Below are positions 1 through 64,000 of a stretch of 64,000 nucleotides of DNA, one piece after another. The stretch lies in NCBI RefSeq assembly GCF_009789075.1, contig NZ_WNXQ01000001.1, positions 620,001 to 684,000 on the forward strand, written 5' to 3'. Position 1 is the stretch's first letter. Each line of letters begins with the position of its first letter. The notes under the pieces were generated by a model, which worked only from the letters and a program-made list of their open reading frames with translations, was not told the DNA's origin and ran no database searches. The stretch comes from Pseudooceanicola pacificus. GTDB taxonomy: Bacteria > Pseudomonadota > Alphaproteobacteria > Rhodobacterales > Rhodobacteraceae. The position numbers and the translations under genes were made by a program.

Positions 1-608
1 CAGCCAAAACAGCCCGCTACGAGTTTGCGGAAGGCCTCGGCGCGATGAGACATCTCGTCCTTGCGGCCGGGGTCCATCTCGCCAAAGGTCTCGGTCTCGC
101 CATCCGGGAGGAAGATCGGGTCGAAACCGAACCCGTTCTGGCCCTTCATCGGCCAGGTGACCTGCCCATCGACCCGGCCGACGAAGATCTCGTCATGCCC
201 GTCGGGCCAGGCGAGGCAGAGCGTGCAGTTGAAGGCGGCGGTGCGGGGGAAGGGCGCGTCCCTTTCTTCCAGCAGGGTCCAGACCTTGGTCATCGCCATC
301 GGGAAATCGCGGCCGTTGGGCGTTTCGGCCCAGTCGGCGGTATAGACGCCGGGATCGCCGTCCAGCGCGTCGACCGTGATGCCGCTGTCGTCGGACAGTG
401 CGGGCAGCCCGGTGGCGCTGGCGGCGTAATGCGCTTTGATCCGGGCATTGCCGGCAAAGGTGTCCTCGGTCTCTTCGGGCTCGTCCAGCCCGTGATCGGC
501 GGCAGAGCTGACCTCGACCCCAAAGGGCGCCAGCAGGGCCGCGATCTCGCGCAGCTTGCCGGCGTTGTGGGTGGCGATGACCAGTTGCCTGCCGTCGAAC
601 TTACGCAC
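1..608 (-). CDS. rdgB: RdgB/HAM1 non-canonical purine NTP pyrophosphatase (stop codon at window edge)
   Basis: It hydrolyses dITP, dXTP and ITP to monophosphates, cleaning the nucleotide pool in the cytoplasm. 202 residues are visible. They include the N-terminal THNAGK loop (13-18), LSDDSG (71-76) and the C-terminal SHR motif (187-189), all hallmarks of the family. The last visible residues are GCFG followed by the bases TG, so the stop is probably TGA with its last base just outside the window. The gene is therefore essentially complete. The start is a GTG at 608-606 that overlaps the end of rph by 8 bases, indicating translational coupling; no other start codon lies just upstream in this frame. 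Operon rph-rdgB. Confidence 0.93.
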
Positions 609-1317
609 CGATTGCGGCCTTCTGCGCGGCGACCAATTCGTCCACGCCCTTTTCGGCGAGGTCCAGCAACTGGTTCATCTGGTCGCGCGAATAGGTCGAG
701 CCCTCGGCCGACATCTGCACTTCGATCAGCTTTTTGGAGCCGGTCATGATGAAATTTCCATCGACGCCCGCTTCGCTGTCTTCGGGATAGTCGAGGTCCA
801 GCACCGGCTGACCGGCGTAAATCCCGCAGGATACGGCGGCGACCGGGTCGGTCAGCGGGTCGGAAATCACCTGGCCGGTCTTCATCAGCTTCATCACCGC
901 CAGCTTCAGTGCGACCCAACCGCCGGTGATCGAGGCGCAGCGCGTGCCGCCGTCGGCCTGGATGACATCGCAGTCCACCGTGATCTGGCGTTCGCCCAGG
1001 GCCACGCGATCCACGCCCGCGCGCAGGCTGCGCCCGATAAGGCGTTGAATTTCAACGGTTCTACCGCCCTGTTTGCCGGCAGCAGCCTCGCGCCGCATGC
1101 GCGAGGTGGTCGACCGGGGCAGCATGCCGTATTCGGCGGTAACCCAGCCCAGGCCCGACCCCTTGATAAAGGGCGGCACGCGGTCCTCGATGGTGGCGGT
1201 GCACAGCACATGGGTATCGCCGCACCGGATCATGCAGGATCCCTCGGCATGCTTCGTGACCCCGGTCTCGATTGAAATCTGGCGCATTTCGCCTAAATCA
1301 CGTCCTGACGGTCGCAT
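601..1317 (-). CDS. rph: Ribonuclease PH
   Basis: A phosphorolytic 3'-5' exoribonuclease that trims tRNA 3' ends using phosphate. The 238-residue product has the usual family length and the typical opening MRPSGRD, plus the QADGGTR segment of the active-site region. An ATG at 1317 was chosen because an AGGAGGA ribosome site lies 6 bases upstream. A longer reading frame extends to 1431, but that extension has no family resemblance. The gene is transcribed away from hrcA and its stop overlaps the rdgB start. Confidence 0.96.
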
Positions 1318-1376
1318 GAGTGCTCCTCCTGTTTGCGGTCGAGATACGCACTCCCGCATCGTGAACGCAACCCCGA

Positions 1377-1404
1377 TTGACCTTTCGGCAGGGGCCTCTT
1401 TAAT
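1377..1404 (+). promoter_or_regulatory. Sigma70-like promoter of hrcA-grpE
   Basis: TTGACC at 1377-1382 and TTTAAT at 1399-1404 are separated by 16 bases. The -10 covers the ATG at 1403, which argues that translation starts further down, at 1424 or 1430. Inferred from consensus only. Confidence 0.5.
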
Positions 1405-1423
1405 GGGCGGCCAGACGGGACAC

Positions 1424-2494
1424 ATGGGCATGACACAACAGAGCTCGATCCTAGACGAACTGAACGATCGCTCGCGGGAGGTTTTCCGCCGGGTGGTCGA
1501 AGGCTACCTCGACAGCGGAGAACCGGTCGGGTCGCGCTCGCTCACCCGCCTGATGAGCGAGAAGGTCAGCGCCGCCACCATCCGCAACGTGATGCAGGAC
1601 CTTGAATACCTCGGGCTGCTGAACTCGCCGCATATCTCGGCCGGCCGCGTGCCGACACAGCAGGGTCTGCGGATGTTTGTCGACGGCTTGCTGGAGGTCG
1701 GCGACCTGCAGGGCAACGACCGCGACCTGCTGGATGCCACGATTTCCGACAACGGCGCCGATGTGACCGCGCTGCTGGACCGGATCGGATCGGCCCTGTC
1801 CGGCGCGACTCGCGGGGCCTCGCTGGTGCTGGCGCCCAAACGCGAGGCGCCGATCAAGCATATCGAATTTGTGGGCCTGGGCCATGACCGCGCCCTGGTG
1901 GTGCTGGTCTTTGCCGACGGTCATGTCGAGAACAGGATTTTCCATCCGCCCGCGGGCCAGACGCCAAGTTCGATGCGCGAGGCGGCCAATTTCCTGAACG
2001 CGCTGATCGAGGGCAAGACCCTCAGCGACGTGCGTTCGGTCATGCGCGAAGAGATCAAGGCCCGCCGGCAGGAGATCGACACCCTGGCGCAGGAGCTGAT
2101 CGACAGCGGCCTGGCCGTCTGGGACGGCGATGGCAACAATTACGAGCGGCTGATCGTGCGCGGCAGGGCCAATCTGCTGGGGGGGGATGCCGGAGAGGAA
2201 GACCTGGATCTGATCCGCGAGCTGTTCGACGACCTGGAGCGGAAACGCGATATCGCCGAGTTCCTCGAACTGGCCGAGGGCGGCGAGGGTGTGCGGATTT
2301 TCATCGGCTCAGAGAACAAACTTTTCTCACTTTCGGGTTCCTCTCTGGTGGTTTCTCCATATATGAACGCGGATCGAAAGATCATCGGCGCGGTGGGTGT
2401 CATCGGACCTACGCGCCTGAACTATGGACGTATTGTGCCGATCGTGGATTACACGGCGCAACTGGTCGGGCGGATGATTTCCGACCGGAGCTAG
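1424..2494 (+). CDS. hrcA: HrcA heat-inducible transcription repressor
   Basis: HrcA represses heat-shock operons by binding CIRCE elements and is itself kept active by GroEL. The 356-residue product has an N-terminal winged helix (about residues 8-75, including SRSLTRL and ISAGRVPT) followed by the long sensor domain ending in YTAQLVGRM. In-frame ATGs occur at 1403, 1424 and 1430. I prefer 1424 because 1403 falls in the predicted -10 box; the ribosome site is weak for all three. grpE follows after 9 bases, the usual partner. I found no CIRCE palindrome in its own upstream region. Confidence 0.94.
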
Positions 2495-2503
2495 AGGTGA
2501 AGG

Positions 2504-3064
2504 ATGGCAGAGCCGAAGAACGACGATTTCCTCGACGATATCGAAACCGCCGAGGCGGAAGCCTATGCCGAGGACATGGCCGAGCTGGATGACGAAGCTG
2601 TGGAACTGGACACGCTGCGCGCCGAACGGGACGAGCTGCGCGACCGGTTCATGCGCGCGCTGGCGGATGCCGAAAACGCGCGCAAGCGGGCCGACAAGGA
2701 CCGGCGCGAGGCCGAGAATTATGGCGGGTCGAAACTGGCGCGCGACATGCTGCCGGTCTACGACAACATGAAGCGCGCGCTGGAGGCCGCCGGCGGGTTG
2801 GGCGAAGATCACGCCGCCCTGCTGGAAGGTGTCGAGCTGACGATGCGCGAACTGCTGAACGTGTTCCGCAAACACGGCATCGAACCGATTTCCCCCGAAA
2901 TCGGCGACCGGTTCGACCCCAAGCTGCACCAGGCGATGTTCGAGGCGCCGGTCCCCGAGACCCGCGCCGGAGACATCATCCAGGTGGCCGCCGAAGGGTT
3001 CATGCTGCACGACCGGCTGCTGCGCCCCGCGCAGGTCGGGGTGAGCTCGAACCCGGCAAAGTGA
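2504..3064 (+). CDS. grpE: GrpE nucleotide exchange factor
   Basis: GrpE releases ADP from DnaK in the DnaK-DnaJ chaperone cycle. The 186-residue protein has a very acidic N-terminal tail (residues 1-45), a long coiled-coil rich in R, E and A (about 40-95) and the C-terminal beta domain with GDRFDPKLHQAM. The ribosome site GAGGTGAAGG directly precedes the ATG. It is the second gene of the hrcA operon and ends just before a strong terminator. Confidence 0.96.
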   Translation: MAEPKNDDFLDDIETAEAEAYAEDMAELDDEAVELDTLRAERDELRDRFMRALADAENARKRADKDRREAENYGGSKLARDMLPVYDNMKRALEAAGGLGEDHAALLEGVELTMRELLNVFRKHGIEPISPEIGDRFDPKLHQAMFEAPVPETRAGDIIQVAAEGFMLHDRLLRPAQVGVSSNPAK

Positions 3065-3089
3065 GCGGAGCCGTCAGGCATCGCGCGGG

Positions 3090-3112
3090 ACCCGGCCACT
3101 GGCCGGGTTTTT
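3090..3112 (+). terminator. Rho-independent terminator of hrcA-grpE
   Basis: Perfect 8-base stem ACCCGGCC/GGCCGGGT with a 3-base loop, followed by a run of five T. Confidence 0.9.
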
Positions 3113-3142
3113 CGTTTGATGGGGCGGGGCCTGCTGCGGCAG

Positions 3143-3158
3143 GGTTCCACGTGAAACG
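3143..3158. promoter_or_regulatory. parS-like ParB-binding site candidate
   Basis: The 16 bases match 13 of 16 positions of the universal parS sequence, with an intact CACGTG centre. The right arm GTGAAAC is perfect; the left arm has one change within the 14-base core (GTTCCAC for GTTTCAC). It lies in the non-coding gap between the grpE terminator and map. Binding by ParB is inferred. Confidence 0.45.
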
Positions 3159-3173
3159 AAAGGGACGGTGCGG

Positions 3174-3920
3174 ATGACAATCAACCACGAAGACGAGCTC
3201 GACACGCTGAAAGAGATCGGACGCATAGTCGCCAACACCATGCAGACGATGGCCCGCGAGATGGAGCCGGGCATGACCACGGGCGAGCTGGACGAGATCG
3301 GGCGCGCGCTGCTGGAGCGGGAGGGCGCGGTATCGGCCCCCAAGAGCACCTATGATTTCCCGGGCGCGACCTGCATCAGCGTGAACGAGGAGATTGCCCA
3401 CGGCATCCCCGGCGGCCGGGTGATTGCGGCGGGCGATCTGGTGAATATCGACGTGTCCGCCAGCAAGAACGGGGTCTTTGCCGACACCGGCGCGACGTTC
3501 CGGGTGCCGGCGGTACGTCCCTCGCAGGATCGGCTGTGCCGCGACGGGCGGCGCGCGATGCAGATCGGGATCGCCCAGGTGCGCGACGGCCGCCCGCTGT
3601 CGGGGATCGGGCAGGCCATCGGGGCCTTTGCCGCCGCGAAGGGCTATACCCTGATCCGCAACCTTGCCAGCCACGGGATCGGGCGCTCGCTGCACGAATA
3701 CCCGACCGAGGTCGCGACCTGGCCCAACCGCGACCGGCGGCGGATCAATCGCGGGCTGGTTCTGACGGTGGAGCCGTTCTTGTCGCGCGGCGGGATCTGG
3801 GCGACTGGCGGCAAGGATGGCTGGACACTTTACAGCGAACCCGCCGCGCCCTGCGTGCAATATGAACATACGGTTGTCGCGACCGACCGCGGCGCGATTG
3901 TCGTGACGATGCCCGGCTAG
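3174..3920 (+). CDS. map: Type I methionine aminopeptidase
   Basis: Removes the initiator methionine from nascent proteins. All five metal ligands of the pita-bread fold are visible: Asp in VNIDVS, Asp in FADTGA, His in SHGIGRSLHE, Glu in LTVEPF and Glu in YEHTVV. The substrate-binding His is in AHGIPGG. The 248-residue length fits the short type I form without an N-terminal extension. ATG 3174 is preferred over a GTG at 3168 because AAAGGGA lies 8 bases from the ATG. Single gene, convergent with mutS (29 bases between stops). Confidence 0.95.
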   Translation: MTINHEDELDTLKEIGRIVANTMQTMAREMEPGMTTGELDEIGRALLEREGAVSAPKSTYDFPGATCISVNEEIAHGIPGGRVIAAGDLVNIDVSASKNGVFADTGATFRVPAVRPSQDRLCRDGRRAMQIGIAQVRDGRPLSGIGQAIGAFAAAKGYTLIRNLASHGIGRSLHEYPTEVATWPNRDRRRINRGLVLTVEPFLSRGGIWATGGKDGWTLYSEPAAPCVQYEHTVVATDRGAIVVTMPG

Positions 3921-3949
3921 GCTGGGCGCGTGTTCAGCCGAAACAGGGT

Positions 3950-6598
3950 CTAATTCCGGGCGGCGTCCTTGAGGCGGTAAAGCACCTCCAGCGCTTCGCG
4001 CGGGGACAGATCGTCGGGGTTGGTGTCTTCCAGCAGCCGGGCCACCTCTCCCAGACCCTCGGGCAGTTTGGCTTTGGGCGCGGGCGGCGGGGCGGCGGCA
4101 AAGAGGGGCAGATCGTCGATCAGCACCTGCCGCTTGGCCCCCTCGCGGTCGCCCTTTTCCAGCGTGTCGAGGATCGCGCGCGCCCGGGCGACAACCGCCT
4201 CGGGCAGACCGGCCAGCCGGGCGACCTGCACACCATAGCTGCGGTCGGCAGCGCCCTTGCGGACCTCGTGCAAGAAGATCACGTCGCCCTCGTATTCCCG
4301 GACGGACACGGTGGCATTGTCGACGCCCGCCAACTTGCCCGCCAGCGCCGTCAGCTCATGATAATGCGTGGCGAAGAGGGCGCGGCAGCCGTTGACCTCG
4401 TGCAGATGTTCCAGCGTGGCCCAGGCGATGGACAACCCGTCATAGGTGGCCGTGCCGCGCCCGATCTCGTCGAGGATCACCAGAGCATTGGCATCGGCCT
4501 GGTTCAGAATCGCGGCGGTTTCGACCATTTCCACCATGAAGGTCGACCGCCCCCGCGCCAGATCGTCCGAGGCGCCGACACGGCTGAACAGCTGCGAGAC
4601 GACGCCGATTTCGGCCCGCTCCGCCGGAACATGGCTGCCGGTCTGGGCCAGCAGGGCAATCAGCGCGTTCTGCCGCAGAAAGGTCGATTTGCCCGCCATG
4701 TTCGGGCCGGTCAGCAGCCAGATGCGGGCGGGATCGTCGCTCAGGTCGCAATCGTTGGCGATGAAGGGCGCGCCCTGGCGCCGCAGGGCGGCTTCGACCA
4801 CCGGATGGCGTCCGTCCTCGATCCTGAGCGCGCGGCCCTGGGTCATCACCGGGCGCACCCAGTTTTCGCCGCGCGACAGATCGGCCAGCGCGGTGGCGAG
4901 GTCGAATTCCGACAGCGCGCGGGCGGTAGCGGCGATCCCGGCGGCGGATTCCAGAATAGCGCCTTTCAGGGTGTCATAGAGACGTTTTTCAATCTCCAGC
5001 GCCTCGCCGGCGGCGTTGTGAATCCGGGTTTCCATCTCGGAAAGTTCGATGGTGGTGAACCGCAGCTGGTTTGCCGTGGTCTGCCGGTGGCGGAAGGTGC
5101 CTGACAGCGGCTCCGACAGCATCTTGTCGGCATGGGTCGCGGTGACCTCGATGAAATAACCCAGCACGTTGTTGTGCTTGATCTTCAGCGCGTTGATGCC
5201 GGCAAGTTCGGCATATTCGCCCTGCATCCGGGCGATCACGCCGCGTCCTTCGTCCCGCAGCTCGCGCGCGGCATCCAGATCGGCGTCATAGCCGGCGGCG
5301 ATGAACCCGCCGTCGCGGGCCAGCAGGGGCGGTTCGGCCACAAGCGCGGCGTCCAGCAGCTCCAGCAGCGCGTCATGGCCGGTGAGGTCGGCAGAGGCCC
5401 CGGCGAGAAGCCGGGGCACCGCGGTCCCGCCAAGGATCGCGCGCAGTTCTTCGGCCTGGGTCAGCCCGTTGCGGATCGCGGTCAGATCGCGCGGGCCGCC
5501 GCGGTCCAGCGACAGGCGCGACAGGGCGCGGTCAAGATCGGGCACCTTGCGCAGCGCCTCGCGCAGATCGGCAGATATGCGACCCTGATCCTGCGCAAAA
5601 TCCACCGCGTCGAGCCGTTCCTCGATCACCGAAATGACGCGCGAGGGCGAGGACAACCGACGCTCCAGCAGCCGCGCACCGCCGGGGGTGACGGTGCGAT
5701 CCACCGTTGCCAGCAGCGACCCGGCCCGCCCGCCCGACAGCGCATGCGTCAGTTCAAGATTCCGGCGGGTGGCGGCGTCGATCTGCATCGTGCGGTCCTC
5801 GGCCTCGCGGACCGGGGGGCGCAGCAGGGGCAGTTTGCCCTTCTGGGTGATTTCCAGGTAGTCGACGATGGCGCCCATGGCGGCGACCTCGGGCCGGGAG
5901 AACTGGCCAAAGGCCTCCAGCGTGCCCACGCCAAAGAGCGAGAGCAGGCGTTTCTCTCCGCCCGTGCTGTCGAAACTCGCCCGCGCCAGCGGGGTCAGCG
6001 CCGGCCCGATATCAGAGACTGTTTCGCGGTAATCGCCCTCGATCGCATCCGACATCAGCACCTCGGACGGGGCCAGCCGGGCCAGTTCCGGCCCCAGGCG
6101 GACGGGCGGCAGGGGCATCACGTGAAAGGCCCCGGTCGAGATATCGACCCAGGCCAGCGCGCCCTCGTCCCGCACCAGGGCATAGGCGGCCAGGTAATTG
6201 TGGCGACGCGCGTCAAGCAGGGAGTCCTCGGTCAGCGTGCCGGGCGTCACCAGCCGCACCACGTCGCGCATCACCACGGATTTCGACCCGCGTTTCCTGG
6301 CCTCTTCGGGGCTTTCCATCTGTTCGCCCACGGCGACGCGGAATCCCTTGCGGATCAGGGTCAGCAGGTAGTTCTCGGCGGCATGCACCGGGACGCCGCA
6401 CATGGGAATGTCCTCGCCCAGGTGCTTGCCGCGTTTGGTCAGGGCGATGTCCAGCGCCTCGGCCGCCGCGACGGCGTCGTCAAAGAACATTTCGTAGAAA
6501 TCGCCCATCCGGTAGAACAGCAGCGCATCCGGGTATTGCGCCTTGATCTCGAGATATTGCGCCATCATCGGCGTCACGGCGGAACTGGCCTGGTTCAC
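3950..6598 (-). CDS. mutS: DNA mismatch repair protein MutS
   Basis: Recognises mispairs and insertion loops and recruits MutL. 882 residues, close to the family norm. The mismatch-reading Phe-X-Glu motif is in GDFYEMF near residue 35. The C-terminal ATPase has the Walker A motif GPNMAGKST, the Walker B sequence [10 protein letters not shown] and the FATHYHEL loop. The start is a GTG at 6598; the residues before MMAQYLEIK match what related alphaproteobacterial MutS proteins carry, so the downstream ATG is less likely. Divergent from maeB. Confidence 0.97.
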
Positions 6599-6731
6599 TG
6601 CATCGCCCCCACTGCGTTGCCCGGCAACTTACAAATCCGCAGCCCGCGGCGAAAGGCGAAAGCGCGATTCGGTTGAGTGCCACGCACGGCCCGTGTAAGA
6701 GGCCCAAGCCTTGACGAAGGAGGAGGCCCCG

Positions 6732-8987
6732 ATGACTCGCAACAGGATCACGCCGGAAGAGGCGCTTGCATTCCATCTGGAGCCCATGCCGGGCAAGCTG
6801 GAAGTCAGCGCCACCGTTCCGATGACCACGCAGCGGGACCTGTCGCTGGCCTATTCCCCCGGTGTGGCCGTGCCCTGCGAGGCGATCCATGCGAACCCGG
6901 AAACCGCCTATGACTACACGACCAAGGGCAACCTTGTCGCGGTGATCTCCAACGGCACCGCGGTGTTGGGCCTGGGGAACCTGGGCGCGCTGGCCTCCAA
7001 GCCGGTGATGGAGGGCAAGGCCGTCCTGTTCAAGCGGTTCGCCGATGTGAACTCGATCGATATCGAGCTGGACACCGAGGACACCGAGGCCTTCATCAAC
7101 GCGGTCAAGCTGATGGGCCCGACCTTCGGGGGCATCAACCTGGAGGACATCAAGGCGCCGGAATGCTTCATCATCGAGCAGCGGTTGAAGGAAGAGATGG
7201 ATATCCCCGTCTTCCACGACGACCAGCACGGCACGGCGGTGATCTGCGCGGCGGGGCTGATCAACGCCCTGCATCTGAGCGGCAAGAAGATCGAGGATTG
7301 CCGGATCGTCCTGAACGGGGCCGGGGCCGCTGGCATCGCCTGTATCGAGCTGCTCAAGCGCATGGGCGCGCGGCCCGAAAACTGCATCACCTGCGACACC
7401 AAGGGCGTCATCTACCAGGGCCGCACCGATGGCATGAACCAGTGGAAATCGGCCCATGCGGTCAAGACCGACCTGCGCACTCTGGAGGATGCGATGGCCG
7501 GGGCCGACGTTTTCCTCGGCGTTTCGGCCAAGGGGGCGGTGACGCGCAAGATGGTCGCGAGCATGGCCCGCGATCCCGTGATCTTTGCCATGGCGAATCC
7601 CGATCCCGAGATCACGCCCGAAGAGGCGCATGAGGTGCGCTCGGATGCCATCGTCGCCACCGGGCGCAGCGATTACCCGAACCAGGTAAACAACGTCCTG
7701 GGCTTTCCTTACCTGTTCCGGGGCGCGCTGGACATTCACGCCCGGTCGATCAACGACGAGATGAAGATCGCCTGCGCCGAGGCGCTGGCCGCGCTTGCCC
7801 GCGAGGATGTGCCCGACGAGGTCGCGATGGCCTATGGCAAGGCGCTGACCTTTGGCCGCGACTACATCATCCCCACGCCCTTCGACCCGCGGCTGATCCA
7901 CCGCATCCCGCCCGCCGTGGCGCGGGCCGGGATGGACACCGGCGCGGCGCGGCGGCCGATCATCGACATGGAAAGCTATGAGCAGTCGCTCATGTCGCGG
8001 ATGGATCCGACGGCCAGCATCCTGCGCGGGCTGAACGCCCGGGCGCGGCGGGCACAGGCGCGGATGATCTTTGCCGAGGGCGACGACCCGCGCGTGCTGC
8101 GCGCCGCCGTCATGTACCAGCGCAACGGGTTCGGCGAGGCGCTGGTCGTCGGGCGCGAGCCGGATGTGAAGGCCAAGCTGGAAGCGGCCGGGCTGGGCGA
8201 CGCGGTGAGCGAACTGAAGGTGGTGAATGCCGCCAACACGCAGCACCTGGAAACCTACAAGTCGTTTCTTTACGACCGGTTGCAGCGCAAGGGCTATGAC
8301 ATGGCCGATATCCACCGGCTGGCCGCGCGCAACCGCCATGTCTTTGCCGCGCTGATGCTGGCGCATGGCCACGGCGACGGGCTGGTCACCGGGGCGACCC
8401 GCAAGTCGGCCCATGTGCTGGAGCTGATCAACCACGTCTTTGACGCCAGCATCGAGATCGGGGCCGCCGGTGTCACCGCGCTGCTGCACAAGGGGCGGAT
8501 CGTCCTGATCTCGGACACGCTGGTGCATGAATGGCCGGACGAGGAAGACCTGGCGAATATCGCGGAACGCGCGGCCTCGGTCGCGCGCGATCTGGGGCTG
8601 GAGCCCCGGGTGGCCTTTGTCAGCTTCTCGACCTTCGGCTATCCGGTTTCGGAACGGGCGGAAAAGATGCATGTCGCCCCCCAGGTGCTGGAAGCGCGCG
8701 GCGTGGATTTCGAATTCGAGGGCGAAATGACGGTCGACGTGGCGCTGAATGCCAGGGCGGCGGCGCATTACCCGTTCTCGCGCCTGACCGGGCCGGCCAA
8801 TATCCTGGTGGTGCCGGCGCGGCATTCGGCCTCGATCTCGGTCAAGCTGATGCAAGAGATGGCGGGCGCCACGGTGATCGGGCCGATCCTGTCGGGTGTC
8901 GACCGCCCGATCCAGATCTGTTCGACCGGCTCCACCGTGAACGACATCATGAACATGGCGCTGATGTCCGCCTGTAAGGTCGGCTGA
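6732..8987 (+). CDS. maeB: NADP-dependent malic enzyme with phosphotransacetylase-like domain
   Basis: Oxidative decarboxylation of malate to pyruvate, supplying NADPH and feeding gluconeogenic or acetyl-CoA metabolism. The 751-residue protein has an N-terminal malic domain (about 1-160), an NAD(P)-binding domain (about 165-400, with NGAGAAGIA) and a C-terminal phosphate acetyltransferase-like domain (about 430-751). In related enzymes that last domain is regulatory, sensing acetyl-CoA, rather than catalytic. ATG 6732 follows a strong GGAGGAGG site; an upstream TTG is unlikely. A kinase gene follows 1 base after the stop. Confidence 0.96.
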   Translation: MTRNRITPEEALAFHLEPMPGKLEVSATVPMTTQRDLSLAYSPGVAVPCEAIHANPETAYDYTTKGNLVAVISNGTAVLGLGNLGALASKPVMEGKAVLFKRFADVNSIDIELDTEDTEAFINAVKLMGPTFGGINLEDIKAPECFIIEQRLKEEMDIPVFHDDQHGTAVICAAGLINALHLSGKKIEDCRIVLNGAGAAGIACIELLKRMGARPENCITCDTKGVIYQGRTDGMNQWKSAHAVKTDLRTLEDAMAGADVFLGVSAKGAVTRKMVASMARDPVIFAMANPDPEITPEEAHEVRSDAIVATGRSDYPNQVNNVLGFPYLFRGALDIHARSINDEMKIACAEALAALAREDVPDEVAMAYGKALTFGRDYIIPTPFDPRLIHRIPPAVARAGMDTGAARRPIIDMESYEQSLMSRMDPTASILRGLNARARRAQARMIFAEGDDPRVLRAAVMYQRNGFGEALVVGREPDVKAKLEAAGLGDAVSELKVVNAANTQHLETYKSFLYDRLQRKGYDMADIHRLAARNRHVFAALMLAHGHGDGLVTGATRKSAHVLELINHVFDASIEIGAAGVTALLHKGRIVLISDTLVHEWPDEEDLANIAERAASVARDLGLEPRVAFVSFSTFGYPVSERAEKMHVAPQVLEARGVDFEFEGEMTVDVALNARAAAHYPFSRLTGPANILVVPARHSASISVKLMQEMAGATVIGPILSGVDRPIQICSTGSTVNDIMNMALMSACKVG

Positions 8988-8988
8988 G

Positions 8989-9861
8989 ATGACGGTCTGG
9001 AACCTGGGTTCGGTCAATGCCGACAGGTTCTATGCCGTGCCGCACATCCCCGCGGCGGGTGAGACCCTGGCCGCCACGGGTTATGCCGAGGGGCTGGGCG
9101 GCAAGGGCGCGAACATGGCCGTCGCCTCGGCCCGCGCGGGATCGCGGGTCGAATTGATCGGCGCCGTCGGGGCGGATGGCGGCTGGATGCGCGACCGGCT
9201 GGCCAGCTATGGCGTGTCGGTCGCGCATGTCGCCCAGGTCGAGGGCCCGTCGGGGCATGCCAATATCGCGGTGGACGGAGACGGAGAGAACCAGATCCTG
9301 ATCCTGCCCGGCGCCAATGTGCTGCTGGATCGGGGGCAGGTGGCTGCCGCGCTTGCCGCCGCTGCGGCCGGGGATATCTTCGTCTGCCAGAACGAAACCA
9401 ACCTGCAACGCGAGGCGGCCGACATCGCCCGCGCGCAGGGCCTGCGCGTGGCCTATGCCGCCGCGCCGTTTTCGGCCGGGGCGGTCGGGCGCATGCTGCC
9501 GGTGACCGATCTGCTGGTGATGAACGCTGTCGAGGCGCGCCAACTGGAAGAGGCGACAGGCACCGCCCCCGCCGACCTGCCGGTGCGCGACGTGGTGATC
9601 ACGCTTGGCCCGGACGGATGCCGCTGGATCGACACTGTTTCAGGGCAATCGCGCGATTTCCCGTCGCCAAGGGTTTCGGCTGTGGACACCACCGGGGCGG
9701 GCGACACCTTCACCGGCTATCTTCTGGCCGGGCTGGATCAGGGGGCCGGGATGCCCGAGGCCTTGCACCTGGCGCTGCGGGCCGCCGCGCTGAAGGTCAC
9801 CCGAAGAGGCACCGCCGACGCGATCCCCGCGCGGGACGAGGTGACGGGCTGGCAGCCCTAG
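8989..9861 (+). CDS. PfkB-family carbohydrate kinase (ribokinase-like)
   Basis: Phosphorylates a sugar or nucleoside with ATP; the substrate cannot be told from sequence. The 290-residue product shows the N-terminal signature LGGKGANMAVASARAG and the C-terminal DTTGAGDTFTGYLLAG with the catalytic Asp. The order and spacing resemble ribokinase. It begins 1 base after maeB, so it is probably co-transcribed, although no functional link to malic enzyme is known. It ends 2 bases from the convergent msrA stop, with no room for a terminator. Confidence 0.88.
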   Translation: MTVWNLGSVNADRFYAVPHIPAAGETLAATGYAEGLGGKGANMAVASARAGSRVELIGAVGADGGWMRDRLASYGVSVAHVAQVEGPSGHANIAVDGDGENQILILPGANVLLDRGQVAAALAAAAAGDIFVCQNETNLQREAADIARAQGLRVAYAAAPFSAGAVGRMLPVTDLLVMNAVEARQLEEATGTAPADLPVRDVVITLGPDGCRWIDTVSGQSRDFPSPRVSAVDTTGAGDTFTGYLLAGLDQGAGMPEALHLALRAAALKVTRRGTADAIPARDEVTGWQP

Positions 9862-9863
9862 GC

Positions 9864-10502
9864 TCAGCCGTGCACGAAGGGCGCGCCGTTGCCCCAGAGC
9901 GCGCGGATCCGTTTGTCCCGCCCGCACGCCTCGCGATAGCGCTTGTAGGCCTCGGCCTGACGCTTGGGGCCGAACCGGGTCAGGATCAGCTTGGACCCCT
10001 TGTAATAGTTCTGGTGATAGTCCTCGGCCTTGTAGAAAGTCCCGGCCTTGAGGATCGGGGTCACGATCTTCTGCCCCAGGGCGGCCTGGGCCTCGGCCCT
10101 GGCCTTTTGCGCCGCCTGCTGTTCAGCCGCGGTAGAGACAAAAATTGCCGTGCGATAGCTGTCCCCACGGTCGCAGAACTGCCCGCCCGCGTCGGTCGGG
10201 TCGACCGAGCGGAAGAAGAGCGCCAGCAACTGGTCCAGCGAGATGCGGCGCGGGTCGTAATTTATCTGCACCGCCTCGTAATGCCCGGTGCCGCCGGCCG
10301 ACACCTGCTTGTAGGTCGGGTTCTTGAGCGTGCCTCCGGTATAGCCCGAGACGACGCTGCGCACCCCGGCGACGGATTCGAAATCGGCCTCGACGCACCA
10401 GAAGCAGCCCCCGGCGACGGTCAGGGTGTCCGCGCGGGCGGCGGACAGGCCGGTCATGGCGGCAAGCGTCAGGGCCAGCAGGGACAGGAAGCGGAATGAC
10501 AT
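9864..10502 (-). CDS. msrA: Exported peptide methionine sulfoxide reductase MsrA
   Basis: Reduces the S-epimer of methionine sulfoxide. The catalytic motif GGCFWC is at residues 31-36 (Cys33 nucleophile). Residues 1-24 form a clear Sec signal peptide (hydrophobic core, ending SAARA), so the enzyme should act in the periplasm. The 212-residue length includes this leader. The start at 10502 has an AGGAG site 8 bases upstream; longer frames lack one. No msrB lies nearby. Confidence 0.93.
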
Positions 10503-10515
10503 GACAGGCTCCTCG

Positions 10516-10531
10516 GGTTTCACGTGGAGCA
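10516..10531. promoter_or_regulatory. Second parS-like site candidate
   Basis: 13 of 16 matches to parS with intact CACGTG. The left arm GTTTCAC is perfect; the right arm has two changes (GTGGAGC for GTGAAAC). It sits in the gap upstream of msrA, and so may instead be part of that promoter region. Confidence 0.35.
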
Positions 10532-10632
10532 TGGCAGGATGCGGCCCGGGCACAAAACCCTTTGCATCCCTGTCACGCGGTCTTGAGCTTGCGTGATCGC
10601 CGGTAGAGGATCGCCAAAAACAGGAGCCTCAC

Positions 10633-11355
10633 GTGAAGATTGCCTGCTGGTCCGGCCCCCGGAACCTGTCGACCGCCATGATGTATGCTTTTGGCAACCG
10701 CGCCGATTTCGCCGCGGTGGACGAACCCTTCTATGCCGCCTACCTCGCCCGTACCGGGCTGCAACATCCGATGCGCGAGGCGATCCTGGCCAGCCAGCCG
10801 CAGGATTATGCCGGTGTGATCGAGGCCCTGACCGGGCCGGTTCCCGACAATCGGGCGCATGTCTGGCAGAAACACATGGCCCAGCACATGATCGAGGGGA
10901 TCCCCCGCGACTGGGCCAGCGACCTGGTCAATGTCTTCCTGATCCGCCACCCGGCGCGCGTGGTCGCCAGTTTTTCCGACAAATACGACAACCCCACGCT
11001 GGACGACATCGGCTTTCGCCAGCAGGCGGAGCTGTACGACATGCTGGTCGCCCGGGGGCAAAGCCCGGTGGTGATCGACGCGCAGGACATCCGGGCCGAT
11101 CCCGAACAGGCGCTGCGGGGTTTGTGCGATGCGATCGGGCTGGACTGGGATCCGGCGGTGCTGTCCTGGCCGCAGGGCGGGCACCGGGCGGATGGAATCT
11201 GGGCCTCGCACTGGTATGCCTCGGTCCATCGCTCCACCGGATTCGCGGGGGCCGAGGGGCCCTTGCCCGAACTTGCCGGACCGGCCCGCGATCTGGCCGA
11301 AGCGGCGATGCCCCATTACCGGCGGCTGCACGCCCTGCGCCTTGGATCGGGCTGA
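10633..11355 (+). CDS. Sulfotransferase-like family protein
   Basis: A 240-residue P-loop protein beginning with the motif WSGPRNLSTAMMYAF (residues 6-20). This resembles the 5'-phosphosulfate-binding loop of PAPS sulfotransferases. LIRHPARVVASF further on resembles the 3'-phosphate-binding segment. Databases often file such proteins as sulfotransferase family without a known substrate. GTG start at 10633, with CAGGAGCC about 6 bases upstream. Single gene, divergent from msrA. Confidence 0.72.
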   Translation: MKIACWSGPRNLSTAMMYAFGNRADFAAVDEPFYAAYLARTGLQHPMREAILASQPQDYAGVIEALTGPVPDNRAHVWQKHMAQHMIEGIPRDWASDLVNVFLIRHPARVVASFSDKYDNPTLDDIGFRQQAELYDMLVARGQSPVVIDAQDIRADPEQALRGLCDAIGLDWDPAVLSWPQGGHRADGIWASHWYASVHRSTGFAGAEGPLPELAGPARDLAEAAMPHYRRLHALRLGSG

Positions 11356-11360
11356 TCCAC

Positions 11361-11383
11361 CTTTCGAAAGTTTCTGTGAAACT
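11361..11383. repeat. Operator-like inverted repeats upstream of a small secreted-protein gene
   Basis: A perfect 10-base palindrome CTTTCGAAAG (11361-11370) abuts AGTTTC-TGT-GAAACT (11369-11383), giving an alternating TTTC/GAAA pattern. It lies 70 bases before the next start codon, where a regulator or RNA polymerase would bind. No regulator is identified. Confidence 0.4.
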
Positions 11384-11453
11384 AATAGCGCTCCCCATCC
11401 GTTTCTATGTCAGCGCCCACAAACGGGCTTGCTCAAAACCCAGGGAGACTTTG

Positions 11454-11867
11454 ATGAAGACCTTTGTACTTTCCGCCGTATTTACGACCCTTGCCGGTGC
11501 CGCACTGGCCGCCAGCCACAGCATGGCCCCGATGGTCGAAGCGATGGATCAGGACGTGTCCAACGGCGTCGTCAGCGCGACGAAGGTTGTCGCGCCGGAA
11601 AACGGCTGGATGGTCGTGCACCGCACCGACAGCGAGATGAAGCCCGGCCCCGTGGTCGGCTATGCCCCGCTGCGCATGGGTGACAACGAAGACGTCGCCG
11701 CGATCCTGATGGAAGATGTCAAGCCCGGCGACATGCTGATGCTGATGGTCCACTCCGAAGCAGGCGGCATGAAGACCGGCAGCTTTGAATACACCCTCGG
11801 CGCAACCGAGGACGGCCCGATCAAGCCGGACGGCAAGCTGGTGATGACCACCATCACCGCCAAGTGA
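11454..11867 (+). CDS. Small secreted protein with DUF7282-like domain
   Basis: A 137-residue protein with a signal peptide (residues 1-19, ending GAALAAS), so likely periplasmic or secreted. The mature part is rich in Val, Met and Gly, with repeated beta-strand-like stretches such as GWMVVHR and DMLMLMVHS. I recognise the pattern as similar to DUF7282-type proteins, whose function is unknown. A GGGAG site precedes the ATG. Monocistronic: inverted repeats upstream and a strong terminator downstream. Confidence 0.8.
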   Translation: MKTFVLSAVFTTLAGAALAASHSMAPMVEAMDQDVSNGVVSATKVVAPENGWMVVHRTDSEMKPGPVVGYAPLRMGDNEDVAAILMEDVKPGDMLMLMVHSEAGGMKTGSFEYTLGATEDGPIKPDGKLVMTTITAK

Positions 11868-11921
11868 TGGAGGACCGGTGATGGTCTTTTGCACCTTCAC
11901 CGCGAAACAGAGTGTTTCTGA

Positions 11922-11950
11922 AACGGGGTCGGAACGTCCGGCCCCGTTTT
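11922..11950 (+). terminator. Rho-independent terminator
   Basis: An 11-base stem (AACGGGG TCGG pairing with CCGG CCCCGTT, one G-U pair), 5-base loop and TTTT. It ends the transcript of the secreted-protein gene. Confidence 0.88.
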
Positions 11951-12036
11951 GCGTTGACGTGACGTTAACGAGTGACCGTGTTAGTTGGTAAGTCGGCGCG
12001 AGCCGGCGACGGCTCGTGCCGCACCAGACTGCCAGG

Positions 12037-12633
12037 CTAAACCCGGCGCACGACCAGGTCAGTCAGGGCCGACATGCCTTCATGTCCGGACCCTTCGGAA
12101 ATCTCCGCCTCATAGTCCCTCAACTCGACGATCTCATGCGCTGAAAAGGCGTCTGTCAGGATCTCCGCCGTATAGAGGTTTTCCACGACGCCCGGGCCGC
12201 CGGTGCCGAATTCGATCTGTTTCGGCGTGTAGCCGTGGATCAGGATCAACCCGCCGGGGCGGGTGGCGGCGATCATGCCGTCGAACACTTGCCGGCGCAG
12301 GGCAGGCCCGGCGAACTGGAAGAAGATACCGCAGACAATGTCATACTGCCGGGCCGTCCAGCCGAACCTTTCGGCCGTTTCCTGGCGGAAGTCGACCGTC
12401 ACGCCGCGGCTCTCTGCCAGCTTGCGGGCCTTGTCGAGTGCGACGGGCGAGGCATCCCAGGCCGTCACATTCAGACCCTGTTCCGCCATGAACACCGAAT
12501 TCCGCCCCTCGCCATCGGCGATGCAAAGGGCGGTGTCCCCGGCGGTCAGCAGGTGGACATGTTCGGACAGGAACCGGGACGGCGCGGTGCCGAAGAGGTA
12601 GTCATCGGTCGAATAGCGCGCGTTCCAGTCCAT
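12037..12633 (-). CDS. Class I SAM-dependent methyltransferase
   Basis: A 198-residue Rossmann methyltransferase. The SAM-binding motif I is ALCIADGEGRNS (about 36-47), an acidic residue ends strand 2 (VTAWDAS), and PGGLILIHGY forms the post-III region. The sequence resembles the TehB/thiopurine-methyltransferase group that acts on small molecules; the substrate is unknown. It lies 11 bases beyond the argG stop on the same strand, so it is probably co-transcribed behind argG. Confidence 0.85.
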   Translation of the reverse strand: MDWNARYSTDDYLFGTAPSRFLSEHVHLLTAGDTALCIADGEGRNSVFMAEQGLNVTAWDASPVALDKARKLAESRGVTVDFRQETAERFGWTARQYDIVCGIFFQFAGPALRRQVFDGMIAATRPGGLILIHGYTPKQIEFGTGGPGVVENLYTAEILTDAFSAHEIVELRDYEAEISEGSGHEGMSALTDLVVRRV

Positions 12634-12644
12634 CTGCGGTATCC

Positions 12645-13868
12645 TCAGCCCGTGCGGCGGTTCCGCATGGCGATCAGTTTCAGCCGCAGCGCGTTCAGGT
12701 TGATGAACCCGGCCGCGTCCTTCTGGTCGTAGGCGCCGGCGTCTTCCTCGAAGGTCACATGCGCCTCGGAATAGAGCGAGTGATCCGACCAGCGGGCCAC
12801 GGTGCGCGCCGAACCCTTGTAGAGCATCAGCCTGACGGTGCCGGTGACGTGCTCCTGGCTCTTGTCGATCAGGGCCTGCAGCATCTCGCGCTCGGGCGAG
12901 AACCAGAAGCCGTTGTAGATCAGCTCGGCATAGCGCGGCATGATCGAATCTTTCAGGTGCCCGGCGCCGCTGTCCAGCGTGATCTGTTCGATCCCGCGGT
13001 GCGACTCCAGCAGGATGGTGCCGCCCGGGGTCTCGTAGACGCCGCGGGATTTCATGCCGACAAAGCGGTTTTCGACGAAGTCCAGCCGCCCGATGCCGTG
13101 GCGCTTGCCGTAGTCGTTGAGCTTGGTGAGGATCGTGGCGGGCGACATCGCCTCGCCGTTGATCGACACGGCGTCGCCCTTTTCAAAGCCGACCTCGATA
13201 TATTCCGGCTCATCCGGCGCGGTGAGCGGATCGTCGGTGCGCTGGTAGACATAGTCTGGCGCCATGTCGCCCGGGTTCTCCAGCACCTTGCCCTCGGAAG
13301 AGGTGTGCAGCAGGTTGGCATCGACCGAAAAGGGCGCCTCGCCGCGTTTGTCCTTGGCGATCGGGATCTGGTTGGCCTCGGCGAATTCCAGCAGCTTGGT
13401 GCGCGAGGTCAGGGACCATTCCCGCCACGGGGCGATGACCTTGATCAGCGGGTTCAGCGCATAGGCGCTGAGTTCGAACCGCACCTGGTCGTTGCCCTTG
13501 CCGGTGGCCCCGTGGGCGACGGCATCGGCACCGGTTTCGGCCGCGATTTCCACCAGCCGCTTCGAGATCAGCGGCCGCGCGATCGAGGTGCCCAGCAGGT
13601 AGAGCCCTTCGTACAGCGCATTGGCGCGGAACATCGGGAAGACGAAGTCGCGGCAGAATTCCTCGCGGACGTCCTCGATATAGATGTTCTCGGGCTTGAT
13701 ACCCAGAAGCTCGGCCTTCTTGCGGGCCGGGTCCAGTTCCTCGCCCTGGCCGAGGTCGGCGGTAAAGGTCACGACCTCGCAGCCATATTCGGTCTGGAGC
13801 CATTTCAGGATGATCGAGGTGTCGAGGCCGCCGGAATAGGCCAGCACAACTTTCTTGGGCGCGGACAT
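12645..13868 (-). CDS. argG: Argininosuccinate synthase
   Basis: Joins citrulline and aspartate using ATP in arginine biosynthesis. The 407-residue product starts [18 protein letters not shown], containing the PP-loop SGGLDTS of N-type ATP pyrophosphatases, and has the family motif [16 protein letters not shown] 13868 has GAGGG 7 bases upstream; the open frame continues to 14282 but without family similarity. A possible promoter (TTGCCC-17-TATCGC) lies just upstream on this strand. Confidence 0.97.
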
Positions 13869-14199
13869 GGTTTTCCCTCGTCTGGAGTTTGGCAGTGGCG
13901 ATAACGGGTTTCCTTGGGCGGGGCAAGGTGGCGGCGGGGGCAGAGCGGGGTCCCCGGGATCGCAACGGCCCGCGTGGCAGGTCGCACATCGGCCTAGATG
14001 TCTTGCCCGGTGGCACCCCGGGCGGCGCCCGGCCCTCCCCCCGGGAGGCGCTTGGCGCAGACATCCGGCATTGCTGCTTTCACGCGCAGCGCCGACCGCA
14101 CGCCGGGCGCATGCCCTCACAGGGTCGGGCGCGCCCCTCAGACCCCGTGTCCCCACCATCGGACTTGCGCCCGCGCCCCAAGGGATGCACACCGATCCA
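13869..14199. other. argG-ilvA divergent intergenic region with two G+C-rich hairpins
   Basis: 331 bases without a gene. It must carry both divergent promoters. Two adjoining perfect inverted repeats are visible: CCGGGC-GGC-GCCCGG (14018-14032) and CCTCCC-CCC-GGGAGG (14034-14048). Neither is followed by a T run. I found no leader peptide rich in branched-chain codons and no convincing attenuator. Confidence 0.5.
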
Positions 14200-15426
14200 A
14201 TGACCGACACGTTCCGCACCGCCGTCCTGACCGCCACCGAGGCCATGCGCGCCGTCTTTGCCGAGACGCCGCTGCTGCGCAACGATCACCTGTCCGCGAA
14301 ATACGGCGCCGATATCTGGCTGAAGCGCGAAGACCTCAGCCCCGTGCGGTCCTACAAGCTGCGCGGCGCCTTCAACGCCATGCGCAAGGTCGAGGGCGCG
14401 CGCAGCTTCGTCTGCGCCAGCGCCGGCAACCACGCGCAGGGCATGGCCTTCATGTGCCGTCATTTCGAAACCCCCGGCGTGGTCTTCATGCCGGTCACGA
14501 CGCCGCAGCAAAAGATCGACAAGACCCGCATCTTTGGCGGCGATTTCATCGAGATCCGCCTGGTTGGTGACTATTTCGACGACACCCTGGCCGAGGCGAA
14601 ACGCTTCTGCGGCGAGATCGGCGGCCATTTCCTGGCCCCCTTCGACGATGACGACGTGATCGAGGGCCAGGCCAGCGTCGGCGCCGAGATCGAGGCGCAG
14701 CTGCCCGGCGTGCCGGACCTGATCGTGCTGCCCGTGGGCGGCGGCGGGCTGGCGGCGGGGCTGACGAAATGGTTCTGCGAGACCTGCGCGTTTTCCTATG
14801 TCGAGCCCGAAGGCGGCGCCAGCCTGACCGCCGCCGTGCAGGCCGGCGAGCCGGTGACGCTGAACAAGGTCGACAGCTTTGTCGACGGGGCCGCCGTGGC
14901 GCGGATCGGCGAACGGCCCTGGGCGGCGCTGCGTGGCCTGACCCCCGATCAGGTGAAGACCGCGCCCGAGGATCGAATCTGCACCACGATCCTGGAAATG
15001 CTCAACGTCGAGGGGATCGTGCTGGAACCGGCGGGCGCGCTTTCGGTCGACGCGCTGAAGGACCTTGGCGATCTCAGCGGCAAGCGGGTGGTCTGCATCA
15101 CATCGGGCGGGAATTTCGATTTCGAACGCCTGCCCGAGGTCAAGGAGCGGGCGCAGCGCTATTCCGGAGTCAAGAAATACTTCATCCTGCGCCTGCCGCA
15201 GCGCCCTGGCGCCCTGCGCGATTTCCTGGAGATGCTGGGGCCGGACGACGATATCACCCGGTTCGAATACCTCAAGAAATCCGCCCGCAACTTCGGTTCG
15301 GTCCTGATCGGGATCGAGACGAAGGATGCCGCGAATTTCGACCGGCTCTTTGCCCGGATGGAAGAGGCCGGTTTCGCCTATCGCGACACGACAAACGACA
15401 CGATCCTGGCGGAATTCCTGATCTGA
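14200..15426 (+). CDS. ilvA: Threonine ammonia-lyase with ACT-like regulatory domain
   Basis: PLP enzyme converting threonine to 2-oxobutanoate, the first step to isoleucine. The PLP lysine is Lys53 in [18 protein letters not shown] forms the phosphate-binding loop. Residues from about 325 form an ACT-like domain opening with [16 protein letters not shown], the usual site of isoleucine feedback control. The 408-residue length fits a single-ACT form. ATG 14200 is chosen; an in-frame ATG at 14185 has no space for a ribosome site. It ends 3 bases from the convergent Hpt gene. Confidence 0.95.
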
Positions 15427-15429
15427 GCG

Positions 15430-15768
15430 CTAGCTGCCCGGCATGGCGACCTGCAGGCGGGCCGCCATCTCTTGCAGGAAATATGCGCGTGCGGCGCAAA
15501 ACGACCGGTCGAGCGCGGTAACATCCACCGCATGGGCCTGGCCCCGGGCGGCGTCGGACTCGCCCTGCTGGCAGAGGCCGGCCAGTTCGGCGAAACCCAC
15601 GGTCATCGCGCTGCCCTTGATATCGTGCAGGGCATGTTCGCTGGCGCCCTGTTGCATCATCCGGCCGATGGCCTCCTCGGTGTCGCCCAGGAACATGGTC
15701 AGCACCTCGGGGAACACGTCCGCCCCGATTTCATCGCGCAGCTCTGCGGCGCGGGTCCAGTCGATCAC
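15430..15768 (-). CDS. Hpt (histidine phosphotransfer) domain protein
   Basis: A free-standing phosphotransfer protein of 112 residues. The phospho-acceptor is His48 in HDIKGSAMTVGF, the classic Hpt helix motif. GTG 15768 with AGGAGG just upstream fixes the start; a longer frame to 15930 is not plausible. It is divergent from a receiver-phosphatase gene 160 bases away, so the two may form a phosphorelay pair. Known Hpt proteins pass phosphate between a hybrid kinase and a receiver; the kinase is not identified here. Confidence 0.88.
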   Translation of the reverse strand: MIDWTRAAELRDEIGADVFPEVLTMFLGDTEEAIGRMMQQGASEHALHDIKGSAMTVGFAELAGLCQQGESDAARGQAHAVDVTALDRSFCAARAYFLQEMAARLQVAMPGS

Positions 15769-15929
15769 CTTGGCCTCCTGTCCGGTTCCGCCGGAAGGGT
15801 AAGCGCGAGGGTTTAACAAAAAGCTGACTAGATTTCGGGGGGCGCCACCCGGATTTTCACCGTGGATCAACGACTCGGCCCTATTCAGGTGACAGGCGGT
15901 CACGGGCCGGGCGGCGAAAGGCGGATCCA

Positions 15930-17192
15930 TTGTACAGGGCCAAGGAACCGGTCCGGGCGGATCACGCCCAGGCGGACGCGGGATATCGCGTGCTGGTGGT
16001 CGACGACAACCGGCTGCAGCGGGCGGTTCTGCGCAGCTCGCTCACGCGCTGGGGCTACCGGGTGGAAGAGGCCGGATCGGCGGAAGAGGCGATTGCCCTG
16101 GCCACCCTCACCCCGCCCGACCTGGTGTTGAGCGACTGGATGATGCCCGGGATGAACGGGCTGGAATTCTGCCGCGCCTTTCGCGCGATGGAACGCGAGG
16201 ATTACGGCTATTTCGTCCTGCTGACCTCCAAGGCCGAAAAGACCAACGTGGCCGAAGGGCTGGACAGCGGCGCCGACGATTTTCTGACGAAACCGGTGAA
16301 TTCGGGCGAGCTGCGGGCCCGGCTGAACGCGGGCGAACGCATTCTCGCCATGCAGCGCGAGCTGCGGCACAAGAACCGGCTGATCAGCGACACGTTGAAC
16401 GAATTGCAGACGCTCTACGATTCCATCGACAGCGACCTGGTCGAGGCGAAGAAGCTGCAACAATCCCTCGTGCGCGAAAGGTTCCGCGACTTTGGCAGCG
16501 CCAAGCTGTCGCTGACGCTCAGCCCGGCGGGGCATGTCGGCGGCGACCTCGTGGGCCATTTCCCGGCGGGGGAGGGGGTTGTGGGCCTCTACGCGATCGA
16601 CGTATCGGGCCACGGCATCAGCTCGGCCCTGATGACGGCGCGGCTTGCCGGGTATCTCTCGCCCGCCGCGCCGGAACAGAACCTGGCCCTGCTGCGCCGC
16701 CCCGACGGGGGATTCGCGCCCCGCCCCCCGGCCGAGGTGGCGGCCCATCTCAACCGTCTGGTCCTGGCCGAGGTCGAGACCGAACATTACTTCACCCTCG
16801 TCATCGCGCTGTGCGACCTGCGCACAGGCGCGGTGCGGATGGCGCAATGCGGCCACCCGCACCCGCTGCTGCAGGCGGCGGACGGTCAGGTGCGGCAGGT
16901 CGGCCAGGGCGGCATGCCCGTCGGGCTGATCCGCGATGCCGAATATGACGAGGTTGCGTTTCAGCTGCGCCCGGGCGACCGCCTGCTGCTGGTGTCGGAC
17001 GGCATGGTCGAATGCCCCAACCAGGTCGGCGGTATCATTGGCGAGGAAGGGCTGATCGCCATGCTGGCGGGGTTGGCGGACATCCCCGGCCCGCCCCTGC
17101 TGGAAACCCTGATTTGGAGCCTTGACCAAAGGAACCCGCAGCCGGATTTCCCCGACGACATATCGGCGATCCTGTTCGAATTCTCGGGATAG
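15930..17192 (+). CDS. Response regulator fused to PP2C/SpoIIE-type serine phosphatase
   Basis: A 420-residue two-domain protein. Receiver about 18-135: acidic pair Asp25/Asp26 in VVDDN, phospho-acceptor Asp69 in LSDWMMPGMNG, conserved Lys in LTKPVN. A helical linker (about 140-185) leads to a RsbU-like phosphatase with metal ligands in GGDLVG, AIDVSGHG and DDISA. Such proteins usually control an anti-sigma-factor antagonist in partner-switching or general stress circuits; no such partner lies next to it. TTG start at 15930 with GAAAGG 8 bases upstream; no ATG or GTG lies near the domain edge, so the start is moderately sure. Confidence 0.9.
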   Translation: MYRAKEPVRADHAQADAGYRVLVVDDNRLQRAVLRSSLTRWGYRVEEAGSAEEAIALATLTPPDLVLSDWMMPGMNGLEFCRAFRAMEREDYGYFVLLTSKAEKTNVAEGLDSGADDFLTKPVNSGELRARLNAGERILAMQRELRHKNRLISDTLNELQTLYDSIDSDLVEAKKLQQSLVRERFRDFGSAKLSLTLSPAGHVGGDLVGHFPAGEGVVGLYAIDVSGHGISSALMTARLAGYLSPAAPEQNLALLRRPDGGFAPRPPAEVAAHLNRLVLAEVETEHYFTLVIALCDLRTGAVRMAQCGHPHPLLQAADGQVRQVGQGGMPVGLIRDAEYDEVAFQLRPGDRLLLVSDGMVECPNQVGGIIGEEGLIAMLAGLADIPGPPLLETLIWSLDQRNPQPDFPDDISAILFEFSG

Positions 17193-17227
17193 GGCCGGAA
17201 CAGGGTCGAATCCGCCCGGCCCCGGGA

Positions 17228-17662
17228 TCAGCCGATAATCTGCCCCAGCAGGTGCCGCTCGCCCTCGTTCGCCAGCAGGTCGACAGCGGTTTCCGCCGGC
17301 ATCCACACCGCCATATGCCCCGGCTCGCTCGGCGGGCCGTGGGGGCGGACCGGACGGGCCATGTAGATCATGCAGATCTTCTCGGCCCAGAGGTCGTATT
17401 CCGGCATGTAGACGAACCGGCGAAAGGCCCCCACACGCCGGGGCGCGGCGATATGCCAGCCGGTTTCCTCGAACACCTCGCGATGCAGGGCGCGGATCGG
17501 GGATTCGCCGGGGTCGACACCGCCGCCGGGCAGCTGGAACTCGGGCTCCGGCTCGGCCTGATGGGTCAGCAGCAGGCTGCCGTCGCGCGGCAGGATGGCA
17601 TAGACCCCGGGACGCAGGGTGTAGGTGATATCGGGCCTGGCCGGCTCTCCGAATCGGCGCAT
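17228..17662 (-). CDS. NUDIX hydrolase
   Basis: A 144-residue single-domain pyrophosphohydrolase of nucleoside-diphosphate-linked compounds. The Nudix box runs from GGGVDPGE through REVFEETG (about 47-69) with all catalytic glutamates. The substrate is not predictable from what I see. Convergent with the receiver-phosphatase gene; 80 bases separate it from the divergent hslO. Confidence 0.88.
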   Translation of the reverse strand: MRRFGEPARPDITYTLRPGVYAILPRDGSLLLTHQAEPEPEFQLPGGGVDPGESPIRALHREVFEETGWHIAAPRRVGAFRRFVYMPEYDLWAEKICMIYMARPVRPHGPPSEPGHMAVWMPAETAVDLLANEGERHLLGQIIG

Positions 17663-17742
17663 CGTGATCGTCCTTTCAGGGGGCCTTCTTGCCCCGGCTC
17701 CGCCCAGAGGCTATGGCAGGGCAAGGCGCGGAAGGATACCCC

Positions 17743-18735
17743 ATGACCATAGGTTCCAAACTGGCCTGGGACGACACGGTGCTGCCGTTCCAGCTGGACA
17801 CTTCTGATATTCGCGGCCGCGTGGCCCGCCTGGATGGCGTGCTCGACGGCATCCTGAAGCAACACGATTACCCCCGGGTTGTCGAGGCGCTGGTGGCCGA
17901 AATGGCCCTGCTGACCGCTCTGATCGGGCAGTCGATCAAGCTGCGTTGGAAATTGCAGCTGCAGGTGCAGTCCGACGGCCCCGTCCGGATGATCGCGACC
18001 GACTATTACGGCCCCTCGGAAGAGGGCGAACCGGCGCGCATCCGGGCCTATGCCAGCTTTGACGCCGACCGCCTTGGCGACGGGCCGGCATTCGACCAGG
18101 TGGGCAAGGGCTATTTCGCCATCATGATCGACCAGGGCCAGGGCATGTCGCCCTATCAGGGGATCACGCCGCTGGCCGGTGGATCGCTCGCCGCCTGCGC
18201 CGAGGCCTATTTCGCCCAGTCCGAACAGCTGCCGACGCGGTTTTCCCTCAGCTACGGCCGCTCGACCGAGGCCGGCGGGACGGAACACTGGCGCGCGGGC
18301 GGGATGATGATCCAGACCATGCCCAAGGCCTCGCCCCTGTCGGGCGGCGGTTCGGGCGAGGGCGGGCTGATTGCCGCGCAGGACCTTGTCGAAGGCGACG
18401 AGGAAGAGAACTGGAACCGCGTGAACTATCACCTCGACACGGTCGAGGCGCTGGAGCTGATCGGCCCCAATGTCGCGCCGACCGACCTGCTGGTGCGGCT
18501 GTTCCACGAGGAACAGCCGCGCGTTTTCGATTCCCAGCCCGTGCGGTTCGGCTGCACCTGTTCCGAGGACCGCGTGCGCCAAAGCCTGTCGATCTATTCC
18601 GCCCGCGATATCGGCACGATGACGACGGACGACGGCAAGGTCACCGCCGACTGCCAGTTCTGCGGCGCGCATTACGAGCTGGACCCGGCAACCGTGGGAT
18701 TCGAGGCGAACGGGGATGCGCCCAAAGGTGAGTGA
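17743..18735 (+). CDS. hslO: Hsp33 redox-regulated chaperonin
   Basis: A holdase chaperone activated by oxidative unfolding. The redox zinc centre is intact: Cys271-X-Cys273 and Cys304-X2-Cys307. The N-terminal domain has the family features GGSLAACAEAYFAQSEQLPT and a Gly-rich insert GGGSGEGG. The 330-residue length is slightly above that of the E. coli protein. ATG 17743 has GAAGGA 7 bases upstream. It overlaps the next gene by 20 bases, starting the run hslO-NUDIX-cca. Confidence 0.95.
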   Translation: MTIGSKLAWDDTVLPFQLDTSDIRGRVARLDGVLDGILKQHDYPRVVEALVAEMALLTALIGQSIKLRWKLQLQVQSDGPVRMIATDYYGPSEEGEPARIRAYASFDADRLGDGPAFDQVGKGYFAIMIDQGQGMSPYQGITPLAGGSLAACAEAYFAQSEQLPTRFSLSYGRSTEAGGTEHWRAGGMMIQTMPKASPLSGGGSGEGGLIAAQDLVEGDEEENWNRVNYHLDTVEALELIGPNVAPTDLLVRLFHEEQPRVFDSQPVRFGCTCSEDRVRQSLSIYSARDIGTMTTDDGKVTADCQFCGAHYELDPATVGFEANGDAPKGE

Positions 18736-19324
18736 CCTCTTCGCCCCGGTGGCCGCGGGGCTGAACGCGCCCGGCGATCCGACCTCGGATTTCGAGCTGA
18801 ACCCGGGCGTGTTCGTGCCGTCCACGGCCAAGGTGCGCCCCGCCGGGGTGCTTGTCCCGCTGATCGAGCGCAACGGCGCGCTGAACGTGATCCTGACGAA
18901 ACGCTCCTCGGCGCTGAAACATCACCCGGGGCAGATCGCCTTTCCCGGCGGCAAGGTCGACCCGAGCGATGCCGATGCCACCGCCGCCGCCCTGCGCGAA
19001 GCCGAGGAAGAGATCGGCCTGCCGCGCGACAATGTCGAGGTGATCGGCTACCTGCCGACGCATGACACGGTGACCGCCTTTCGTGTGACCCCCGTGGTTG
19101 GCCGCGTGCTGGCCCCGTTCGAACTGCGCCCCGAGGCGGGCGAGGTGGCCGAGGTCTTCGAGGTGCCGCTGGCGCATCTTTGCGACGTGGGCCGCTATTC
19201 GATCCAGGGCCGCCGCTGGCAGGGACGCACGCGGTACTACTATACCGTGCCCTGGGGGCCCTATTACGTCTGGGGCGCCACGGCGCGCATGTGCCGGGTG
19301 CTGGCGGACCGGTTGGCCCCGTGA
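18716..19324 (+). CDS. CoA-pyrophosphatase-type NUDIX hydrolase
   Basis: A 202-residue protein with the Nudix box starting GGKVDPSDAD and REAEEEIGL. It is preceded by LTKRSSALKHHPGQIAFP, the segment typical of the NUDT7/YeaB group that cleaves coenzyme A and its derivatives. Specificity for CoA is inferred from that segment. It overlaps hslO by 20 bases, and its stop TGA overlaps the GTG of the next gene (GTGA), so translation of the three genes is coupled. Confidence 0.88.
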   Translation: MRPKVSDLFAPVAAGLNAPGDPTSDFELNPGVFVPSTAKVRPAGVLVPLIERNGALNVILTKRSSALKHHPGQIAFPGGKVDPSDADATAAALREAEEEIGLPRDNVEVIGYLPTHDTVTAFRVTPVVGRVLAPFELRPEAGEVAEVFEVPLAHLCDVGRYSIQGRRWQGRTRYYYTVPWGPYYVWGATARMCRVLADRLAP

Positions 19325-20472
19325 CCCGGCTCTCCGGCTCCTGGCTGGAACGGCCCGAAACCCAGGCCGTCTGCGCCATGTTGACCGAGGCCGGGCATCA
19401 GGCGCTGTTCGTCGGCGGCTGTGTGCGCGACGCCCTGCTGGGACGCGAGGTCAGGGATATCGACATCTCCACCGATGCGCGGCCGGAAACCGTGGTCTCC
19501 CTTGCCGGTCGCGCGGGGCTGAAGCCGGTGCCGACGGGTATCGAACATGGCACGATCACGGTTGTTTCGGGTCACATTCCGCACGAGATCACCACCTTCC
19601 GCAAGGATGTCGAAACCGACGGACGCCGCGCGGTTGTCGCCTTTGCCGACCGGGTGGAGGATGACGCCCGGCGGCGCGATTTCACCATGAACGCGCTCTA
19701 TGCCCGGCCCGATGGCACGGTGCTGGATCCGCTGGGCGGCATGCCCGACCTGCTGGCCCGGCGGCTGCGTTTCATCAAGGACCCGGCCCGCCGCATCCGC
19801 GAGGATTACCTGCGGATCCTGCGGTTCTTTCGCTTCCATGCCTGGTATGGCGATGCCGCCGCCGGGATGGATGCCGAGGCGCTGGCCGCGATTGCCGACC
19901 TGGCCGAGGGCATTCAGACCCTGTCACGCGAAAGGGTAGGGGCCGAGGTGATCAAGTTGCTGAGGGCGCCCGATCCCGCGCCCTCTGTCGCGGCGATGCG
20001 GGCGACGGGCGTGCTGGCGGTGACGCTGCCGGGGGCCGACGACCGGATGCTGGCCCCACTGGTGCACCTGGAGGCTCAGGCCGGGGTCGCGCCGGACCCG
20101 ATCCGGCGCCTCGCCGCCCTGGGTGGGGCAGATGTGCAGGATGCGCTCCGACTCAGCCGGGCCGAAAGCGCCGAGTTGGGCCGGATCAGAGACGCTTTTG
20201 CCGCGATGATGCCGCCTGCCGAGGCCGGGTACAGGCTGGGTGCTGAGCGGGCCGCCAGCACCCTGTTGCTGCAGGCCGCGCTGGCGGGGCAGGAGCTGGC
20301 CGAGGGCGCGCTGGACACCGCGCGCGCTGCTGCGGGGCAGCAGTTCCCGGTGCGCGCCGCCGATCTGATGCCCGGCTACAGCGGCCCGGCCCTGGGCGCG
20401 CGGCTGGCAGAGCTGGAAAATCGCTGGATCGCATCGGGCTTTGCCCTGACACGCGACGACCTGCTGGGCTGA
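19321..20472 (+). CDS. cca: CCA-adding tRNA nucleotidyltransferase / poly(A) polymerase family
   Basis: Class II nucleotidyltransferase that adds or repairs the tRNA CCA end. The signature GGCVRDALLG (32-41) is followed by the metal-binding D46-I-D48; RRRDFTMNALY and RIREDYLRILRFFRFH form the NTP-binding and neck regions. 383 residues. The GTG start at 19321 is set by its overlap with the upstream stop; a longer frame would overlap the NUDIX gene heavily. Poly(A) polymerase activity cannot be excluded, since the two enzymes share these motifs. Confidence 0.9.
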   Translation: MTRLSGSWLERPETQAVCAMLTEAGHQALFVGGCVRDALLGREVRDIDISTDARPETVVSLAGRAGLKPVPTGIEHGTITVVSGHIPHEITTFRKDVETDGRRAVVAFADRVEDDARRRDFTMNALYARPDGTVLDPLGGMPDLLARRLRFIKDPARRIREDYLRILRFFRFHAWYGDAAAGMDAEALAAIADLAEGIQTLSRERVGAEVIKLLRAPDPAPSVAAMRATGVLAVTLPGADDRMLAPLVHLEAQAGVAPDPIRRLAALGGADVQDALRLSRAESAELGRIRDAFAAMMPPAEAGYRLGAERAASTLLLQAALAGQELAEGALDTARAAAGQQFPVRAADLMPGYSGPALGARLAELENRWIASGFALTRDDLLG

Positions 20473-20539
20473 GCCGCGCTTTGCGGCTTGACCGCGCCCG
20501 GCCAAGGCCCAGTATCCCCCGCAACAAGGGAGATCGCAG

Positions 20540-22375
20540 ATGCGGCCTGACCGCCTGATCGACGCATTCCGCCCCGCCGAGGGCCCGCCCCCCACAACCC
20601 TGCTGCCCTTCATGCGCTGGGCCCTGCGCGGTGCGTTCCCGGCGCTGATCCTGGCGGCGGTCTTTTCCGCCCTGGCCGGCGGGATGGAGGCGGGCACGGC
20701 CTATATCCTTGGCCGCGTGATCGACACGGCGACCACCAGCGGCGCCGAAAATTTCCTGACGCCTGCCAACCTGGGCCTGTTGCTGGGCGCTGTGGGCTTC
20801 TTCCTCGTGCTGCGGCCGATCCTCTTCGGCCTGTCCTCGGCCTCGAACTCGATCGTGGTTGCGCCCAATGTCGACGCGATGGTGCTGGCGCGGCTGCACC
20901 GCTGGACGCTGGGCCAGTCGGTTGTCTTCTTCGACAACGACTTCGCCGGCCGGATCGCGCAGAAACAGATGCAGGCCGCGCGCGCGATGACCGATGTCAC
21001 GGTCGAGATGATCAACGTGGTCGCCTTTGCCCTCGCCTCGCTGGCCGGGGCGGTGGCGCTGATGGCGGGGATCAACTGGCGGCTCGCGGTCGGCTTTCTG
21101 CTCTGGCTCTGTCTCTATTTCGCCCTGATCCGCTATTTTCTGCCGCGCATCCGGGTGCGGGCCGCGAACCGCGCGGCGGCGCGGGCGATGGTCACCGGGC
21201 AGATCGTCGACACGATCACCAACATCAAGACGGTCAAGCTTTTCGCCCATGACGATCATGAGGACCGGGCCGCCCTGGGCGCCATGCGCAGCTTTCGCGG
21301 GCGGGTGCTGGAATTCGGCTACATGGCTTCGGCCTTTCGCGTGATCCTGAACGCGCTGGCCGGCACGCTGCCGGTTCTGCTGGTGGGCGGCGCGCTGTGG
21401 CTGTGGACGCAGGGCCTGTCGACCATCGGCGATGCCGTTGCGGCGGGCACCATCGCGATGCGGGTGGCGCAGATGACCGGATGGGTCAGTTTCTCGCTGA
21501 TGACGATCTATGCCAATGTGGGCGAGATCGAGGACGGCATGCGGACCCTCGCCCGCCCCGTGCGGCTGGAGGACGAGCCCCGCGCCGGGCAGCTGTCGGT
21601 GCCGAACGGGCGCGTGACCTTCGACAATGTGGGCTTTGCCTACGGGCGTGAAAAAGGTGGCGTGCAGGGCATCCGGCTGGACATCGCCCCGGGCGAAAAG
21701 CTGGGGATCGTCGGTGCGTCGGGGGCCGGGAAATCGACGCTCGTGGGGCTGTTGCTCAGGCTCTATGACCCGGAACAGGGTCGAATCCTGATTGACGGGC
21801 AGGACATCCGCGACGTGACGCAGATTTCGCTCAGGCGGCAGATCGGCATGGTCACGCAGGAAACCGCGATGTTCAACCGCTCGGCCCGCGACAACATCCT
21901 GTACGGCAATCCCGACGCGGGCGAGGCCGACCTGCACGCCGCCGCCTCCAAGGCCGAGGCGCATGAGTTCATCGGCGACCTGGTCGACCACACCGGACGC
22001 GAGGGCTACGAGGCGCGGCTGGGGGAGCGCGGGGTGAAACTGTCCGGCGGGCAGCGTCAGCGCATCGCCCTGGCGCGCGCGATACTCAAGGACGCGCCGA
22101 TCCTGGTGCTGGACGAGGCGACCAGCGCGCTGGACAGCGAGGTCGAGGCCGCGATCCAGGGCGCGCTGGAGCGGGTGATGCAGGGCAAGACGGTCCTGGC
22201 CGTGGCGCACCGCCTGTCGACCATCAGCCACATGGACCGCATCGTGGTGCTGGACCGGGGCCAGATCGCCGAGATCGGCACCCATGACGAGCTGCTGGCG
22301 GCGGACGGGCTTTATGCCCGCTACTGGGCGCGCCAGTCGGGCGGGTTCCTGGGCGCGCAGGACGCGGCCGAGTAA
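20540..22375 (+). CDS. ABC exporter, fused membrane and ATPase domains
   Basis: A 611-residue half-transporter, expected to work as a homodimer exporting an unknown substrate. N-terminal part (about 25-320): six hydrophobic segments. C-terminal part: Walker A GASGAGKST (about 392-400), signature LSGGQRQR, Walker B ILVLDEATSALD and the H-loop AHRLST, all intact. It follows cca by 67 bases, and an RNA methyltransferase gene follows after 40 bases. Confidence 0.92.
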   Translation: MRPDRLIDAFRPAEGPPPTTLLPFMRWALRGAFPALILAAVFSALAGGMEAGTAYILGRVIDTATTSGAENFLTPANLGLLLGAVGFFLVLRPILFGLSSASNSIVVAPNVDAMVLARLHRWTLGQSVVFFDNDFAGRIAQKQMQAARAMTDVTVEMINVVAFALASLAGAVALMAGINWRLAVGFLLWLCLYFALIRYFLPRIRVRAANRAAARAMVTGQIVDTITNIKTVKLFAHDDHEDRAALGAMRSFRGRVLEFGYMASAFRVILNALAGTLPVLLVGGALWLWTQGLSTIGDAVAAGTIAMRVAQMTGWVSFSLMTIYANVGEIEDGMRTLARPVRLEDEPRAGQLSVPNGRVTFDNVGFAYGREKGGVQGIRLDIAPGEKLGIVGASGAGKSTLVGLLLRLYDPEQGRILIDGQDIRDVTQISLRRQIGMVTQETAMFNRSARDNILYGNPDAGEADLHAAASKAEAHEFIGDLVDHTGREGYEARLGERGVKLSGGQRQRIALARAILKDAPILVLDEATSALDSEVEAAIQGALERVMQGKTVLAVAHRLSTISHMDRIVVLDRGQIAEIGTHDELLAADGLYARYWARQSGGFLGAQDAAE

Positions 22376-22415
22376 TCCCCTCGACGCGCGGCGCGCCATT
22401 CGCTATCGCGACGGT

Positions 22416-23639
22416 ATGCAAAGCTTTCTGATCCAGCGCCTTGGCCAGCAGGGGGACGGCATCGCCGCCGGGCCCCTCTACGCCGCCATGACCCTGCCGG
22501 GGGAAGAGGTCACCGGACGGGTGGACGGCGACCGGCTGGAGGAGGTGAAGATCGTCACCCCCTCGCCCGACCGGGTGGCGCCGCCCTGCCGGCACTTCCG
22601 CTCCTGCGGGGGCTGCGCGCTGCAGCATGCGGCCGACCCGCTGGTGGCGGAGTGGAAGGCCGGGCTGGTTCTGCACGCGCTGTCGGCCCGGGGGATTTCA
22701 GCCGGGATAGGGTCGATTCAGACCTCTCCGCCGCAGTCGCGACGCCGGGCCGGGCTGTCCGCCCGCCGCACCAAGAAGGGTGCGCTGGCCGGGTTCCACG
22801 GGCGCGCCTCGGGCAGCATCGTCGAGATACCGGATTGCAAGCTGCTGGACCCGGCGCTGATGCCGGCCGTGGGCCTGGCCGAGGCGCTGGCGATCGAAGG
22901 CGGCAGCCGCAAGGGCGAATTGTCGGTGCTGGCCACCGTGTCGCAGGCGGGGCTGGATGTCGAAGTGTCGGGGGGCAAGCCGCTGGACGGGCCGCTGCGC
23001 TTGTCCCTGGCGCAGATCGCCGAACGCTGGCAGCTGGCCCGGCTGGGCTGGGACGGCGAGCTGGTTGCCACGCGACAGCCGCCCGAGCAGGTTTTTGGCG
23101 CCGCCCGGGTCGTTCCGCCGCCGGGTGCCTTTCTGCAGGCCACACGAGAGGGCGAGGCCGCGCTGCTGGCCGAGGTGCAGACGATCCTGGCGGGCTGTGG
23201 CCGGGTGGCTGATCTCTTTGCCGGATGCGGCACCTTTGCCCTGCCGCTGGCGGAACGGGCCGAGGTGCATGCCGTCGAAGGCAGCGCCGCGATGGTTGCC
23301 GCGCTGGACCGGGGCTGGCGGCAGGCGCGCGGGCTGAAGCGGGTGACACATGAGGCGCGCGACCTGTTCCGCAACCCGCTGATCGCCGAGGATCTCAAGA
23401 GGTTCGACGGCGTGGTCATCGACCCGCCGCGCGCCGGGGCCGAGGCGCAGGTCGCCCAGCTGGCACGGGCGCGGGTGCCGGTGATCGCCCATGTCTCGTG
23501 CAACCCGGTGACCTTTGCCCGCGAGGCCGAGCAGTTGATCGGTGCGGGCTACAGCATGGGTCCGGTCACGGTTGTGGACCAGTTCCGCTGGTCGACTCAT
23601 GTGGAGTTGGTGGCGGGATTCACGCTCACATCCGCGTGA
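22416..23639 (+). CDS. TrmA/RlmD-family RNA m5U methyltransferase with iron-sulfur cluster
   Basis: Methylates uridine C5 in rRNA or tRNA. 407 residues. Cys58, Cys64, Cys67 and Cys141 fit a [4Fe-4S] cluster; motif I is ADLFAGCGTFALPLA, DPPRAGA carries motif IV, and VSCNP holds the catalytic Cys362. The N-terminal TRAM domain is short. RlmD (23S U1939-type) is the likeliest member, but target choice cannot be settled from sequence. ATG 22416 is the first start after the ABC gene. Confidence 0.9.
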   Translation: MQSFLIQRLGQQGDGIAAGPLYAAMTLPGEEVTGRVDGDRLEEVKIVTPSPDRVAPPCRHFRSCGGCALQHAADPLVAEWKAGLVLHALSARGISAGIGSIQTSPPQSRRRAGLSARRTKKGALAGFHGRASGSIVEIPDCKLLDPALMPAVGLAEALAIEGGSRKGELSVLATVSQAGLDVEVSGGKPLDGPLRLSLAQIAERWQLARLGWDGELVATRQPPEQVFGAARVVPPPGAFLQATREGEAALLAEVQTILAGCGRVADLFAGCGTFALPLAERAEVHAVEGSAAMVAALDRGWRQARGLKRVTHEARDLFRNPLIAEDLKRFDGVVIDPPRAGAEAQVAQLARARVPVIAHVSCNPVTFAREAEQLIGAGYSMGPVTVVDQFRWSTHVELVAGFTLTSA

Positions 23640-23723
23640 GCGGGCGGGATCCCCGGGAAAGCCCTGTGCAGATCGCCCGTTTTTCGATAAAACTGGGCAA
23701 AAAAGGACGCAAGGGGCAGTGCA

Positions 23724-24215
23724 ATGCGTTTCGTACGACTCATCCTGATTCTCACGCTCGGCCTGTCGGTCGTGGCGTGTTCCAAATTCAAGACCTACAA
23801 CGGGCCCGAGGTGACGCGGGTCTATGTCTTCAAGGAACAGCGCAAGCTGTACCTGATGCACCACAACACGGTGCTGGAGGCCTATGATTTCGGCCTTGGC
23901 TTTGCGCCCTCAGGGCACAAGCAGTTCGAAGGCGATGGCCGCACGCCCGAGGGCGAATATGTCATCGACCGGCGCAATCCGAATTCTCAGTTCCATCTGT
24001 CCGTCGGGATTTCCTATCCCAACCAGGCCGACCGCGAATTCGCGTCGAGCCAGGGCAAGAGCCCGGGCGGCGACATCTTCATCCACGGGCGGCCCAAGAA
24101 GTACCGCAACGGGGTGCGCGACTGGACGGCGGGCTGCATCGCGGTGACGGACAAGGAGATCGAACAGATCTACGCCATGGTCCGCGACGGCACGCCGATC
24201 TCGATCTATCCCTGA
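23724..24215 (+). CDS. L,D-transpeptidase (YkuD) lipoprotein
   Basis: A 163-residue protein with a lipobox LSVVAC (Cys19), so it is probably anchored to a membrane facing the periplasm. The YkuD catalytic motif is present: His121 in IFIHG and Cys138 in TAGCIAV. Such enzymes cross-link peptidoglycan 3-3 or attach proteins to it. A second YkuD gene lies 770 bases away with a CAP lipoprotein between them. A bidirectional terminator follows. Confidence 0.9.
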   Translation: MRFVRLILILTLGLSVVACSKFKTYNGPEVTRVYVFKEQRKLYLMHHNTVLEAYDFGLGFAPSGHKQFEGDGRTPEGEYVIDRRNPNSQFHLSVGISYPNQADREFASSQGKSPGGDIFIHGRPKKYRNGVRDWTAGCIAVTDKEIEQIYAMVRDGTPISIYP

Positions 24216-24252
24216 TCGGCCCGTAACCCGGAGCCGGGACCCGGAAACAAAA

Positions 24253-24285
24253 ACGCCGCGGAGCGATCCGCGGCGTCTGGTTTTT
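24253..24285. terminator. Bidirectional terminator
   Basis: Perfect 10-base stem ACGCCGCGGA/TCCGCGGCGT with loop GCGA, an A-rich stretch on the left and TTTTT on the right. It serves the converging YkuD and CAP-domain genes. Confidence 0.88.
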
Positions 24286-24301
24286 CAAGGGCTTGGCCGG
24301 T

Positions 24302-24814
24302 TCAGCCGCCCATGATCAGGGTCCACCAGATCTTGCCGTTGCTTTCCTGATACCAGGCAAAACCCATGTTCAGCGCGCGCCTGTCGAGGATCACGTCGCG
24401 CGTGTCGGGCTGTTCCATCCAGGCTGACAGGGTCTCGAGCTCGGATTCATAGGTTTCCGAGATGTTCTCGCCCAGCATCATGCCGGTGTAGCCCACGCGG
24501 CGCACCCGGTCGATCGGCGAGGAGCCGTCCGAGCCGAAATGCCAGGGCCGGTTCTGGTTCGACATGTCGCGCGAATGGGTGGCCGAGGCGGCGTTGAGCT
24601 GGGCGTTCAGCTGCACCGGGGCGGCGCCCGCGGCCTGACGCAGGGCGTTCACCGAATCGAGCATCTCGTACTGGATGCGCCCCTCGTCCGCCGCGCGGAT
24701 GCGGTAGAGTTTCGGCAGGGGTTTGCCATCCGAGCCCAGCCGAGGCCCGTCCGGCTGGGTCGCACAGGAGGCCAGAGTCATGACGGCTGCGACAAGAAAG
24801 ATCAGGAAACGCAT
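24302..24814 (-). CDS. CAP-domain (SCP/PR1-like) lipoprotein
   Basis: A 170-residue protein with lipobox LASC (Cys17) followed by a CAP domain. Domain marks are HSRDMSNQNRPWHFG, GENI and a C-terminal WWTLIMGG. Bacterial CAP proteins such as the YkwD type are secreted and of unclear role, some linked to the cell envelope. ATG 24814 is chosen as the first residue of the signal peptide; the ribosome site is weak. Placed between two L,D-transpeptidase genes and divergent from the second. Confidence 0.9.
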   Translation of the reverse strand: MRFLIFLVAAVMTLASCATQPDGPRLGSDGKPLPKLYRIRAADEGRIQYEMLDSVNALRQAAGAAPVQLNAQLNAASATHSRDMSNQNRPWHFGSDGSSPIDRVRRVGYTGMMLGENISETYESELETLSAWMEQPDTRDVILDRRALNMGFAWYQESNGKIWWTLIMGG

Positions 24815-24846
24815 GGAACACCCGGTTGAATTTGTTTGTTGAACCC

Positions 24847-24875
24847 GACTTAGCGCGGGTGGCGTGGCTTGACAA
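24847..24875 (-). promoter_or_regulatory. Promoter of the CAP lipoprotein gene
   Basis: TTGTCA (24875-24870) and TAAGTC (24852-24847) on the minus strand, 17 bases apart, 33 bases before the start codon. Confidence 0.5.
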
Positions 24876-24916
24876 ACCCACAACAGCGTTAGATGCCGAA
24901 ATGACACTTGTTTGCA

Positions 24917-24945
24917 TTGCGGGCGGGTCCGCAGAGTCCTACCCT
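24917..24945 (+). promoter_or_regulatory. Possible promoter of the Tat-type L,D-transpeptidase gene
   Basis: TTGCGG (24917-24922) and TACCCT (24940-24945), 17 bases apart. The match is only moderate. Confidence 0.35.
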
Positions 24946-24984
24946 GTGTGAAGATCTGATAAATTCAGGTTCGAGGAGCGATCC

Positions 24985-25602
24985 ATGACAAAGAAACTGA
25001 TCGAAACAGGTAGCCGCCGGGCTTTCCTGGCAGGCGGAGCCGCGCTCCTTGCCAGCCCCGCCCTGGCCCAGGCCACCAACAATTACGCCGCGCCGTTCGA
25101 GAATTCGACCGAGACCGAACGCGACATCACCGAGTCCGTGCGCCGCAACATCTCGTCCTTCCGGTCGCTGGACTGGCAGCCGTATTTTTCCAATACCGTG
25201 AACGGCGCGATCTTGGTCGATACGACCTCGCGGGCGCTGCACTTCTGGTCAGAGGACAAGTCGGTCTACAAGCTCTACCCGACCTCGGTTCCCCTGACCG
25301 AAGAACTGACCCGCCGCGGGCGCACGGAAATTGTGCGCAAGGTGGTCGGCCCGGAATGGCGCCCCACCCCGTCGATGAAAGAGCGCAACCCCGAGTGGCC
25401 CGACTATGTCGGCCCCGGTCCGGATAACCCGCTGGGAACCCACGCTCTTTACCTGAGCTGGACCTATTACCGTATCCACGGCACCCACGATACGCGCAAG
25501 ATCGGGCGCCGGTCCTCCAACGGCTGTATCGGGCTCTATAACGAGCATATCGCCGAGCTTTTCGGCCTGACCAAAGTGGGCACACAGGTGTTGCTAATTT
25601 GA
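24985..25602 (+). CDS. Tat-exported L,D-transpeptidase (YkuD family)
   Basis: A 205-residue periplasmic enzyme. The twin-arginine signal SRRAFLAGG (10-18) followed by a hydrophobic stretch ending in ALAQA indicates export in folded form. Catalytic His165 in IHGTHD and Cys181 in SSNGCIGL fit the YkuD fold (erfK/ybiS type). The ribosome site CGAGGAG lies 7 bases before the ATG. The pairing with another YkuD lipoprotein gene nearby suggests a peptidoglycan cross-linking locus; the individual roles are unknown. Confidence 0.92.
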   Translation: MTKKLIETGSRRAFLAGGAALLASPALAQATNNYAAPFENSTETERDITESVRRNISSFRSLDWQPYFSNTVNGAILVDTTSRALHFWSEDKSVYKLYPTSVPLTEELTRRGRTEIVRKVVGPEWRPTPSMKERNPEWPDYVGPGPDNPLGTHALYLSWTYYRIHGTHDTRKIGRRSSNGCIGLYNEHIAELFGLTKVGTQVLLI

Positions 25603-25749
25603 CGACATTCGGTCCGGCAGCGGGCCGTGTCCGTCAAGTTGGGTTTGCAATCACCGCGAATTGTTGCTTAGAACGAGTTACGAGGTAAGTCTTGGGTGCT
25701 CTCGTCCTTTAACCTGTTGAGGACGATGGGCGAATATCTGGAGGATACT

Positions 25750-25932
25750 ATGAAGAAACTCGTTCTCGCTGCTGCACTGGCAGGCGCTGCTTCGACCGCA
25801 ACCGCGGGTTCGATGGCAGAGCCGATCATCGAAGCACCGGTCATCGTGGAAGAAACCACCAGCTCGTCCTCGGGCGTTCTGGTTCCCCTGATCCTGCTCG
25901 CACTGGTTGCAGCGGCCGTCGCATCCTCCTAA
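25750..25932 (+). CDS. Small membrane or exported protein of unknown function
   Basis: A 60-residue protein: signal-like N-terminus (MKKLVLAAALAGAAS), a short acidic segment rich in E, V and T, four serines, then a C-terminal hydrophobic helix (LVPLILLALVAAAVA). It could be cleaved and anchored by the second helix. An excellent ribosome site, GGAGG, lies 6 bases upstream. I have seen similar tiny proteins beside ferrochelatase in this family, but no function is known to me. Followed by a very strong terminator. Confidence 0.82.
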   Translation: MKKLVLAAALAGAASTATAGSMAEPIIEAPVIVEETTSSSSGVLVPLILLALVAAAVASS

Positions 25933-25952
25933 GGGTCGACCTGAAAGACTTG

Positions 25953-25981
25953 AAAAAGGCGGTGGAGACACCGCCTTTTTT
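25953..25981. terminator. Strong bidirectional terminator
   Basis: Perfect 12-base stem AAAAAGGCGGTG/CACCGCCTTTTT with GAGA loop. A run on the left and T run on the right let it serve both the small-protein gene and hemH. Confidence 0.93.
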
Positions 25982-26014
25982 GTTTGTCCCGATGCCTGGC
26001 CGAGGACTCGGCGA

Positions 26015-27064
26015 TCAGGCAAGCCATCCGGCCAGATTCGACTCGATCTGCCCGGCCAGCGCGGCGATATGGGCGTCGTCGTCGTTCAGGCAGGGGATGT
26101 AGGTAAAGCTTTCGCCACCGGCGTGCAGGAAGCTTTCGCGAATCTCTTCGTTGATCTCTTCCAGCGTCTCGATGCAGTCGGCGGAAAACGCCGGCGCCAT
26201 GATCGCGATCCGTTTCCTGCCCGCCTGGGCCAGGCGCGCGACCTCTTCGACCGTGTAGGGCTGCAGCCATTCCTCGGGGCCGAACCGGCTCTGGAATGTG
26301 GTCATGATGCGATCGTCGGGCAGGGCCAGGCGCTCCTTGAGCAGGCGCGTCGTCTTCTGGCACTGGCAATGGTACGGGTCGCCCTGCATCAGGTAGCGCT
26401 TGGGCAGGCCGTGGTAGGAGCAGACCAGGATATCCGGCTCGTGCTCCAGTTTGGCATAGGCCCGGGTGACCGACTCCGCCAGCGCGCCGATATAGTCGGG
26501 CGTGTCGAAATAGGGCGGCAGCGTCCGGGTCGCGGGCTGCCAGGTTTCCTGCATCAGCGCGCGAAAGAACTGGTCGTTGGCCGTGGCGGTCGTGGCCCCG
26601 GCATATTGCGGATACAGCGGGCAGAACAGGATGCGGGTGCATCCCGCCTGCACCATCGCCTTGACGCGGGACGCGGTCGACGGGTTGCCGTAGCGCATGC
26701 AGTAATCGACCATGACGTTGTCGCCGTACCGCTCGGCCAGAACCGCCGTCAATTTGGCGTGCTGCTGCTTGGTGATGGTCAACAGGGGGCTTTCGTCCGC
26801 CTCGGTGTTCCAGATGCTGCGATAGGCCTTGCCGCTGGTGAAGGGGCGCTTGCCCAGGATCACCGTCTGCAGGATCGGCTGCCATTTCCACGCCGGGTAG
26901 TCGATCACCCGCTTGTCCGACAGGAACTCCCCCAGGTAGCGCCGCATGTCCCAGTAACCGGTGCTGTCGGGCGTGCCCAGGTTGGCGATCAGGACCCCGA
27001 CCTTTTCGCGCGGAATGGCGGGATGGTCGGCTGCGGAGTGGGTCGGGCGGATGGCGTCTGTCAT
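26015..27064 (-). CDS. hemH: Ferrochelatase
   Basis: Inserts iron into protoporphyrin IX, the last step of protoheme synthesis. 349 residues with NLGTPD near the N-terminus, CPLYPQYAGATTAT in the middle, catalytic His218 in SYHGLPKRY and the acidic patch of PAFSADCIETLEEI. ATG 27064 has GAGGGA 7 bases upstream. It follows a methyltransferase-like gene by 50 bases on the same strand, probably as one transcript. Confidence 0.97.
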   Translation of the reverse strand: MTDAIRPTHSAADHPAIPREKVGVLIANLGTPDSTGYWDMRRYLGEFLSDKRVIDYPAWKWQPILQTVILGKRPFTSGKAYRSIWNTEADESPLLTITKQQHAKLTAVLAERYGDNVMVDYCMRYGNPSTASRVKAMVQAGCTRILFCPLYPQYAGATTATANDQFFRALMQETWQPATRTLPPYFDTPDYIGALAESVTRAYAKLEHEPDILVCSYHGLPKRYLMQGDPYHCQCQKTTRLLKERLALPDDRIMTTFQSRFGPEEWLQPYTVEEVARLAQAGRKRIAIMAPAFSADCIETLEEINEEIRESFLHAGGESFTYIPCLNDDDAHIAALAGQIESNLAGWLA

Positions 27065-27114
27065 GGCTTGTCCCTCTGTCGTCCGGGCCGGAGATAGAGG
27101 GTTTGCCGCAGGGG

Positions 27115-27936
27115 TCAATCCTTGAGCGGCGTTTCCCGTGTGCCCAGGGCATCGGCCAGACGTTGTGTCGCGGAGCCGGGGCGCAGCGGCTGCGGCTGGG
27201 TTTCATCGGGCGCCCAGCCGGTCAGGAAGATGATTTCGAACGTCGCGGGCAGGCGGCCGTCGGGCAGGGCATGTTCGGCGGCATAGATCGCGGCGGCCCG
27301 CTCAAAGACCGCGCGCCGGGTCGGATGGCGCAGCCGGTGGGCCAGGGCATTGCCCTCGCCCATGTGGCGCAGGTCGTGCATCAGGGCGGTCATGTCCGGA
27401 TAGGTCACGGTCAGCTTCAGCGAGTCGGCCACCGGCAGGGCCAGCCCGGCGCGCTGCAGCAGGGCGCCCAGGTCGCGGATCTCGGCCATCGGGGCGATGC
27501 GGGGGGACAGGCCGCCGGTCACCTGCGCCTCGGCCTCGGCCAGGGCGGTGCGCAGCTCGTGCAGGGTCTGCCCGCCGAAGAGGCAGGCCAGCAGGAACCC
27601 GTCGGGGCGCAGCGCGCGGCGGCACTGGATCAGCTGGCCCACCGGGTCCGAGGCCCAGTGCAGGCCCATGGCGTGGATCACCAGATCATGCGCGCCGGGT
27701 TGCACGTCCAGCGTGTCGGTGTCGGGAATTGCCCTGAGACCGGGCAAAGAGAGGTTTTGGCTCCATCTTTCCGGGAATGGCCCGACCAAGAGGGGCTCCG
27801 TAAAGACTCTGTTAACCATTCCGAGGCGAGCCTCGATTTCATCCAAGGCCGAGTCGTGCAGGAAGAATGCGCCCGATTGCACACGGGCCCGGTTGCGGAT
27901 GAGGGCGATGGGGTCCGAGAGGCGGGGCGTGGTCAT
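27115..27936 (-). CDS. BioC/NDUFAF5-like methyltransferase-family protein lacking a clear motif I
   Basis: A 273-residue protein aligning by eye with the SAM methyltransferase group annotated near BioC and NDUFAF5: HDLVIHAMGLHWASDPVG, then ALRPDGFLLACLFGGQTLHELR. The glycine-rich SAM-binding motif expected around residues 50-60 is not visible; that stretch reads FTEPLLVGPFPERW instead. It may therefore be a degenerate or repurposed methyltransferase. It is upstream of hemH on the same strand and diverges from comF. Confidence 0.72.
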   Translation of the reverse strand: MTTPRLSDPIALIRNRARVQSGAFFLHDSALDEIEARLGMVNRVFTEPLLVGPFPERWSQNLSLPGLRAIPDTDTLDVQPGAHDLVIHAMGLHWASDPVGQLIQCRRALRPDGFLLACLFGGQTLHELRTALAEAEAQVTGGLSPRIAPMAEIRDLGALLQRAGLALPVADSLKLTVTYPDMTALMHDLRHMGEGNALAHRLRHPTRRAVFERAAAIYAAEHALPDGRLPATFEIIFLTGWAPDETQPQPLRPGSATQRLADALGTRETPLKD

Positions 27937-27960
27937 GGGTCAGAGATTAGGAATTCGGCG

Positions 27961-28683
27961 TTGAACATTCAAACTGCGCTGCATCTTGTCTACCCGCCCC
28001 GTTGCCTCACCTGCGGGGACGAAGTCCAGAGCGATTTCGGCCTTTGCGGTCCCTGCTGGCGCGACACGCCCTTTGCCACCGGGCTGGTCTGCGACCTCTG
28101 CGGCCTGCCCCTGCCGGGCGGCGCGCCCGGCGAGGTCGCCCATTGCGACGAATGCCTGCGTTATGCCCGGCCCTGGCGGCAGGGGCGTGCGGCGATGGTC
28201 TATGACGGCACCGCCCGGCGCATGGTCCTGGGCCTGAAACATGGCGACCGGCAGGATATCGCGACCCCTGCCGCGCATTGGATGCGGCTGGCGCTGGCCG
28301 ATGTGAACACCCGCGACATGCTGGTGTCGCCCGTGCCGCTGCACCGCTGGCGCCTGCTGAAACGGCGCTACAACCAGTCGGCGCTGATCGGCCGCGCGCT
28401 CTCCGACATGCTGGAGCTGGAGTTCATCCCCGACCTGCTGGTGCGCACCCGCCGCACCGCGATGCTGGACGGCAAGGGCGTGGCGCAGCGCTTTGCCGCG
28501 CTGGACCGGGCGATTGCCGTGCCGATCCGGCGGCGCGAGTCGGTCGAGGGGCGGCATGTGCTGCTGGTCGACGATGTGATGACCTCGGGCGCGACGCTGA
28601 CAGCGGCATCCATCGCCTGTCTGGAGGCCGGCGCGGCGGATGTTTCGGTTGTCACACTGGCGCGTGCGGTAAAAGGCGCATAA
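27961..28683 (+). CDS. ComF-family phosphoribosyltransferase-like protein
   Basis: 240 residues. The N-terminus has two Cys pairs of a zinc ribbon (CLTCGDE, CGPC, then CDLCG, CDEC). The C-terminus has the PRPP-binding motif VLLVDDVMTSGATL. ComF proteins are linked to DNA uptake where competence exists; elsewhere their role is open. The start is inferred as TTG 27961 with TAGGA 8 bases upstream, because no ATG or GTG lies in frame near the zinc ribbon. First gene of the run comF-grxC-nitrilase-marR. Confidence 0.85.
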   Translation: MNIQTALHLVYPPRCLTCGDEVQSDFGLCGPCWRDTPFATGLVCDLCGLPLPGGAPGEVAHCDECLRYARPWRQGRAAMVYDGTARRMVLGLKHGDRQDIATPAAHWMRLALADVNTRDMLVSPVPLHRWRLLKRRYNQSALIGRALSDMLELEFIPDLLVRTRRTAMLDGKGVAQRFAALDRAIAVPIRRRESVEGRHVLLVDDVMTSGATLTAASIACLEAGAADVSVVTLARAVKGA

Positions 28684-28721
28684 GTTCTGCGAAAGATCCG
28701 GTTTTCGTGGGAGTTGGGCAT

Positions 28722-28979
28722 ATGCAGCCTGTCGATATCTATACCTCGCCGCTCTGCGGCTTTTGCCACGCCGCGAAACGACTGCTGAACGACAAGGGCA
28801 TCGCCTTCAACGAGATCGACGTTCTGCGCGATCCGTCCCGCAAGGGCGAGATGATCCAGCGCGCCAATGGCCGCCACACGGTTCCGCAGATCTTTGTCGG
28901 CGAGACCCATGTGGGCGGGTGCGACGACCTTTACGCGCTGGAAAACGCCGGCAAGCTTGACCCGCTGCTGGCCGGTTGA
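28722..28979 (+). CDS. grxC: Glutaredoxin 3
   Basis: An 85-residue thiol-disulfide oxidoreductase using glutathione. The active site is Cys12-Gly-Phe-Cys15, where CPYC is more usual. TVPQIFVGETHVGGCDDL matches the glutathione-binding region with its cis-proline. ATG 28722 follows GGGAG. One base separates its stop from the next gene. Confidence 0.94.
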   Translation: MQPVDIYTSPLCGFCHAAKRLLNDKGIAFNEIDVLRDPSRKGEMIQRANGRHTVPQIFVGETHVGGCDDLYALENAGKLDPLLAG

Positions 28980-28980
28980 G

Positions 28981-29814
28981 ATGAAAACGGCGCTGCTGCA
29001 GATCACCTCGTCGGACGACCCGGCCGAAAACCTCGCCACCGTATCTGCGATGATCCGCGAGGCTGTTGCGCAGGGCGCGGGCTTTGTCCTGACGCCCGAG
29101 GTCACGAACTGCGTCTCGGCCAGCCGCACCCGGCAGGAAGAGGTGCTGCGGATGCCCAAAGACGACCCGTTCCTTGCCGCCATGCCCGCCCTCTGCCAAG
29201 AGCTGGGGATATGGCTGCTGATCGGCTCTCTCGGCGTCAAGACGACCGATGCGGACGGGCGCTTTGCCAACCGGTCCTTCCTGTTTTCGCCCGAGGGCAC
29301 GCAGGTCGCCTGGTACGACAAGATCCACATGTTCGACGTTCAGGTCAGCGAGACCGAGACCTATCGCGAATCCGCCGGCTATCGCCCGGGGGAACGCGCG
29401 GTGGTGGCCGATGCCGGGTTTGCCCGGATCGGGCTGACGGTCTGCTACGACGTGCGGTTCCCGAAACTGCATCGCACGCTGGCGCAGGCCGGGGCGCAGG
29501 TGCTGACCTGTCCCGCCGCGTTCTCTCCGGTTACGGGTGCCGCGCATTGGGAAAGCCTGCTGCGCGCCCGGGCGATCGAGACCGGCTGCTGGGTCCTGGC
29601 GCCCGCGCAGACCGGCACCCATGCGGCCAGCCGGGGCCGCGCGCGCAGCACCCACGGGCATTCCCTGGCCATCGCGCCCTGGGGCGAGGTGGTGCTGGAT
29701 ATGGGGACAGAGCCGGGCATCGGCATGGTCGATGTCGACATGTCAGCCGTGACCTCGGCCCGGGGAAAGGTGCCGTCGCTGGATCACGACCGGCCGTTTG
29801 CGCTGGACATATGA
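28981..29814 (+). CDS. Carbon-nitrogen hydrolase (Nit1/Nit2-like)
   Basis: A 277-residue nitrilase-superfamily amidase with the full triad Glu40 (LTPEVTN), Lys114 (WYDKIHMFD) and Cys155 (LTVCYDVRFP). The sequence is closest to the NIT/omega-amidase branch, known in some species to repair deaminated glutathione. The neighbouring glutaredoxin fits that idea, but the link is inference. It overlaps the next start codon by 4 bases (ATGA). Confidence 0.9.
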   Translation: MKTALLQITSSDDPAENLATVSAMIREAVAQGAGFVLTPEVTNCVSASRTRQEEVLRMPKDDPFLAAMPALCQELGIWLLIGSLGVKTTDADGRFANRSFLFSPEGTQVAWYDKIHMFDVQVSETETYRESAGYRPGERAVVADAGFARIGLTVCYDVRFPKLHRTLAQAGAQVLTCPAAFSPVTGAAHWESLLRARAIETGCWVLAPAQTGTHAASRGRARSTHGHSLAIAPWGEVVLDMGTEPGIGMVDVDMSAVTSARGKVPSLDHDRPFALDI

Positions 29815-30248
29815 CCGAATCCGCCCATTCCCTTGCGGTCACGCTGTTCAGCGAGATCCTGACCTCGGACCAGCTGGTGCGCAACCGGCTGGGAAAGGTG
29901 CTGCCCAAGGGGATGGAGATTTCGCATTTCTCGGTGCTGAACCATCTGGCCCGGGCGGGGGAACGGTCTCCGGCGCAGCTGGCCAAGGCGTTTCATGTCA
30001 CGCGCGGCGCGATGACCAATACGCTGACCAAGCTGGAATGGGCCGGCCACGTGCACATCCGCCCCGACTGGGACGACGCGCGGCGCAAGATGGTGGCGAT
30101 TTCTCCCGCCGGGCGCCTGGCGCGCGATACCGCGCTGAACGGGATCATGCCCATGGTGCGTGACCTCGTGGCCGAGATGGGCGAGGAGAAGGTCCGCGCC
30201 GCCCTGCCAATCCTGCGCGAGCTGCGGACCAAGCTGGAAGAGGACTAG
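29811..30248 (+). CDS. MarR-family transcriptional regulator
   Basis: A 145-residue winged-helix regulator. The recognition-helix region is SPAQLAKAFHVTRGAMTNTLTKLE (about 58-81), followed by the wing RPDWDDARRKMVAIS. Start ATG 29811 overlaps the stop of the nitrilase gene, so it is probably co-expressed and may control this small redox operon. Its TAG stop shares the CTAG palindrome with the stop of the facing algJ-like gene. Confidence 0.9.
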   Translation: MTESAHSLAVTLFSEILTSDQLVRNRLGKVLPKGMEISHFSVLNHLARAGERSPAQLAKAFHVTRGAMTNTLTKLEWAGHVHIRPDWDDARRKMVAISPAGRLARDTALNGIMPMVRDLVAEMGEEKVRAALPILRELRTKLEED

Positions 30249-31357
30249 CCGCCCGGCACCCGTGGCGCGGGGCCCAGAAAGGGCGCGATGGAGCGGCGTT
30301 CCACCACCGTCAGCAGCACCAGGTCGGGCTGCCAGTCACGGGTGAGGTCGCGCAGCATCTGGCCGTCGCTGGCAAAGGCCGTGTCATAGTGGACATGGAT
30401 CACGTCGGTGAATGTCCCGGCCATGTATTTCGAGACGGCAGTGCCGAAACTGTCGCGGATCCACAGCACCTTGAGCCGGTTGGCGGCGTTCGGGCTGGTT
30501 ACCATCAGGGGCCGCATCTGGTTCGGGATTTCGGGGTTGCCGCCGCGTCCGACCTCCTGCGCGGTTTCGACCAGCGTGCGCACCGTCTCGATCGGCACGG
30601 GCGAGTCGAAGGCATAATCAATGTCCCGGTCCTTCATCACGGCAGTCAGGCGCAGGAACTCTGACAGGTCACCGGCCGCGCGCCGGACGACCAGGGGATC
30701 GCGGATGCCGGGCAGCGTCAGCCGCTGGCCCCGCAGGTCGACCGTGCCCAGCCAGTCCCGCGCGGCGATCGCCCCGGCGAAGGTGTTCCAGTGGGTATCG
30801 GTGCGAAAATAGAGCTCGGCCCCCGGCACGACATCCTGGCGGGTCAGCGCCGCGCGCGGATCGGTGATCAGGGATCCGGCCCCGGGAACGGCCATGATCC
30901 GGTCGAGCGGGGTGCCCGGTCGCGGGTCCACCCAGACCGGCATGTGATCGGGGTACTGCGTGCTCTTGTTCGGGCCGATCAGCACGCGAAAGTCGGCGAC
31001 CCCCTGTGCCAGCAGCCAGGCCCGCCAGCCGACCAGCTTGTCGACGGTGGCTGCGGCGAGCTGATCGTCGACGTCGTACCCGCCGATACGGCGGCGGTGC
31101 AGCGATTCGTCATAGTGATTGCCCAGGTACAGCCATCCGTCATGGCCGATCACGACCTGACCGGGATCGACGCTGATGCCCAGCGGGCTGACCACAGCGC
31201 TCAACATCGCAAGCGGCAGATCGAGGTTGAAAAAATCGTGCTCGGCCATGGCCCGGCCGGCGTCCTCGTTGCCGTTCAGCCATCTTACCAGGTTGGCCGC
31301 GGGCAGGGCCGCGATTCCGATCAGCGCCGTCACAAGGAACAGACCCACCTGTCGCAT
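30245..31357 (-). CDS. AlgJ/AlgX-like SGNH-family O-acetylation protein
   Basis: A 370-residue protein with one N-terminal hydrophobic segment (signal or anchor, 4-24) and a periplasmic catalytic domain. The motif TDTHWN (186-191, Asp187, His189) and Ser303 in WIRDSFG match the catalytic triad of AlgJ/AlgX acetyl-transfer proteins. It partners the MBOAT gene 12 bases upstream: the MBOAT passes acetyl groups across the membrane and this protein places them on a glycan. Which polymer is modified is unknown; no polysaccharide genes are nearby. Confidence 0.82.
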   Translation of the reverse strand: MRQVGLFLVTALIGIAALPAANLVRWLNGNEDAGRAMAEHDFFNLDLPLAMLSAVVSPLGISVDPGQVVIGHDGWLYLGNHYDESLHRRRIGGYDVDDQLAAATVDKLVGWRAWLLAQGVADFRVLIGPNKSTQYPDHMPVWVDPRPGTPLDRIMAVPGAGSLITDPRAALTRQDVVPGAELYFRTDTHWNTFAGAIAARDWLGTVDLRGQRLTLPGIRDPLVVRRAAGDLSEFLRLTAVMKDRDIDYAFDSPVPIETVRTLVETAQEVGRGGNPEIPNQMRPLMVTSPNAANRLKVLWIRDSFGTAVSKYMAGTFTDVIHVHYDTAFASDGQMLRDLTRDWQPDLVLLTVVERRSIAPFLGPAPRVPGG

Positions 31358-31369
31358 CGCCCCGCCCCG

Positions 31370-32845
31370 TCAGAAGTTGAAGTAGAGGAACACGGTGCTG
31401 GTCGATCCCAGCATCACGTAGATCCCGATGGCAAAGAGCAGCCCCGCGCCCAGGGTCATCGCGTTGCTCGGATGATCGGTCACGAACTGGTAGGGGTTGC
31501 GGCAGGCGATCAGCGCAAAGCCCAGCAGAAGCGCCGCATAGACCGGCGCCTGCACCGCCAGCGCGGGCGGCGACACGGCCAGCAGCCAGTCCATCCCCTT
31601 GCCCGCCCAGGCCAGGCTCTCTGTCGGCAGGCTGTCGAGCGTGGTCCGCCGGATCGAGCCGATGTCGACCATGCCCCAGAGCACCCGCTTGGCCGAGGCC
31701 ATGTCGGTCGCGCGGAAGAAGACCCAGGCGAGGTTCACGAAGAGGAAGGTCACCAGCCAGGCCAGCGGGCGCGGCATCCGCAGGCCCGCGCCGCGCCAGA
31801 CCCGGTGCGCCGCCAGCGCCACGCCATGCATCAGCCCCCAGATGACGAACATCCAGCTGGCCCCGTGCCACAGCCCGCCCAGGGTAAAGGTCACGATCAG
31901 GTTGCTTAGCACCCGCGCCTCGCCCGCCCGGTTGCCGCCGAGGGGGATGTAGACGTAATCGCGCAGGAACCGGCCAAGGGTGATGTGCCAGCGTCGCCAG
32001 AAATCCTGTATGTCCAGTGACTTGTAGGGCGACAGGAAATTCAGCGGCAGGCGGATGTTGAACAGCATCGCCGCGCCATAGGCCATGTCGCAATATCCGC
32101 TGAAATCGAAATAGAGCTGGAATGTGTAGGACAGGCTTGCCGCCCAGGCGCCAAAGAAATCCAGCGGCCCGGTCCCGTCGAACCCGGCATCGGCCCAGGT
32201 GGCAAAGGTGTCGGCGATGGCGACTTTCTTGAACAGGCCGATGGCAAAGATGATCAGCCCGACGGTGATATTGCCCGGGATCATCCGGTGGTTCCGGCTG
32301 TCGCCGAACTGGCGCATCATTTCCGAGTGGTGGACGATCGGCCCCGCGATCAGCTGCGGAAAGAACGAGACGAACAGCGCATAGTTCATCAGGTCGTATT
32401 CCAGCGTCTGGCCGCGATAGCTGTCGACCAGATAGGCGATCTGCTGGAAGGTGAAGAAGCTGATGGCCAGCGGCAGCAGGATGTTCAGCGCGACATGGCT
32501 GCCCCCGGTTGCGGTGGCGTAGTTCTCCATCAGGAAGTCGGCATATTTGAAATAGCCGAGCGCGCCGAGGTTGGCGGCAATGCCGAAGGTCAACACCACC
32601 CGGGCCGCCCGAATGGAGCCCTTGCGATGCATCCGCCCCAATTCGCTGCCCAGCGAATAGTTGAACAGCACCGAAATCATCAGAAGCAGCAGGTAGGCCG
32701 AGTTCCACCAGGCGTAGAAGACAAGGTTGGCAATGACGAGGCACCCGCGTCCCGCAACATCAAGGCCGGCGTGGACAAGCGCGAAGTAGACGGCAAAGGC
32801 CGCGGGCAAGAAGACAAAAATGAATTCTGGCGAACTGAAGAGCAT
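31370..32845 (-). CDS. AlgI-like MBOAT O-acyltransferase
   Basis: A 491-residue integral membrane protein with about ten hydrophobic segments. The MBOAT signature is complete: FWRRWHITLGRFLRDYV (282-298) and the catalytic His327 in LWHGASW. The family moves acetyl groups to the periplasm for modification of exopolysaccharides such as alginate. Start ATG 32845 is the first residue of the initial membrane segment. Operon with the AlgJ-like gene. Confidence 0.93.
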   Translation of the reverse strand: MLFSSPEFIFVFLPAAFAVYFALVHAGLDVAGRGCLVIANLVFYAWWNSAYLLLLMISVLFNYSLGSELGRMHRKGSIRAARVVLTFGIAANLGALGYFKYADFLMENYATATGGSHVALNILLPLAISFFTFQQIAYLVDSYRGQTLEYDLMNYALFVSFFPQLIAGPIVHHSEMMRQFGDSRNHRMIPGNITVGLIIFAIGLFKKVAIADTFATWADAGFDGTGPLDFFGAWAASLSYTFQLYFDFSGYCDMAYGAAMLFNIRLPLNFLSPYKSLDIQDFWRRWHITLGRFLRDYVYIPLGGNRAGEARVLSNLIVTFTLGGLWHGASWMFVIWGLMHGVALAAHRVWRGAGLRMPRPLAWLVTFLFVNLAWVFFRATDMASAKRVLWGMVDIGSIRRTTLDSLPTESLAWAGKGMDWLLAVSPPALAVQAPVYAALLLGFALIACRNPYQFVTDHPSNAMTLGAGLLFAIGIYVMLGSTSTVFLYFNF

Positions 32846-32874
32846 CGGGACGATTGGTTAATACGAGGTGGAGC

Positions 32875-32887
32875 GTTAACAATTAAC
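32875..32887. repeat. A+T-rich inverted repeat upstream of the MBOAT operon
   Basis: GTTAA-CAA-TTAAC, perfect, 30 bases before the start codon in an unusually A+T-rich patch. It is a candidate operator or part of the promoter. Confidence 0.4.
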
Positions 32888-32908
32888 TAATCATTGCACC
32901 GAATTTCC

Positions 32909-32932
32909 TGCCCGGGATCTGAGTGCCGGGCA
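32909..32932. terminator. Weak hairpin downstream of the quinone-oxidoreductase-like gene
   Basis: 7-base perfect stem TGCCCGG/CCGGGCA with a 10-base loop. The T run (TTTT) is on the plus side, 5 bases after the stem; the minus side, where the transcript comes from, has none. Termination is uncertain. Confidence 0.3.
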
Positions 32933-32972
32933 AGAGTTTTGATCTCCTGCCATTCGTGGCGCGGGTCATATG

Positions 32973-33893
32973 TCAATCCGGCAGCAACACCAGCTTGCCC
33001 CTGACATGTCCGGCCTCGCTTGCCACATGGGCGCGGGCGGCATCGGCCAGCGGCATGGTCTCGATCACCGGCGGTTTGAACACGCCCAATTCGGCCAGGG
33101 CGGCGACACGGGCCATCAGGGCGCGGCTGCGGTTCACCGCCGGGCGCAGGGCGGTGACGTCGGTGCGGGTCGGTTCCGGGGCGGCGGTGCCGCTGGCGAT
33201 GAAAGCCGCGCGCCCGCCGGGGCGCAGCGCGGCAAAGCTGCCGGGCACCGTCGCCGCGCCCACCGTGTCAAAGGCCGCGTCGCAATCGCCCAAGGCGGCG
33301 CCGATATCCTGCGTGGTGTAATCCAGCACCTCATGCGCGCCCAGCCCCAGCAGGTAGTCGCGGTTGACCGCGCGGCCGGTGGTCACGACATGCGCCCCCA
33401 TGTACCGGGCCAGCTGCACCGCCATGCCGCCAACGCCCCCGGCACCGCCCTGCACCAGGATCTTTTCCCCGGCCTGCAGGTGCAGCGTATCCTGCAGCGA
33501 GATCATCGCGGTCAGCCCGGCCAGCGCGATGGCGGCCGATTCGACATGGCTGAACCCGGCGGGCATCGGCGCGACCAGATCGGCGGGCAGGACGATGCGG
33601 CTGGCATATCCGCCCTCGGTCTCGCGCGGGCAGACGCCAAAGACATCGGTGCCCACGGCCAGATCCGCCCCCTCGCCCACGGCGACAACGGTGCCCGCGA
33701 AATCGCGCCCCGGCACATGCGGCAGGGTGACCGAGGCGGTGCTGCTGCCGCGCCGGACCTTCCAGTCGGCGGCATTCACGCTGGCGGCGCGGATCTGCAC
33801 GGCGACCTCGCCCGGGCCGGGGGGCAGGTCGGGCAGGTCGACCAGGGTCAGGACCTCGGGTCCGCCATGCTGCGCGATCTGGATGGCTTTCAT
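32973..33893 (-). CDS. Zinc-independent MDR oxidoreductase (quinone oxidoreductase-like)
   Basis: A 306-residue medium-chain dehydrogenase/reductase without the structural zinc cysteines. It shows GRDFAGTVVAVGEGA at the substrate domain and QGGAGGVGGMAVQLA as the NADPH-binding loop. Most such enzymes reduce quinones or enals with NADPH. It is the last gene behind the kinase on the same strand (21 bases apart), so it may be expressed with the sensor system, but no functional tie is known. Confidence 0.88.
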   Translation of the reverse strand: MKAIQIAQHGGPEVLTLVDLPDLPPGPGEVAVQIRAASVNAADWKVRRGSSTASVTLPHVPGRDFAGTVVAVGEGADLAVGTDVFGVCPRETEGGYASRIVLPADLVAPMPAGFSHVESAAIALAGLTAMISLQDTLHLQAGEKILVQGGAGGVGGMAVQLARYMGAHVVTTGRAVNRDYLLGLGAHEVLDYTTQDIGAALGDCDAAFDTVGAATVPGSFAALRPGGRAAFIASGTAAPEPTRTDVTALRPAVNRSRALMARVAALAELGVFKPPVIETMPLADAARAHVASEAGHVRGKLVLLPD

Positions 33894-33914
33894 ATCGGGG
33901 CTTTCCGCATTGGG

Positions 33915-36128
33915 TCAGGTGGTGCTGCGTTCGAGAAGGGCGACCAGGTTGATCGCCAGATGCCCCGGTTCGATCGGTTTCGAGATCAGCGGCAGGTCCT
34001 TGCGGGCACAGATCTCCTGCAGCTCCTTGCCGCGGTCGGCGCTGACGATGCAGGCCGGCACTGGGCCAAAGGTATGGCGCAGGGCGGTGACGGCATCGGT
34101 GCCGCGTTCCCCGTCGTCCAGCTGATAGTCGGCGACGATCACGTCGGGCACCAGCCCCACCTCGGACAGCAGGGCGCTGGCCTCGGCCCCGGTGGCGACG
34201 GCAAAGACATCGACGCCCCATTTTTCCAGCAGGATGGTCATGGCCTGGCGGAAGTCGGCGTCATTCTCGATCAGCAGGGCCAGCCGGCCCGCCAGCCGGT
34301 CCTGCGCCAGATCCGAGGGCACGGCGCGGCCGCCTTCGTCCAGCTTCTGCACCTTGGCCAACGGCAGGTCGACCAGAAAGCCCGAGCCGCGCCCGACCTC
34401 GGACACCAGGGTCAGGCGATGGCCCAGCAGGGCACAGGCGCGGTCGACGATGGCAAGACCCAGGCCCATCCCTTCGGACGGGCTGGCGATGGATTCCAGG
34501 CGCTGGAATTCGTTGAAGATCACGTCGCGCTTGTCGTCGGGGATGCCCGGGCCGGTGTCCCAGACCTCGACCCGGATGGTGTCGCCACGCCGCCGCGCGC
34601 CGACCAGAACCTTGCCCCGGGCCGTGTAGCGCACCGCGTTCGAGATCAGGTTCTGCAGCACACGGCGCAGATAGGTGCTGTCGCTGGAGGCCACGGCGGT
34701 GCTGGGCACGACACGCAGCTCCAGCCCCTTGCGGCGGGCGACGGGGCCCAGCTCTTCCTCCAGCCGCGCGAACATGCTGCCCAGCTGGGTGGGCCCGACA
34801 TGCACCGCGGCCAGGCCCGAATCCAGCTTCGAGATGTCCAGCAGCGCGTCCAGGATCGACTCGACACTTTGCAGGGCGCGGCCGGTCTTGGACAGGATTT
34901 CCTGGGTGACGGGATCGCCGTCATCGGTGGGGATGGACGAAAGGTACAGCTTGGCCGCGGAGAGCGGTTGCAGCAGGTCGTGGCTGGCGGCCGCGACAAA
35001 CCGGGATTTCGACGCATTCGCCCGTTCGGCCGCGCCAAGGGCGGCCTGCAGCTCCAGCGTGCGGGCCGCGACACGGGCCTCAAGGGATTCGTTTGCCTCG
35101 CGGATCGCGGCCACGGCGGCACGTTCCGCCGACACGTCGGTAAAGCTGATGACGAATCCGCCATCCGGCATCTCCTGCGCGTGCACATGCAGCACCTCGA
35201 CCCCGCGCCGCAGTTCGAAGGTCATGGGGTCCCGGCCCGCGCGCCGCGCGATCCAGTCGCGCGCGCCGCGGGCCGAGATGCCCTGAAAGGTGAAATGCCC
35301 CTCGATCCAGTCGAGCAGGCCGTTCGCCTCGGCATTCAGGTAGACCCGGCGGATCGGCACGTGCAGCAGATCGCCCATGCGCTGGTTCCAGCCCGCCAGG
35401 TGGCCATGCGCGTCAAAGATGCAGACGCCCTGATCCAGGTGATCCAGCGTGGCGCGGATCAGGCGGGCCTGGTCGTCCAGCAGGCGCTCGCGCTCCTGCC
35501 GCTCGATCCGCATGATGTCGGTCACGTCGGTCTGCAGGATGACGGTGCCGCCATCGGCGGTGCGGTGTTCGCTGACCTGCACCCAGCGGTTCCAGATCAT
35601 GCGCACGTTGAAGATCACGTGATCGTCGCGGTGCCGTTCCATCCGCCGGATGCGCCACTGGCGCGGGGTCTCGCCCTCGGGCAGGGCCAGGTGCAGGCTT
35701 TCGCTGATCAGATGGACATACCTCTGAAAGGTCAGCCCGGGCTGCAGGCTGTCGCGGATGTCGGGCATATGCATCCCGAAACGCGAATTGCACAGGACCA
35801 GCCGCTCGCTGCTGTCGAACAGCGCGAATCCCTCCTGCACCGTCTCGATCGCATTGGCCAGGTTGGTCCGCGCGGCCTCGGCCTCTTGCGTGGCGTTGGC
35901 CAGCATGGCGTTCGAGGTGTTCAGCAGCTCCATCGCCTGTTCAAGGTCGCGGGTCCGGGCGCGGACCTCTTCCTCCAGCAGGGCGGCGCGCTGGAACTGG
36001 GCATAGGCCGCCCCGGTGCTTTCGCCGCCTTCCTCGACCCGCCGCATCAGAGAGGCGGCGATCGTCATCAGCTTCTCGGTCTGGCGCTCGGGCGAGTCCT
36101 CGGGATTGATCAGCGAGATGGTCGACAT
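33915..36128 (-). CDS. PAS-containing hybrid histidine kinase (NahK/ErcS-type)
   Basis: A 737-residue cytoplasmic kinase without membrane segments. Order: coiled coil (about 45-95), PAS (about 95-205), second PAS (about 225-335), short coiled coil (340-375), HisKA with phospho-His383 (ASHDLLQPLS), ATPase with N box (491-500), DTGPGIP (524-530) and GMGLGLAIV (553-561), then a receiver with Asp667 (VADYQL). The layout resembles NahK/ErcS kinases. It overlaps the FIST gene by one base (TGATG) and so is translationally coupled to it. The signal is presumably delivered by the FIST protein. Confidence 0.92.
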   Translation of the reverse strand: MSTISLINPEDSPERQTEKLMTIAASLMRRVEEGGESTGAAYAQFQRAALLEEEVRARTRDLEQAMELLNTSNAMLANATQEAEAARTNLANAIETVQEGFALFDSSERLVLCNSRFGMHMPDIRDSLQPGLTFQRYVHLISESLHLALPEGETPRQWRIRRMERHRDDHVIFNVRMIWNRWVQVSEHRTADGGTVILQTDVTDIMRIERQERERLLDDQARLIRATLDHLDQGVCIFDAHGHLAGWNQRMGDLLHVPIRRVYLNAEANGLLDWIEGHFTFQGISARGARDWIARRAGRDPMTFELRRGVEVLHVHAQEMPDGGFVISFTDVSAERAAVAAIREANESLEARVAARTLELQAALGAAERANASKSRFVAAASHDLLQPLSAAKLYLSSIPTDDGDPVTQEILSKTGRALQSVESILDALLDISKLDSGLAAVHVGPTQLGSMFARLEEELGPVARRKGLELRVVPSTAVASSDSTYLRRVLQNLISNAVRYTARGKVLVGARRRGDTIRVEVWDTGPGIPDDKRDVIFNEFQRLESIASPSEGMGLGLAIVDRACALLGHRLTLVSEVGRGSGFLVDLPLAKVQKLDEGGRAVPSDLAQDRLAGRLALLIENDADFRQAMTILLEKWGVDVFAVATGAEASALLSEVGLVPDVIVADYQLDDGERGTDAVTALRHTFGPVPACIVSADRGKELQEICARKDLPLISKPIEPGHLAINLVALLERSTT

Positions 36129-37276
36129 CAGTCCTCGGGCGGGTAGATCGCAACCCCGGTCAGGGTCTGGTTCACATGCATCGAGCCCATTTGCTCGCCA
36201 TAGGTCGAGAACCCGACAACCCGGTGACGGGCCAGCACCTCGGACAGCTTGCCCTTGATCTGTTTCTGCTCGGCCTCCAGCTTGCGCAGCAGGCAGTCGC
36301 AGGCGAGGATCGTGTCAGGCACGCGGTCCGCCGACAGGGCGGCCAGTTCGGTTTCCAGGTGGTCGACCATGTCCTGCGCCTCGGCCAGCGACAGCACCAG
36401 ACCCTCGCCCACGGCGGAAAAGAAGGTCAGGTCGCCGTTCTCATGCGCCTGCTGGATCGAGCGGACATGATGCTGCGCCCCGATCCGCACGACAACCGGA
36501 TGAGCGGCAAAGGTGAAGGTCGTCAGCTGTTCCGGATCCTTGCCCAGCAGCCGGGCGTATTCGCGCCCCGCCGGTTCGTCGTTGATTCGGTGCACGACAC
36601 GTGTGTCGGGGCTGGCACAGGTCACGACCATGCGGTGTTCGGTGGGCACAAGGTGATCGGTCTTGAACACCTTGACCGGGCAGCGGGTGCGCACCACCAG
36701 CAGAACGGCGGCGCTGTCATGGGTTTCGCCCTCGTGGAACACCTTGGCGCATTGGAACCGCTCGCCATCCCCGGCAGAACCGCCGAACAGCGGCACCGGG
36801 CCCAGCATCGCCGCCAGTTCCGATGCGACCTGGTCCTCGGACCGTGACATGCCGTCGATCATGAGGAAGGCGAATTCGTGATCCCAGTCCGGCACTTCGC
36901 GCATCAGCTCGCCACGGGCCAGCAGGATGCGCTGCGTCAGATCGGGGGCGGGAGATTTGTGGATCTCGCGCAGCAGGAAGGCGCGGCTGCGGAAGGCGTT
37001 GCGCGGCAGGCCGATGGCCAGCAGCTCGCCTTCGGCATAGCCGTGGCCGTCAAGCTCTCCGGCGGTGGTGCAGCCGATCACCCGGGCGGGGGCGAAGCGC
37101 GACTGCGCCTCGGCCAGCAGGGCGGGCAGACCGGGATCGGGCGAAGCGAAGAGGATGACCGCGTCCAGCTCGTCGCCCAGACCTTCGGCCAACAGTTCGA
37201 TCGCCCTCTCCGTCCCCAGAGAGACGGATGAACTGCGCACGATGCCCGGCGCGGCGGGCGTATTCATGAAGGTCAC
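36128..37276 (-). CDS. FIST-domain sensor protein (NosP-like)
   Basis: A 382-residue protein with FIST_N (about 35-215, containing VIGCTTAGEL and LFGGSAGDGERF) and FIST_C (about 220-360, with HPVVVRIG and VGFSTYGEQMG). In Pseudomonas, a FIST protein encoded beside NahK, called NosP, binds haem and nitric oxide and controls the kinase. The same gene pairing here supports a NosP-like role; haem binding is not visible from motifs alone. GTG 37276 has GGAGG 7 bases upstream; an in-frame ATG at 37267 is the alternative. Confidence 0.88.
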   Translation of the reverse strand: MTFMNTPAAPGIVRSSSVSLGTERAIELLAEGLGDELDAVILFASPDPGLPALLAEAQSRFAPARVIGCTTAGELDGHGYAEGELLAIGLPRNAFRSRAFLLREIHKSPAPDLTQRILLARGELMREVPDWDHEFAFLMIDGMSRSEDQVASELAAMLGPVPLFGGSAGDGERFQCAKVFHEGETHDSAAVLLVVRTRCPVKVFKTDHLVPTEHRMVVTCASPDTRVVHRINDEPAGREYARLLGKDPEQLTTFTFAAHPVVVRIGAQHHVRSIQQAHENGDLTFFSAVGEGLVLSLAEAQDMVDHLETELAALSADRVPDTILACDCLLRKLEAEQKQIKGKLSEVLARHRVVGFSTYGEQMGSMHVNQTLTGVAIYPPED

Positions 37277-37314
37277 TGACGGTCCTCCCTCCGTCGATGG
37301 CCCAGCGTGGCAGG

Positions 37315-38004
37315 TCAGGCGCCGTCTTGCAATACGCTTGAAAAACTGGTTTCGCGCGCGAGCAGGGCGGCCTGAGTCCGGCTTTGCACCCCAAGCTTGC
37401 GCATGATGGCGGTGACATGCGCCTTGACCGTGGTTTCGGCAATCGAGAGGTCGTAGGCGATCTGCTTGTTCAGCTTGCCGGCGCAGATCAGGTCGAGAAT
37501 GCGGGCCTGCTGCTGGGTCAGAGTGCCGAGGCGCTGCATCGCCTCGTCCAGCGGCATGTCGGCGCTTTCGTCGGGCAGGTAGCCCTCGGGGGCAAAGCTG
37601 CGCCCGGCGCGGATCGCGTCGAAAGCGGCGCCAAAGACCTCGCGCTGGCTGTGTTTGGGCACGAACCCGTCCGCCCCGGCCCTGAGCGCGGATCCGATCA
37701 CCCGGCTGTCGGTCATCGAGGACACCACCACCACCGGAACCGAGGCCGCGCGGCGCAGGCGGATCAGCCCGTCGAGCCCCTTCACATCCGGCAGGTTCAG
37801 ATCCAGCACCACAACGTCGGGCGCTGCGCCATTGGCGATGACCTGCATCGCGCCCTCAAGGGAGTCGGCGGTCAGCACCTCACGCACGCCGGCCACATGG
37901 CGCAGGGTCATCGCAAGCGCGTCGCAGAACAGGGGATGATCGTCCACGATCAGCGCCCGGTCCAAAGCCAATGAAGTTCCCTCGGCGTCGTGCATGTGGG
38001 TCAC
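37315..38004 (-). CDS. LuxR-type response regulator
   Basis: A 229-residue two-domain regulator. Receiver: Asp21/Asp22, phospho-Asp68 (VVLDLNLPD), Lys in FVPKHS. C-terminal LuxR helix-turn-helix: LTQQQARILDLICAGKLNKQ and TTVKAHVTAIMRKLGV. Probable output of the kinase two genes downstream. Start GTG 38004 is preferred for its AGGAGG 5 bases away; ATG 37995 is 14 bases away. First gene of the leftward operon; its promoter region faces coxS, so it may also act there. Confidence 0.92.
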   Translation of the reverse strand: MTHMHDAEGTSLALDRALIVDDHPLFCDALAMTLRHVAGVREVLTADSLEGAMQVIANGAAPDVVVLDLNLPDVKGLDGLIRLRRAASVPVVVVSSMTDSRVIGSALRAGADGFVPKHSQREVFGAAFDAIRAGRSFAPEGYLPDESADMPLDEAMQRLGTLTQQQARILDLICAGKLNKQIAYDLSIAETTVKAHVTAIMRKLGVQSRTQAALLARETSFSSVLQDGA

Positions 38005-38051
38005 CTGTTCCTCCTCTGGTTGGATAGTGTACCAGCGACAGCTTGCCCGGA

Positions 38052-38081
38052 AATATAAGCCGTTGGTCGCATATGGGCCAA
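38052..38081 (-). promoter_or_regulatory. Promoter of the regulator-FIST-kinase operon
   Basis: On the minus strand TTGGCC (38081-38076) and TATATT (38057-38052) lie 18 bases apart, 48 bases before the regulator's start codon. Confidence 0.5.
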
Positions 38082-38205
38082 GCCCGTGGTGCGCAAGGTC
38101 CTGCGGCCTACGCCCTTGGTCTTATAGCGTGGGCGGGCGCGGCGAGCGTAGCCTTTCGCCAAAGCGGGATCCGTCCCGCGCAGGTTTCGGAAGGGGAGGA
38201 TTTCC

Positions 38206-38688
<483 letters not shown>

Positions 38689-38707
38689 CGCCACTCACGT
38701 AATCGAA

Positions 38708-38724
38708 GGTGCGCCCGGCGCACC
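38708..38724 (+). repeat. Intercistronic hairpin coxS-coxL
   Basis: Perfect 7-base stem GGTGCGC/GCGCACC with CCG loop, just upstream of the coxL ribosome site. It could affect mRNA processing or stability; no T run, so it is not a terminator. Confidence 0.5.
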
Positions 38725-38745
38725 GCCCCGAAGGGAGGGAAAGAC

Positions 38746-41118
<2,373 letters not shown>

Positions 41119-41125
41119 CGGTGCA

Positions 41126-41149
41126 CCCGTCCGGGCCAACCCGGACGGG
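41126..41149 (+). repeat. Intercistronic hairpin coxL-coxM
   Basis: Perfect 10-base stem CCCGTCCGGG/CCCGGACGGG with CCAA loop and no T run. A likely mRNA stabiliser or processing site between the two cistrons. Confidence 0.6.
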
Positions 41150-41170
41150 ACCCCACCAGGGAGATAGAGA

Positions 41171-41959
41171 ATGTACAACTTCGAATTCGTGAAACCCTCG
41201 TCGGTGGAAGAGGCCGTTGCGGCCCTGAAAACCGAAGACGCCAAGCCGCTGTCGGGCGGCCAGACCCTGCTGCCGACGATGAAGCAGCGGCTTGCCTCGC
41301 CGTCGAAACTGGTCAGCCTGCTGGGCATCGACTCGCTGAAGGGCGTCAGCGTCTCGGATGGCGTGATGACCATCGGCGGCGCGACCAACCATGCCACCGT
41401 GGCGAAAGAGGCGGCCTCGGCCTTTCCCGGCCTCGCCTATCTGGCCGGCAAGATCGGCGACCCGGCTGTGCGCAACCGCGGCACCATCGGCGGGTCGATC
41501 GCCAATAACGACCCGGCGGCCTGCTACCCCTCGGCCGCCATCGCCTGCGGTGCAACCATCGTGACCGACCGCAACGAATATGCGGCCAGCGACTTCTTCC
41601 AGGGCCTGTTCACCACCGCGCTGGAAGAGGACGAGATCGTGACGGCGGTCAAGTTCCCGATCCCCGAGGCCTCGAACTACCAGAAGTTCGAACAGCCGGC
41701 CTCGCGCTTCCCGCTGACCGGCGTCTTTGTCGCGAAATACGCCGGCCGCGTGGGCGTGGGCGTCACCGGCGCCTCCGAAGACGGCGTCTTTGCCTGGGCC
41801 GAGGCCGAGGCGGCGCTGGCGGGCAACTTCTCGCCCGACGCGATCTCGGGGCTGACGGTCGATGCAGACGGCATGATCTCCGACCTGCATGGCACCGGCG
41901 CCTATCGCGCGCATCTGGTCAAGGTGCTGACCGGGCGCGGGGTCAAGGCCGCAAGCTGA
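41171..41959 (+). CDS. coxM: CoxM, FAD-binding medium subunit
   Basis: 262 residues binding FAD. The two flavin motifs are SGGQTLLP (28-35, where AGGQSL is typical) and TIGGS (105-109). It completes the heterotrimer and passes electrons to an acceptor. The operon ends here with a strong terminator: no coxD, E, F or G maturation genes follow within this window, unlike form I clusters. Confidence 0.94.
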   Translation: MYNFEFVKPSSVEEAVAALKTEDAKPLSGGQTLLPTMKQRLASPSKLVSLLGIDSLKGVSVSDGVMTIGGATNHATVAKEAASAFPGLAYLAGKIGDPAVRNRGTIGGSIANNDPAACYPSAAIACGATIVTDRNEYAASDFFQGLFTTALEEDEIVTAVKFPIPEASNYQKFEQPASRFPLTGVFVAKYAGRVGVGVTGASEDGVFAWAEAEAALAGNFSPDAISGLTVDADGMISDLHGTGAYRAHLVKVLTGRGVKAAS

Positions 41960-41977
41960 CCTTTCAGGTTTGACTCG

Positions 41978-42009
41978 AAACGGCCGCGCCTGACTGGCGC
42001 GGCCGTTTT
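41978..42009 (+). terminator. Terminator of the cox operon
   Basis: Perfect 13-base stem AAACGGCCGCGCC/GGCGCGGCCGTTT with a 5-base loop, running into TTTT. The A run on the left could also serve the converging ycaQ gene. Confidence 0.92.
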
Positions 42010-42044
42010 CATGTCGGGTTTCAGACCGGCGCGATGGCTGGCGG

Positions 42045-43253
42045 TCAGTCGTCCAGCCAGTCGCGGGCGAATTCCACCCGCTCCAGCCCGGCGAAGCGCG
42101 CCATGCGGATCAGTTCGGATTCCAGCCGCGCGAACCGGCCCTTGGACATGCGGGTATGCTCCTCCATCCAGACGCGCGTGACCTTCAGCACGGTGCGGTC
42201 CTGATCGGCCTTCATGTCGATGCGTCCGATCAGCTTGTCGCCCTCCAGCATCGGAAAGACGTAATAGCCGTACATCCGGCGCGATTCCGGCACGAAGATC
42301 TCGATCCGGTAATGATAGCCGAACAGCATTTCCGTTCGGTTACGGTCGCGGATCAGCGGATCGAACGGGCTGAGGATGCGCAGGCGCGAGGGCGGCGGTT
42401 CCAGCTCTTCGGCCTCGTCGAAGATGTCGGGCAGGGCGTAGAACACGCGGCTGCCCCCCGCGGCGGACTCCACGCGCATCTCGATCACCTCGCCCTCGTC
42501 CATCCGCTTCTGGCACCACGTCTTGGCCTCGGCTGGGCTGACATGACCCCAGAACGACGCGATCTGGCCCGAGGTCGCAAAGCCCAGCCGCAGCAGCGCC
42601 TCTTCGCAGAGCCAGTCGATGCTGCTTGCCGTGCCGGGATGGGGCAGCGCCGCGGCCTGGGGAAAGACATTTTCGGTCAGGTCATAGACCTTCTGGAACC
42701 CGATGCGGCGGCAGACCGACAGCTCTCCGGTCCGCCACAGGTATTCCAGCGCCGTCTTGGACGGGTGCCAGTTCCACCAGCCGCCGCTCTGCCCGCGATG
42801 CGCATCGGCCATCATCTCGCTGGACCGGACGGGGCCGTTTTCCGCAATATGCTCGCGCACCCGCTGCAATTCGCTGACGTAGTCGGTGCCCTGCCACTTG
42901 TCCCATTTTTCGACCAGGTTTGCCTTGTCGCGGGAAAACCGCAGCTGCCACCAGGGAAAGAATTCCGTCGGGATGACCGAGGCGTCATGCGTCCAGTGTT
43001 CGAACAGCAGCCGGTCGCGTTCCAGCAGCGGTGTCAGGTTCGCCGGGCGATAACTGGGGCGGCGCGCGAAAAGGATCATGTGGTGGGCGCGTTCCACCGT
43101 GTTCACGCTGTCCACCTGGACAAAGCCCAGCCCCCGGATCACCGACATCAGGTCCGATCCGCGTCCCGATCCCTGCGGCTGTGTGCCCAGCAGGTGCCGG
43201 TGCATGAAGACCTTGCGCGCGGCAGTGTTCGACAGGACGGGCCGTTTGGGCAT
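42045..43253 (-). CDS. YcaQ/AlkX-type winged-helix DNA glycosylase
   Basis: A 402-residue protein of the HTH_42 superfamily. The catalytic QVD motif (46-48, in GFVQVDSVN) that marks YcaQ interstrand-crosslink glycosylases is intact, and ILFARR and FFPWWQLRF match the family. It removes bulky or crosslinked N7-alkylguanine bases. It starts 1 base after a LacI-family regulator gene, an unusual partner that may control it. Confidence 0.9.
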   Translation of the reverse strand: MPKRPVLSNTAARKVFMHRHLLGTQPQGSGRGSDLMSVIRGLGFVQVDSVNTVERAHHMILFARRPSYRPANLTPLLERDRLLFEHWTHDASVIPTEFFPWWQLRFSRDKANLVEKWDKWQGTDYVSELQRVREHIAENGPVRSSEMMADAHRGQSGGWWNWHPSKTALEYLWRTGELSVCRRIGFQKVYDLTENVFPQAAALPHPGTASSIDWLCEEALLRLGFATSGQIASFWGHVSPAEAKTWCQKRMDEGEVIEMRVESAAGGSRVFYALPDIFDEAEELEPPPSRLRILSPFDPLIRDRNRTEMLFGYHYRIEIFVPESRRMYGYYVFPMLEGDKLIGRIDMKADQDRTVLKVTRVWMEEHTRMSKGRFARLESELIRMARFAGLERVEFARDWLDD

Positions 43254-43254
43254 C

Positions 43255-44277
43255 TCAGGGTTGTTTCAATGTGTCGCCGAATGCAATTGTCGGCGTCAGT
43301 TCGACCTTGGGGCCGTCCTTGGTGTCGCCGGTGAGCCGATCGGCCACGATCTGCGCGGCGCGGCGGCCGATCTCCTCGCGGCAGCTGTCTATGGTGGCCA
43401 GCTTGCGCGGCAGACCCTGCAGCAGACGCACGCCGTTGAACCCGGCCATGCCAACCTTGTCGGGAATGTCATAGCCCTGCTCGATCATCCACAGCAGGCC
43501 GCCCGCGCCGATCAGGTCGTTGGAATAATACAGGAAATCCAGGTCGGGGCTGCGGGCCATCATGGCCATCGTCATCTCGCGCCCCTTGGCCAGGGCCGAG
43601 CCGCCGGAATAGAATTCCTGGTCGGCGACTTCGACCCCGCCCTTGGCGAGCGCCTCGGTAAAGCCCTCGAACCGCTTGCGGGCGCGGTGGTCCAGGCCCA
43701 GGCCCGTGCCCAGGAATCCGATCCTGCGGTGGCCCGCGGCCAGGATCGCGCGCCCCATCTCGCGCCCGGCGCGGCGGTGAGAGATGCCCACCATCGTGTC
43801 GATCGGGGTGCCGTCGGTGTCCATGATCTCGACCACAGGGATACCGGCTGTGCGCAGCATCGCGCGCGAGGCGTCGGAATGCTCAAGCCCGGCGATGATG
43901 ACGCCCGAGGGACGCCAGGACAGCATCTCGAAGAGGACCTTTTCCTCTTTCTCGGGCAGGTAATCGGTCAGTCCCACGACCGGCTGCAGCTCGGTCTGTT
44001 CCAGCACCCGGTTGATGCCGGTCATGACCTCGGGGAACACCAGGTTCGACATCGAGGGGATGATCACGGCCACGAGGTTGACGCGCTGACTGGCGAGGGC
44101 GCCGGCGATCTTGTTGGGCACGTAACCCAGCGTCTTGGCGGCGCGCAGGACCTTTTCGCGGGTGGCGGCAGAGACGTCGCCGCGGTTGCGCAGGACGCGG
44201 CTGACCGTCATTTCAGACACACCTGAGGCTTCGGATACGTCGCGCAGCGTCAGGGGGCGGGTGTCTTTTGGTGTCAC
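43255..44277 (-). CDS. LacI-family transcriptional regulator
   Basis: 340 residues: N-terminal helix-turn-helix TLRDVSEASGVSEMTVSRVL with hinge KIAGALASQ, then a periplasmic-binding-protein fold for a sugar-like effector. Length and layout are close to gluconate-type GntR regulators. GTG 44277 gives the normal length; the longer frame to 44394 adds unrelated residues. Its effector and target are unknown; the downstream ycaQ is only 1 base away. Confidence 0.92.
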   Translation of the reverse strand: MTPKDTRPLTLRDVSEASGVSEMTVSRVLRNRGDVSAATREKVLRAAKTLGYVPNKIAGALASQRVNLVAVIIPSMSNLVFPEVMTGINRVLEQTELQPVVGLTDYLPEKEEKVLFEMLSWRPSGVIIAGLEHSDASRAMLRTAGIPVVEIMDTDGTPIDTMVGISHRRAGREMGRAILAAGHRRIGFLGTGLGLDHRARKRFEGFTEALAKGGVEVADQEFYSGGSALAKGREMTMAMMARSPDLDFLYYSNDLIGAGGLLWMIEQGYDIPDKVGMAGFNGVRLLQGLPRKLATIDSCREEIGRRAAQIVADRLTGDTKDGPKVELTPTIAFGDTLKQP

Positions 44278-44647
44278 TTGGAGTTCCCGGGCCAGTGGAC
44301 CTTTAGTTATTCGCAAGCATGCGCTGCGATCAAGGAGATTGAAACACCCGGTTCCTGCGCATTGCGCCGGCAGCCCGATTTCGCTGTGCCGCAAGTCCGC
44401 GGACAGCGGCGCGGAGCCCGGGATAACGCCCGTCTGCGCAGCACCTCATGCCCGGAGCGCCGCACGGCAATTGGCACGGCTTGGCCCAGTCGAAGTGGCG
44501 CATCACGGGCCCTGCCGGAAACTCAGGGCAAACCTATGACGACTTGCGATAGCGGGGCCGCTGGCACCCGGAATGCCAGCGGCCCGCCACGTCTGGGCCT
44601 GGTGCGGCCCGGGTGCCGGCCCGAAGCCCAGGTGGATCGGCTGGGTG
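44278..44647. other. 370-base non-coding region with a strong hairpin
   Basis: The region lies between the LacI regulator gene and the 3' end of the chemoreceptor gene. No convincing gene, and no match to tmRNA, SRP RNA or RNase P RNA cores. At 44555-44585 there is a perfect 12-base stem GGGCCGCTGGCA/TGCCAGCGGCCC with a 7-base loop and no T run on either side. It may end or protect the chemoreceptor mRNA, or belong to a small RNA. Confidence 0.5.
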
Positions 44648-47041
44648 TCAGAACTCGGCCCAGATATCGTCGGACAGGTCGTTGGCCCTTGCAATCATCG
44701 GCGCTCCGTTGGCGACCATCTGTTCCACCCGGGCCGGTGCCGCAGCCTTGGGCATACGTGGTGCCGCCGCTTGCACGCTGGTGTCGATGCGGAACCGTGA
44801 CGAGACCTCGTTCAGCTTGGCCGCTTCGGCCACCATGACCTTGCCGGTGCCGTGGACCTGGGTGGCCACTGCAGCATTCTTCTGCGTCACGCCGTCCAGC
44901 TGGTCGACGGCCGAGTTGATCTCTTCAAGGCCGATGGATTGCTCGCGAGCCGCGGCCGCGATGGCCGAAACGGAGGCAGAGACCTTTTCGAAATCGTCGA
45001 TCATCCCTTCGAAGGACTTGCCAGCCTTCTCGACCAGCTCCACCCCGCTGCCGACATTCTCGGCGCTTTCCTGGATCAGCCCGTTGATCTCTTTCGCCGC
45101 GTCCGAGGAGCGTTGCGCAAGAGCGCGCACCTCGGATGCCACAACCGCAAAACCGCGCCCAGCTTCTCCCGCGCGGGCGGCTTCCACGCCTGCGTTCAGG
45201 GCCAACAGGTTGGTCTGGAAGGCCAGGTCCTCGATCACCGATGTGACCTGGGTGATCTTCTGTGACGAGGTCGAAATCCTGTCCATCGCGGTCATCGCGC
45301 GGTTCACCTCCTGTCCGCTTGCTTCGGCATCGGTGCGGGCGCGGGTCATCACGCGGTCGGCGTCGCTGGCTGCGTCGGCGGTGGATTTTACCGATGCGGA
45401 CAGCTGGGTGATCGCGGCGGCGGTTTCTTCCAGATTGGCCGCCTGTTCGATGGCCTTCTGGCTGAGGTCGTTCGACGCGTTCTCGACTTCGCGCGCGTTG
45501 TTGTCGATCTCGCGCGCGGCGGAAACCAGCGAGGCAACCGTGTCGTTCAGGCTTTCCACCGCGCCATTGAAGCCTGTGCGCAGCCCTTCGTAGTCCGGGG
45601 CGAAAGCCTGTTCGATCCGAGCGGTCAGGTCGCCCTCAGCCAGCTTGCGGATGCCCGAGGTCAGATGCCTGACCACCTGCTGCTGCTCTTCGGTCCGGCG
45701 GTCCTGAACCTGGCGTTCCTCGGCAGCGGCGGCGAGTTTCTCGCGCAGGTTTTCCAGGTTGCGCGACAGCATGCCCACATCGTCGCCGCGGCCACGGAAC
45801 GGGGTCGGCTGGCGCAATTCGCCCTGGGTCATCCCCACAAGCGCCTGTCCGATGATGCCGAAAGGACGAGAGATGGCGCGGCCGATGAGCATTCCCGCAA
45901 GGGCGATCAGCAGAGCCAGCCCGCCGGTCTGGAGCGCCAGCATGTTCCTGAGATTGATGATCGGGGCCTCCAGTTCGTCCAGATCCTGCTCGATGACAAG
46001 GGTCCAGTCCGCGGTCTTGTACTTGAAGGGGACAAAGAGCGACTCGACCGGCTGATTGCGCAACCCATCCGTCAGCATCAGGCTCGGCGGATCCGGCCGG
46101 TTGATCTGGCGCACCAGTTCGTCGTCCTCAAGCGGGCTTAGCACGTCGTAGCGCGACTCCCCACGGGGTTTGCTGCGCAACAGGCCATCGTGGCCAAGAA
46201 CGAAGGACTGGCCGGACTCGCCAAGGCCATGCACGCCCTGCATGATCGCGTTGATGCCCTCGATCGGCAGCTTGTAGATCAGCGTGCCGATGCGCTGGCC
46301 ATCGCGCCCGGTCAGGGGGGTCGAAATGAAACCGGCCGGGGCGTTGTTGCTTGGCGCGTAGGGGGCGAAATCGAAAAATGCGGTGTCGCCGGACGCCAGT
46401 TCCCGCGACTTGCGCCAGGCGGCGGCCAGGTCGGAACTGCGCCAGGGGCCATCGGCCAGGCTGGTGGCAAAATCCAGCTCCTTGAAGACGGTGTAGACGA
46501 CGTTGCCGTCGGGATCGACAAGGATGATGTCATCATATCCGCGCGCCTGCAGCAGCGACCGGAATTGCGAATGGTACTTGGTGTGCACCAGGTCATATTG
46601 CGAGGCCGATCCGCTGGTCGTCATCGCGTCCTTCTGACCGGCCGGGTTGGGGTTTTCCTCGATATATTCCTTTTGCAACTTGCGCGTCCGGTCCCCGTCA
46701 AGCGCGACCCAGCTGAGGGCAAAGGCCTGCATCGCCGAGCGGGTTGCCGTGCTTTCGGACTGCGCCTCAAGATCGCGTTCAATATCTGTGAGCAGGCCGC
46801 GCAATGCCTCCCCCCGGCTCGCGAGGGTGCTGTCGAAGCGTTCCTTGATCTGCCCTTCCATGATCGCGCGCGCGTCGAAATAGGCCGTGGTCGTCAGCGC
46901 CAACGAGGAGGCAAGCGCCAACCCCACGATGATGATGGGCAGCTTGATCACCAGCCGCATGTTGGCAAGGGGTCTGAGGGGGGACCATCCGAAATGGCGG
47001 TTGCCGTCCCCGGGCAAATGCGATCCCGAATCGCTGGTCAT
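44648..47041 (-). CDS. Methyl-accepting chemotaxis protein
   Basis: A 797-residue transmembrane chemoreceptor. First membrane helix about 32-54, a large periplasmic dCache-like sensing domain (about 60-385), second helix near 390, HAMP, and a long signalling coiled coil. Its tip is [20 protein letters not shown], followed by [18 protein letters not shown]. The last residues are DIWAEF, resembling the C-terminal aromatic pentapeptide that tethers CheR. ATG 47041 is preferred for AAAGGA 9 bases upstream; GTG 47068 lacks a ribosome site. No other che genes are nearby. Confidence 0.93.
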
Positions 47042-47124
47042 GCTGGCCGTCCTTTCGCGCCTCGTCACCAGCGCGGGTCGGGCGCGGGACGGTTGATTTC
47101 CGTCACAGCGATACAGCCCAGTTT

Positions 47125-47139
47125 TTAATGACCACTTAA
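47125..47139. promoter_or_regulatory. CtrA-type binding site
   Basis: A perfect TTAA-N7-TTAA, 84 bases before the chemoreceptor start codon. CtrA controls motility and chemotaxis genes in alphaproteobacteria including roseobacters, so direct control is a reasonable inference. Confidence 0.65.
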
Positions 47140-47216
47140 GCGCGCCGGCCCCGGATGGCGGACGCCGGCGTGAAATACCGAGAATTCTAGCGATCCGGAT
47201 GGCGGCAGATCTGGCG

Positions 47217-47245
47217 ATGACATTGTCCGGATGTCACGCTAAGAG
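47217..47245 (+). promoter_or_regulatory. Promoter of tRNA-Arg
   Basis: ATGACA (47217-47222) and TAAGAG (47240-47245), 17 bases apart, ending 10 bases before the tRNA. TGACAT and ATGTCA form an inverted repeat inside it. Confidence 0.45.
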
Positions 47246-47255
47246 GGGCGCGCGT

Positions 47256-47332
47256 GGTCCCGTGGCTCAACTGGATAGAGCAGCCCCCTCCTAAGGGGCA
47301 GGTTACAGGTTCGAATCCTGTCGGGATCACCA
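47256..47332 (+). tRNA. tRNA-Arg (anticodon CCT)
   Basis: 77 bases including the encoded CCA end. Acceptor GGTCCCG/CGGGATC (one G-U pair), D arm GCTC/GAGC, anticodon stem GCCCC/GGGGC with loop CTCCTAA (anticodon CCT at 47290-47292, reading AGG), and T arm ACAGG/CCTGT around TTCGAAT. No integrase gene is adjacent. Confidence 0.97.
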
Positions 47333-47351
47333 CTCCGGCGCAGGCCGGGGG

Positions 47352-48569
47352 TCACTCGATCCCGCTGCGCCGCGCGTCCCTGAGGGTGATCGCGAAGAGC
47401 ACGAAACCCAGCGCCGCAAGCCCCGCCCCCACGTAGCCCGAGGCCGGGAAGCCGTAGCCCGCTGCCACCACCCGCGCGGCCAGGAAGGGGCCAAGCGCGT
47501 TGGCGGTGTTGAACGCGGCATGGTGCAGCGATGCGGCCAGCTGCTGGGAGTCCCCGGCGACATTCATCAGCCGGGTCTGCATCACCGTCGACACCCCGCC
47601 GAGCACGGCCATGAAGAAGACGGCGATCCCCATCGTCCAGAGCCCGCCGTAGGCCGCGACCGGGAACAGCGCCAGCACCACCGCGCCGGCCCCGAAGGCC
47701 ATGTAGGCGGTGGCGTTCATGTTGCGGTCAGCCAGGGCGCCCATCAGCAGGTTGAACACGGTCATGCCGACACCGGCGGTCATCAGCATGAAGGCGACGG
47801 CGGTGTCGCCATAGCCCAGCGTCGTCTGCACGGTCGAGGCGATGTAGGTGTAGACGGCGAAGAACCCGCCGAACCCGATCGCGCCGGTGGCCAGGGTCAG
47901 CCAGACCTGCCGGTTGCCCAGGGCGCCGAGTTCCCGCAACGGGTTGGCGTTCGGATCGGCCGGGGTGCGCGGGGCCTTGAGCCAGACAGCCACGGCAGTG
48001 GCCAGCGCCAGGAAACCCACGATGACATAGCCGCCGCGCCAGCCGATGTACTGGCTCAACCACGTCGCGGCGGGCACGCCCAGCGTGGTCGCCACGGTCA
48101 GGCCGAGGAAGACGCGCGACACCGCCGTCGCCCGTTTGTTGCGCGGCACGACCGAGGCGGCGACCAGGGCGGCCACGCCGAAATACGCGCCGTGCGGCAG
48201 GCCCGAAAGGAACCGTGACGCGGTGAAGAGGCCGAAGCCGGGGGCCAGGGCCGAAAGCGTGTTGAAGACGGCAAAGGCCAGCATCAGCCAGATCAGCAGC
48301 ATCCGCTTGCGCATCCTGGCCCCGGCAACGGCCAGCACCGGCGCGCCGACAACCACGCCAAGCGCATAGGCGCTGATCGCATCGGCGGCGCGGGCTTCGT
48401 TCACCCCCAGGTCGGCGGCAAAGTTCGGCAGCAGCGCCATCGAGGCGAATTCGGTTGTGCCGATGGCAAAGCCGCCCATGGCGAGGGCGAAGAGAACGGC
48501 GCGGGCCGAAACCTCGTGGTGTCCGGCGGTCGCGGGCCGGGGCTCCGCGCTGGCGGTCTGATCGGTCAT
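47352..48569 (-). CDS. MFS transporter, drug/sugar efflux (DHA1, AraJ-like)
   Basis: A 405-residue protein with twelve hydrophobic segments and motif A-like LSGLPHGAYFG. The opening AMGGFAIGTTEF is typical of AraJ/YdhP-type efflux proteins, for which arabinose or drug export has been proposed; the substrate is unknown. The ribosome site before ATG 48569 is weak. Monocistronic, converging on tRNA-Arg. Confidence 0.88.
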   Translation of the reverse strand: MTDQTASAEPRPATAGHHEVSARAVLFALAMGGFAIGTTEFASMALLPNFAADLGVNEARAADAISAYALGVVVGAPVLAVAGARMRKRMLLIWLMLAFAVFNTLSALAPGFGLFTASRFLSGLPHGAYFGVAALVAASVVPRNKRATAVSRVFLGLTVATTLGVPAATWLSQYIGWRGGYVIVGFLALATAVAVWLKAPRTPADPNANPLRELGALGNRQVWLTLATGAIGFGGFFAVYTYIASTVQTTLGYGDTAVAFMLMTAGVGMTVFNLLMGALADRNMNATAYMAFGAGAVVLALFPVAAYGGLWTMGIAVFFMAVLGGVSTVMQTRLMNVAGDSQQLAASLHHAAFNTANALGPFLAARVVAAGYGFPASGYVGAGLAALGFVLFAITLRDARRSGIE

Positions 48570-48598
48570 GTCGACGCACTTCGTGATCTGGGGGGACC

Positions 48599-48626
48599 GG
48601 AGGAGATCCCGCGAGGTGTCTCCTCC
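48599..48626. repeat. Inverted repeat between the MFS and winged-helix genes
   Basis: Perfect arms GGAGGAGA and TCTCCTCC around a 12-base spacer, 30 bases upstream of the MFS start. It could be an operator for the transporter gene or an RNA hairpin; no T run follows. Confidence 0.4.
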
Positions 48627-48736
48627 CTCATGCCCCAGCTAACGCAGCGCCGGGATGGCGGCAAGGGCCAGGACCCGCCGGTGCGGGGATGCGGAAATGC
48701 ATGTGCCGCATGGCCCGCGAAACGGACAGGGCGGGG

Positions 48737-49441
48737 TCAGATGACGCGGATCACGTTCTTGCCCACGGCCAGCATATAGCCGCGCCGGGCGATGTTCTTG
48801 ACCAGCAGCTCGCTCACGATCTGGTTGCCCAGGGTGTCGCGCAGCCGCTTGATCCGCATCGCGCCGGCCGATTCGTCGCATTCGCTGTCGTCGCGCCCCG
48901 AGATGATCGCCTCGATCTGCACGCCGGTCAGCACGTCGTCGTCCATCCGCGCCTCGGCCAGGATCGACAGGGTTTCCATCGCCGCGTCGGTCAGCTTGAA
49001 GCCCAGGTTGTTGAGGTAGACGGTGTTCTCTTCGCGGCTGATCAGCAGCGAGTTCACCTCGATCCCGGCGCGTTCGATCTGGGCCATGCGGCGGTTCATC
49101 GTGATCAGCATCACCAGGAAGACGAGCGAGGCAAGCAGCATCGCCGTGGCAAAGACCAGCAGCACGAAGATCACCGTGCGATAGCTGGCCAGGGTCTCGG
49201 AAAAGGCGGTGCCGGACTGGGCGAGGATCTCCAGCAGCTTGACCTCGGCTTGCTGCTGCAGGTTGTCGTTCTCGGCAAAGATCGTCGCCACGCGGTCGTT
49301 GAAGGCATTGGCGTCGGGCAGGTTCACGAACAGCAGCACCCCGGCCACCAGCAGCAGGCCGACGATGGCCGCCAGCCCGATGGCGACGGCCCGGGTGCCG
49401 GTGCGCCGCGCGTCAGTAGCGGAGATAGTACTGTCCTGCAT
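48737..49441 (-). CDS. Membrane-anchored winged-helix protein (C-terminal wHTH)
   Basis: 234 residues in an unusual order: helix 1 (about 18-40), a short periplasmic loop rich in E, N and Q (about 41-85), helix 2 (about 88-114), then a cytoplasmic OmpR-like winged helix (about 145-234, with LTDAAMETLSILAEAR and IARRGYML). ToxR-type regulators carry the wHTH at the N-terminus; here it is at the C-terminus. DNA binding is inferred from the fold pattern. ATG 49441 has GGAGG 7 bases upstream; the gene overlaps the upstream secreted-protein gene by 29 bases. Confidence 0.8.
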   Translation of the reverse strand: MQDSTISATDARRTGTRAVAIGLAAIVGLLLVAGVLLFVNLPDANAFNDRVATIFAENDNLQQQAEVKLLEILAQSGTAFSETLASYRTVIFVLLVFATAMLLASLVFLVMLITMNRRMAQIERAGIEVNSLLISREENTVYLNNLGFKLTDAAMETLSILAEARMDDDVLTGVQIEAIISGRDDSECDESAGAMRIKRLRDTLGNQIVSELLVKNIARRGYMLAVGKNVIRVI

Positions 49442-49700
49442 TCGCCTGCCTCCGCGCCAGCCCGGTTTCGTCAAAGACGCTCAGCACATTGAGCAGCGTC
49501 CAGCCGTTGGCCGCAAGCCTTGCGGCGATTTCAGCGCGGGCGGCCCCGGCATCGCAGGCGGAAACCTGCATCACCCCGTAATGCAGGCGCAGGGGGTTGT
49601 CCTGTTTCGCCTTGTAATCGGCGTAACAGGCGGCCTGCGCGGCAGTGGCGGCGAGGGCCAGGACGGCGGATACCGCCAGAGAGGCAAGCATGTGTTTCAT
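49413..49700 (-). CDS. Small secreted protein of unknown function
   Basis: 95 residues: a signal peptide (1-22, ending ATAAQA) and a mature part of about 70 residues starting ACYADYKAKQDNPLRLHYG. Its two cysteines could form a disulfide. I recall similar CYADYKAKQ proteins from related genomes, all uncharacterised. Start 49700 begins the signal peptide; the ribosome site is poor. Its 3' end overlaps the start of the membrane winged-helix gene, so the two are probably made together. Confidence 0.78.
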   Translation of the reverse strand: MKHMLASLAVSAVLALAATAAQAACYADYKAKQDNPLRLHYGVMQVSACDAGAARAEIAARLAANGWTLLNVLSVFDETGLARRQANAGQYYLRY

Positions 49701-49736
49701 GTCCCCGAGCATGCCGCCGCGCCGGTGGATATTCAA

Positions 49737-49786
49737 TAACATGAACGGCTTGTTAGGACCGATATTGGATAACAGCGGGGTGTTAT
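49737..49786. repeat. Repeated TAACA/TGTTA motifs between two divergent secreted-protein genes
   Basis: Two inverted pairs: TAACA-N9-TGTTA (49737-49755) and ATAACA-GCGGGG-TGTTAT (49769-49786). The TAACA copies start 33 bases apart, about three helical turns. The arrangement looks like a double operator serving both genes. Confidence 0.5.
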
Positions 49787-49879
49787 TGCCTGTTTCACGG
49801 GGTCGGCGCCACGGTTGGTCCACACCGTCCGGCGTGCTGTCCGGGCCGATGTGAACCGATCCAGAAAAGGACCCATGTT

Positions 49880-50416
49880 ATGGCTCGCAAGTTCATCGCT
49901 ACCATCCTCGCCGCCGCGCTCGCAGTGTCCAGCTTCACCGCCCCGGCCCAGGCAGGCTCAAAAGACAAGATCGCGCCGATCATCGCCGGTGCCGCCGCAC
50001 TTGCCATCATCGGCACGGTCATCGCCGACAAGAACAAGAAACGCGTGCAGCCGGTCGTGCCGACCCCGCAGCAGGTACATGGCTCGCACGGCGGCCAGGC
50101 GCCCCGCTTCGATCCGCGCCACGGCTTCGTGCCTCCGGGGGTCGGCAACGGCCGTCCGGGCTATCGCGATCACGGGCGCGGCCACGGGCGCGAACACGGG
50201 CGCACCCAGGTGATCACCATGCCGCAGTCCTGCCGCATCGTGATGCCGTCGCGCCAGGGCCCGATCAGCGGCTATGGCTACCGTTGCGTGCAGCGCAACG
50301 CACGCTTCGCCGACCAGCTGCCGGGGCGTTGCGTCGCGGCCAGCCGCTCGAACCAGGGGCCGCGCTTCTTCTACGACAGCGGTTGCCTGCGGCGCGCGGG
50401 CATCCGCGCCTTCTGA
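49880..50416 (+). CDS. Secreted His/Gly/Arg-rich protein of unknown function
   Basis: 178 residues: signal peptide (1-25, ending APAQA), a hydrophobic stretch (IAPIIAGAAALAIIGTVIA, about 31-49) that may anchor it, a low-complexity region rich in H, G and R (about 68-108), and a C-terminal part with four cysteines suited to two disulfides. The His-rich stretch might bind metal, but that is a guess. AAAGGA lies 9 bases before the ATG. Divergent from the other secreted-protein gene. Confidence 0.8.
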   Translation: MARKFIATILAAALAVSSFTAPAQAGSKDKIAPIIAGAAALAIIGTVIADKNKKRVQPVVPTPQQVHGSHGGQAPRFDPRHGFVPPGVGNGRPGYRDHGRGHGREHGRTQVITMPQSCRIVMPSRQGPISGYGYRCVQRNARFADQLPGRCVAASRSNQGPRFFYDSGCLRRAGIRAF

Positions 50417-50432
50417 CGACACATCGGAACGT

Positions 50433-50531
50433 CCCCCGCCCACCGGTGCGGCGGGGGGCCAGGCCCCGGCGGTCGAGCAGCGTCGGGGCCGATCCACGGG
50501 CGGGACGGGGCCATACCCCTCCCGCCCGTGG
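50433..50531. other. Three tandem G+C-rich hairpins before rnhB
   Basis: Stem 1: CCCCCGCC/GGCGGGGG (50433-50457). Stem 2: GGCCCCG/CGGGGCC (50462-50490). Stem 3: 12 perfect bases CCACGGGCGGGA/TCCCGCCCGTGG (50494-50531), extended inward by GGGG/CCCC after one bulged base. None has a T run. Lies between the secreted-protein gene and rnhB. Confidence 0.65.
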
Positions 50532-50588
50532 CATGTCGCGGCGGTTTGCGCTTGCCGCCCCGGCCCGCGCGGTGTTGAACCCGGCGGC

Positions 50589-51209
50589 ATGAGCGCTCCT
50601 GATTTCTCCCTCGAATCCCTGGCCTTCTCTCGCGGGGCCCTGCGCGTCGCCGGTGTCGACGAGGTCGGGCGCGGCCCCCTCGCCGGGCCGGTCACCGCCT
50701 GCGCCGTGGTCCTCGACCCCGCCCGCATCCCCGAGGGGCTGAACGACAGCAAGCGCCTGACCGCCCGGCGGCGCGAGGCGCTGATGGCCGAGATCCTCGC
50801 CACCGCCGATGTCTGCGTCGCCCATGCCGAGGTGGCCGAAATCGACAGTCTGAACATCCTGCGCGCCAGCCACCTGGCCATGATCCGCGCGCTGGACGGG
50901 CTGGCGCTCAGGCCCGACCATGTGCTGGTCGACGGCAACATGCTGCCGCGCGATCTGACCCTCCCGGCCGAGGCGATCGTGAAGGGCGACGGGCGTTCGC
51001 TCTCCATCGCGGCGGCCTCGATCGTGGCCAAGGTGACACGCGATGCGATCATGCGGGATTTGGCGCAACACTTCCCCGGCTACGGCTGGGAGACCAACGC
51101 CGGATACGGATCGAAAAGCCACATGGCCGCGCTTCAAGATCTTGGTGTGACCCCACACCATAGAAGATCCTTTGCCCCCATCCACAATATCTTGTGTAAA
51201 GACGTTTAG
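50589..51209 (+). CDS. rnhB: Ribonuclease HII
   Basis: Cleaves RNA in RNA-DNA hybrids and single ribonucleotides in DNA. 206 residues; the catalytic pair Asp24-Glu25 is in GVDEVGRGPLAGPV and further acidic sites are in VKGDGRSLSIAAASIVAKV. ATG 50589 starts just before the domain; the frame is open further upstream into the hairpin region but without family similarity. ccrM follows on the same strand after 103 bases. Confidence 0.96.
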   Translation: MSAPDFSLESLAFSRGALRVAGVDEVGRGPLAGPVTACAVVLDPARIPEGLNDSKRLTARRREALMAEILATADVCVAHAEVAEIDSLNILRASHLAMIRALDGLALRPDHVLVDGNMLPRDLTLPAEAIVKGDGRSLSIAAASIVAKVTRDAIMRDLAQHFPGYGWETNAGYGSKSHMAALQDLGVTPHHRRSFAPIHNILCKDV

Positions 51210-51219
51210 TTAACCCCTT

Positions 51220-52413
<1,194 letters not shown>

Positions 52414-52480
52414 CAGCTCACCAGACCACCCCGAGACACCGCCTGCAATCGCGCCCGCCGCGCGTATTGCAACACCTGTG

Positions 52481-52508
52481 CCCCGCCCTCAGTGGCGGGG
52501 CCTTTTTT
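52481..52508 (+). terminator. Terminator of ccrM
   Basis: 7-base stem CCCCGCC/GGCGGGG with a 6-base loop, then CC and six T. Confidence 0.88.
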
Positions 52509-52758
52509 GTGTGGCGCCCGGCGCGGGGCCTCCACGCCGTCCGCCGCCGCGCCCCGCCCCGATACCCGCCCGGCACCCCGGCCCCATCAGCGCGCACCAC
52601 CCAGGCGCCCGACCCCGACGCGCGCCCGGGGCCCCGGCCATCCCGGGCGCCCGCCCTCTCCAGGCGCGGCTCCCGCCCCAGCAGCCGTCCCACCGCCCGC
52701 CAGCCCGGGCGTCCCCCGGCCATGGGCCCAAAGGCCGCCCCCCGGGCGCCACCCCCGG
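52509..52758. other. C-rich non-coding tract between ccrM and alkB
   Basis: The whole gap 52414-52801 holds no credible gene. After the ccrM terminator the plus strand becomes strikingly rich in C over G and nearly free of T: for example 33 C, 15 G and 2 T in 52561-52620. Frames through it translate only to Pro/Arg/Ala-rich low-complexity text. C-rich, G-poor RNA is what Rho factor binds, so a back-up terminator is one possibility. Confidence 0.5.
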
Positions 52759-52794
52759 CTTCATCTCGTCCAAAATACTCCCGCCGGAGGCTCC
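52759..52794 (-). terminator. Terminator-like repeat element at the alkB 3' end
   Basis: Read on the minus strand, a short hairpin CTCC-GGCG-GGAG is followed by TATTTTGG, just after the alkB stop. Sequences of the type CCTCCGGCGGGAGTATTT are frequent after genes in this bacterial family, from memory. The stem is short, so termination is moderately likely. Confidence 0.45.
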
Positions 52795-52801
52795 CGCCCC
52801 C

Positions 52802-53929
52802 TCAGCCCGTATGCCGCCCGCTCTTGTAGGGCGCCCAGTCGGTGATCTCGGGATAGTACATCGCCCGCCATTTGCGCACCCGCGGGTTCATCATCCGGCG
52901 CCAGAGCGGCGGCACCATCGCGGCCGAGGCCATCAGCGGATAGCCGAAGGGCAGCTGCGGCGCCTCGTCCGCGCCATAGGTCTGCAACAGCGGAAACCGC
53001 CGGTCGGGCTTGTAATGGTGGTCGGAATGGCGCTGCAGGTTGATCAGCAGCCAGTTCGATGCCTTGTGCGCCGCGTTCCAGGAATGGTGCGGCTTCACAT
53101 GTTCGAACCGCCCCTCGCCCAGGTATTTCCGCGTCAGCCCGTAATGTTCGACGTAATTCGTCAGCTCCAGCTGCCAGATCGCGACACCCGCCTGGTAGAG
53201 GAACAGCACCAGCCCCGTCCAACCGCCAACCGCCAGCGCCAGGGCCAGCATCAGCAGTTGCAGCGCCGCGTAGCGCCAGAACGGATTGCGCCGGTCCAGC
53301 GGCCCGGCCTTGCGCCGGGCCAGCAGAGCCGTCTCCGCCCGCCAGGCCGAGCCGGGGCATTGCCGCAGCACGCGGAAGAAGAAGTGGTGGAAGCCCTCGT
53401 TGTAATAGGCCGTCACCGCGTCCTTCGGCGTGCCCACGTCGCGGTGATGCACCAGCAGGTGCTCCGAACGGAAATGCGAATAGAGGACCGAGGCCAGCAG
53501 CAGATCGCCCAGCCAGCGTTCCAGCCGGTTCTTCTGATGCAGCAGCTCGTGGCTGTAGACGATCCCGATGGAGCCGGTCATCACCCCGACGCCAAAGAAC
53601 AGCACAACGGTTTCCGGCAGGCCCAGGTGATCGGCCCGGGGCACGTACCACAGCAGGCCGTAGAGCGTGACGAACTGCACCGGGAACCAGACGATGGTGA
53701 TCAGGCGATACCAGAACAGATCCGCCTCGCCGGTCTCGGGGTCGGCGTTTTCCTCGTTCAGCCCGGTCAGCGCGTCGAGGAAGGTGAACAGCGCCCAGCC
53801 ATAGAGCGGCAGCAGCGCCACGGTCCATCCGCCCTCAGTCGCGCCGATCCAGGCCAGCGGCACGGTCAGCAGCGACAGCGCAAAGGGCAGGGCCGAGGCG
53901 GGGCGGGCGAGGGTGTCGGCGGCGATCAT
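52802..53929 (-). CDS. alkB: Alkane 1-monooxygenase (AlkB)
   Basis: Integral-membrane diiron hydroxylase of medium-chain alkanes. 375 residues with about six membrane helices. All histidine boxes are present: HELLH (127-131), EHLLVHHRDVGTP (156-168), NYVEHYGL (His262) and LQRHSDHHYKPDRRFP (298-313). It needs rubredoxin and a reductase, neither of which is nearby, and no regulator gene adjoins. Monocistronic, 33 bases beyond the mutY stop on the same strand. Confidence 0.95.
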   Translation of the reverse strand: MIAADTLARPASALPFALSLLTVPLAWIGATEGGWTVALLPLYGWALFTFLDALTGLNEENADPETGEADLFWYRLITIVWFPVQFVTLYGLLWYVPRADHLGLPETVVLFFGVGVMTGSIGIVYSHELLHQKNRLERWLGDLLLASVLYSHFRSEHLLVHHRDVGTPKDAVTAYYNEGFHHFFFRVLRQCPGSAWRAETALLARRKAGPLDRRNPFWRYAALQLLMLALALAVGGWTGLVLFLYQAGVAIWQLELTNYVEHYGLTRKYLGEGRFEHVKPHHSWNAAHKASNWLLINLQRHSDHHYKPDRRFPLLQTYGADEAPQLPFGYPLMASAAMVPPLWRRMMNPRVRKWRAMYYPEITDWAPYKSGRHTG

Positions 53930-53962
53930 TGGGGCATCCGTATCGGTCTGGTCTCCAACCTG

Positions 53963-55048
53963 TCACACATTGTCGAACGCGCCTTGAGCGAGGTCAAATG
54001 CCTTTCGCATCAGCGTCGGCAGATCCGAGGGGCGGAACAGGTCGCGGGGCACGACGGCACGGTCCCCGGGCGGGATGCGGGCCGGCGGGGTGCCGGAGAC
54101 ATCCGGCACCTCTGCGACCATGATCGTCAGGCGCAGGTGGAAATGGGTGAAGGTATGCAGGGCCTCGGCCGGGACCTGACGCCAATCGGCATCTAACGGC
54201 GGTTCGGGATCCGGCAGAGGCTCGGCCAGGTCGGCCCAGCCGGTGCCGGGCCAGCCCAGCGTGCCGCCCAGCAGGCCCTTGTCGGGCCGCCGCTCCAGCA
54301 GCCACCCGCCCGACGGGGTGCGGGCAAGGTAGACGATGCCGTGGCGGGTCGGTTTCGCCTTCTTCGGGGTCTTCTTGGGCAGCTCGGGCGCGGTGCCGGC
54401 GGCGCGGGCCGCACAGGGCGCGCGCCAGGGGCAGATGCCGCAGGCCGGGCTGCGCGGGGTGCAGATCGTGGCGCCCAGGTCCATCACCGCCTGGGCATAA
54501 TCGCCCGGCCGCGCGGCGGGCGTCAGGGCGGCGGCCAGGGCCGTCAGCTCGCGCTTGGCGGCGGGCAGGGGCCTGTGGACGTCATGCAGCCGGGCCATCA
54601 CCCGTTCCACATTACCGTCCACCACCGTTTCGGCCCGGTCAAAGGCGATCGCGGCGATGGCCGAGGCGGTGTAGGGTCCGATCCCCGGCAGGCTCAGCAG
54701 CCCCTCGCGCGTATCGGGAAACGCCCCGCCGTGATCGGCCACCACGGCCCGGGCGCATTTCAGCAGGTTGCGGGCCCGGGCGTAATACCCCAGCCCCGCC
54801 CATTCGGCCATCACCGCCCCGTCCTCGGCCGCGGCCAGGTCGGCGACCGTGGGCCAGAGGGTCGTGAATCGGGCGAAATAGTCCCTGACGGCGGCCACGG
54901 TGGTCTGCTGCAGCATCACCTCGGACAGCCAGACGCGGTAGGGGTCCGGCCGGGTGCCATCGCGGCGCGCCTGGGGCCCGGTGCGCCAGGGCATGACCCG
55001 GGCATGGCGGTCGTACCAGTCCAGCAGGCTGGCCGAGAGCAGGCTCAT
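53963..55048 (-). CDS. mutY: A/G-specific adenine DNA glycosylase
   Basis: Removes adenine mispaired with 8-oxoguanine. 361 residues from ATG 55048. The catalytic Glu is in LSEVMLQQT, the helix-hairpin-helix with catalytic Asp is LPGIGPYTA...VDGNVERV, and the [4Fe-4S] cysteines fit C-X6-C-X2-C-X5-C in CTPRSPACGICPWRAPC. A NUDIX-like C-terminal domain follows. A TTG at 55066 with AAAGG 10 bases upstream is a real alternative start; the ATG has no clear ribosome site. Confidence 0.94.
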   Translation of the reverse strand: MSLLSASLLDWYDRHARVMPWRTGPQARRDGTRPDPYRVWLSEVMLQQTTVAAVRDYFARFTTLWPTVADLAAAEDGAVMAEWAGLGYYARARNLLKCARAVVADHGGAFPDTREGLLSLPGIGPYTASAIAAIAFDRAETVVDGNVERVMARLHDVHRPLPAAKRELTALAAALTPAARPGDYAQAVMDLGATICTPRSPACGICPWRAPCAARAAGTAPELPKKTPKKAKPTRHGIVYLARTPSGGWLLERRPDKGLLGGTLGWPGTGWADLAEPLPDPEPPLDADWRQVPAEALHTFTHFHLRLTIMVAEVPDVSGTPPARIPPGDRAVVPRDLFRPSDLPTLMRKAFDLAQGAFDNV

Positions 55049-55148
55049 GTCAGTCGCGTCACGCAATATTTATGACCTTTCCGGGCATTCCCTGCTGTCT
55101 TGCAGGGTCTGCGACACTAGAATAGGTCCAAGCCCGAGGATGCAAGCG

Positions 55149-55658
55149 ATGGCCAGACGGACCACGACCACATACGGATTTGCCCGGACTTCGAAACTTC
55201 TCGAAGGCCGCATCCGGCGTGCGGGCGAAAGCCGGGGCTTTGCCGTCACCCGCCTGCTGACCCACTGGGAGGAAATCGCCGGCCCCGACATGGCCGCGAT
55301 GGTCCGCCCGGTGGATGTGAAATACGGGCGCCAGGGCTTTGGCGCGACGCTGACCGTGCTGACCACCGGGGCGCTGGCGCCTCTGGTCGAGATGCAGAAG
55401 GAAAAGCTGCGCGAGAAGGTCAACGCCACCTACGGCTACAACGCGATCTCGCGCATCCGCGTGACCCAGACCGCCGCCACCGGCTTTGCCGATGGCAAGG
55501 TCGATTTCAGCCACCGCCCCGCGCAGGTGGCGATGACGCCCCCCGATCCCGCCGTGACCGCCCAGGCGCGGCAGACGGCGGACGGGGTGGGAGACGAAGG
55601 GCTGCGCCACGCGCTTGAGACCCTGGCCCGGAACGTTCTAAGCAAACAAAAGAGTTGA
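55149..55658 (+). CDS. DciA-like DUF721 protein
   Basis: A 169-residue basic protein with the DUF721 core (about 15-105: WEEIAGPDMAAMVRPVDVKYG and TLTVLTTGALAPLVEMQKEKL). DciA is the bacterial operator that loads the replicative helicase in most phyla lacking DnaC; this assignment is by family. The C-terminal tail is poorly conserved. ATG 55149 has GAGG 9 bases upstream; ATG 55140 overlaps that site. Followed after 13 bases by a DsbA-family gene. Confidence 0.82.
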   Translation: MARRTTTTYGFARTSKLLEGRIRRAGESRGFAVTRLLTHWEEIAGPDMAAMVRPVDVKYGRQGFGATLTVLTTGALAPLVEMQKEKLREKVNATYGYNAISRIRVTQTAATGFADGKVDFSHRPAQVAMTPPDPAVTAQARQTADGVGDEGLRHALETLARNVLSKQKS

Positions 55659-55671
55659 GAAAGGATCCCTG

Positions 55672-56346
55672 ATGGACCGCAGGATTTTCATGGCTGGCGG
55701 TGCCGGTGTTGCCGCGCTTGGCGCGGCTGGTATCTGGTACGGCATGAAATCGGAAGCCGCCCCCCTCGGCACGACCGAGATCATCCGGGCCAGCGCCGAC
55801 GGCCCGACAGATGTCGACACCTCGGGCATCACCGAGATGTATCTGGGCGCCGAGGACGCGCCGGTGGTGCTGACGGAATATGCCTCTTTCACCTGTCCGC
55901 ATTGCGCGAATTTCCACGCCACGGTCTATCCGAACCTCAAGAAGGACTACATCGACACCGGCAAGGTGCGGTTCCACTACCGTGACGTCTATTTCGACCG
56001 GTTCGGCCTCTGGGCGGCGATGATCGCACGCTGCGAGCCGACGAAGTTCTTCGGCATTTCGGACATGCTCTACGACCAGCAGCGCGAATGGCTGGGCGCC
56101 GACGATCCGGCCATCATCGCCGACAACCTGCGCAAGATCGGCCGCGTGGCCGGGCTGGGCGACGAACAGATCGAGGCTTGCCTGGCGGACCAGGACATGG
56201 CCAAATCGCTGGTGGCCTGGTTCCAGAAGAATGCGACCGATGACGATGTGAGCTCGACTCCCACGCTGTTCATCAACGACACCAAGCATTCCAACATGAG
56301 CTACGCCGACCTGAAGAAACTGTTGGACGCCGCTCTGGAGAGCTGA
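55672..56346 (+). CDS. DsbA-family thiol oxidoreductase
   Basis: 224 residues. The N-terminal hydrophobic segment (MDRRIFMAGGAGVAALGAAG) with two arginines directs export, perhaps by Tat. The thioredoxin-fold active site is Cys75-Pro-His-Cys78 in SFTCPHCANFH, and the cis-proline region is VSSTPTLFIND. Likely a periplasmic disulfide-forming or protein-thiol enzyme of the DsbA/BdbD group. It ends 1 base before the CoA-transferase gene. Confidence 0.92.
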   Translation: MDRRIFMAGGAGVAALGAAGIWYGMKSEAAPLGTTEIIRASADGPTDVDTSGITEMYLGAEDAPVVLTEYASFTCPHCANFHATVYPNLKKDYIDTGKVRFHYRDVYFDRFGLWAAMIARCEPTKFFGISDMLYDQQREWLGADDPAIIADNLRKIGRVAGLGDEQIEACLADQDMAKSLVAWFQKNATDDDVSSTPTLFINDTKHSNMSYADLKKLLDAALES

Positions 56347-56347
56347 C

Positions 56348-57466
56348 TTGAACCACCCCCTGGCCGGCCTGAAGGTCGTCGAACTCGCCCGTATTCTGGC
56401 TGGCCCCTGGGCCGGTCAGACCCTTTCCGACCTTGGCGCCGAGGTGATCAAGGTCGAAAGCCCGGACGGCGACGACACCCGCCAGTGGGGGCCGCCCTTT
56501 GTGGAGCGCGCGGGCGAGACGACCGCCAGCTACTACCACGCCACCAACCGCGGCAAGAAGAGCGTCACGCTCGACTTCCGCACCCCCGAGGGGCAGGAGG
56601 CGGTGCGCGAGATGGTGCGCGACGCCGATATCCTGATCGAGAACTTCAAGGTCGGCGGGCTGAAGAAATACGGGCTGGATTACGACAGCCTGTCGCAGGT
56701 GAACCCCCGGCTGATCTATTGTTCGATCACCGGCTTCGGGCAGACCGGCCCCTATGCCCACCGGGCGGGTTACGATTACATCATCCAGGGCATGTCCGGC
56801 CTGATGTCGGTCACCGGCGCCCCGGACGGCGAGCCGCTGCGCCACGGGGTGGCGATCACCGACCTGTTCACCGGGGTCTATTCCGTGGTCGGCATCCTGT
56901 CGGCGCTGCACCAGCGGCAGGTCACCGGGCGCGGGCAGCAGGTCGACATGTCGCTGCTGGATTGCGCCGTTTCGGTCACCGCGAACCAGGCGATGAACTA
57001 CCTGACCACGGGCAAGTCGCCGATGCGGACCGGGAACACCCATCCGAACGTCGTGCCCTATCAGGTGTTCGAGGTGTCCGACGGGCATATGATCGTGGCC
57101 ACCGGCAATGACGGGCAGTACCGCCGCTTCTGCGACCTGCTGGGCCTGCCCGACCTGAAGGACGCGCCCGAGTTCCTGACCAACAGCCAGCGGATCGCCA
57201 ACCGCGACAGGCTGATCCCGCAGATTCAGGCCGCCTGCCTGGCGTTTTCCCGCGCCGAGCTGCTGGCCGCCTGCGAGGCCCAGGGCGTGCCCGCCGGGCC
57301 GATCAACCGGATGGAGGACGTCTTTGCCGATCCCCAGGTCATCGCCCGCGGCATGCAGGTGGACCTGGACGGCATTCCCGGTGTCCGCGCCCCCCTCCGA
57401 TTCTCGGATGCCGAGCTGAAGCTGGACCACCCTTCCCCCAGGCTGGGCGAGCACAACGAGTCCTGA
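56348..57466 (+). CDS. CaiB/BaiF (class III) CoA-transferase
   Basis: A 372-residue family III enzyme moving CoA between carboxylic acids. It shows the N-terminal GLKVVELARILAGPWAG, GADVI-like GAEVIKVESP and the catalytic-Asp region QQVDMSLLD. TTG start at 56348 with GGAG 8 bases upstream; it begins 1 base after the DsbA stop. It may activate an acid for the beta-oxidation enzymes that follow, which would make this a catabolic locus; the acid is unknown. Confidence 0.9.
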   Translation: MNHPLAGLKVVELARILAGPWAGQTLSDLGAEVIKVESPDGDDTRQWGPPFVERAGETTASYYHATNRGKKSVTLDFRTPEGQEAVREMVRDADILIENFKVGGLKKYGLDYDSLSQVNPRLIYCSITGFGQTGPYAHRAGYDYIIQGMSGLMSVTGAPDGEPLRHGVAITDLFTGVYSVVGILSALHQRQVTGRGQQVDMSLLDCAVSVTANQAMNYLTTGKSPMRTGNTHPNVVPYQVFEVSDGHMIVATGNDGQYRRFCDLLGLPDLKDAPEFLTNSQRIANRDRLIPQIQAACLAFSRAELLAACEAQGVPAGPINRMEDVFADPQVIARGMQVDLDGIPGVRAPLRFSDAELKLDHPSPRLGEHNES

Positions 57467-57529
57467 TCCGTCCCGCAAGGGACGTTGCGTCGCAGGCCAG
57501 TTCTGCACTGCAAAAAACTATTCCACAGA

Positions 57530-57558
57530 TTGACGGACTCGGCCCGGGTGCCTAGGGT
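57530..57558 (+). promoter_or_regulatory. Promoter of the beta-oxidation operon
   Basis: TTGACG (57530-57535) and TAGGGT (57553-57558), spaced 17 bases, 29 bases before the first start codon. Confidence 0.5.
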
Positions 57559-57587
57559 CCGCCCGAGGAATGTAGGGGAGGAGAAGC

Positions 57588-59750
57588 ATGCGGCGCGAGT
57601 CGCGTGCCCCTTTTCCCATGACCCGAACCGGAAGAGAGGTTTTGAGCATGGCTGAAAGCACCCAGGTCAACGATGTCATCAGCGTGGGCCACGACGGCGA
57701 CATCGCGCTGATCTGCATCGACAATCCGCCCGTGAACGCCACCGGCCAGGCCGTGCGGCAGGGGCTGGAAGAGGCGATTTCGTCCCTGAACGAGGACGGC
57801 AGCGCCAAGGTCATCGCGATCTACTGTGCCGGGCGCACCTTTGTGGCCGGGGCCGACATCCGCGAATTCGGCAAGCCTCCGCAGCCGCCCTCGCTGTCCG
57901 ATGTGCTGGACCAGATCGAACGCTCGGAAATCCCCGTGATCTCGATCATCCACGGCACTGCGCTGGGTGGCGGGTTCGAACTTGCGCTTTCGACCCATGC
58001 CCGCGTGGCGATCAAGGGCGCGCGCATCGGCCTGCCCGAGATCCTGCTGGGTCTGCTCCCCGGCGCCGGGGGCACGCAGCGCCTGCCGCGCCTGGCGGGC
58101 ATCCCGTGGTCGCTGGACGTCATCCTGTCGGGCCGTCAGGTCAAGGCCGAGGAGGCGCTGGAGAAAGGCGCCGTCGATCGTGTGACCGAGGGTGAGCCGC
58201 GCGCCGTGGCGCTGGCCGCCGCGCAGGACGTGCTGGACGGCAAGCTGGCCACCCGCCGCACCGCAGAGCTGAAGACCGAGGCGAACCAGAAGGCGCTGGA
58301 CGACACGCTGGCGATGGTCACGAAGAAGAACCCGCACCTCTTCAGCCCCGGGAAATGTGTCGAGGCCATCGCCGCCTCGACCCTGCCGCTGGACGAGGGG
58401 ATGAAAGTCGAACGCGCCTGCTTCATCGCCTGCATGGAGACGCCGCAGCGGTCGGGCCTGATCCACGCCTTCTTTGGCGAGCGCGCCGTGTCGAACATCC
58501 CCGAGGCCAAGGGCGACACCCGCCCGCTGGCCAAGGTCGGCGTGATCGGCGGCGGCACGATGGGGTCGGGCATCACCACCTCCTGCCTGATGGCGGGCAT
58601 TCCCGTGCGCCTGATCGAGGTCGCGCAGGACGGTCTGGACCGGGGCGTCGCCACGATCACCAAGAACCTCGACGGGGCCGTGTCGCGCGGCAAGATGTCC
58701 TCGGACAAGCGGGACGCGGCGCTGGCGATGCTGGAGCCGTCCATCGCGATGGAAGACCTGGCCGATGTCGACCTGGTGATCGAGGCCGTGTTCGAGAAGA
58801 TGGAGATCAAGAAAGAGATCTTCGGCAAGCTCGACACGATCTGCAAGGAAGGGGCGATCCTCGCCTCCAACACCTCGTACCTCGACATCAACAAGATCGC
58901 GGACATGACCAACCGTCCGCAGGACGTGCTGGGGCTGCACTTCTTCTCGCCCGCGCATGTGATGCGCCTGCTCGAGATCGTGCAAGGCGCCAAGACGGCG
59001 CCCGATGCGCTGGCCACCGGGTTCCAGCTGGCCAAGAAGCTGGGCAAGGTCGGCGTGCTGGCGCAGGTCTGCGACGGGTTCATCGGCAACCGCATCCTGG
59101 GCCATTACGGCAAGGTCGCGGCCTATATCGTGCAGGACGGCGCCAGCCCGCAGCAGGTGGACGACGCGCTGGAGGCCTTTGGCTTTGCCATGGGTCCGCA
59201 CAAGGTGGGCGACCTGGCGGGGCTGGATATCGGCTACATGACGCGCCAGCGGAAAAAGGAAGAGGGGCTGGACCCCGACGAACGCTACGGCGGCACGCTG
59301 GCCGACAAGATCTGCGAAAAGGGCTGGTACGGCCGCAAGACCGGCAAGGGCTATTACCTCTACGAGACCGGCGCCCCGATCCCGAACCCCGAGGTCGAGA
59401 CGCTGCTGGCCGAAACCCGCGCCGAGCTGGGGATCGAACCCAAGGCGATGAGCGATCAGGACATCGTCGACCGCTACATGACCGCGATGATCTCCGAGGC
59501 CGCCCGCGTGGTCGAGGACGGCACCGCCAAGCGGCCCGTGGATGTCGATATGGTCTTCCTCTTCGGCTACGGCTTCCCCCGGTTCCGGGGAGGCCCGCTG
59601 CACTATGCCGACACCATCGGCGCGGCCGAGCTGGTCGCGCGAATTGAGACATATGCGAAAGAAGACCCGCACTATTGGCAGGTGCCCGAACTGTTGCGCA
59701 AGATGGCGGCAGATGGTCGGACCTTTGCCGATCTGAACAAGGAGAGCTGA
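57588..59750 (+). CDS. FadB/FadJ-type enoyl-CoA hydratase / 3-hydroxyacyl-CoA dehydrogenase
   Basis: Bifunctional beta-oxidation enzyme of 720 residues. N-terminal crotonase domain (about 30-210; oxyanion-hole segments FVAGADIREF and HGTALGGGFELAL, catalytic region LPEILLGLLPGAGGTQ). Then a 3-hydroxyacyl-CoA dehydrogenase with the NAD loop GVIGGGTMGSGI (about 315-326), catalytic His in GLHFFSPAHVM, and two C-terminal helical domains. ATG 57588 has GGGGAGGAG 5 bases upstream; ATG 57648, also with a fair site, matches the usual family start, so the first 20 residues are uncertain. Confidence 0.94.
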   Translation: MRRESRAPFPMTRTGREVLSMAESTQVNDVISVGHDGDIALICIDNPPVNATGQAVRQGLEEAISSLNEDGSAKVIAIYCAGRTFVAGADIREFGKPPQPPSLSDVLDQIERSEIPVISIIHGTALGGGFELALSTHARVAIKGARIGLPEILLGLLPGAGGTQRLPRLAGIPWSLDVILSGRQVKAEEALEKGAVDRVTEGEPRAVALAAAQDVLDGKLATRRTAELKTEANQKALDDTLAMVTKKNPHLFSPGKCVEAIAASTLPLDEGMKVERACFIACMETPQRSGLIHAFFGERAVSNIPEAKGDTRPLAKVGVIGGGTMGSGITTSCLMAGIPVRLIEVAQDGLDRGVATITKNLDGAVSRGKMSSDKRDAALAMLEPSIAMEDLADVDLVIEAVFEKMEIKKEIFGKLDTICKEGAILASNTSYLDINKIADMTNRPQDVLGLHFFSPAHVMRLLEIVQGAKTAPDALATGFQLAKKLGKVGVLAQVCDGFIGNRILGHYGKVAAYIVQDGASPQQVDDALEAFGFAMGPHKVGDLAGLDIGYMTRQRKKEEGLDPDERYGGTLADKICEKGWYGRKTGKGYYLYETGAPIPNPEVETLLAETRAELGIEPKAMSDQDIVDRYMTAMISEAARVVEDGTAKRPVDVDMVFLFGYGFPRFRGGPLHYADTIGAAELVARIETYAKEDPHYWQVPELLRKMAADGRTFADLNKES

Positions 59751-59753
59751 GAG

Positions 59754-60941
59754 ATGGACCTGACGTTCACGAAAGAAGAGCAGGCCTTCCGGGAGGAGGT
59801 TCGCACGTTCTTCAAGGAAAATCTGCCCGAGGATATCTCGTCCGCCGTGAAAGCCGGCAGCGAGCTGACCAAGGACATCATGGAGCGCTACCACGCGATC
59901 CTGGCCAAGAAGGGCTGGCTGGCCGTGACCTGGCCCAAGGAATACGGCGGCCCCGGCTGGACCCCGGTGGAGCGGCATATCTTCGACGAGGAATCGTGCA
60001 AGTTCTACGCCCCGCGCATCGTGCCCTTTGGCCTGGCGATGCTGGGCCCGGTGCTGCAGAAATTCGGCAGCCAGGAGCAGAAGGATTATTACCTGCCCCG
60101 CATCATGTCGGGCGAGGACTGGTGGTGTCAGGGCTATTCCGAACCGGGCGCCGGGTCGGACCTTGCCAGCCTCAAGACCCGCGCGGTGCGCGATGGCGAC
60201 GAATGGGTGATCAACGGTCAGAAGACCTGGACCACCCTCGGCCAGCATGCCGACAAGATCTTCTGCCTGTGCCGGACCGATCCGGATGTGAAGCAGCAGG
60301 AGGGGATTTCCTTCATCCTCGTCGATCTCGACACGCCGGGTATCGAGATGCGCCCGATCAAGCTGATCGAGGGCGGCCACGAGGTGAACGAGGTGTTCTT
60401 TACCGACGTCCGCGTGCCCTACAAGAACCTCGTCGGCAAGGAGAACCAGGGCTGGACCATCGCCAAGTACCTGCTGACACATGAACGGACCGGCATTGCC
60501 GGGGTCGGCTTCTCGATGCTGGCGCTGGAAGAGGTCAAGGCGCTGGCCCGCAAGGTCATGCGCAACGGCAAGCCGCTGCTGGAGGACCCGCTGTTCGCGG
60601 CCCGCATCGCGCAGGTCGAGGTCGACCTGGAGGCGATGAAGATCACCAACCTGCGGATGCTCTTCAAGGCGCAGAAGCAGGGCGCGCCGGGGCCCGAGAC
60701 CTCGATCCTCAAGATCAAGGGCACCGTCATCAACCAGGAGCTGAAGGATCTGGCCCGTCGCGCGCTTGGCCCGTCGGCCGCGCCCTTCCCCGGTGCGATC
60801 ACCGAGGGCAACCTGGCCCTGGCCCCCGAGAACCACGCCAACAACGCGGCGCGGTACTTCAACAACCGCAAGACTTCGATTTTCGGCGGATCCAACGAGA
60901 TCCAGCGGAATATCCTGTCGAAAGCAGTGCTGGAGCTTTGA
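59754..60941 (+). CDS. Acyl-CoA dehydrogenase (larger partner of a pair)
   Basis: 395 residues; FAD-dependent alpha,beta-desaturation of an acyl-CoA. Marks: CQGYSEPGAGSDLASLKT, WVINGQKTWTT and the C-terminal FGGSNEIQRNIL. The glutamate that MCAD carries in YEGT is replaced by Gly in FGGS; the family then uses a Glu elsewhere. Three bases after fadB/J. The following gene encodes a second, shorter dehydrogenase, so a heteromeric enzyme like those for steroid side chains is likely. Confidence 0.93.
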   Translation: MDLTFTKEEQAFREEVRTFFKENLPEDISSAVKAGSELTKDIMERYHAILAKKGWLAVTWPKEYGGPGWTPVERHIFDEESCKFYAPRIVPFGLAMLGPVLQKFGSQEQKDYYLPRIMSGEDWWCQGYSEPGAGSDLASLKTRAVRDGDEWVINGQKTWTTLGQHADKIFCLCRTDPDVKQQEGISFILVDLDTPGIEMRPIKLIEGGHEVNEVFFTDVRVPYKNLVGKENQGWTIAKYLLTHERTGIAGVGFSMLALEEVKALARKVMRNGKPLLEDPLFAARIAQVEVDLEAMKITNLRMLFKAQKQGAPGPETSILKIKGTVINQELKDLARRALGPSAAPFPGAITEGNLALAPENHANNAARYFNNRKTSIFGGSNEIQRNILSKAVLEL

Positions 60942-60946
60942 ACTAG

Positions 60947-62008
60947 ATGGATTTCGACCTGACTGAAGACCGGCAGATGCTGTCGGACAGCCTGAACCGT
61001 TTCCTGGCTGACAAATACCCCGTCGATCACCGTATCAAGGTGGCCTACCAAGAGCCGTTCCACGATCCCGCGCTGTGGGATCAGCTGGCCGAACTGGGCG
61101 CGATCTTTGCCCTCGCGCCCGAGGACAAGGGCGGATTCGGCGGCACCGGGTTCGACATCTCGGTGGTGTTCGAATCGCTGGGCCGTGTGATCTGCCCCGA
61201 GCCCGTCCTGGGCGCGCTGATGGCCACTCGGATCCTGTCGCACACCGACGCGAACCAGGAGGCGCTGCTGTCGGGCTCGATGCGCGCGGCGGTCGGCCTT
61301 GGCGAGATCGAGGCGCCCTACGACCTGTCCAGCATCGCGACCGAGGCCACGAAATCCGGTGACGGCTACACCCTGACCGGCCGCAAGAGCGCGGTCTACG
61401 GCGGGCAGGCGGCGCATCATCTGCTGATCGCGGCCAAGCTGGACGGCAAGCTGGCCGTGTTCCGCGTCGATGCGGCGGATGCCGATGTGACCGGCTATGC
61501 CATGATCGACGGCGGCGGCGCGGCCGAGGTGATCATGGAAAACACCCCGGCGGTTCTGGTGCTGGAAGACGCGGCGGATGCCGTGCAGGACGCGGTGAAC
61601 GCCGGGATCCTGGCGCTGTGTTCCGAGGCGGTCGGCGCGATGGAAGTGCTGCACGCGATGACGGTGGACTACCTGAAACAGCGCAAGCAGTTCGGGCGGC
61701 CGATCGGCACCTTCCAGGCGCTGCAGCACCGCGCGGTCGACATGCTGACCGAGATCGAGCAGTCGCGCTCGATCGTCATCAAGGCGGCGTCGGAACTCGA
61801 CGGGCCGGATGCGACGAAATACTGCGCGATGGCCAAGAACCTGATTGGCCGCGCCGGCCGGCTGGTGGCCGAAGAGGCGATCCAGATGCATGGCGGCATC
61901 GCGATGACCTGGGAATATCCCGGCTCGCATTACGCCAAGCGGATCATCATGATCGACGCGCAGCTGGGTGACACCGATTACCATCTGTCCAGGGTGATGG
62001 CGGCCTGA
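60947..62008 (+). CDS. Acyl-CoA dehydrogenase (smaller partner of a pair)
   Basis: A 353-residue dehydrogenase-fold protein with the C-terminal AIQMHGGIAMTWEYPGSHYAKR; the middle beta domain is divergent and the FAD-contact motifs are weaker than in its partner. Five bases separate the two genes, which fits a mixed (alpha2beta2) enzyme in which only part of the sites bind FAD. Last gene of the operon before a strong terminator. Confidence 0.9.
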   Translation: MDFDLTEDRQMLSDSLNRFLADKYPVDHRIKVAYQEPFHDPALWDQLAELGAIFALAPEDKGGFGGTGFDISVVFESLGRVICPEPVLGALMATRILSHTDANQEALLSGSMRAAVGLGEIEAPYDLSSIATEATKSGDGYTLTGRKSAVYGGQAAHHLLIAAKLDGKLAVFRVDAADADVTGYAMIDGGGAAEVIMENTPAVLVLEDAADAVQDAVNAGILALCSEAVGAMEVLHAMTVDYLKQRKQFGRPIGTFQALQHRAVDMLTEIEQSRSIVIKAASELDGPDATKYCAMAKNLIGRAGRLVAEEAIQMHGGIAMTWEYPGSHYAKRIIMIDAQLGDTDYHLSRVMAA

Positions 62009-62031
62009 CCGCCACGCCCGCGCAACAGGAC

Positions 62032-62058
62032 ATGCCCGGCCATCGCGCCGGGCATTTT
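62032..62058 (+). terminator. Terminator of the beta-oxidation operon
   Basis: Perfect 9-base stem ATGCCCGGC/GCCGGGCAT with a 6-base loop, running into TTTT. Confidence 0.9.
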
Positions 62059-62081
62059 CGTTTCCGCCTCAGCGGTCCGGG

Positions 62082-62444
62082 TCAGTAGGACAGGTCCAGC
62101 TCGAACGGTGCGCTCATGCCCTTGTTCACCGAGCAATGGGCCCGGATGAAGATGCGGCGCGTGCCGTCCGGGATCATCACCGAGGGCAGCGAGCGGGTGA
62201 AGGGCTGTTCGTTCACATGCGGGTGGTGCAGCTTGCGATAGGCGATGCGGTTGCCCGCCTCGTCCAGCACCTCCCAGCCGTCGGCGAAATGATCCCAGCC
62301 GGTATCGGCGTGCTTCAGCGTCACCTCGATTCGCCAGCCCATGCCCGAGCGTTCGGCGGTGGCGGCGACAATTTCGGGCGGATTGGCCCGCACGGCGGCG
62401 CCGGTCGAGAGAATCGCCAGGGACAGGAGGAGGGCTCGGATCAT
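62082..62444 (-). CDS. Small exported protein of unknown function
   Basis: 120 residues with a signal peptide (1-20, ending AVRA) and a mature domain of about 100 residues that looks like an immunoglobulin-type beta sandwich (GWRIEVTLKHADTGWDHFADGWEV). One cysteine, so no internal disulfide. I do not recognise a named family. ATG 62444 with AGGAGGAGG upstream. 36 bases beyond the stop of the DUF599 gene on the same strand. Confidence 0.8.
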   Translation of the reverse strand: MIRALLLSLAILSTGAAVRANPPEIVAATAERSGMGWRIEVTLKHADTGWDHFADGWEVLDEAGNRIAYRKLHHPHVNEQPFTRSLPSVMIPDGTRRIFIRAHCSVNKGMSAPFELDLSY

Positions 62445-62480
62445 GGGCGGAGCATAGTCCTCGGCCCCCGGGCATGCAGG

Positions 62481-63197
62481 TCACTTTGGCGTGTCGCCCT
62501 CGTGTGCGTTGCCCTCGATCAACACTTTCCGCGATTGAGAGGCGAACTCGCGGCGCCAAAGCACGGCAAAGGTGAGCACTGCCGCCCCGATAAGCGCCCC
62601 GGGCCCGACAAGCCAGGCGGCGGCGCCAAGGGCGAAATAGACCGAGCGCAGGCCCCGGTTGAAGCTGCGGGCGGCAAAGATGTTGATCTCGGCCGCCTTG
62701 TCGGCGCGGGGGATGGCGCGCCGGTCCTGCGGGTCGTTTGGGACCGAGGCCATGAGCACCGCGCAATAGCCGAACAGCCGGTGCGACCAGACGAATTTCA
62801 GGAAGGCATTGGTCAGGAAGACGATGATCACCAGCACCTTGGCCTCCCAGACGAAGGCCGGGTCGGATTCCAGCGTCAGCTGATTGGCAAGGCCGGTGAA
62901 TCGTTCGGAATTGCCGATCATCGCCAGTGCGCCGCCGATGGCGATCATCGTGGCCGAGGCAAAGAAGGAGGTGCCCTCGCGCAGCGACGCCAGGGTCTGG
63001 GAGTCGAAGATGCGCGGCTGCCGGGTGATCATCACGCGCATCCATTCGCGCCGGTGGCTGGCCATCAGCCGCGAGACCGAGGGGTGTTTGCCCGGATGTT
63101 CGATGAGCCAGCCGATGATCAGCCACAGGCCGAACAGCAGGCCAAGGCCGACAAAATCAATCGGTTCGAACAGGGCGATGCGGTCGGTCCATTTCAT
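62481..63197 (-). CDS. DUF599 membrane protein
   Basis: A 238-residue integral membrane protein with four hydrophobic segments (about 12-32, 79-97, 117-140 and 186-212). The internal sequence RIFDSQTLASLREGTSFFASATMIAIGG is a DUF599 hallmark in my recollection. Function unknown. ATG 63197 is the first reasonable start; no strong ribosome site is seen. Divergent from glcD. Confidence 0.8.
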   Translation of the reverse strand: MKWTDRIALFEPIDFVGLGLLFGLWLIIGWLIEHPGKHPSVSRLMASHRREWMRVMITRQPRIFDSQTLASLREGTSFFASATMIAIGGALAMIGNSERFTGLANQLTLESDPAFVWEAKVLVIIVFLTNAFLKFVWSHRLFGYCAVLMASVPNDPQDRRAIPRADKAAEINIFAARSFNRGLRSVYFALGAAAWLVGPGALIGAAVLTFAVLWRREFASQSRKVLIEGNAHEGDTPK

Positions 63198-63223
63198 GCG
63201 ACCATCTAGCCGGACAAGCGGGC

Positions 63224-63264
63224 TTGTGGCTACCGGGCAAAATTGGTTATATTTCTTTACCAAT
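63224..63264 (+). promoter_or_regulatory. glcD promoter with overlapping palindromic operator
   Basis: TTGTGG (63224-63229) and TATATT (63248-63253), 18 bases apart. The -10 sits inside a perfect inverted repeat ATTGGT-N11-ACCAAT (63242-63264). ATTGGT/ACCAAT are the half-sites of FadR-subfamily GntR regulators such as PdhR and GlcC, but there the spacer is 3 bases. Confidence 0.55.
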
Positions 63265-63316
63265 CCTGCGCGCGGCGGTCCGTCCCGCGTGCCGGACAGA
63301 CCGGAGGAGCCCGCCG

Positions 63317-64000
63317 ATGGAGATGCCAGCCCCCGATCCGCGCGTCCTGGCGCTGAAACCCGCCCTGGTGAAGCGCCTGCGCGAGGTTCTGCCGCGCGAC
63401 GCGGTGATCGACGATCCGACAGAGACACGCGCCTATGAATGCGATGCGCTGACCGCCTATCGCTGCCCGCCCCTGGCCGCCGTCCTGCCGTCCACAACCG
63501 GCGAGGTCGCCGCCGTCCTGCGCATCTGCCACGAGATGGAGGTGCCGGTGGTGCCGCGCGGCTCGGGCACATCGCTGGCGGGCGGGGCGCTGCCCACGGC
63601 GGATTGCGTGATTCTGGGCGTGGCGCGGATGAACGCGGTTCTCGAAACCGCCTATGACGACCGCTACATCCGGGTGCAGACCGGGCGCACCAACCTGAGC
63701 GTCACCGGCGCGGTGGAGGGCGACGGCTTTTTCTATGCGCCCGACCCCTCGTCGCAGCTGGCCTGCGCCATCGCGGGGAATATCGCGATGAATTCGGGCG
63801 GGGCGCATTGCCTGAAATACGGGGTGACGACCAACAACTTGATGGGTGTGACCCTTGTCACCATGCAGGGCGAGGTGGTCGAGATCGGAGGCCCCTGGCT
63901 GGATGCCGGCGGGCTGGACCTGCTGGGCGTGATCTGCGGATCCGAGGGCCAGCTGGGCGTGGTGACCGAGGCGGTGCTGCGCATCCTGCCCAAGCCCGAG
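63317..64000 (+). CDS. glcD: Glycolate oxidase FAD subunit GlcD (N-terminal part, cut by window end)
   Basis: The first 228 residues of a PCMH-type FAD oxidase that oxidises glycolate to glyoxylate with GlcE and GlcF. The FAD-binding loop is PVVPRGSGTSLAGGALP, and APDPSSQ with GNIAMNSGGAHCLKYG continues the domain. The reading frame runs open to the last base. ATG 63317 has GGAGG about 10 bases upstream. A D-lactate dehydrogenase of the same family is the alternative; GlcE/GlcF downstream would settle it. Confidence 0.88.
   Translation, partial: MEMPAPDPRVLALKPALVKRLREVLPRDAVIDDPTETRAYECDALTAYRCPPLAAVLPSTTGEVAAVLRICHEMEVPVVPRGSGTSLAGGALPTADCVILGVARMNAVLETAYDDRYIRVQTGRTNLSVTGAVEGDGFFYAPDPSSQLACAIAGNIAMNSGGAHCLKYGVTTNNLMGVTLVTMQGEVVEIGGPWLDAGGLDLLGVICGSEGQLGVVTEAVLRILPKPE

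Follow-up and report, generated by a model that had tools for sequence, protein, structure and literature searches.

Form II Cox enzymes (BMS type) are marked by an AYRGAGR motif and by the gene order S-L-M. Recent papers, in their passages on these enzymes, describe form II activity as unresolved or its role as unclear, and form II has been omitted from CO surveys (PMC13203968, PMC13240472). In Pseudomonas, according to the section of a review that deals with the locus (PMC12997753), nosP and nahK (PP_2663 and pedS1) lie inside the ped/exa cluster, together with genes for PQQ alcohol dehydrogenases, PedF, the ped ABC system and pedI/exaC. The system analysed here likewise has FIST and hybrid kinase genes beside PQQ alcohol-oxidation genes, but it differs in having a LuxR regulator gene directly upstream of FIST, in carrying coxGSLM where ExaC lies elsewhere, and in the common operator that we predict; moreover, in the genome of the window (the whole 64,000-nucleotide stretch of Pseudooceanicola pacificus DNA that was analysed), the ped block lies apart from the regulator and cox.

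NosP-NahK nitric oxide signalling is alike in pairing a FIST protein with an adjoining PAS hybrid kinase, and its models give the top NCBIfam matches, whereas here the scores stay under the cut-offs, a DNA-binding regulator adjoins, and the predicted output is metabolism rather than biofilm. The regulator has ErdR (NF041830) as its top NCBIfam model, and a predicted ethanol-related role links it to ErdR/CrbR, the acetate and ethanol regulator of Pseudomonas (PMC9927353); however, its 158 bits fall short of the cut-off (390), its neighbourhood is different, and the pertinent part of the ErdR paper offers no motif letters for comparison. Other form II CoxSLM sets are alike in S-L-M order and AYRGAGR motif, and here such a set is linked to a FIST-kinase-LuxR module and a predicted operator. 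No report of this link was found in the open-licence literature, and the available portions of the lanthanide papers contain no mention of linkage between the FIST module and cox.

Gene layout and conservation of the module

On the reverse strand of the window lie genes for an MDR-family (quinone oxidoreductase-like) reductase (an ORF at 32973–33893; Pfam ADH_N, ADH_zinc_N and ADH_zinc_N_2), a NahK/ErcS-like hybrid histidine kinase (33915–36128; two PAS_7 domains, HisKA, HATPase_c and Response_reg), a NosP-like FIST protein (36128–37276; FIST and FIST_C) and a LuxR/NarL-type response regulator (37315–38004; Response_reg and GerE), whose start codon may lie further in, the gene finder placing it at 37965. 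Divergent from the regulator, on the forward strand, run coxS for the 2Fe-2S subunit (38206–38688; Fer2/Fer2_2), coxL for the form II molybdenum subunit (38746–41118; Ald_Xan_dh_C and MoCoBD_1/2, with AYRGAGR and without an active-site Cys) and coxM for the FAD subunit (41171–41959; FAD_binding_5), in S-L-M order and without coxG. The ORF list of the window agrees with the coordinates of a preliminary description of this DNA, including the single base, 36128, common to the FIST and kinase genes; the gap between the divergent operons is 201 bases, given there as 200. Two operators are predicted in this gap on the forward strand, CCGTTGGTCGCATATG (38060–38075; motif score 20.2) and, closer to coxS, CCCTTGGTCTTATAGC (38113–38128; 20.9), both strict pattern matches in the organism's own genome.

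As in the definition of NosP, the window encodes a FIST protein beside a hybrid kinase. Against curated NCBIfam models, the FIST protein reaches 368 bits for NosP (NF041558; cut-off 450), and the kinase 423 bits for NahK (NF041831; cut-off 1500) and 370 bits for near_NosP_CTERM (NF041832; cut-off 400), all below threshold. A profile built from FIST alignment A1 gave no match to the PDB at E 0.01.

FIST was found in 97 of 248 family genomes. The kinase lies downstream of it in 56/57 fetched and 79/80 named loci, and the regulator upstream in 56/57 and 76/80, an arrangement that is more than chance. The preliminary description had read these four reverse-strand genes as one leftward operon. Regulator, FIST and kinase do run leftward; the MDR reductase, however, adjoins the kinase only in the window (1/57 fetched and 0/80 named FIST loci at 40% identity), and we rejected it as a system member, regarding it as probably a local passenger outside the conserved system.

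Linkage to cox and PQQ alcohol oxidation

At least 34 of the 97 FIST genomes, from many genera, have coxL no more than 40 kb from FIST, a count based on 52 of the 150 coxL matches listed; the remaining 98 belonged to FIST-less genomes or to a different contig, apart from one that was more than 1 Mb away. Adjacency of the two operons, whose rarity in relatives would have spoken against the earlier interpretation, is thus not rare, since an operator-like site is common to the spacers and numerous genera show this arrangement. In Cereibacter johrii (L209) and Cereibacter ovatus (L216), regulator, FIST, kinase and coxGSLM form a single run. Thirteen of these linked genomes have 11–16 kb between regulator and cox, occupied by a PQQ alcohol-dehydrogenase ('ped') block. 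All 13 mapped loci of this kind contain PQQADH, propeller, SBP6, pedF and SBP3 genes in the gap, with pedF and SBP3 running codirectionally into coxG-S-L(-M). In the Rhodobacteraceae block, the PedC, PQQ-ABC, PedF and propeller models score over cut-off. Every PQQADH genome carries FIST (49/49, against 97/248 overall; p = 6e-25). The window's own genome also has a PQQ alcohol dehydrogenase block (G000:C1:47886-49595 and neighbours, locus L072), 610 kb from the window and without cox.

In locus L104 the cox slot is occupied by ExaC and a 115-amino-acid partner. Among PQQADH genomes, ExaC occurs in 5 of the 8 that lack close cox and in 8 of the 41 that have it (p = 0.02), and the two replace each other only loosely. 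Of 14 loci from other alphaproteobacterial families, ten have FIST in the neighbourhood of exaC, PQQ or ped genes, and none has it near cox. A tree of 54 coxL rows has 14 label changes for regulator context, at least seven of them forced, and does not show a single origin of the regulator-cox linkage.

The predicted operator

Training on 17 regulator-cox spacers alone yielded the motif CCnWnGGTCGnATA, with an imperfect dyad, CGACC-WW-GGTCG, at a score of 228 compared with 150–158 in five shuffles. When intergenic regions of 60–450 bases were scanned by class, with 9 bits or more as a pass, the motif was present in 27/27 pedF-SBP6 regions and 23/31 PQQADH regions, as against 20/318 other promoter-side regions, several of the 20 being pqqB, exaC or Fer4_5 promoters, and 1/83 convergent regions. 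Some loci also have it before pqq and aldehyde-dehydrogenase genes. Cox regions with a regulator in the locus, a class that includes internal coxG-coxS gaps, passed in 16 of 26 cases, regions before a regulator not facing cox in only 14 of 35, regions inside blocks in 8 of 132, and cox regions with no regulator in the locus in 3 of 20, two of these three (L073 and L111) belonging to FIST-bearing genomes.

In a held-out comparison on regions of 30–600 bases, the motif preceded cox in 46 of 53 regulator-bearing loci, compared with 1 of 18 FIST-less genomes (p = 5e-10), the latter figure being the 3/20 class minus L073 and L111. Named loci that duplicated a fetched locus exactly (12 of 80) had been removed, close relatives of training loci were kept, and L051 (gap of 23 bases) was left out. 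The motif was missed in 7/53 held-out cox promoters and 8/31 PQQADH regions, and L039 fails the leave-one-out test. The organism's own ped block scores 19.5 at pedF-SBP6, 18.5 at Fer4_5-u20 and 11.9 at PQQADH; the same predicted operator thus stands before cox, in two copies in the window, and before the ped block of this genome.

The preliminary description had suggested that the regulator couples a gaseous or haem-bound signal to cox expression, in a set tied to a molybdenum hydroxylase. Coupling of regulator and cox is indeed probable, given the operator-like site in the spacer and the arrangement in many genera; the set, however, is not peculiar to the hydroxylase, and relatives carry it together with a PQQ alcohol-oxidation block. 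As a whole, that interpretation is partly supported.

Proposed model and alternative readings

We propose that the hybrid kinase, modulated by the FIST protein, would phosphorylate the LuxR-type regulator either directly or by way of an Hpt protein. This regulator would bind CCnWnGGTCGnATA-type sites and activate a PQQ-dependent alcohol-oxidation regulon of alcohol dehydrogenase, cytochrome and ped transporter genes, which in some genomes may also cover pqq and exaC genes and in Rhodobacteraceae would extend to form II coxGSLM (coxSLM in the window), whose product would most likely oxidise the aldehyde produced by the alcohol dehydrogenase. The gene set, its linkage and co-occurrence and the common site are read directly from sequence; that the regulator is the site-binding protein, and that it acts as an activator, we infer. 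An alcohol-oxidation regulon that includes cox and has a common predicted site seems to us very probable, and the whole model, driven by FIST-kinase-LuxR with form II Cox as the aldehyde step, reasonably likely. A module that seems to switch cox on with the alcohol-oxidising genes via one common site suggests that Cox oxidises aldehydes, not CO; taken singly, this inferred assignment appears evenly balanced. Somewhat more tentative is the broader reading in which the Rhodobacteraceae form II 'CO dehydrogenase' would serve a PQQ (probably lanthanide-type) regulon as its aldehyde oxidase, in the place that ExaC takes elsewhere, with FIST-kinase-LuxR as the switch of the whole regulon and not primarily an NO or biofilm sensor.

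AYRGAGR is present in 54/54 CoxL rows. CoxL of the window lies under every NCBIfam cut-off tried, including its top model, glyceraldehyde dehydrogenase alpha (NF041018; 691 bits, cut-off 790), and form I CO dehydrogenase (TIGR02416; 653 bits, cut-off 991), and by sequence it is closer to CO dehydrogenase chains in the PDB (8uem, 613 bits) than to the 4zoh chain (388 bits); for these reasons its substrate is not readable from sequence. Relatives of coxL at E ≤ 1e-180 occur in 202/248 family genomes. Close orthologues are also found in FIST-less genomes, with coxD/E-, XdhC/CoxI- and MobA-like genes and without the operator site, and because of these other accessories and the missing site, form II Cox evidently works without the regulon too. 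A transporter role for the genes before cox in those genomes was rejected, Pfam identifying them as AAA, CoxE-like VWA, XdhC/CoxI and MobA-like accessories.

That Cox, though part of the regulon, has another substrate, such as an N-heterocycle or a separately imported aromatic aldehyde, is unlikely but not remote: this is a broad family, the PDB matches of CoxL include quinoline oxidoreductase and 6-hydroxypseudooxynicotine dehydrogenase, and orthologues stand in other contexts without the site, but in linked loci cox is codirectional with pedF-SBP3, and ExaC occupies its slot in L104. A second alternative concerns the signal, not the regulon. The FIST module could be a true NO or free-haem sensor, NO-bound FIST altering the kinase and tuning alcohol and cox oxidation to respiratory state, as might be expected from the nearest models (NosP and NahK), from Burkholderia, where a NosP controls its own kinase NO-dependently according to the relevant part of PMC12570481, and from the Pseudomonas review, whose section on the ped-linked pair leaves NO sensing open (PMC12997753). 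We consider this rather improbable, since both proteins fall under curated cut-offs, the nameable site-bearing promoters belong to alcohol, PQQ, aldehyde and cox genes, and a search for nirK-type genes returned no match over cut-off in the organism's own 67%-complete genome.

The tie between regulator and site is predicted from sequence alone, and the motif might belong to another regulator, operon adjacency being hitchhiking; this is very improbable, as the site follows the regulator in the held-out comparison (46/53 against 1/18) and the linkage is seen in several arrangements. A working CO dehydrogenase, serving as a side energy source during alcohol oxidation, is scarcely credible even though, by sequence, a CO dehydrogenase large chain is the nearest PDB entry, and CO oxidation as the main Cox role was rejected, the Cys-bearing form I motif (A/S)YxCS(F/L)R being found in 0/54 CoxL rows.

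An operator tying cox to PQQ alcohol oxidation provides, for widespread form II genes, a substrate class and a growth condition that can be tested. If our model is correct, form II Cox, which has long had no assigned function, would gain a concrete substrate class, and the FIST-kinase pair, known mainly from work on NO and biofilms, would gain a metabolic output along with a DNA-binding regulator and its predicted site.

Regulator, FIST and cox genes of the window

The gene layout of the window stands as set out in the preliminary description, including coordinates and strands: a LuxR-type response regulator (37315–38004), a NosP-like FIST protein (36128–37276), a hybrid histidine kinase (33915–36128, sharing base 36128 with the FIST gene) and an MDR reductase (32973–33893) form a leftward run, facing the rightward coxS, coxL and coxM genes, which start at 38206. 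The nearest NCBIfam models are NosP for the FIST protein, NahK/ErcS' for the kinase and ErdR for the regulator, all scoring below their curated cut-offs. The Pseudomonas genes for ErcS' and ErdR are linked to ethanol oxidation (PMC12997753), and these names gave the first lead to alcohol oxidation. Within the open-licence literature, we found no paper on linkage of FIST, kinase and regulator genes to form II cox.

The window CoxL carries AYRGAGR, marking it as form II. All 54 CoxL sequences aligned share this motif, and none has the form I motif with its Cys. Glyceraldehyde dehydrogenase alpha is the top NCBIfam model for CoxL, below cut-off; the closest PDB chain by sequence is a CO dehydrogenase. 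Neither form I cox nor nirK was found above cut-off in the window's own genome, which carries little weight because this genome is 67% complete.

Of the genome's two Hpt-domain matches, one is an ORF 18 kb away from the kinase gene (15430–15930, leftward; 34.4 bits, cut-off 24.6), a candidate relay partner. Beyond coxM, an AlkZ-like DNA glycosylase and a LacI-type regulator occupy the opposite strand (42045–44394, leftward); an AlkZ-like gene also lies 3' of coxM in a locus of the same genus (L073). Two adjoining leftward ORFs (30245–32845), MBOAT-like and AlgJ-like, resemble by eye a sugar O-acetylation pair.

Linkage to cox and PQQ alcohol oxidation

Among 248 Rhodobacteraceae genomes from 247 genera, coxL (E ≤ 1e-180) was detected in 202 and FIST (E ≤ 1e-20) in 97, the latter count taking in a second clade at 35–42% identity. 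This clade is the sole FIST in some genomes and accompanies the first in others. The divergent arrangement, whose conservation was in question, recurs: at least 34 of the 97 FIST genomes have coxL no more than 40 kb from FIST, 28 of them divergently as in the window, 5 co-directionally past the kinase gene and 1 otherwise. Regulator–FIST–kinase order is near-constant, holding at 56 of 57 fetched loci on each side and, among the best 80 of 592 FIST matches, at 76 and 79 of 80; within the fetched flanks of these best 80, coxL occurs in 32, a PQQ alcohol dehydrogenase gene in 21 (5 also with the aldehyde dehydrogenase gene exaC), and none of the three in 27. Two Pseudooceanicola loci (L147, L202) share the window's regulator facing coxS without coxG. 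In some genomes (loci L033 and L070 among others), the regulator set has cox accessory genes (coxD/E-, XdhC- and MobA-like) on one side and coxGSLM on the other, a layout that looks like insertion into, or a split of, a cox operon. The coxL tree shows frequent changes of context.

In the 28 divergent cases, the gap measures 1.5–2.3 kb in 13, 11–16 kb in 13 and an intermediate length in 2. All 13 mapped large gaps contain genes for the PQQ dehydrogenase, a propeller protein, the binding protein SBP6, pedF and the binding protein SBP3; in most, transporter genes of the PedB/PedC type, a cytochrome c gene or a Sel1-repeat gene are present as well. In one relative's locus (L045), the dehydrogenase scores 768 bits with TIGR03075 (cut-off 480), and PedC, the PQQ-ABC ATPase, propeller TIGR03866, binding protein TIGR03863 and PedF likewise exceed their cut-offs. 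Throughout these large-gap loci, pedF, SBP3, coxG, coxS and coxL are co-directional, as is coxM where the stretch reaches it, and intergenic gaps from pedF to coxL in locus L050 are 1 to 75 bases. A WD[YF]DG stretch is present in 33 of 34 dehydrogenases, its second Asp being a mark of lanthanide-type enzymes. FIST is present in all 49 genomes with the PQQ dehydrogenase (E ≤ 1e-180; p = 6e-25 in the family sample of 248). In P. pacificus itself, the PQQ block (L072, G000:C1:36000–55999) lies 610 kb from the window locus, and no cox was found in this fetched stretch. Genes for an NMT1-like binding protein, an ABC ATPase and a permease lie near motif sites inside this block and in several relatives, possibly for metal or alcohol uptake.

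A DNA motif shared by the promoters

From 17 spacers between regulator and cox, expectation maximisation derived a 16-base motif scoring 228, against 150–158 in five dinucleotide shuffles; towards cox it reads CCnWnGGTCGnATA, an imperfect dyad (CGACC-WW-GGTCG). On leave-one-out, 16 of the 17 spacers reached at least 10 bits, locus L039 failing. Counting regions whose best score was at least 9 bits, matches occur in 27/27 pedF–SBP6, 23/31 PQQ dehydrogenase and 11/17 c550/NMT1 regions and before 14/35 regulators not facing cox, and in 8/132 regions inside blocks, 1/83 convergent regions and 20/318 other promoter-side regions, several of these 20 lying upstream of pqqB, exaC or Fer4_5 genes. Held-out promoters of the first cox gene in regulator-bearing loci carry the motif in 46 of 53 cases (16/19 fetched, 30/34 named non-duplicate), versus 1 of 18 FIST-less genomes (p = 5e-10). 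The site centre lies 50–85 bases upstream of the cox start in 26/33 fetched and 31/35 named matches, training loci and duplicates included.

The window holds two predicted sites, 38060–38075 and 38113–38128, spaced 53 bases apart. They account for two of five strict-pattern matches in the whole genome, where a control pattern gave four. In the PQQ block, motif scores are 19.5 before pedF–SBP6, 18.5 between Fer4_5 and gene u20, and 11.9 before the PQQ dehydrogenase. In the FIST-less genomes, cox stands alongside coxD/E-, XdhC/CoxI- and MobA-like genes and 17 of the 18 lack the site, so the enzyme also serves outside the proposed alcohol-oxidation regulon.

A possible aldehyde step

In a relative's locus, L104, exaC and a 115-aa partner fill the slot after pedF–SBP3 in place of coxGSLM; this exaC is 74% identical to the gene of locus L061, which scores 900.1 bits against an ExaC cut-off of 900. 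Across the Alphaproteobacteria, FIST (E ≤ 1e-40) was found in 17 of 337 genomes, 13 of them outside the family. Of the 14 FIST loci in these 13, ten have exaC, PQQ dehydrogenase, pqq or ped transporter genes nearby, two only a weaker hint (propeller, 115-aa partner) and two nothing of the kind; coxL is in none of the 14 fetched stretches. ExaC (E ≤ 1e-200) is encoded in 13 of the 49 PQQ dehydrogenase genomes: 5 of the 8 without cox of at least 69% identity, versus 8 of the 41 with such a cox (p = 0.02). As a trend rather than proof, these gene contents suggest that ExaC and cox may stand in for each other across genomes with the PQQ alcohol dehydrogenase.
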